IMG/VR virus record: IMGVR_UViG_3300025674_000348
Span: 1 to 25,510 of that record
DNA: 25,510 bases
Strand: one strand, 5' to 3'
Source of the DNA: a virus
This document shows positions 1 to 25,510 of this stretch, piece by piece. The position numbers and the translations under genes are program-made. Below the pieces are notes generated by a model that searched no databases, had not been told where the DNA came from, and saw only the letters and a list, made by a program, of their open reading frames with translations. Position 1 is the first letter of the stretch, and every line of letters starts with the position of its first letter.

Positions 1-2
1 TA

Positions 3-1712
3 ATGGCATTATTTGATAGAGCAAGTTTAGTACAAATACCTTCGGGATATAAAGAAGGGAAGTTATACAACATCAAACCTTTTGACCAACCTTTTGAATT
101 TGAAAGAGGTAGTGCAGCTACAAGGGTAAACGAAGATGGGTTGATAGAAACGTTTCACAATGAGGCTACTAATTTATTGTTGCAATCTAATCAGTTTGAC
201 ACTACTTGGAACGCTGCTAATTTAGACACTCCTACAAATGGGTTTGAGGGTTACGACGGAAGCAATGATGCTTGGTTAATATCTAAAAACAATGCTGGTG
301 GGCGTGTTGAACAAAACATATCTCAAAGTGGCGCACAAACTTTGTCTATCTATGCAAAAGCAAATACTTCAAATTGGTTGGCTTTAAGGGTTGATGTTCC
401 TCCCGCAGCTAAAGTTGGTTATTTTGATTTACAAAATGGACTTGTTGGTGTTAGTGATACTGGAATTGACACATCAATAGAAAGTGTAGGAAACGGATGG
501 TATAGATGTACGATGCAATTTAACTATACTATATCTGTTGTCCGTGTATATGTCGCTGATTCAGATGGGGCGGTAGGAGCAACAAGTGGTTCTATCTACA
601 TACAAGACGCACAATTAGAGGCTGGTTATTTCGCTACTCCTTACATTGACACTACAACAGAAGCAGTAACACGACCTAATAGACACGACACACCACGCAT
701 AGACTACACAAACGGAAAGGCTTTATTGTTAGAACCTCAAAGGACTAATGAGTATCTTAATTCAAACGACTTTAGTTTATGGAATACAGATGTTTCTGTT
801 ACAGATACAGCTAATCAATTAACCTCTCCAGATGGAGAAACGAACGCTACTTTGATTTCTGTTACTGATAGTGGTAGAATTTACTACGACCCTACAATAT
901 CTGTTACTGCTGATAGAGTTTTAAGTGTTTTTATAAAAGCAGGTACTTTCAACCACTTTAAGGTAGGATTAATCGGTAGTCTTGCTTTTGTTGATTTGAT
1001 AAATGAAACATCGTCAATAGGAGATATAGTTTCTATAGGTAACGGATGGTATAGAGTTTCTCTCCCACCTACTTCAGTTTCTTCTTCATCAAGACGAGCG
1101 CAGATACAAGCCTATCCAGATAACACTTACACAAACTCACACGGACAAAGCGGAACTTATTACATCTATGGCGCACAATTAGAACAAGGTTCTTACGCTA
1201 CATCGTATATCCCTACAAACGGACAAACAGAAACAAGGTTAGCAGATGTGTGTCAAGGCGGAGGAGATGAGAGTACGTTTAATGATAGTGAGGGAACCAT
1301 ATATGGAGAGTTAAATATAAAAAAAGACGGGGTATCATCTCAAGCTTTTATAAGTTTAAGCAATGGGGATATTAACAAAAGAATCGTTCTTTATCATAAC
1401 GCTAATTATGCTTTTATATTTTTTATTGAAAACCTTGGTATTGTCGCGCAAATTTCTGTAAACAATTTGGACAACAGAACTATATTTAAATTTGCTGCAA
1501 AATATAAAAACGGAGATAATGCTCTTTTTATAAATGGCTCTAAAATAGCAACTACAAATACAGGTAACATAATTGACTTTGATGGTTTAAGTGAGTTTTC
1601 GTTTCAGAATCCAAATGGAGCAAACAAATATGAAGGTTTGGTTAAATCAATAGCATACTTCCCAGAAGCATTAACAGATACAGAATTACAACAATTAACA
1701 AGTAATACATAA
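3..1712 (+). CDS. Phage tail/receptor-binding protein with two CBM-like modules and a LamG-like C-terminus
   Basis: Predicted 569-residue tail protein, probably on the virion surface and binding host glycans. The N-terminus (residues 1-50, with a RGSAATRVN segment near 36-43) looks like the conserved opening of a phage tail-protein family, so the ATG at 3 is probably the true start although only two bases precede it. Residues about 56-224 and 248-413 are two diverged copies of one beta-rich module. Each begins with TN(L/E)..L.SN.F, has a GNGWYR segment in the middle (164-168 and 347-351) and ends with (D/G)AQLE.G.(F/Y)AT.YI. They resemble carbohydrate-binding modules. Residues about 430-569 resemble a LamG/concanavalin-like domain. 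The bases TAATG at 1-5 would allow an upstream gene to end here by overlap, as at other junctions in this genome. The tail role is fairly secure; the ligand is unknown. Confidence 0.75.
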   Translation: MALFDRASLVQIPSGYKEGKLYNIKPFDQPFEFERGSAATRVNEDGLIETFHNEATNLLLQSNQFDTTWNAANLDTPTNGFEGYDGSNDAWLISKNNAGGRVEQNISQSGAQTLSIYAKANTSNWLALRVDVPPAAKVGYFDLQNGLVGVSDTGIDTSIESVGNGWYRCTMQFNYTISVVRVYVADSDGAVGATSGSIYIQDAQLEAGYFATPYIDTTTEAVTRPNRHDTPRIDYTNGKALLLEPQRTNEYLNSNDFSLWNTDVSVTDTANQLTSPDGETNATLISVTDSGRIYYDPTISVTADRVLSVFIKAGTFNHFKVGLIGSLAFVDLINETSSIGDIVSIGNGWYRVSLPPTSVSSSSRRAQIQAYPDNTYTNSHGQSGTYYIYGAQLEQGSYATSYIPTNGQTETRLADVCQGGGDESTFNDSEGTIYGELNIKKDGVSSQAFISLSNGDINKRIVLYHNANYAFIFFIENLGIVAQISVNNLDNRTIFKFAAKYKNGDNALFINGSKIATTNTGNIIDFDGLSEFSFQNPNGANKYEGLVKSIAYFPEALTDTELQQLTSNT

Positions 1713-1722
1713 ATTTTAAATC

Positions 1723-2094
1723 ATGAATAACAAGTACATTTTCAAAAAGTACGAATTTGCTGACGAAGCAACAGCACAGGCGAAAATTGACGCCTTACCT
1801 TCTGTAACAGAAGACGGTGAAACATTCCCAACACACAGACACTCTATTGTAAAACTTGGAAGACTATGGACAGAGCAACCAACTTATGATGAGAACGGTG
1901 ATGTTTTAACTCCTGGTGTTCAAGCTGACAATTACTCATTAGATGTTCTTTGGAGAAAAGCAGAGCTTTTAGATGAGAACGGAGATGTAGTATTCCCTGA
2001 CGGATGGGTTGCAGCAGAAGTTCAGTACGATGAAAACACATGGAGTGGAGTAAACGGTGCTCACACCTTTATGGGCTGGACCTTTGGTAGTTAA
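1723..2094 (+). CDS. Small acidic phage protein, function unknown, probably abundant
   Basis: A 123-residue protein I do not recognise by family. It follows the tail protein after 10 bases, so it is probably co-expressed and may be a tail-associated or assembly protein. It is acidic, rich in Trp and Tyr in the second half, and lacks signal peptide or membrane segment. A DENGDV segment occurs twice (residues about 56-61 and 84-89), encoded by near-identical DNA at 1888-1905 and 1972-1989. Codon use leans towards C-ending codons (TTC, TAC, AAC) and shows no ATA, unlike its neighbours but like the capsid gene at 14816, which suggests strong expression. Coding is secure; function is not. Confidence 0.7.
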   Translation: MNNKYIFKKYEFADEATAQAKIDALPSVTEDGETFPTHRHSIVKLGRLWTEQPTYDENGDVLTPGVQADNYSLDVLWRKAELLDENGDVVFPDGWVAAEVQYDENTWSGVNGAHTFMGWTFGS

Positions 2095-2112
2095 TCGAAT
2101 CGTTCTTATTGC

Positions 2113-2120
2113 TATATTTG
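2113..2120 (+). promoter_or_regulatory. Putative Bacteroidota-type promoter -7 box (TATATTTG) of the lysis block
   Basis: The octamer TATATTTG fits the TAnnTTTG -7 element of Bacteroidota housekeeping promoters. It sits in a 48-base gap and ends 22 bases before the ATG at 2143. No clear TTTG -33 element lies at the usual 19-21 base spacing, so this is a candidate only. Its support comes mainly from the same octamer at the same place ahead of three other genes in the window. Confidence 0.45.
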
Positions 2121-2142
2121 CTATATAAAAATGTAAGTTCTT

Positions 2143-2421
2143 ATGGCAGAAATTAACGAAAACACAAAACTGACTCTGGACATAAAGACTATCGTTATTA
2201 TTCTTTCTGGAATCGTGTCGCTTGTGACGATGTATTTTGCTCTACAAAAGGACATTGAAGAAGCGAAAAGATTGCCAGAACCTGCAATAAGTAGAACGGA
2301 GTACGACTTGAAAGATCAGTTAATACGTGAGACAATAATCAATACACAGCAAAAAGTCGAAGAAAACAGCAAAAAACTGGATAATATAGACTCGAAGCTG
2401 TATGACATAATTAACAAATGA
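2143..2421 (+). CDS. Membrane-anchored coiled-coil protein, spanin-like candidate
   Basis: A 92-residue protein with one hydrophobic helix (about residues 15-34) followed by a charged, heptad-like region (about 52-90) predicted as coiled coil. This single N-terminal anchor plus coiled-coil layout is that of inner-membrane spanins (Rz-like), which help disrupt the outer membrane at lysis. The position supports this: it opens a block with a holin candidate and endolysin, and its stop overlaps the next start as ATGA (2418-2421), implying coupled translation. It contains no recognisable spanin sequence signature, so it could also be a holin accessory or another small membrane protein. Topology is seen in the sequence; the spanin role is inferred. 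Confidence 0.5.
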   Translation: MAEINENTKLTLDIKTIVIILSGIVSLVTMYFALQKDIEEAKRLPEPAISRTEYDLKDQLIRETIINTQQKVEENSKKLDNIDSKLYDIINK

Positions 2422-2741
2422 AAAGCTTGATATACTTTGGTTTCTTTTTCCTTATGCCTTTTTTAGTTAAAGGCCAAGAATTTACATTAGTTCAGATTAA
2501 CGCTAAATGGAATCAAAATAATAGTATTAATCTTAACATATTTGATGATGTCGATTATAGGTTTGCGTATTTAGAAGACCAGAAAACAGATATTAAAAGT
2601 AAAATCAACGCAGTTCCTGTTGTTATATTGTACAAAGGCAACAAGCCTATACATCAATGGAACGCTGATTTGTCTTTCAAATTAGACTTGGAGTGTGAAG
2701 AAATAGAACAAATAATCAATAAACATAGAAAAAATGGCTAA
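2418..2741 (+). CDS. Secreted thioredoxin-fold-like protein lacking the CxxC active site
   Basis: A 107-residue protein with a clear signal peptide (residues 1 to about 19: basic start, phenylalanine-rich core, VKG cut site) and no lipobox Cys. The mature part reads like a shortened thioredoxin. A strand LVQINA (24-29) is followed by KWNQNN (30-35), where thioredoxins have the active-site WCxxC. A helix and strand lead to VP (66-67, the usual cis-Pro position), then a VVILYKGNKP strand pair and a C-terminal helix. The only Cys is residue 93, so it cannot be a dithiol oxidoreductase. It overlaps the upstream gene by 4 bases and the downstream holin candidate by 8, so it belongs to the lysis block and acts in the periplasm. 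The fold is a pattern call; the role is unknown. It might replace an outer-membrane spanin or act as a periplasmic binding or chaperone protein. Confidence 0.5.
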   Translation: MKSLIYFGFFFLMPFLVKGQEFTLVQINAKWNQNNSINLNIFDDVDYRFAYLEDQKTDIKSKINAVPVVILYKGNKPIHQWNADLSFKLDLECEEIEQIINKHRKNG

Positions 2742-3009
2742 AAAATTAGTTCAAGAAAAGGTTCAACAACTTAAATCATGGTATCAATCAAAGACTATTA
2801 TTGGTTTAGTGATATCATCTATTTCTGGTGTAGTGTTTGCTTTGACACAAGGAAAGGTTGATGTTCAAGGAGCTTCAACGGAAATAATCGCTGGTGCAGA
2901 AGAGGTTGCGGTAAGCGCTGACCAAATCATTGCTTCTGTAACTTTCTTTATAGGTCAAGTTGTTGCCTTATGGGGGAGGTTGACTGCAAAGCTTGGTATT
3001 AAAAAGTAA
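2734..3009 (+). CDS. Two-helix holin candidate
   Basis: A 91-residue protein with two hydrophobic helices (about residues 21-38 and 64-82) joined by a short acidic, Ala-rich loop and flanked by basic ends. The WYQSK lead-in to helix 1 and the ALWGRLTAK exit of helix 2 are typical of small phage holins that open the inner membrane to the endolysin. It overlaps the upstream secreted protein by 8 bases, and its TAA shares an A with the endolysin start (TAATG at 3007-3011), the usual holin-endolysin order. Holin is the most likely role by size, topology and position. A second membrane protein after the endolysin (3364) is a competing holin or an antiholin. Confidence 0.65.
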   Translation: MAKKLVQEKVQQLKSWYQSKTIIGLVISSISGVVFALTQGKVDVQGASTEIIAGAEEVAVSADQIIASVTFFIGQVVALWGRLTAKLGIKK

Positions 3010-3371
3010 TGCACTTTAAGTATTTCACATACGAGGAGTTTGACAGCCCAGATATTCAGGGCAGTGGGCAAAATATGTGCGATACTCTTATACAAATGTT
3101 AGATGAGGTTCGAGAAGAGTACGGAAAGCCTATTAGAATTACAAGCGGGTATAGAACAGAAGCTTGGAACCATAAGGTGAATGGAGTTTCTGAATCGGCT
3201 CATTTAAAAGGATTTGCGGCAGACATTGCCGTGAAAAACAGTAGAGAAAGATTTGAACTTCTGTTTTTGCTAATAAAATATAACTTTAATAGAATCGGGA
3301 TTGCAAATACATTCATCCACGTAGATATAGATGATAGTAAAGATCCAGACGTAGTATGGATATATGCCTAA
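3009..3371 (+). CDS. Endolysin, M15-type zinc peptidase (D-Ala-D-Ala carboxypeptidase fold)
   Basis: A 120-residue single-domain peptidoglycan peptidase of the M15_3 kind. Visible zinc ligands are His65 and Asp72 in SAHLKGFAADI and His104 in FIHVDI; the preceding ITSGYRT segment (44-50) is the usual conserved strand and turn. Such enzymes cut the peptide cross-links of the cell wall and serve as endolysins. There is no signal peptide, so export depends on a holin, consistent with the two-helix gene immediately upstream. Length equals one catalytic domain, with no wall-binding module, as expected for a phage of a Gram-negative host. Family assignment is firm; the exact bond cut is inferred. 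Confidence 0.88.
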   Translation: MHFKYFTYEEFDSPDIQGSGQNMCDTLIQMLDEVREEYGKPIRITSGYRTEAWNHKVNGVSESAHLKGFAADIAVKNSRERFELLFLLIKYNFNRIGIANTFIHVDIDDSKDPDVVWIYA

Positions 3372-3810
3372 AAAAAAGTTCAAAGACACGAAAGTCGGAC
3401 GCTTCTTGGTGTCCAAAAACGGATTAGCTGGTGCGTTAGCAGACAGCATTCCAGATAAAGGCTTATTAGGCCTTGTAAAGAACCTTATAACCCAAGATGA
3501 TGGTTTGACCCCTCAAGACAAAGAAACCGCTTTTAAACTCCTTGAAATGGATTCTATGGAGATGGATGGCGTAACTAAAAGATGGGAAGCAGATGCAAAT
3601 AGCGATGTAAAGCTTACAAAGATAGCTAGACCGCTTATTGTTTTGTATTTGACTTTTGCTCTTAGTATTTATATTGTTTTGGATTCCTTAGAAATATTTT
3701 CTGTTGATGACAAGTGGGTAAATTTATTGACTACCTTAGTTACAACTGTTTATGTTGCGTATTTTGGTTCTAGAGGAATTGAAAAATATGCTGCTAATAA
3801 AAACAAATAG
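3364..3810 (+). CDS. Holin-like membrane protein (GTA-holin-3TM-like)
   Basis: A 148-residue protein with a soluble, basic then mixed-charge N-terminal half and two hydrophobic helices at about 88-107 and 118-135. The first opens after an ARP motif (88-90), and the second ends in AYFGSRGIEKY. This C-terminal pattern resembles the holin family seen in gene transfer agents and many Bacteroidota phages. It overlaps the endolysin by 8 bases and ends 2 bases before the long fibre gene. It may be the main holin, with the 2734 gene as a partner, or the reverse. I cannot decide from sequence alone. Confidence 0.6.
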   Translation: MPKKKFKDTKVGRFLVSKNGLAGALADSIPDKGLLGLVKNLITQDDGLTPQDKETAFKLLEMDSMEMDGVTKRWEADANSDVKLTKIARPLIVLYLTFALSIYIVLDSLEIFSVDDKWVNLLTTLVTTVYVAYFGSRGIEKYAANKNK

Positions 3811-3812
3811 GA

Positions 3813-6767
3813 ATGGCCAGGATTAGTACATACCCTAATGATAATAGAATATCTCTAGAAGATAAGTGGATAGGTACAGATTCTGTTGGAATAACAACAA
3901 AGAATTTTACGGTTGAAAGCTTATTTGTTTATTTTCAAGAAAACTTGTCTGTAGATGTAGGTGAACTTGCAGTTATAGAGAGTTTACAAGATAGATTAGA
4001 TGAAATAGAGACTGAATTTACTTTGAATTCAGGAGATATTACAGGTCTTAGTATATCTAGTGTTATTAAGTCGTATGTAGACACTCAGATAAGCGGCATA
4101 AATCAAGTAACTCCTGAGCAGTCAACTAAAATCGAAACGTCTTATGGGTGGGGTAATCATGCATTGGCAGGTTACTTGACATCAGAGACCGATCCTACGG
4201 TTCCTCCTCATGTAAAAAATATTACCAGCACAGATGTTAGTGAGTGGGACAGTGCTTATACTAATATGATTACGGGCATTGATATTACTGAAAATAGTGA
4301 TGGAAGTCAGAAAATCGTAACTCTTTTAAGAGCTAATGCTGGAAGCAATTTATCAGATTCGTTTACAGATATTTCTGAAACAGGACAAGGAGGTATAACT
4401 GACACTAATTATTATTTAAACGGGGCCTCTCTTGATGCTAATGGAAACCTAAATCTTACTGTACAAGGCGCGGCTGATCAAAGTGTAAATCTAGACGCTA
4501 GGTATTACACTGAATCAGAAATAAACTCTTTTAATTATATAGCCCTTGCAAATTTAAGCGTAGGGCCTAAGGCTACCGCCTCTGGAGACGGAGATGTTTC
4601 TTATGATAATTCTACAGGAGTTTTTACTTACACCCCTCCAGACTTTTCAGGAGATTATCTTCCTATCGCAGGGGGAACAATGACGGGGTTTATTGATTTC
4701 AGTACAGAGTCGATAGGTTTGAGAGGAGACATTTATAATGAAGATTCTACTAAGATATTACAAAACGGTTCTGATAGTGCAGAAGCCTGGTACAAAGGAA
4801 GGCTTATAGGGGACATAACAGACGCCAGTTTAAATCTTATATATGATTCTTCTACAGGTTCTTTTCATAAAGACCTGTATATGTACAAAGATTCTGATGA
4901 GGAATACGATATTGTTCTAGGGTATACAGCTCAAATAGATTTCACTAACGACAGGACTAACCCTCAGTCGCCTATAGAAACGTTAACGGCTGCCAAGATA
5001 TCCACTTGGGATTCCTTAGAGCCTATAGCGAACATGTATTTCTTCGAAGAAGGAAGTACAGACACTTTTAGGTTAAGACTAAGAAAACAAACAGACTCTC
5101 TTTCTACAAACACAAGCGTTCTTATTAAAAAAGGGTCTTACATGACAATGTCTGTTGATGACGACCCTAATGATAATTATACTGTTAGCGGGACTACGAT
5201 AGGAGCCTTAAACATAGGGCTTAACTATACTGGACTACAAAATCAATTAGACACTATATATGCCCGTTCTGGTTCTGTTGTCTCAGACATCACTGTTAAT
5301 GGTATTAGCTCAATGACAGGAACAGTTGATTTTGAAAGCGGCAGCGGAATCACCGTCGGTAAGGACGGAGCTAATAGTAGGCTTACTTTTAATTTTGATA
5401 ATTCTTCTTTAGGGTTTATTACAAACGCACAAGAAACAGATCCAATTTTTAGCGCTTCAGCTGCAAGTGGGATAACTTCTACTAATATAACGGAGTGGAA
5501 TAACGCTTATAATAAGTACACTACAGGTGTTCAGTTTGTGACAGGAACAGGGGGTGCTGTTTCAACTCGTCTTTTAAAGAGAGACAATACAACTGTTACC
5601 ACAGCTGACAATATAACTTCTTCAAATGGAATCGTCCTGACTGCTTCAAGTAATGATCTTAATATATCAGCAGATTCTAACGTGCTTGCCACTAAAAGTT
5701 ATTTGGACACAAACTTTGCCTTGTCTTCTGCTCTTCCAACTGCTCAGGAAGAACAAAACTGGGATACGGCTTATATTAATATTGTCACAGGGCTGGAGTT
5801 TAACACAACTACAGGCGTCCTTACATTGCAAAAAACTAATGGCTCCGATTTAACAAAAAATTTAGATGGAAGGTATTTAACAACTCACCCTGCTGTTGCA
5901 AACGTTCCTGCGAACTCTAACAACTCAGGAAATACTTTTATACAAGATATTGGGTTTGACACTTTTGGTCACGTCAATAACTTAGCAACAGGCACTGTGA
6001 CTGAATCTGATCCTGTGTTCTCTGCATCTGCTGCTGGAGGCATACAAAGCACTGATATATCAGAGTGGGATTCTGCTTATTCGGCTAAAATAAATTCAAT
6101 AGAAGTCGACCTTACCACTGGAACTGACGGAGGTAAAGTTGTTTTGACTAGGCAAGATAATACTCCTTTAAAAAGCTCTTCTTTTGACACCAGGTATTTA
6201 AGAGTTCATCCTGCCACTGCACCTCAGGCAGCTACTAGTGTAAATAATACAGGAAACACTTTTATACAAGATATCTCTTTTGATAGTTTTGGTCATGTTA
6301 CAGCCATTGATAGTGTGGCGGTTAGCGGATTTCTTTCGTTGGCTGCAAATCAAACCATGGTAGATGGTCATATTGCTGTTTTTGATTCAGCAGGAGACAT
6401 TGAAGTGTCTTCTATATCCTCAGTACTTCCTGCGGGTATAGTGTATACAACAGGAAGCCCTAACTTTGGATCAAACACAATTACTGCTGGAGACTTTATA
6501 TTGAGTTCTGATAGAGATCTTAAGGAAAATATAATACCTTTATCTGACAGAAAGATTGATGTAGACTTTAAAGAATATAATTTTAAGGGGAGTAAAAGAA
6601 CTAGATTTGGGGTTATTGCTCAAGATTTGGAAGAAAAACATCCAGAGTTTGTGCATACCAGAGAAGGAGGAGAGAAAAGCGTTTCGTATATTGACCTTTT
6701 AGTAGCGAAAGTTCACGAACTTGAAAATAGAATTAAAGAATTAGAAAGTGGCAGTAGGAACAGGTAA
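3813..6767 (+). CDS. Long tail fibre/spike with C-terminal S74 intramolecular chaperone
   Basis: A 984-residue fibre protein. The N-terminal 120 residues (with a short helical stretch near 55-70) probably attach to the virion. The middle is Ser/Thr/Asn-rich beta material built from repeats: an (E/T)(T/S)DP...EW(D/N).AY unit occurs at about residues 124, 540 and 730, and a RYL..HP...N.(S/T)GNTFIQDI.FD.FGHV unit at 687 and 794. The last 87 residues form a peptidase S74 (endosialidase-type) chaperone domain. It starts at SSDRDLKENI, with Ser899 and Lys904 at the spacing of the self-cleavage pair, and includes GVIAQDLEEKHPEFV. A coiled-coil end follows. This domain trimerises the fibre and then cuts itself off before Ser899. 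Its last 20 bases overlap the next gene. Confidence 0.85.
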   Translation: MARISTYPNDNRISLEDKWIGTDSVGITTKNFTVESLFVYFQENLSVDVGELAVIESLQDRLDEIETEFTLNSGDITGLSISSVIKSYVDTQISGINQVTPEQSTKIETSYGWGNHALAGYLTSETDPTVPPHVKNITSTDVSEWDSAYTNMITGIDITENSDGSQKIVTLLRANAGSNLSDSFTDISETGQGGITDTNYYLNGASLDANGNLNLTVQGAADQSVNLDARYYTESEINSFNYIALANLSVGPKATASGDGDVSYDNSTGVFTYTPPDFSGDYLPIAGGTMTGFIDFSTESIGLRGDIYNEDSTKILQNGSDSAEAWYKGRLIGDITDASLNLIYDSSTGSFHKDLYMYKDSDEEYDIVLGYTAQIDFTNDRTNPQSPIETLTAAKISTWDSLEPIANMYFFEEGSTDTFRLRLRKQTDSLSTNTSVLIKKGSYMTMSVDDDPNDNYTVSGTTIGALNIGLNYTGLQNQLDTIYARSGSVVSDITVNGISSMTGTVDFESGSGITVGKDGANSRLTFNFDNSSLGFITNAQETDPIFSASAASGITSTNITEWNNAYNKYTTGVQFVTGTGGAVSTRLLKRDNTTVTTADNITSSNGIVLTASSNDLNISADSNVLATKSYLDTNFALSSALPTAQEEQNWDTAYINIVTGLEFNTTTGVLTLQKTNGSDLTKNLDGRYLTTHPAVANVPANSNNSGNTFIQDIGFDTFGHVNNLATGTVTESDPVFSASAAGGIQSTDISEWDSAYSAKINSIEVDLTTGTDGGKVVLTRQDNTPLKSSSFDTRYLRVHPATAPQAATSVNNTGNTFIQDISFDSFGHVTAIDSVAVSGFLSLAANQTMVDGHIAVFDSAGDIEVSSISSVLPAGIVYTTGSPNFGSNTITAGDFILSSDRDLKENIIPLSDRKIDVDFKEYNFKGSKRTRFGVIAQDLEEKHPEFVHTREGGEKSVSYIDLLVAKVHELENRIKELESGSRNR
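4182..6101 (+). repeat. Three dispersed copies of an EW-type fibre repeat
   Basis: Within the fibre gene, units beginning near 4182, 5430 and 6000 encode a (S/Q/T)E(T/S)DP segment followed about 17 residues later by EW(D/N)(S/N)AY. The second and third copies are closest, both with FSASAA after the DP. They are diverged at DNA level, so they reflect protein domain repetition and not recent duplication. Confidence 0.6.
5871..6323 (+). repeat. Two copies of a 43-44 residue fibre repeat (GNTFIQDI..FD.FGHV)
   Basis: Copies at 5871-5999 and 6192-6323 share an RYL..HPA opening, NN(S/T)GNTFIQDI in the middle and FD(T/S)FGHV towards the end. Both lie just before the S74 chaperone domain, so they probably form the distal shaft or tip and are candidates for receptor contact. 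Confidence 0.65.
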
Positions 6768-7287
6768 CATATCATTGCAAGATGTAATTGATGAAATAGA
6801 AAGCATTCAAGGGCCTGATGTGTTGCCTACAGATAGTTTGGCTATTGTTTTTAATAGCAACTACAATAATTCAGACGGATTTGACCCTACTTATGAAGTG
6901 GTAGGTAGTGATAGGCTTAGTGAATTTAGAGGCTATGACCACGATGCTCAGCCTGTAAATTATTCTATCTCTGTTCAAGGATCGTCAAGTATTTCGCCAC
7001 AAGGAGGTACTTTTTCTTACAGCATGTCTATAAGTCCAAGTAACTCAAGCGTTAGTGTAAGCGTCTCATATCAACCAAATGAAGTTGGAGGACAAACAGA
7101 AACAGGATGGATAAGCATAGGCTCCATACCTTCATCTGGAAGCACAAGAAACTTTAATATAACGTATTCTTTTAATCAAGGCTTAGAGGGAGATAGATAT
7201 GCAAACATAACTTTCACTAATTCTAGTGACCCTAACACTCCTAAAGACAGCTCTACGTTGTCAATAACACAAACTGGATTACAATAA
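6748..7287 (+). CDS. Tail-associated protein with a C-terminal BACON-like domain
   Basis: A 179-residue protein that starts at GTG (6748) inside the end of the fibre gene, a 20-base overlap. MAVGTGNISL is a plausible phage N-terminus and no ATG lies nearby. Residues 1-65 form a small N-terminal segment that ends in LSEFRGY, a feature of short tail proteins. Residues about 70-178 look like a BACON domain: a PQGGTFSYSM segment, then GWISI (120-124), GDRYANITFTNSS (148-160) and a terminal LSITQTG. BACON domains are Bacteroidota-associated, usually linked to glycan or mucin binding, and occur in crAss-like phages. The protein is probably a surface-exposed adhesion or tail-tip part. The domain call is by pattern; the ligand is unknown. 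Confidence 0.65.
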   Translation: MAVGTGNISLQDVIDEIESIQGPDVLPTDSLAIVFNSNYNNSDGFDPTYEVVGSDRLSEFRGYDHDAQPVNYSISVQGSSSISPQGGTFSYSMSISPSNSSVSVSVSYQPNEVGGQTETGWISIGSIPSSGSTRNFNITYSFNQGLEGDRYANITFTNSSDPNTPKDSSTLSITQTGLQ

Positions 7288-7301
7288 TCAAATATAATAA
7301 C

Positions 7302-7532
7302 ATGTCAAAAGAAAAAATCTCCGAAAAACAATTAGAAAAAATACAAGCCTTTGTGTCTAAAATACAAAGTCTTCAAGCTCATGTTGGAGCTTTAGAATTT
7401 AAAAAAGCAAACGCTATTAACGAGCTCATGGAGTTAGACAATAGCCTTATAAATCTACAAAAAGAGATTCGTGATGAGTATGGAGAGATAAACCTCAACA
7501 TCAAAGACGGAACTTTCACTAAACAAGAATAG
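7302..7532 (+). CDS. Small coiled-coil protein, prefoldin-like shape
   Basis: A 76-residue, highly charged protein predicted almost entirely helical, with two heptad-rich stretches (about 8-35 and 40-60) and a short acidic end (DEYGEINLNIKDG, then TKQE). I recognise no catalytic motif. Helical hairpins of this size resemble prefoldin subunits or tail-assembly chaperones, but this is shape similarity only. The gene follows the BACON-domain gene after 14 bases and precedes the next by one base, so it belongs to the same late operon. Confidence 0.6.
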   Translation: MSKEKISEKQLEKIQAFVSKIQSLQAHVGALEFKKANAINELMELDNSLINLQKEIRDEYGEINLNIKDGTFTKQE

Positions 7533-7533
7533 A

Positions 7534-7755
7534 ATGCATATAAGAAAGATATCCATTGGCAATAGCTATAAGGAGGGTATGCACTATGTTGTAGGACAAG
7601 AAGTGCTAAATGGCACATACAAAATACACTTGATTGACTTCAATGAAGAACGTCAGTCTTATACTCTTTACGTGGCTAAAGACAATGAAATCTTTTTATG
7701 GAAAGAATTTAATAATTCATTACCTACTTCAATAGAATATAATATTAATTTATAA
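7534..7755 (+). CDS. Small hypothetical protein
   Basis: A 73-residue protein of unknown function, predicted mostly beta strand (KIHLIDF, YTLYVAK, EIFLWKEF segments) with no signal peptide or membrane helix. It lies one base after the coiled-coil gene, and its stop overlaps the next start as TAATG (7753-7757), which points to coupled translation with the GroES-like candidate downstream. Confidence 0.6.
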   Translation: MHIRKISIGNSYKEGMHYVVGQEVLNGTYKIHLIDFNEERQSYTLYVAKDNEIFLWKEFNNSLPTSIEYNINL

Positions 7756-8318
7756 TGCGATCTCCTTATCGATTTTTAATACGACCAAAGGGCGAAGCCT
7801 ACAATAATGAAATCGAAATAGCTGGACAAAAGATTGTAATAAACTCAACGCTTGATAATCATATGAATGTCAATCGTTTTGCTGAGGTTATTTCAACTCC
7901 AACCTATTACGAAGGCTTTATAAAAGAAGGCGACACCCTGGTTGTTCACCACAATATATTTAGAATATATCATGACATGAAAGGCAGGCCTCGTAAGTCT
8001 CCAAATTATTTCATGGATGATATATACATGATAACGCCTTTGCAGTTTTATCTGTATCATGACGGAAAAGACTGGAAATCAGTAGATCAGTATTGTTTCG
8101 TTCGTCCTATAGATAAAGAAAATTCTTATCTTTATGAAGAAGGAGAAGAAGAAAACACAGGAGTTGTAGTATATTCAAACCCTTCCCTAGAGTCTCTGGA
8201 CATATATACTGGGAGTAAGGTAAATTTCACTAAAAACAGTGAATATGAGTTTACAATTAATGACCAGAAGATGTACAGAATGAGGACGAATGATATATGT
8301 GTATTGTTAAATGAGTGA
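7755..8318 (+). CDS. GroES-like co-chaperonin candidate
   Basis: A 187-residue beta-rich protein. Its C-terminal part (about residues 136-187) follows the layout of the GroES end: a GVVVYSN strand, a GSKVNFTKNSEYEF segment where co-chaperonins have the GD.V.F..Y.G stretch, and an MRTNDICVLL final strand like the EDILAV end of GroES. The N-terminal part has FAEVISTP (42-49) and an IKEGDTLVVHHNIF segment (56-69) that may be a diverged half of the same barrel, plus a disordered-looking insert rich in basic residues (76-84). Large phages such as T4 (gp31) carry a GroES stand-in to fold the capsid protein, and the location just upstream of packaging and capsid genes fits. Similarity is weak and unverified; it could be another beta-barrel virion protein. 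Confidence 0.4.
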   Translation: MRSPYRFLIRPKGEAYNNEIEIAGQKIVINSTLDNHMNVNRFAEVISTPTYYEGFIKEGDTLVVHHNIFRIYHDMKGRPRKSPNYFMDDIYMITPLQFYLYHDGKDWKSVDQYCFVRPIDKENSYLYEEGEEENTGVVVYSNPSLESLDIYTGSKVNFTKNSEYEFTINDQKMYRMRTNDICVLLNE

Positions 8319-8589
8319 CACAAATAAAATTAAAGAGCAGATAATAGAGGCTGGAAGAAAAGCTGTGCAGCAACTTATAAGGGTTGCGGAAGAAGATATT
8401 ATAAAGCCAGACCCTGAAGACGAATTGGCCGCAGACAGACTTAAAAATGCTGCAGCTACAAAGAAACTAGCCATATTTGATGCTTTTGAAATACTAAATA
8501 GGATTGAGAACGAAAAGAATATGCTTGATGACCCAAAAAAAGAAAGCGAAAAACTAACAGGTGGTTTTGCTGAAAGAAGATCTAAATGA
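8311..8589 (+). CDS. Small terminase subunit candidate
   Basis: A 92-residue, highly charged helical protein. The central ADRLKNAAATKKLAIFDAF segment (about 41-59) and the GFAERRSK end read like a small conserved protein found just before TerL in Bacteroidota phages. TerS proteins recognise phage DNA and control TerL, and they usually lie here, but no helix-turn-helix is obvious. The gene overlaps the previous one by 8 bases and the next by ATGA (8586-8589). The role is inferred mostly from position. Confidence 0.4.
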   Translation: MSDTNKIKEQIIEAGRKAVQQLIRVAEEDIIKPDPEDELAADRLKNAAATKKLAIFDAFEILNRIENEKNMLDDPKKESEKLTGGFAERRSK

Positions 8590-8933
8590 GACCTATCGTT
8601 ATATATAATGATACTATATTGAATTTATTTTCTTGGTTCTTTAGGGTTGGGGGTATAGCTATATTTCCTTTCGTTATCATCAGAAAAAACAAAAAAGACA
8701 ATATTAGGGGTAAGATAACAATCAATCACGAGACTATACATTTTTGGCAATGTATTGAGCTTTTGGTTGTTGGGTTCTACGCACTCTATTTATTGTTCTT
8801 TCTGTTTAATTTAATAAAGTATCGAGATCTTAAATTAGCGTATGTCAACATCCCTTTTGAAAAAGAAGCGTATTCAAAGGAATTAGATTTTGATTATATA
8901 TCTAAAAGAAAAATGTATTCATGGATGAGTTAG
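8586..8933 (+). CDS. Membrane protein with HExxH metallopeptidase-like motif
   Basis: A 115-residue protein with a hydrophobic N-terminal stretch (about 11-32) and a second membrane helix (about 58-77). Between them is NHETIHFWQ, an HExxH zinc motif (His48, Glu49, His52). After the second helix comes PFEKEAY (90-96), whose Glu92 or Glu94 could be the third ligand. HExxH followed by a helix and an (F/Y)E.EAY segment is known from small uncharacterised Bacteroidota membrane proteins. It sits between the TerS candidate (ATGA overlap) and TerL (13-base overlap), an odd place for a membrane peptidase. Possible roles are inner-membrane or envelope processing, lysis control or superinfection exclusion; none is shown. 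The motif is plain, the activity inferred. Confidence 0.55.
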   Translation: MRPIVIYNDTILNLFSWFFRVGGIAIFPFVIIRKNKKDNIRGKITINHETIHFWQCIELLVVGFYALYLLFFLFNLIKYRDLKLAYVNIPFEKEAYSKELDFDYISKRKMYSWMS

Positions 8934-11161
8934 GATTATCTACAATCGTATCTCCTATAGAAAAAAAAGTCATATCTAAACGCAATAAGGAAAAATCTTG
9001 GGTATATGGTTATGACGCAGAACATGATGTTATAATCATATCTAAAAACGGAGCTATAGGTGATGTCTTGTATATAAACGGGCTTCAGATAGCCTTGCCT
9101 CTTCAACCTAAAAAAGTACACAAAAGGTCTACTAAAAAACATGAGCAATATTGGGAATCTTCTGAGTACCCAAGAGCGCTTAGGTCTATTGCAACTATAT
9201 TTTCATGGAATGAAACATCTAATGAATTCAAGGAAAGATGGATACCATTTATCGAAGAAGAGTTTAACCGAAGAGAATATGGGTTTTGGTTCTATAATAA
9301 TGGCAGCCCAACGTATATAACAGGAAGTCACTATATGTACCTGCAGTGGACTAAAATTGATGTAGGAAAGCCTGACTATAGAGAATCTAATCGTCTTTTT
9401 TTTATCTACTGGGAGGCTTGTAAGGCGGATAGAAGATGTTACGGAATGTGTTATTTAAAAAATAGACGTTCTGGTTTTTCATTTATGTCTTCTTCTGAAA
9501 CTGTAAATCAAGCTACGATTACAAGTGACGCTAGATTCGGCATACTTTCTAAAACAGGTTCTGATGCCAAAAAAATGTTTACTGATAAAGTAGTACCTAT
9601 CTCTGTAAACTACCCTTTCTTTTTTAAACCCATACAAGATGGTATGGACAGGCCTAAGTCTGAATTAGCATATCGAGTGCCTGCTTCTAAGATTACAAGA
9701 AAGTCTATATCTAATACTGCAGTTCAAAACGACCTACAGGGTCTTGACACAACAATAGATTGGAAGAACACAGGAGACAACAGTTATGATGGAGAGAAAC
9801 TGAAGATGTTGGTTCATGACGAGAGTGGAAAGTGGGAAAAGCCTGATAATATACTAAATAGTTGGAGAGTTACAAAAACATGCCTTCGACTGGGTAGTAA
9901 AATCATAGGTAAATGTATGATGGGTTCTACTTCAAATGCTCTTGAAAAAGGAGGGAATAATTTTAAGAAGTTATTTTATGACTCTGACCCAAAGGAAAGA
10001 AACTCAAATGGACAAACTAAAAGCGGTATGTACAACTTGTTTATTCCTATGGAGTGGAATATGGAGGGATTCATTGATAAGTTTGGTCAGCCTGTTTTTT
10101 ATAATCCAGATGAAAAGGTAGTAGATGTTTTCGGAGATGTAATTAGTCAAGGAGCTATTGATTACTGGGAGAATGAAGTTGAAAGTCTGAAGTCAGATGC
10201 TGATGCCTTGAACGAGTTTTATAGACAATTTCCAAGAACTGAAGCTCATGCATTTAGAGACGAATCAAAGAACACTATATTTAATCTAAATAAGATATAT
10301 CAGCAAATAGACTACAATGATTCTAGTGCTATTAAAAACTCTATCACAAGAGGCAACTTCTATTGGAAAGGCGGTCAAAGAGATACCGAGGTAGTTTGGG
10401 CGCCAGATATTAAAGGAAGATTTTTTGTAAGCTGGATTCCAGAACAAGGAATGATGAATAATGTACAGATGTCAAATGGAAGAAAAACTCCTGGTAATGC
10501 TCACATAGGTTCTTTTGGATGTGATAGCTACGACATATCTGGGACTGTAGGTGGAGGCGGCTCTAAGGGGTCATTACATGGTATGACTAAGTTTCACATG
10601 GATGACGCTCCTTTGAATGCTTTCTTTTTGGAATACATATCAAGACCGCCTACTGCTGAAATATTTTATGAAGATGTTTTAATGGCTTTGCATTTTTATG
10701 GAATGCCAATATTAGTAGAAAACAACAAGCCAAGACTATTATATTATCTAAAAGAAAGAGGGTATAGATTATTCTCAATGAACAGGCCAGACAAGAACAA
10801 AAACATGCTTTCTAAGGCAGAGAAAGAACTTGGAGGCATACCTTCATCATCAGCGGTTATTTCTGCTCATGCTGAGGCTATTGAGGCTTATATAGAGAAG
10901 AATGTAGGCGTCATAAATAACACTGAATCTGGAGAAGTAGGAGATATAGGAAGTATGTATTTTACTAGGACATTGCTTGATTGGTCTAATTATGATATCA
11001 ACAATAGGACGCGTTTTGACGCCACAGTAAGCTCTGGCTTTGCTATAATGGCAAACCAAGGCTCCATAAAGACTAGGCAAGAAAAACGTACTGAAATAAA
11101 TCTTAACTTTGCTAGATACAATAATAGCGGTTTCGTGAGTCAAATTATTAAAAAACAATAA
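8921..11161 (+). CDS. terL: Terminase large subunit (TerL)
   Basis: A 746-residue packaging motor. The ATPase part has a non-standard Walker A (KNRRSGFSF, about 180-188, without the usual GK(S/T)), a Walker B with catalytic pair LKMLVHDESG (294-303; Asp300, Glu301) and a coupling motif GSTSN (335-339). The nuclease part has the expected acidic triad: Asp535 in FGCDSYD, Glu600 in ILVEN and Asp700 in RFDATVSSGFA. TerL translocates DNA into the prohead through the portal and cuts it. The modified Walker A and the long N-terminal region resemble crAss-like and related Bacteroidota podovirus terminases. It overlaps the HExxH gene by 13 bases, and its TAA shares an A with the portal ATG (TAATG). 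Identity is firm. Confidence 0.88.
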   Translation: MDELGLSTIVSPIEKKVISKRNKEKSWVYGYDAEHDVIIISKNGAIGDVLYINGLQIALPLQPKKVHKRSTKKHEQYWESSEYPRALRSIATIFSWNETSNEFKERWIPFIEEEFNRREYGFWFYNNGSPTYITGSHYMYLQWTKIDVGKPDYRESNRLFFIYWEACKADRRCYGMCYLKNRRSGFSFMSSSETVNQATITSDARFGILSKTGSDAKKMFTDKVVPISVNYPFFFKPIQDGMDRPKSELAYRVPASKITRKSISNTAVQNDLQGLDTTIDWKNTGDNSYDGEKLKMLVHDESGKWEKPDNILNSWRVTKTCLRLGSKIIGKCMMGSTSNALEKGGNNFKKLFYDSDPKERNSNGQTKSGMYNLFIPMEWNMEGFIDKFGQPVFYNPDEKVVDVFGDVISQGAIDYWENEVESLKSDADALNEFYRQFPRTEAHAFRDESKNTIFNLNKIYQQIDYNDSSAIKNSITRGNFYWKGGQRDTEVVWAPDIKGRFFVSWIPEQGMMNNVQMSNGRKTPGNAHIGSFGCDSYDISGTVGGGGSKGSLHGMTKFHMDDAPLNAFFLEYISRPPTAEIFYEDVLMALHFYGMPILVENNKPRLLYYLKERGYRLFSMNRPDKNKNMLSKAEKELGGIPSSSAVISAHAEAIEAYIEKNVGVINNTESGEVGDIGSMYFTRTLLDWSNYDINNRTRFDATVSSGFAIMANQGSIKTRQEKRTEINLNFARYNNSGFVSQIIKKQ

Positions 11162-13599
11162 TGAAGAATCCTAGTTACGGCAAGACTAATGGGTTTCCTA
11201 GCCAATTTGCGTCTAACGCAGAAAAAGATGATCTTGAGTATGGGTTACGAGTAGGTCTTGCTATTGAGCACGAATGGTTCTCTCGTGATTACAGCTCAAG
11301 CTATTATGGAGAGCTCAGGTCGGAGTATTTGAGAAGAAGAAAATATGCAAGAGGAGAACAAGATATTGAGAAGTATAAAAATGAGCTTTCCGTTAATGGA
11401 GACTTGTCGTACTTAAACCTTGACTGGACTCCAGTTCCAATAGTAAGTAAGTTTGTAGATATCGTAGTAAACGGAATATCAAATCGACTATTTGATGTTA
11501 ATGTAGAGGCTATCGATGAGAAGTCTGCTTTAGAAAAGTTTCAGTTTAGAGAAGATATGCAGACCGACATGGCTGCTTATGACATTCTTAAAATGATTAA
11601 AAATGAAACTGGTGTAGACGGATTTACTTATAACGAGAATGATATTCCAAGAACTGATGAAGAGCTAGACCTTTACATGAAGCTTACTTATAAGCAATCT
11701 ATTGAGGTGGCAGAAGAGGCCGCTATTAATACTATTCTTGAAATAAACAATTTCGATGAAATTAAAAGGCGTTCTGATGAAGACGCTGTGGTTTTAGGAA
11801 TATCAGCGGTGCGTCATAGTTTTGATGAGCACGACGGAGTTCGTTTAGAATACGTAGACCCAGTAAATTTAGTGTACTCCCCAACAGAAGACCCTAACTT
11901 CAATGATTGTTATTATTATGGAGAAGTCAAGTCTGTACATGTTACTGAACTTAAAAAAATCAACCCTTATCTTGAAGAAGAAGAACTAGAGGAGATTGCT
12001 AAGATTGCAGGAAGACACGATGGCTATATAGGGTTACAAAACGTAACTTCTCAAAGCGGAATGGATAAAGAACACGTTACGCTTCTTTATTTCTGCTATA
12101 AAACAGATAGAGATGTAGTTTATAAGGTAAAGAAAACTGCAGTAGGTGGAGAAAAGGCTCTTAAAAAAGAAGATACATTTAATCCTCCTAAAACAGAACA
12201 GGCTAGGTTTACAAGAGCAGCAAGAAAAATTGATGTTTGGTATGAAGGAGTATTAGTTATGGGAGCTAATCGTATTATCAAATGGGATTTAATGAAGAAT
12301 ATGGTTCGTCCTTCTTCAGCTTTCCAAAGAACTATACCTCCATATATTGTAAATGCACCTAAACTTTCAAGAGGAACAGTTGATTCTTTAGTAAGACGAA
12401 TGATTCCTTTCGCAGACCAAATACAGCTTATTCATTTAAAAATACAACAGGTAGTTCAAAAGATGATACCTGATGGTGTTTTTATTGATGTAGATGGATT
12501 GAATAGCGTTGATTTGGGTAATGGAGCCACTTACAATCCTTCTGAGGCATTATCGATGTATTTTCAGACAGGTTCTGTTGTTGGTCGTAGCTATACCGAA
12601 GACGGGGATTTTAATAACGCAAGAGTTCCGATTCAAGAGCTTACGTCGAGTGGTTCAAATGCTAAACTATCTAGTTTAATTTCAATGTACAACTATCAGC
12701 TTAATATGATTAGGTCTGTAACAGGAATTAATGAAGCAAGAGACGCGAGTACTCCTGACAAATACGCTTTAGTTGGAATACAAAAGTTGGCCGCTTTAAA
12801 TAGCAATACTGCTACAAGACATATTTTAGAGTCTGGTCTTACACTAAGCAGAAGAGTTTGTGAGGCTTTATCTTATAGAATATCTGATATATTGGAATAT
12901 TCTGAGTTTTCTGAAGATTTCGCTTCGATGATTGGCAAGAACAACCTTGCTATTATTGAGAATATAAAAAACCTTCATTTACATGATTTTGGTATTTATA
13001 TCGAACTAGAGCCAGACGAGGAAGAAAAGCAGTTGCTAGAACAGAACATACAACAATCTTTGTCTGCAGGAATGATTGAGCTAGATGATGCCATTGATAT
13101 TAGATACATCAAAAACATAAAGATGGCTAATATGCTTCTTAAGGTTAGAAAGCAACGGAAGCAGATGGCTGACGCAGAAAAACAACAAAGAAATATTGAT
13201 ATGCAGACTCAGTCAAATATGCAGTCTGCACAAGCAGCTTCACAGTCAAGAATGCAAGAAGAGCAAATGAAGATTCAGGCTGAAAGTCAAATAGAGCAAT
13301 TAAAAGCTCAAATAGAAATGCAACAGATTCAACAGAAAGCTCAAATAGAGAAAGAGATGTTGCAACTTAAATATCAGTATGAAATGCAGTTGAAGCAAAT
13401 GGAAGTTGAAGGCTTTAAATCAAGAGATTCTGAGAAAGAAAATCGTAAGGACAAAAGAACCGAAATGCAAGCTTCACAACAAAGTAAGCTTATAGAGCAA
13501 AGAAAAAAAGATTTACCTGCTATTGAATTTAAAGAGGACGATAATCAAAACCCATTCTCTGGATTAATGCAAAATATAGCTAATAATTCAATAGTATAA
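11161..13599 (+). CDS. Portal protein
   Basis: An 812-residue portal, the ring at the capsid vertex through which DNA passes. The N-terminal segment LDWTPVPIVSKFVDIVVNGI (about 87-106) is characteristic of large portals in crAss-like and related Bacteroidota podoviruses. A further typical stretch is VRHSFDEHDGVRLEYVDP (about 220-237), and the SVTGINEARDAS segment (about 519-530) matches the region of the clip and tunnel. Residues about 655-780 form a long Gln- and Glu-rich coiled coil, as in the barrel extension of P22-type portals, ending in a disordered acidic tail. It starts within the TerL stop and is followed by a 36-base gap holding a promoter-like box. Identity is supported by position, size and recognisable segments. 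Confidence 0.8.
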   Translation: MKNPSYGKTNGFPSQFASNAEKDDLEYGLRVGLAIEHEWFSRDYSSSYYGELRSEYLRRRKYARGEQDIEKYKNELSVNGDLSYLNLDWTPVPIVSKFVDIVVNGISNRLFDVNVEAIDEKSALEKFQFREDMQTDMAAYDILKMIKNETGVDGFTYNENDIPRTDEELDLYMKLTYKQSIEVAEEAAINTILEINNFDEIKRRSDEDAVVLGISAVRHSFDEHDGVRLEYVDPVNLVYSPTEDPNFNDCYYYGEVKSVHVTELKKINPYLEEEELEEIAKIAGRHDGYIGLQNVTSQSGMDKEHVTLLYFCYKTDRDVVYKVKKTAVGGEKALKKEDTFNPPKTEQARFTRAARKIDVWYEGVLVMGANRIIKWDLMKNMVRPSSAFQRTIPPYIVNAPKLSRGTVDSLVRRMIPFADQIQLIHLKIQQVVQKMIPDGVFIDVDGLNSVDLGNGATYNPSEALSMYFQTGSVVGRSYTEDGDFNNARVPIQELTSSGSNAKLSSLISMYNYQLNMIRSVTGINEARDASTPDKYALVGIQKLAALNSNTATRHILESGLTLSRRVCEALSYRISDILEYSEFSEDFASMIGKNNLAIIENIKNLHLHDFGIYIELEPDEEEKQLLEQNIQQSLSAGMIELDDAIDIRYIKNIKMANMLLKVRKQRKQMADAEKQQRNIDMQTQSNMQSAQAASQSRMQEEQMKIQAESQIEQLKAQIEMQQIQQKAQIEKEMLQLKYQYEMQLKQMEVEGFKSRDSEKENRKDKRTEMQASQQSKLIEQRKKDLPAIEFKEDDNQNPFSGLMQNIANNSIV

Positions 13600-13605
13600 A
13601 TATAT

Positions 13606-13613
13606 TATTTTTG
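13606..13613 (+). promoter_or_regulatory. Putative promoter -7 box (TATTTTTG) for scaffold and capsid genes
   Basis: TATTTTTG matches the Bacteroidota TAnnTTTG element, lies in the gap after the portal gene, and ends 22 bases before the ATG at 13636. The surroundings are almost pure A/T. No -33 TTTG is seen at the expected spacing. A promoter here would give extra transcription of the scaffold and capsid genes up to the terminator at 16200. Confidence 0.5.
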
Positions 13614-13635
13614 TATAAATTAAATTTAATTAAAG

Positions 13636-14799
13636 ATGGCTAAAAATTTATCATCTGAAGAGTCTAATGATGTTGTTGATTTTAAATTAGACCCGAACTT
13701 ATTTAACTCTGTAGGAGAAAACATCGAAACCGTTGAGGAGAAGAGTGAAGAACCTATAGAAGAAGAAAAGCAAGAAAATCAACAAACAGAATCGGAAGTT
13801 CAACAAACTGAACAATCTGAACCAGAGGTTCAAGAAGATTCTAAAGAAGAGGCGCAGGAAGTAAGTAGAGAAGAATTAGTGAATCAGTTATTGACTGATA
13901 GGTTTAATTTGACTTTAGATACACTGCCAGAAGTTCTTTCAAATAATGAAAACACAGAGAAAGAGTCTATAGAGCTCCCAGAAGATGTCAAGAAGTATCT
14001 TGAGTACAAAAAGGAGACTAATAGGCCTTTATCTGACTTTATTAAGCTTCAGCAAGATGTTGATGATATTCAGGAAGATGCTTTGTTGAAAGAGTATTAT
14101 GCTCAAACAAAGCCTGGTCTTGACAGCGAAGATTACGATTATTTACTTGACACTAAGTTTTCGTATAATCCTGACAATGCTACTGAGGAAGAGATAAGGA
14201 TGAAAACGCTTAATAAAAAAGAAGAGATATATAAAGCTAGGCAATACTTTGAAGGTCTGAAAGAGAAATATAAAACTCCCCTTGAGTCAAGTGGTGAAAA
14301 TGCTCCTACAGAATACAAAGAGGCTTTTAGTTTTTATACTCAATATAAACAAGATTTAGCTAAACAGGAGGAAAACACCAAGAAGCAAAGAGATTCTTTT
14401 GAGCAACAAACCAGTAAGCTGTTTAACCAAGATTTCGAAGGTTTCGATTTTAAAGTTGGGGACAGAAAGCTAGTTTACAAGCCCAAAAACTTAGAAGATG
14501 TAAAGTCTGCAAACTCAGACCTAAACAACTTTTTCTCTAAGCATATTGATGAAAACGGAATCCTGAAAGACGCAAAAGCATATCATACAGCTCTTTCTAT
14601 GGCTATGAACCCTCAGTCTTTTGCCTCGTTCTTTTATGAACAAGGAAAGGCAGATGCGGTTAATCAAGTAGTTACAGAAGGAAAAAATATTGATATGAGT
14701 GTGCGTAAAAATGTTGAATCTGCAAAAGAAGGGCCTAAATTTAGAGTGTTGCAAGACAATTCTACGTTTGGTTCAAAATTAAAGATTAAGAAACGCTAA
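13636..14799 (+). CDS. Putative capsid scaffolding protein
   Basis: A 387-residue, strongly charged protein placed directly between portal and major capsid genes, the classic scaffold position. Residues about 32-80 are a low-complexity Glu/Gln/Ser region, likely disordered. The rest is predicted helical with coiled-coil character (about 120-260), and the protein ends in a basic LKIKKR tail, as scaffolds often do to contact the capsid protein. There is no protease motif. I recognise no specific family; the assignment rests on composition and gene order. It is 17 bases from the capsid gene and both probably share the promoter-like box at 13606. Confidence 0.6.
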   Translation: MAKNLSSEESNDVVDFKLDPNLFNSVGENIETVEEKSEEPIEEEKQENQQTESEVQQTEQSEPEVQEDSKEEAQEVSREELVNQLLTDRFNLTLDTLPEVLSNNENTEKESIELPEDVKKYLEYKKETNRPLSDFIKLQQDVDDIQEDALLKEYYAQTKPGLDSEDYDYLLDTKFSYNPDNATEEEIRMKTLNKKEEIYKARQYFEGLKEKYKTPLESSGENAPTEYKEAFSFYTQYKQDLAKQEENTKKQRDSFEQQTSKLFNQDFEGFDFKVGDRKLVYKPKNLEDVKSANSDLNNFFSKHIDENGILKDAKAYHTALSMAMNPQSFASFFYEQGKADAVNQVVTEGKNIDMSVRKNVESAKEGPKFRVLQDNSTFGSKLKIKKR

Positions 14800-14815
14800 T
14801 AAAAAAATTTAAAAA

Positions 14816-16186
14816 ATGGCACAAAGTATTACATTTGGAGGCGCTGGTACATTAGGAGGTTCTACTTCTCTTACTCCTGCACCTGCAAAAAGATTATCAA
14901 ACGAAAACTATTTAACTGCGTCTGATTACGATTTTACGCAGCAATATTTACCAGACCTATATGAGCAAGAATTTGCTAGATATGGAAATCGCTCAGTATC
15001 TTCTTTTTTAAGAATGGTAGGAGCAGAAATGCCTAGTACTTCTGACTTAATTGTATGGTCTGAGCAAGGAAGACTACACGTTCAGGCTTCAGGTACTATC
15101 ACTGACGGTGATACTATCGCAGTTACTGGACACAGCTTCAGAACCAACCAAACAATTGTTGTATCAAACGCGGATGCTTCTAAGCAATTGAAGTGTCTTA
15201 TTACTGATGCTTCTGCTACTGACTCTATCGAGGTTGCTCCGTACGCTATAGCTAGCCTTACTTCAGGTACAGGTTCATTTACAGCTGCTGATGCGGTTAC
15301 ATTATTTGTTTATGGTTCTGAATTCAGAAAAGGAACAGATTCTATGTCAGGGAGCTTAGATGTGAATTTCGATACCAAAGAGAACAACCCGATTATCATC
15401 AAAGATAAGTACGAGGTTTCTGGTTCAGAAATGACACATATCGGATGGGTTGAAGTAGAAGGTGGTGGATACTTATGGTATCTTAAAGCTGAGAACGAAA
15501 CTCGTCAACGCTTTGAGGACTTAGAAACTTCAATGATTGAAGGAGAGCCTGCTGCTGCTGGATCTGCTGTTGCTGGATTAGCTGCTGATTACAAAGGAAC
15601 AAAGGGTCTTTTCTATGAGGTAGAAAACAATGGTAACGTAACTTCAGGAGATATCACTGACCGTGATGACTTAGAGGCATTTGCTAAAGTACTTGATAAA
15701 GAAGGAGCTATTCAAGAAAACGTTCTTTTCGTTAACAGAACAACTTCTTTCAATATCGACAGAGCTCTAGCTGCTCAGAACAATTCAGGAGCTTCAACCA
15801 GTTCTTACGGATTATTCGACAATGACCAAAATATGGCTCTTAACTTAGGGTTTACTGGATTCATGATCGGATACGATTTCTACAAAACTGACTGGAAATA
15901 CTTGAATGATGCAACTACTCGTGGAAACATCGGTGGTATCAACGGTATTTTGGTTCCTGCAGGTACAACTACTGTACATGACGAAGTTATGGGTGAAAGC
16001 GTTAAGAGACCATTCTTACACGTTCGATACAGACAGACTTCTCAGGAAGATCGTAGATATAAGTCTTGGATCACTGGTTCTGCTGGTGGTGCAGCTACAT
16101 CAGGAAAAGATAACATGGAAGTACACTTCTTATCAGAGCGTGCATTATGTGTTATGGGAGCTAACAACTTCATCTTGATGCAATAG
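14816..16186 (+). CDS. Major capsid protein (HK97-fold)
   Basis: A 456-residue capsid protein. The N-terminal 1-80 includes the helical YLPDLYEQEFARYGNRSVSS segment. Residues about 88-170 look like an inserted beta domain (Gly/Thr/Ser/Val-rich, alternating strands). The core segment NPIIIKDKYEVSGSEMTHIG (about 191-210) and YLWYLKAENETRQRFEDLE (219-237) are typical of capsid proteins in crAss-like and marine Bacteroidota phages. Codon use differs visibly from the portal: isoleucine is mostly ATC/ATT with very little ATA, and TTC, TAC and AAC are common, as expected for the most abundant virion protein. It is followed at once by a strong terminator. Position after portal and scaffold candidate agrees. 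Confidence 0.85.
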   Translation: MAQSITFGGAGTLGGSTSLTPAPAKRLSNENYLTASDYDFTQQYLPDLYEQEFARYGNRSVSSFLRMVGAEMPSTSDLIVWSEQGRLHVQASGTITDGDTIAVTGHSFRTNQTIVVSNADASKQLKCLITDASATDSIEVAPYAIASLTSGTGSFTAADAVTLFVYGSEFRKGTDSMSGSLDVNFDTKENNPIIIKDKYEVSGSEMTHIGWVEVEGGGYLWYLKAENETRQRFEDLETSMIEGEPAAAGSAVAGLAADYKGTKGLFYEVENNGNVTSGDITDRDDLEAFAKVLDKEGAIQENVLFVNRTTSFNIDRALAAQNNSGASTSSYGLFDNDQNMALNLGFTGFMIGYDFYKTDWKYLNDATTRGNIGGINGILVPAGTTTVHDEVMGESVKRPFLHVRYRQTSQEDRRYKSWITGSAGGAATSGKDNMEVHFLSERALCVMGANNFILMQ

Positions 16187-16199
16187 TAACATAAAATAC

Positions 16200-16251
16200 G
16201 GAGGGGTACGCCATGCATGTAAAAGCCCTGCCAATGCCCCTCCTATTTTTT
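16200..16251 (+). terminator. Rho-independent terminator after the capsid gene
   Basis: GGAGGGG (16200-16206) pairs perfectly with CCCCTCC (16237-16243), with a T-G and an A-T pair possible inside. A run TATTTTTTTT follows. The 30-base loop is unusually long but contains the ATGCAT palindrome, so it may fold further. It lies 14 bases after the capsid stop and would end the scaffold-capsid transcript or reduce read-through. Confidence 0.8.
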
Positions 16252-16276
16252 TTAAATTAAATTAAATTATAATAAA

Positions 16277-17050
16277 ATGGCAAAGAAAGATTTGACTGGA
16301 TACGCCAGTCTATTTCCTGAAATGGAAATAAAACAACGTATATTCGTTTTAACAGGAACTGCGACTCCTATACGCTATATGATTCCTGTAAAGCATTCTG
16401 CTAACAGACCTTTAACTCACTTTGATGGACGTTTAAATAGAGCACTTCGTTGGGCTACTAATCAAATAAGTCCGTTTGTAGATGAGCAAGATGGAATGTC
16501 TATTGTAGAGCCTATAACATTTGAAAATGGTAAGCTAGTTACAACCGCAGAACAAATAAACCTACAGAAATTTATATTTTTACATCCATTGTATAATAAG
16601 CTATTTATTGAGTTTGACAAAGACAAAGATGCTCAAGAAGATGTTTCTAAGATTTACGATGAGTTAGATGCTCAGGTAGCGGCTAAAAACATGGATATTA
16701 ACGAACTTGAAGGTGTTGCTAGGGTTGTAATGCCAAAATCAAAAATAATATCAAATATGTCTTCTGCTGAGTTAAGAAGAGATATGATTATATGGGCTAA
16801 GAATAACCCAAAAGAATTTATGACGCTTCTTGATGATGAGAATATCAGGCTCAGAAACGTAGCTGTTAGAGCTGTTGAAATGAAGATATTGCACATCAAG
16901 GATGATAACAGAACTGTGGTTTGGGAAAAAGATAAGAGACAAAAAGTTACAGTAGTGCCTTATGGCGAAAATGTTTACTCTGGTCTTGCTACTTTTTTTA
17001 AGACCGATGAAGGACTTGATGTTTTGCAAAAAATCACAAACGAATTGTAG
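16277..17050 (+). CDS. Conserved-looking late phage protein, function unknown
   Basis: A 257-residue soluble protein between the capsid and neck genes. The N-terminal half has a (R)PLTHFDGRLNRALRWATNQ segment (about 44-63) then SPFVDEQDG (65-73) and a FIFLHPLYNKLFIEFD stretch (about 99-114). The second half is helical, with an MSSAELRRDMIIWAKNNP stretch (about 159-176). I have the impression that proteins with these motifs occur next to the capsid gene in other marine Bacteroidota phages, but I know no function. A head-completion or assembly role is possible. The gene is bracketed by two terminators (16200 and 17082) with no clear promoter-like box of its own, so it is probably expressed by read-through. 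Confidence 0.65.
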   Translation: MAKKDLTGYASLFPEMEIKQRIFVLTGTATPIRYMIPVKHSANRPLTHFDGRLNRALRWATNQISPFVDEQDGMSIVEPITFENGKLVTTAEQINLQKFIFLHPLYNKLFIEFDKDKDAQEDVSKIYDELDAQVAAKNMDINELEGVARVVMPKSKIISNMSSAELRRDMIIWAKNNPKEFMTLLDDENIRLRNVAVRAVEMKILHIKDDNRTVVWEKDKRQKVTVVPYGENVYSGLATFFKTDEGLDVLQKITNEL

Positions 17051-17081
17051 TATAACACGAATCTCTCGCTGATTTGTTTGA

Positions 17082-17114
17082 AAAGGGGCTTGCTTAGTTG
17101 CAGTCCCTTTTTTT
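17082..17114 (+). terminator. Rho-independent terminator upstream of the neck genes
   Basis: AAAGGGGCT (17082-17090) pairs with AGTCCCTTT (17102-17110), all Watson-Crick except one G-T. Two more pairs (G17092-C17101, C17093-G17100) form if T17091 bulges, leaving a TTAGTT loop. The T-run continues to 17114. It sits 31 bases after the stop of the 257-residue gene and directly abuts the promoter-like box at 17116. Confidence 0.75.
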
Positions 17115-17115
17115 G

Positions 17116-17123
17116 TATTTTTG
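17116..17123 (+). promoter_or_regulatory. Putative promoter -7 box (TATTTTTG) for the neck and muzzle genes
   Basis: TATTTTTG matches TAnnTTTG, starts two bases after the T-run of the preceding terminator and ends 19 bases before the ATG at 17143. The terminator-promoter pairing marks a transcription unit border and supports the later start codon for the next gene. A TTG triplet at 17090-17092 is a possible but poorly spaced -33 element. Confidence 0.5.
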
Positions 17124-17142
17124 TTTTAAAATCAATTTACGT

Positions 17143-17835
17143 ATGATTAACAGTGTGAGAAATACTGTGATGTTCCTATTAAACAAGGATAACAGGGGGT
17201 TTATTACACCTTCTGAATTTGATTATTTTGCAAAACAAGCTCAGCTAGAAATATTTGAAGGCTACTTTTCAGAATATGCAAGAGCAATATCCTTGCAAAA
17301 CGCTAGAAGAAAAGCGCAGGGATACGGGGATATCGCAAATCAGATACAGAACAAAATAGATATTTTCACAACATCTACTCTTTTATCTATAAATAATGAT
17401 TCATTAGGTGGTTATTATGGGCTTCCTGCGAATCAATATAAAATAATAAATCTAATAAACGAAGGGAAAGTAGTTCAAGAGGTTCAGAAGCACAAATGGG
17501 ATATGATTGTGAACAGCCGATTAATGGCTCCTTCAACCACCTACAAAATGTATAGAAGGCTAGGAGAAAAACTATATGTATCTCCAGCACCAACATCAAC
17601 GGCTACTCTTAATTATATCCGTAAACCAGAAGACCCACATTGGGGATATGAGTCAATACTTGGAGACCCTGTATACAGCTCTTCGAGTTCAACGGACTTT
17701 GAGTTACCGCCTTCAGATGAAGCAGATTTAGTAATTAGGATATGTAAATATGCTGGATTAAGCGTTAGAGAAAAAGATGTAATTGAAGTAACAAACGCTA
17801 TTGAAACACAAGAGTTTCAAAAGAAAAACACTTAA
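17143..17835 (+). CDS. Head-tail adaptor / ring protein candidate
   Basis: A 230-residue protein. The frame is open back to a TTG at 17098, but that lies inside the terminator hairpin. The ATG at 17143 gives MINSVRNTVMFLLNKDNRGF, a natural N-terminus, and sits 19 bases after the promoter-like box, so I choose it. The helical N-terminal half (FDYFAKQAQLEIFEGYF) is followed by a beta-rich part with a YVSPAPTSTATLNYIRKP stretch. Its position after the capsid region and before the gp4-like protein fits one of the ring/adaptor proteins stacked below the portal in crAss-like podoviruses. The exact ring cannot be assigned from sequence. Three bases separate its stop from the next gene. Confidence 0.6.
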   Translation: MINSVRNTVMFLLNKDNRGFITPSEFDYFAKQAQLEIFEGYFSEYARAISLQNARRKAQGYGDIANQIQNKIDIFTTSTLLSINNDSLGGYYGLPANQYKIINLINEGKVVQEVQKHKWDMIVNSRLMAPSTTYKMYRRLGEKLYVSPAPTSTATLNYIRKPEDPHWGYESILGDPVYSSSSSTDFELPPSDEADLVIRICKYAGLSVREKDVIEVTNAIETQEFQKKNT

Positions 17836-17838
17836 TAA

Positions 17839-18711
17839 ATGGCAGAACTAACTCACTACCAGTATTATAAAAACTCAGAGCAGAATCCAGAGGATTTAAA
17901 CTGGGGCTCTTATCAGTATGTATTACTGCAAGACCTTATCAATGATTTTCTTCTTGTTTATGTAGGAGATGACAAGGTTATAAATAAAGTTGATAGAAAT
18001 GAAGTGGTATTCCATGCAAAACGAGCAATACAGGAATTAAACTATGATGCACTAAGAGAGGTTAGAGGTTTTGAGGCTGAAGTACCTAATACTTTAAAGA
18101 TGGCTTTACCTCACGACTACGTAACTCTCGTTAAGGTTGCATATGTTGGAGCTAATGGACTATCTTTTCCAATAATGCCTAATAGGCATTTAAGTACGCC
18201 TACTGCGTATCTGCAAGACAATACTGATGCTAAAAATATATTATTTGACAACAACGGAGACGCTCTAACTGGTACTCCTGTGTCAGAAACATCATTTAAA
18301 ACAAAAGCAGAAAACCATCCAGCTCCGTCAACTCTAGATACTGGTGGCAGATACGGGATTGATGGTAGCACAGCTAATTCTAATGGAACATACGTTATAG
18401 ACAAAAACCAGGGCTTTATCATGTTTAGTTCTGATTTAATGAAAAAAGACGTTGTTATTGAATATTTATCTGATGGAATGTATGATTTAGCAGACAGCGA
18501 AATAAAGATTCACAAACTTGCTGAAAACTACATATATGACTATCTTCAAGCGAGTATTCTGAAGAGCAAACTAAATGTTCAAGAGTATATTGTAAGAAGA
18601 GCTCAAAAACAAGCTTCAGCTTCTTTGCGTAATGCTAAAATCAGATTAAACTCAATTAAACTCCATGAGCTCACTCAAGTATTAAGAGGAGCAACTAAAT
18701 GGGTAAAGTAA
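17839..18711 (+). CDS. Tail adaptor protein, P22 gp4 / tail-tubular-like
   Basis: A 290-residue neck protein. The N-terminal stretch with LINDFLLVYVGDDKVINKVD (about 32-51), VVFHAKRAIQELNYDALREV (about 56-75) and MALPHDYVTLVKVAYV (about 88-103) is typical of the adaptor found in crAss-like and related Bacteroidota podoviruses, often annotated as tail tubular or P22 gp4-like. It is predicted helical at both ends with a beta-rich, Gly/Ser-rich insert (about 130-190). It joins portal to tail. The next gene starts one base after its stop; order adaptor then muzzle supports the call. Confidence 0.7.
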   Translation: MAELTHYQYYKNSEQNPEDLNWGSYQYVLLQDLINDFLLVYVGDDKVINKVDRNEVVFHAKRAIQELNYDALREVRGFEAEVPNTLKMALPHDYVTLVKVAYVGANGLSFPIMPNRHLSTPTAYLQDNTDAKNILFDNNGDALTGTPVSETSFKTKAENHPAPSTLDTGGRYGIDGSTANSNGTYVIDKNQGFIMFSSDLMKKDVVIEYLSDGMYDLADSEIKIHKLAENYIYDYLQASILKSKLNVQEYIVRRAQKQASASLRNAKIRLNSIKLHELTQVLRGATKWVK

Positions 18712-18712
18712 T

Positions 18713-21700
18713 ATGAAGCTTCAGAATAATTTCATTAAGGGTAAAATGAATAAGGAGCTAGACGAGCGTCTTGTTCCTAAAGGTGAATACATTGATGCCT
18801 TAAATATCCGAGTCTTAAATACTTCTGGTTCAGACGTAGGAGCCATTGAAAACGTAGAGGGAAATAAAAGAATCACTAACATCGGGGTTTCTAACAACCC
18901 TGAATGTATTGGATCTGTTACAGATGAAGCTAATGATAGAATATACTGGTTTGTGGTAAATGACAGTGGGCATTCTTATATATTTGAATATGACGTAAGA
19001 GAAGGTGTTGTTACAGATGTGTTGAAAGATGAAAGGACTGGCTCAAATCAAGTTCTTAGGTTCGACAAGAACTATAAGATTACAGGGGCTAATATTATTT
19101 ATAACATATCAAACAGAAAGTACCTTCTTGTATTTACCGACAATTTAAACCCTCCAAGATGTATTAATATTGAAAGAGCTAAATCCTATGGATTGAATGG
19201 CTTTCAAGACGAAGATATATCATTATATAAGAAGCCTCCAAGACAAGCTATTACAGTATCTCCTTTTAATACAGCAGATGCTACAGAGAATGCTGTAAGA
19301 GAAAGGTTTTTTGCATTCGCATATCGTTATAAGTATTTAGACGGAGAATACTCTGCTTTGTCTGCTTTTACTGAATATCAGTTTACTCCAGGGATTTTTG
19401 ATTTAGATTACGAAACGATGGAGAATAAAGGTATGGTTAATGTTTTCAACGCATATAACCTAACTTTTAATACTGGAGATAAAAGGGTTACAGATATACA
19501 AATATGCTTTAAGAACCCAGGTAATGACAACGTTTATGTTATAGATACTATTAATAAAGAAGACTACGCGTATCTAAACAATGTAGAAAAAACATATGCT
19601 TTTGACAACACAAAGGTTTATACAATACTTCCAGAGGATGAAATCAAAAGGACGTTTGATAATATTCCATTGACAGCCAAAGCTCAAGACTTTATTGAGA
19701 ACAGGCTTATATTCGGTAATATTACAGACCAGTATGATTTAGTAGAGACCGAAGGTGAAGAAGATTACATAAAATTCGATTACTCAGCCCAGCTAGAAAC
19801 TCTTGATGTTTTTGGCAAGGATGGCCCTTATAGTATAAGCGCAAATGAGCAACAAATAACTTTAAACTTATCAGGAATAAGTCTTGTTAAAGGTTACTTG
19901 TTTTATCTTGGATTTGAATTGACTTCAGATGAAGTTACTGGACCTCCAGCTTATTTTGGAGGAGAGGCCTTAGGACAGGCATACATAGAGCTTACTAAAA
20001 CACATTTAAATGTGATAGAGTTTTATCAGTCAGATGACTTTTTGCAGCTACTTGAAACTTTAAATGCTGTCTTTGCTCAAGTCGCTGAAACAACAAATTC
20101 TCCAGGAACAACGTCTTTAACCTATGGTACGTTTTCTGTCGACACAGGAGCTAGCAACGCTACTTCTCTGGTTTTGAATGCACCTATCATAACTCATAAT
20201 GGAGGAACTCCTAGTTTAGAGCAATTTAAATGGCAAAACCAAAGCAAATTTTCTGTTAGAGAGTCCTCTGCAGTTATATCTTTAAAAAGCAATAGGAGTT
20301 ATGAAACAGGTATCGTATACCTAGATAAGTTTGGAAGATATTCTTCTGTATTACCAACCTCTAGCACAACAGGTCAAAACAGGTCTGAAATATTTGTTCC
20401 TGTTAGTGAGTCTGTAAACATCAACAGGCCTAAAATAACAATTAATCATAAGCCTCCATATTGGGCTGATAGATATAAGTTTTTTATTAAAGGAAACAAA
20501 AGTAGAAGTCACACATTATATGCTACTATATTTTATGAACAAGGAGTATATAGATGGGTGCTTTTAACTGGAAACAATGCTGGCAAGGTTGAGCCAGGAA
20601 TGAACTTAATAGTCAAATCTGATAGCCTTGGGCCAATGAATAAAGAGGTTAAGGTTAAAGTATTAGATGTTGAAACCAAGACCGTAGCAGACACAAGACA
20701 AATAACAGAGCAGACTGCTCAAGAAGGGTGGCTGCAAGGAAACGAAGACGCTGCTGGGGATCCTATTGAGGAAATATTTGGAACCTATATGAAGATAAAA
20801 CCTGTGGGGTTTCAAATGGATTTCAATTCTGAGCTGTATAATGAATACGAGCATATCGGTAAAATCAAAAGTGGAATTAACTCAAACAACAAAGGCTTTG
20901 TTAAATGCTTTTTACCTCCACCTGCAAAAGACTATAAGGGATTGCTTCAGTACAGAAACGATGCTGGGGCTTTTCAAAACATCTCAATAAATGAGAACAC
21001 AAGAATTACTTTTGATTTTTATTCTAAAGAAATTTTTAATAGAAACCAGAGAGAGTTTCAAAAAGAATACTTTGCTTCTGACTCTTATTCAAATGATAAT
21101 ACAACTTCTGCTTTAGAGAAGTTTATGATTGCGGAAACAACCTGGGAGAAGCCTGTAGGGCAAAACTACTACAAGGATCCAGACGACTTCTTTAGAATGA
21201 TTTTTGCTGTAGGTCCATCTCCAGATTATAGGCATTCAGTGACGGTTCAGTCTACTCAAGAAACAGGATTAGCTGAAAGCGCTAGAATTGAAGCTAAGAT
21301 TCAAATAATCATTAACTCTGAAGATATTTTGATTTTTGAAACAGAACCTGAAGATTTAGACAACGAGGTTTATTATGAAACCTCTCAGTCTTTTGATATC
21401 GAGAATGGACTACATAAAGGAAATCTACAAGACCAAACAGCGAGTTTACCTGCTGAGGTTCTATTGAAAACAGGAAACTGCATATCTTTTGGTAACGGAG
21501 CAGAAAGCATGTTTGTCAAGGACGAAAGATTAGGTGCCCACCTAGACTTTGACCTTCGACCTAATGTTGTTTTAGTAGATGGGTATAGAAGAAGAAACCT
21601 AACAAACACACTGATTTACTCAGGCGCAGTAAACCCACAAACATCGTATAGCTCTATAAACGAATTTAACGCTTCTAGAGGCATTTCTAAGTTAATTGAT

Positions 21701-23290
21701 GCCAAGTATGGTTCAATACAAAAACTACACGCTAGAGACAATGATTTGATTGTTTTTCAAGAGGATAAGGTACAGAAAGTGTTATATGGAAAATCATTGC
21801 TATATGCTTCGGATGGAACAGCTAGTTTGACTAGTATAGAAGATGTATTGGGACAAGAAGTTCCATTTCAAGGAGATTTTGGTATCTCTAAGAATCCAGA
21901 AAGTTTTGCGAAATACGGAGCGTCAATGTTTTTTACAGACGCTACTAGAGGGTTGGTTCTGAGGCTTGACAACCAAGGCATCGAACCTATTTCGTTTAAT
22001 GGAATGAAATCGTATTTCAAGGAAAACTTGTTTGAGTATAAAAATAAATTTAATTTAGGAGGGTATGATCCAAACAACAACGAATATGTGTTGTCAATGA
22101 ATCATAGTCTTTCTTCTGGTCAGGTTATTCCGTTAGATTTAGTGAAGAACTATGACTGTAATTCAGTATTCAGAAAAACCATGGACGACCAAAGTACATA
22201 CACTTATCGTGTTGAGGTTACAGAGCCAGGTGATTTAGTATTTAATTATGACATCACAGGAAATGTTTCTTTTTCTGTAACTCATGACCAAACTACACAG
22301 GCTTACAACTCTTTAAGCGGACAAAGTTCTTTTACGTTTACTGCTACTCAAGCTAATATAGATACTACAAACTATATTACAGTAACAGCAACAGCGAATC
22401 AAGAGTCTGATATAGAGATTTCTCATCAATGCCCAGTACTTATCACAAGAGAGGTTGTGATATACGTATTAAACGACAACAACCTTGCAGACCAAACTAT
22501 AATCAACACATATAGAGTTGGCAGCGGGAATGACTATGGTCAGATGGATGTATTTACTTCTAGAGGGCTTTGTAGAGACGAGTCATTTACAGAGTCAGTA
22601 GAATCTCAATATATTCCTAAAGATGGAGATACAATAACAATAACATCTTTAAAACAAATTGGAGTACATACAGCTACTTTTAACGATGCTAGTAGTATGG
22701 GTTATTTGATATCATCTGCTGATAAAACTGCATTTGAGGTTTCTTTAGAAGCTACCTATCCAGCTACTACTTTCACTCAAACCTTAGAAGCTCAAACATA
22801 CGAAGCTTCATTTACTTTCAATGAAACGAGCGCAAGCGATAAATTGTACTTAATTTACAATTATGGGTTTGCAGGTGTAGTTGAAGACGAAGGTGGTGAA
22901 GATTCAGAGACAGGTTCTGGTTCTGGAGGCTCAGGTGGTATTGAGCAAAACGCTTGTTTAGATAACGTACACACTTACTACATTGGAGGAGCTAGGGCAT
23001 CAGCTTCATACGCCACCGCTGAAGAAGCTTTACAGCCTGGAGATGGTACTACATGGGATGTAAGAACTCAAGTTAAGGGTGAAGGAGCTACTATTCTAAC
23101 AAATGAGAATACGACAATATGCTCAGGCTCTAGTGAATTCAGTTACTCAGTTACAGCTTATTGGGTAGTTTTAACCTCTCCAGACGCTAGTTTCGATCCA
23201 GATAACGGATTCCAATGGTGGGAGATTAATACATCAGGAGAAGTAATTGATTCAGGAACAGTAACAGCCTCAGGAGGAGGTCAACCATAA
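18713..23290 (+). CDS. Tail stabilization / muzzle protein (P22 gp10-like), giant form
   Basis: A 1525-residue protein, the largest in the window. The N-terminus NKELDERLVPKGEYIDALNI (about 13-32), followed by GSDVGAIENVEGN, is a hallmark of stabilization proteins in crAss-like and related podoviruses. Further family-like stretches are FAFAYRYKYLDGEYSALSAF (about 201-220), TGIVYLDKFGRYSSVLP (about 527-543) and the PPYWADRYKFFIKG region (about 580-595). It forms the muzzle that closes the DNA channel. The C-terminal part from about residue 1146 looks added: a Thr/Ser-rich beta domain, an acidic then Gly/Ser linker (about 1393-1410), and a last Trp-rich beta domain ending in GGGQP. These may be surface-exposed binding domains. 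The companion gene follows after two bases. Confidence 0.78.
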   Translation: MKLQNNFIKGKMNKELDERLVPKGEYIDALNIRVLNTSGSDVGAIENVEGNKRITNIGVSNNPECIGSVTDEANDRIYWFVVNDSGHSYIFEYDVREGVVTDVLKDERTGSNQVLRFDKNYKITGANIIYNISNRKYLLVFTDNLNPPRCINIERAKSYGLNGFQDEDISLYKKPPRQAITVSPFNTADATENAVRERFFAFAYRYKYLDGEYSALSAFTEYQFTPGIFDLDYETMENKGMVNVFNAYNLTFNTGDKRVTDIQICFKNPGNDNVYVIDTINKEDYAYLNNVEKTYAFDNTKVYTILPEDEIKRTFDNIPLTAKAQDFIENRLIFGNITDQYDLVETEGEEDYIKFDYSAQLETLDVFGKDGPYSISANEQQITLNLSGISLVKGYLFYLGFELTSDEVTGPPAYFGGEALGQAYIELTKTHLNVIEFYQSDDFLQLLETLNAVFAQVAETTNSPGTTSLTYGTFSVDTGASNATSLVLNAPIITHNGGTPSLEQFKWQNQSKFSVRESSAVISLKSNRSYETGIVYLDKFGRYSSVLPTSSTTGQNRSEIFVPVSESVNINRPKITINHKPPYWADRYKFFIKGNKSRSHTLYATIFYEQGVYRWVLLTGNNAGKVEPGMNLIVKSDSLGPMNKEVKVKVLDVETKTVADTRQITEQTAQEGWLQGNEDAAGDPIEEIFGTYMKIKPVGFQMDFNSELYNEYEHIGKIKSGINSNNKGFVKCFLPPPAKDYKGLLQYRNDAGAFQNISINENTRITFDFYSKEIFNRNQREFQKEYFASDSYSNDNTTSALEKFMIAETTWEKPVGQNYYKDPDDFFRMIFAVGPSPDYRHSVTVQSTQETGLAESARIEAKIQIIINSEDILIFETEPEDLDNEVYYETSQSFDIENGLHKGNLQDQTASLPAEVLLKTGNCISFGNGAESMFVKDERLGAHLDFDLRPNVVLVDGYRRRNLTNTLIYSGAVNPQTSYSSINEFNASRGISKLIDAKYGSIQKLHARDNDLIVFQEDKVQKVLYGKSLLYASDGTASLTSIEDVLGQEVPFQGDFGISKNPESFAKYGASMFFTDATRGLVLRLDNQGIEPISFNGMKSYFKENLFEYKNKFNLGGYDPNNNEYVLSMNHSLSSGQVIPLDLVKNYDCNSVFRKTMDDQSTYTYRVEVTEPGDLVFNYDITGNVSFSVTHDQTTQAYNSLSGQSSFTFTATQANIDTTNYITVTATANQESDIEISHQCPVLITREVVIYVLNDNNLADQTIINTYRVGSGNDYGQMDVFTSRGLCRDESFTESVESQYIPKDGDTITITSLKQIGVHTATFNDASSMGYLISSADKTAFEVSLEATYPATTFTQTLEAQTYEASFTFNETSASDKLYLIYNYGFAGVVEDEGGEDSETGSGSGGSGGIEQNACLDNVHTYYIGGARASASYATAEEALQPGDGTTWDVRTQVKGEGATILTNENTTICSGSSEFSYSVTAYWVVLTSPDASFDPDNGFQWWEINTSGEVIDSGTVTASGGGQP

Positions 23291-23292
23291 TT

Positions 23293-24054
23293 ATGGCAAC
23301 AACATTAACATACGACGATATAAATAAAGGTTGGGTTTCATTCTACTCTTACGAACCAGAATGGATGGCTCATCTTGGTAATCAGTTTTATACATTCAAA
23401 GACGGAAACATATATCAGCATGACGTTTCTGATGTAGACAGAACTTCGTTTTACGGAACATCTTACGGGGTTTCTTTTACCTATAGCTCTAATGAAGGTC
23501 CATCAGAAATAAAGCTGTACAAAAGCTTAATATTAGAAACAAACTCAAACACTTGGTATGCTGAATTAGACAGTGAGTTAGAATCTGGAGTCATAGGCTC
23601 TGAAACAGACCAAAAGTTCGTAGACAAGGAAGGGTTTAGATATGCGTATATTAGAAGAGAAAGCACAGACAGCTTGAATTTTAATGAGCTTTCAGTGATT
23701 GGTTTAGGAGACCTGCTTTCTAAGTCAACTAATAGTTTTACTTTTCTTGAAAACGTACCAAATCAAATAAACGCCAGGTCTACTGCAGGTAGTGGATCTG
23801 ATAAATTATACTATAAAGACGGAGCAGACACGTTTTTAGTAGGGACAATAACCAGTGCTTCTGGACAAATCATTACTGTTGATTCAACAACAAATGACCC
23901 CGCTTTAAATGATTTTTGTTTTGTCGTAAAAGAGTCTTCTGTTGAATCATTTGGTCTCAGAGGATATCATGCAAAAATAACCTTACACAATAAATCAACA
24001 TCTTTCGTAGAGCTGTTTGCTGCTGGCGTAGAGGCTGTCAAGAGCTATACGTAA
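23293..24054 (+). CDS. Muzzle-associated structural protein
   Basis: A 253-residue protein. Its first 60 residues contain NKGWVSFYSYEPEWMAHLGN and FYTFKDGNIYQHD, then RTSFYG and a LYKSLILE strand. I recall this sequence type in the C-terminal region of stabilization/muzzle proteins of crAss-like phages, where it is part of one polypeptide. Here it is a separate gene starting two bases after the muzzle stop. The remainder (about 150-253) is beta-rich. It probably forms part of the same tail-barrel complex. There is no signal peptide or membrane helix. Structural role likely; detail inferred. Confidence 0.65.
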   Translation: MATTLTYDDINKGWVSFYSYEPEWMAHLGNQFYTFKDGNIYQHDVSDVDRTSFYGTSYGVSFTYSSNEGPSEIKLYKSLILETNSNTWYAELDSELESGVIGSETDQKFVDKEGFRYAYIRRESTDSLNFNELSVIGLGDLLSKSTNSFTFLENVPNQINARSTAGSGSDKLYYKDGADTFLVGTITSASGQIITVDSTTNDPALNDFCFVVKESSVESFGLRGYHAKITLHNKSTSFVELFAAGVEAVKSYT

Positions 24055-24060
24055 ATTTGG

Positions 24061-24068
24061 TATATTTG
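24061..24068 (+). promoter_or_regulatory. Putative promoter -7 box (TATATTTG) for the internal-protein genes
   Basis: TATATTTG matches TAnnTTTG and is identical to the box at 2113. It starts seven bases after the stop of the 253-residue gene and ends 19 bases before the ATG at 24088. No well-spaced -33 element is visible. Confidence 0.45.
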
Positions 24069-24087
24069 TATTTAAAACAATTATGTA

Positions 24088-24708
24088 ATGGCATTAGGTT
24101 TAATACTAGGAACTATAGGAGCTGGAGCTCAGTTTTTTGCTGGACAAGCTGCACAAAAAAGGTCTTCTAGACTGCTAGATCAATTTGAATATCAAGATAT
24201 ATCGACCAGTCCATTAGAACAACTTAAGCCTTCTATGGAAATTGAAAGACAACAACTACAAAGTATTGCTGCTCAAAGAAGTCAATTAACTGATGTAGCT
24301 GGACAGCTTGGCGCCTCAGAGGCCATGGCCCTGCTCTCTAGAGGGGGTTCTCAGCTTACAGAACAGGAGCAAAGGACTAGAGGTCAAATGCTTCAACAAC
24401 AATATCAATATGACGTAATGAGAGCTCAAGACGCTCAAGAAAGAAGGAGGATGCAAGAAGCTAGAGATCTTGCTGAAATTGCTTCTTTACAACAAGAGTT
24501 TACAGCGGGAACACAGATGCAGATAGACGCACTAGGTTCGGCTGGAACTATGTTTGCTGGAGCAGGCGGTGACTTGGGCATTATCAATGGTCTAGGAGGC
24601 TTGATTTTTGGAGAAAAAGAAGAAGGAAGCAAAAGGCAAGGAGGTCTTTTAGGAGAAGGTGGTCTTGCTTCTAAAATAGGAGGATTAATCGGAGGATTAT
24701 TTAAATAA
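24088..24708 (+). CDS. Internal virion / ejection protein candidate
   Basis: A 206-residue protein with a Gly/Ala-rich hydrophobic N-terminus (about 1-22), a long Gln/Arg/Glu-rich helical centre (about 45-145) predicted as coiled coil, and a Gly-rich hydrophobic C-terminus (about 148-206, with repeated GG(L/I)(I/L) steps). This resembles internal proteins such as T7 gp14 that leave the capsid with DNA and insert into the host envelope. Position after the neck/muzzle genes and before another large virion-type gene agrees. Sequence-level similarity to a named family was not established. Confidence 0.6.
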   Translation: MALGLILGTIGAGAQFFAGQAAQKRSSRLLDQFEYQDISTSPLEQLKPSMEIERQQLQSIAAQRSQLTDVAGQLGASEAMALLSRGGSQLTEQEQRTRGQMLQQQYQYDVMRAQDAQERRRMQEARDLAEIASLQQEFTAGTQMQIDALGSAGTMFAGAGGDLGIINGLGGLIFGEKEEGSKRQGGLLGEGGLASKIGGLIGGLFK

Positions 24709-24718
24709 ATTAATAATT

Positions 24719-25510
24719 ATGGCATATAAAGGAGGTCGTTTATTAGCCCCAGCACTAGCAGATGTAGGTAGAATCGGAGCTCTTCTTGCTCAGAAGAGAA
24801 AGGCTGCTGCAAGCGCAGCTTCTAAAGCAACTTCTAGTCAGCCAGGTTATTATGAAAAAGAAATCAATGAAGCATTAGGTAAGGTTGAATATGGAAACAG
24901 AGGTTTCGACAACCCAATGTATGATGGAGTTTTAGCAATAAAAGAACAAACTGCTGTTAACAAGAGATCTTTTGACAACGGAGAGATAGACGCTGTAGAA
25001 TATAATAGACGTCAAAACAAAATTCTTTCAGAAGCTCAAAGAGTTGTTGCTGTATATAACGGCAAAATGGCTGGACTAGAAGAGTTAGATAAAGGAATCG
25101 AAGACGGAACGTTCCATGTGATGAATAAAGAGATGATATCTGGTGCTCCTAATAATCCAGAAGCTTCTACTATGACAGGATATGGAATAGAAAAGAGAAG
25201 TAGCTTTGGATACAACGACTTGACAGGAGATTTAGAGTTTGTGGAAATTGCTTTTCCAAAAAACGCTGACGGCATCCCTATTTTCGCTTTCGACAAAAAC
25301 GGAGATGAGATTAAAAAAGAAGATGTTGATGACATATCGTTTATCTATAATGGCGATTTTCTGTCTCAATCTAGAGATAAAGTTATTCAAGACCTAAGAG
25401 AGTCTTTTCCTGAGGAATCTGGATATAGTTTTACAGAAGGAGGGCTTCGTTCATTTATCGTAGAAGACCCTAATGGTAACAAGATAAACATAAGAGTAAT
25501 AGACCCTAGT
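24719..25510 (+). CDS. Large internal virion protein candidate, 3' end outside the window
   Basis: An open frame of 264 codons starts at ATG 24719, ten bases after the previous stop, and runs to the window edge without a stop, so the protein is incomplete. The N-terminus is basic and Ala-rich (residues about 4-40, starting MAYKGGRLLAPALADVGRIG), likely amphipathic helix. The remainder visible is a mixed alpha/beta region with acidic stretches and no motif I recognise. In short-tailed phages, genes in this place encode large internal or ejected proteins, sometimes with peptidoglycan-cutting domains, but none is seen in the part available. It most likely shares the transcript starting near 24068. 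Confidence 0.6.
   Translation, partial: MAYKGGRLLAPALADVGRIGALLAQKRKAAASAASKATSSQPGYYEKEINEALGKVEYGNRGFDNPMYDGVLAIKEQTAVNKRSFDNGEIDAVEYNRRQNKILSEAQRVVAVYNGKMAGLEELDKGIEDGTFHVMNKEMISGAPNNPEASTMTGYGIEKRSSFGYNDLTGDLEFVEIAFPKNADGIPIFAFDKNGDEIKKEDVDDISFIYNGDFLSQSRDKVIQDLRESFPEESGYSFTEGGLRSFIVEDPNGNKINIRVIDPS

Follow-up and report, generated by a model that had tools for sequence, protein, structure and literature searches.

Two-component spanins have been surveyed by Kongari et al., who found periplasmic cysteines in 507 of the 528 known pairs, counted Bacteroides phage B124-14 among the spanin-less phages, together with Croceibacter phages P2559S and P2559Y, and pointed out that other topologies or anchors could serve as spanins (PMC6139136). 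Among flavobacterial phages from the North Sea, a possible unimolecular spanin was annotated in two, and for most of the others an endolysin with nearby transmembrane (TM) proteins was reported (PMC8776804). In the T/RI system of phage T4, the short N-terminus of T is cytoplasmic and leads into a single TM segment and a periplasmic domain, while RI is made with a cleavable signal peptide and is soluble in the periplasm (PMC11413866).

The DNA analyzed here (the window) is an entire IMG/VR virus record of 25,510 bases, which is likely a fragment. The large terminase matched 87 phage records, with the closest match (64%) to an unclassified phage from a spring; since 86 of the 87 were from phages of Flavobacterium, Cellulophaga, Tenacibaculum or Maribacter, the host is probably a flavobacterium and thus Gram-negative. 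The secreted protein of ORF 2418-2741 is referred to as c1 and the product of the upstream ORF 2143-2421 as c0. The following features were assigned in the region:

2143-2421, + strand: c0, a 92-aa bitopic membrane protein directly upstream of c1, i-spanin-like partner (from its sequence)
2299-2328, + strand: codons of the c0 motif E53-Y-D-L-K-D-x-x-I-R62, near-invariant in the c0 alignment
2418-2741, + strand: c1, 107 aa, predicted secreted redox-dead thioredoxin-fold protein (ORF, predicted structure, PDB fold matches)
2418-2474, + strand: predicted c1 signal peptide, residues 1-19, of the signal-peptidase-I type (family consensus [A/S]-x-[S/A], cut before Q)
2508-2522, + strand: c1 W31-N-Q-N-N35 at the N-terminal end of the first helix, in place of WCxxC (alignment, predicted structure)
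2571-2582, + strand: c1 L52-E-D-Q55, closing the second strand; near-invariant at L52 and Q55 (alignment)
2613-2618, + strand: c1 V66-P67, cis-Pro position (P67 in 99/99 relatives)
2658-2675, + strand: c1 W81-N-A-D-L-S86, a conserved loop (alignment) that, matched by hand, probably corresponds to the G92-A-L-S95 side of the thioredoxin groove
2734-3009, + strand: 91-aa membrane protein with holin-like hydrophobic segments and only weak PHROG matches
3009-3371, + strand: M15 peptidase endolysin (Pfam PF08291, E 2.6e-19; PHROG endolysin, 3.4e-33)
3364-3810, + strand: holin (phrog_3427 holin, E 1.4e-15)
3813-6767: 984-aa repetitive fibre-like protein with a C-terminal intramolecular chaperone (Peptidase_S74, E 4e-08)

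IMG/VR was scanned with the c1 protein, the family alignment and an alignment of C-terminal parts, and each larger scan contributed its best 80 loci. ORF 2418-2741 is not a chance ORF, because relatives were found in well over 100 viral contigs; these showed 24-79% identity across the mature domain. The first 4 bases of the c1 gene (ATGA, 2418-2421) are also the last 4 of the c0 gene, and its last 8 bases (2734-2741) are shared with the downstream gene. Residues 4-17 of c1 are hydrophobic and are followed by VKG, with Q after the predicted cut; among 99 relatives, position 19 was S or A in 76 and position 20 was Q in 81. The only Cys, Cys93, falls in a variable column, where relatives carry K, V, L, E, P or R. 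An earlier note, made from the window alone, had described this ORF as having a signal peptide, WNQNN at residues 31-35, a VP position, a single Cys93 and overlaps with both neighbors, and this description was borne out on re-reading. Its placing of the ORF between a spanin-like and a holin-like gene also agrees with c0 upstream and the 91-aa membrane protein downstream.

The note had further proposed a thioredoxin fold, and the predicted structure has that fold. AlphaFold2 modeling of full-length c1 with 23 sequences gave a beta-alpha-beta-alpha-beta-beta-alpha order with a pLDDT of about 89 for the mature part, and modeling of mature c1 with 98 relatives gave a pLDDT of 92.3 and a pTM of 0.82. 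Compared to full thioredoxin, the first beta-alpha unit is missing. A first fold search of the PDB returned 93 matches at E<=0.001, and the 50 listed were thioredoxins or thioredoxin-containing entries (probability 1.00), a few of which carry only the names of fusion partners or complexes; 1t7p, which we take to be T7 DNA polymerase with thioredoxin, was among them. A second search with a shorter model again returned thioredoxin-family chains, with a TM-score on the query of up to 0.67 and just two matches at E<=0.001. Thus, the modeling supports c1 as a redox-dead thioredoxin fold. In a viral structure library, unnamed matches at up to 40% identity were found, and a few family members therefore sit unannotated in UniProt.

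Conservation was counted over 99 non-redundant c1 relatives (80% identity clusters). Column 31 was W in 97, column 32 was N in 97 (one T and one V otherwise), column 35 was N or H in 97 (A or K in the remainder) and Q55 was present in 97. No Cys was found at either active-site column in these 99 relatives, and the CxxC or CxxS active site by which a thiol-disulfide oxidoreductase would be recognized was found in none of them; the redox centre is thus absent throughout the relatives examined, as had been claimed for c1 itself. Among 177 distinct relatives, 95 contained no mature Cys and 82 contained one. The first searches had used QINAKWN-type patterns that contain the motif, and the motif was re-checked in independently fetched relatives: WNxx[N/H] was retained in 74/74 loci fetched through c0 alone, and relatives fetched by C-terminal patterns or by c0 only ruled out a pattern-search artefact.

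The conserved c1 positions cluster at N28/W31/N32/N35, L52/Q55, V66-P67 and A83-S86 and correspond to the substrate groove of thioredoxin, A83-S86 having been matched by hand to G92-A-L-S95 of Escherichia coli thioredoxin. It appears that the groove was kept as a binding site once the chemistry was gone. Such strong conservation of groove residues would also be expected if c1 were still an enzyme, that is, a monothiol or Cys-independent oxidoreductase or a chaperone acting via another residue; this is very improbable, however, given that no relative has an active-site Cys and that in more than half the mature part lacks Cys altogether.

Single-sequence searches of Pfam, PHROGs, NCBIfam and the PDB with c1 gave no significant match, and the c1 family had no confident match in Pfam, NCBIfam or PHROGs. 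The Pfam Thioredoxin model (PF00085) did not match c1 and scored a close relative at 13.4 bits, against a cut-off of 23.5 bits. With DUF6568 (PF20207), 11 of 23 relatives gave matches, but even the best (E 1.3e-4) stayed under the cut-off of the model, and this assignment was not used. No match was found by tblastn of five family members, nor of c0, against 50,697 phage records. In a bacterial genome collection, c1 was found on two MAG contigs, L113 (Gammaproteobacteria MAG MED690) and L114 (Crocinitomicaceae MAG MED692), both short and with the look of phage contigs that ended up in bacterial bins; L113 agrees with IMG/VR contig 2778260961_000001 in length and coordinates. Of 299 sampled genomes of one order, only one matched, through one of these two contigs, and a prophage origin was thus not supported. 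The phages that carry c1 probably infect marine flavobacteria.

The c0 protein is predicted to consist of a short N-terminus, one TM segment (about residues 16-34) and a helical, coiled-coil-like tail. The charge bias favored an N-in orientation in 104 of 172 c0 proteins, opposed it in 15 and was neutral in 53, which mildly favors N-in, C-out. Some c0 copies (L097:5702-6004, L067:6831-7127 and similar) carry a DxDGDGKxD calcium-binding-type loop ahead of the TM segment, and either topology would be possible for these copies. The near-invariant c0 segment is PxPxxxRxEYDLKDxxxR.

A c0 gene was found directly upstream of all 104 distinct c1 proteins with room upstream, and the sole further case with room, a frame-shifted copy, also had c0. 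In public virus contigs, c0 lay directly upstream of c1 at all 171 distinct loci with both genes resolved. The 4-base ATGA overlap was shared by 122 of 173 tabulated pairs, and nearly all others were at most 5 bases apart. In a reciprocal search by c0 alone, the next gene was c1 for 160 of 172 distinct c0 genes with room downstream among the matches listed; the other 12 were second copies in loci already holding c0-c1. More distant c0 relatives may include exceptions to the pairing. At least one c0 in each of the 171 loci holding both genes carried the motif [EQ][YF]x[LFYIM]K[DE]xx[IVL]R. Loci fetched through c0 had been chosen by c0 patterns, which biases motif counts; the unbiased count comes from the loci fetched by c1 without any selection on c0, and here the EYDLKD-type motif was present in 107/107. 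In 12 loci the upstream c0 lacked the motif and a motif-bearing second c0 directly followed c1.

Both the reciprocal pairing and the motif retention are the pattern that an obligate complex would give. The pairing itself is well supported, and c0-c1 is apparently a new, obligate gene pair whose two products very probably bind each other. Among the fetched loci, no natural c0-c1 fusion was found. Mirror-tree analysis gave a c0-c1 distance correlation of 0.53, not above that of c1-endolysin (0.585) or c1-holin (0.543), and the c0 motif and the c1 groove showed no special regional co-variation.

Two loci contain two c0-c1 pairs each (L006:4604-5271 and 7696-8321; L170:3713-4353 and 5549-6174), and because of this the pair appears to move as a unit. 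In the extra c1 copies of these loci QINAKWN is replaced by QFSA[PE]F[TV], with F for W and no Cys at the site, and the second c1 of L006 showed weak similarity to Pfam Thioredoxin (E 4.5e-4). Besides, at L012:5066-5685, L015:1994-2616 and similar loci, c0-c1 is followed by a second c0 and then by an HMA (heavy-metal-associated, PF00403) protein that is small, probably secreted and contains CxxC; c0 may be able to partner more than one type of small periplasmic domain.

Gene context was scored within 3.5 kb at 61 distinct loci whose flanks reached at least 1.5 kb upstream and 2.5 kb downstream, family labels other than M15 and the holin of the window being taken from reading representative sequences. 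An endolysin family (M15, amidase or DUF5675-like protein) was found at 41 loci, a holin-like family at 42 and either of the two at 49; at the remaining 12, neither was recognized. The c0-c1 pair thus sits usually, but not always, in a lysis block. The c1 gene is tied to the upstream c0 rather than to lysis genes as such.

At five of these 12 loci the pair lies between portal-like and protease/capsid-like genes; together with the seven others, they fit a reading in which c0-c1 is a late-made envelope complex with no part in lysis, serving for instance superinfection exclusion or protection of the envelope of the infected cell. Exclusion systems commonly use small membrane or periplasmic proteins. 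Most c0-c1 loci, however, adjoin endolysin and holin genes, and both genes are strictly retained in phages that differ widely, as one would expect of a core function more than of exclusion genes, which leaves this reading with perhaps one chance in four. The location of the pair within the late structural region of many contigs would also suit virion or DNA-delivery components, but a cleavable Sec signal peptide would export c1 from the cytoplasm, where virions assemble, and c0 is a membrane protein; we consider such a role highly unlikely.

The predicted topology of c0-c1 equals that of T/RI, with a single TM segment and a periplasmic part in one protein and a cleavable signal peptide in the other, and by its sequence c1 would be soluble and unlipidated like RI. 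The pair could on this basis be a holin and an antiholin, with c0 as a single-TM holin and c1 as a periplasmic binder that delays lysis. Such an identity is unlikely, however: a separate holin family is close by in many loci, including the window, c0 has a short coiled-coil-like tail rather than a globular domain, and an antiholin should be dispensable, whereas c1 was not lost from c0 in the sampled loci. RI is moreover helical and not of the thioredoxin fold.

A two-part device of inner membrane and periplasm, encoded among late genes and usually beside endolysin and holin genes, suggests a spanin-like role. As the earlier note had stated, c1 has no lipobox, and none was found in any of 177 relatives. 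No lipobox ORF was found on the coding strand of the window, and only 8 of 118 c1 loci had one in the 1.5 kb before or the 2 kb after c1; these scans thus gave no support to a hidden lipoprotein in the role of true o-spanin. Nine longer c0-c1 contigs (34-43 kb) were also scanned, and six had no lipobox ORF in any frame, although these contigs are fragments and missing lipoproteins there are no proof of absence. The only lipobox ORFs of contig G303 were two of 52 aa on the strand opposite c0, G302 had one of 103 aa, likewise on the opposite strand, and G306 had a lipoprotein gene directly after c1.

A small lipoprotein gene of one of two families was found directly after c1 at a few loci (L057:6312-6572, L191:4581-4844, L222:4619-4960, L248:4608-4967), and could encode a third, outer-membrane component. 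Relatives of the phage of the window that lack c0-c1 have, near the endolysin, a protein whose N-terminus has a hydrophobic segment and whose C-terminus is beta-rich (L255:15476-16099, MW202828; L256:18189-18734, Flavobacterium elemo phage); these are possible unimolecular spanins, anchored otherwise than by a lipobox. In Cellulophaga phage phi19:3 (L257:14498-15050), an overlapping gene pair lies beside a glycosyl hydrolase; the first product has a TM-plus-helix layout and the second a possible signal peptide and a C-terminal hydrophobic segment, making a spanin-like pair without an obvious lipobox.

The best overall explanation, to which we give slightly less than an even chance, is that c0 and c1 form an obligate complex that acts as a spanin-like envelope device without a lipoprotein. 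In such a device c0 would be the inner-membrane anchor, its helical tail extending into the periplasm, and c1 would be exported, cut by signal peptidase I and soluble in the periplasm, serving there as a binding domain without redox chemistry. The two proteins would bind as an obligate complex. If the former substrate groove of c1 (formed by the four conserved clusters) grips anything, it would most likely be an extended peptide, for which the PxPxxxRxEYDLKDxxxR segment of c0 is the best candidate; peptide binding by the groove is about an even bet. The complex would be made late and target the envelope, with c1 substituting for the outer-membrane lipoprotein. A role in lysis or outer-membrane disruption is plausible, likewise at slightly less than an even chance.

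Against the spanin-like reading, no outer-membrane anchor is visible in c1, and for this reason its route to the outer membrane is unexplained; a fifth or so of the loci (12/61) have no recognized lysis gene nearby; and more than half of the c1 proteins lack Cys, whereas most two-component spanins have periplasmic Cys. Of the proposal in the earlier note, the thioredoxin fold, the missing redox centre, the predicted secretion and the lack of a lipobox are supported, while the lysis role is putative. By its sequence, c1 may act like a spanin, yet the lipobox test places it outside the two-component spanins. A more general proposal, that Bacteroidota phages without lipobox spanins break the outer membrane by an inner-membrane rod and a redox-dead thioredoxin docking through its old groove, as a lipid-free spanin, is doubtful but possible.

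These results suggest a two-part envelope machine, plausibly for lysis, that has not been described before, and no publication in the library searched joins thioredoxin fold, phage and spanin. Current annotation passes over the c1 family, because there was neither a confident Pfam, NCBIfam or PHROG match nor a tblastn match in the phage records. A widespread and strictly paired membrane rod and redox-dead thioredoxin is a concrete candidate for the missing part in 'spanin-less' phages (PMC6139136).

Compared to two-component spanins such as lambda Rz/Rz1 and T4 PseT.3/PseT.2, c0-c1 has the same adjacent, overlapping genes, usually near an endolysin and a holin, and a similar predicted layout, in which the first partner, small and bitopic, spans the inner membrane and has a helical part in the periplasm and the second partner is secreted; c1 differs in having no lipobox (0/177), a globular thioredoxin fold and often no Cys. 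With T4 T/RI the pair shares, in predicted topology only, a single-TM protein with a periplasmic part and a soluble signal-peptide protein, but differs in its strict adjacency and co-retention, in its folds and in the separate holin family that is often present. As a new redox-dead member of the thioredoxin fold, c1 resembles thioredoxin (E. coli TrxA, PF00085) in fold, strand order, the Trp before the active-site turn, the invariant cis-Pro position and the conserved groove loops, and differs in WNxx[N/H] for WCxxC, the missing first beta-alpha unit, the signal peptide and a score below the Pfam cut-off. Use of a thioredoxin as a binding part and not as a redox enzyme is known from T7 DNA polymerase, where the thioredoxin, unlike c1, is cytoplasmic, host-encoded and has its CxxC intact.
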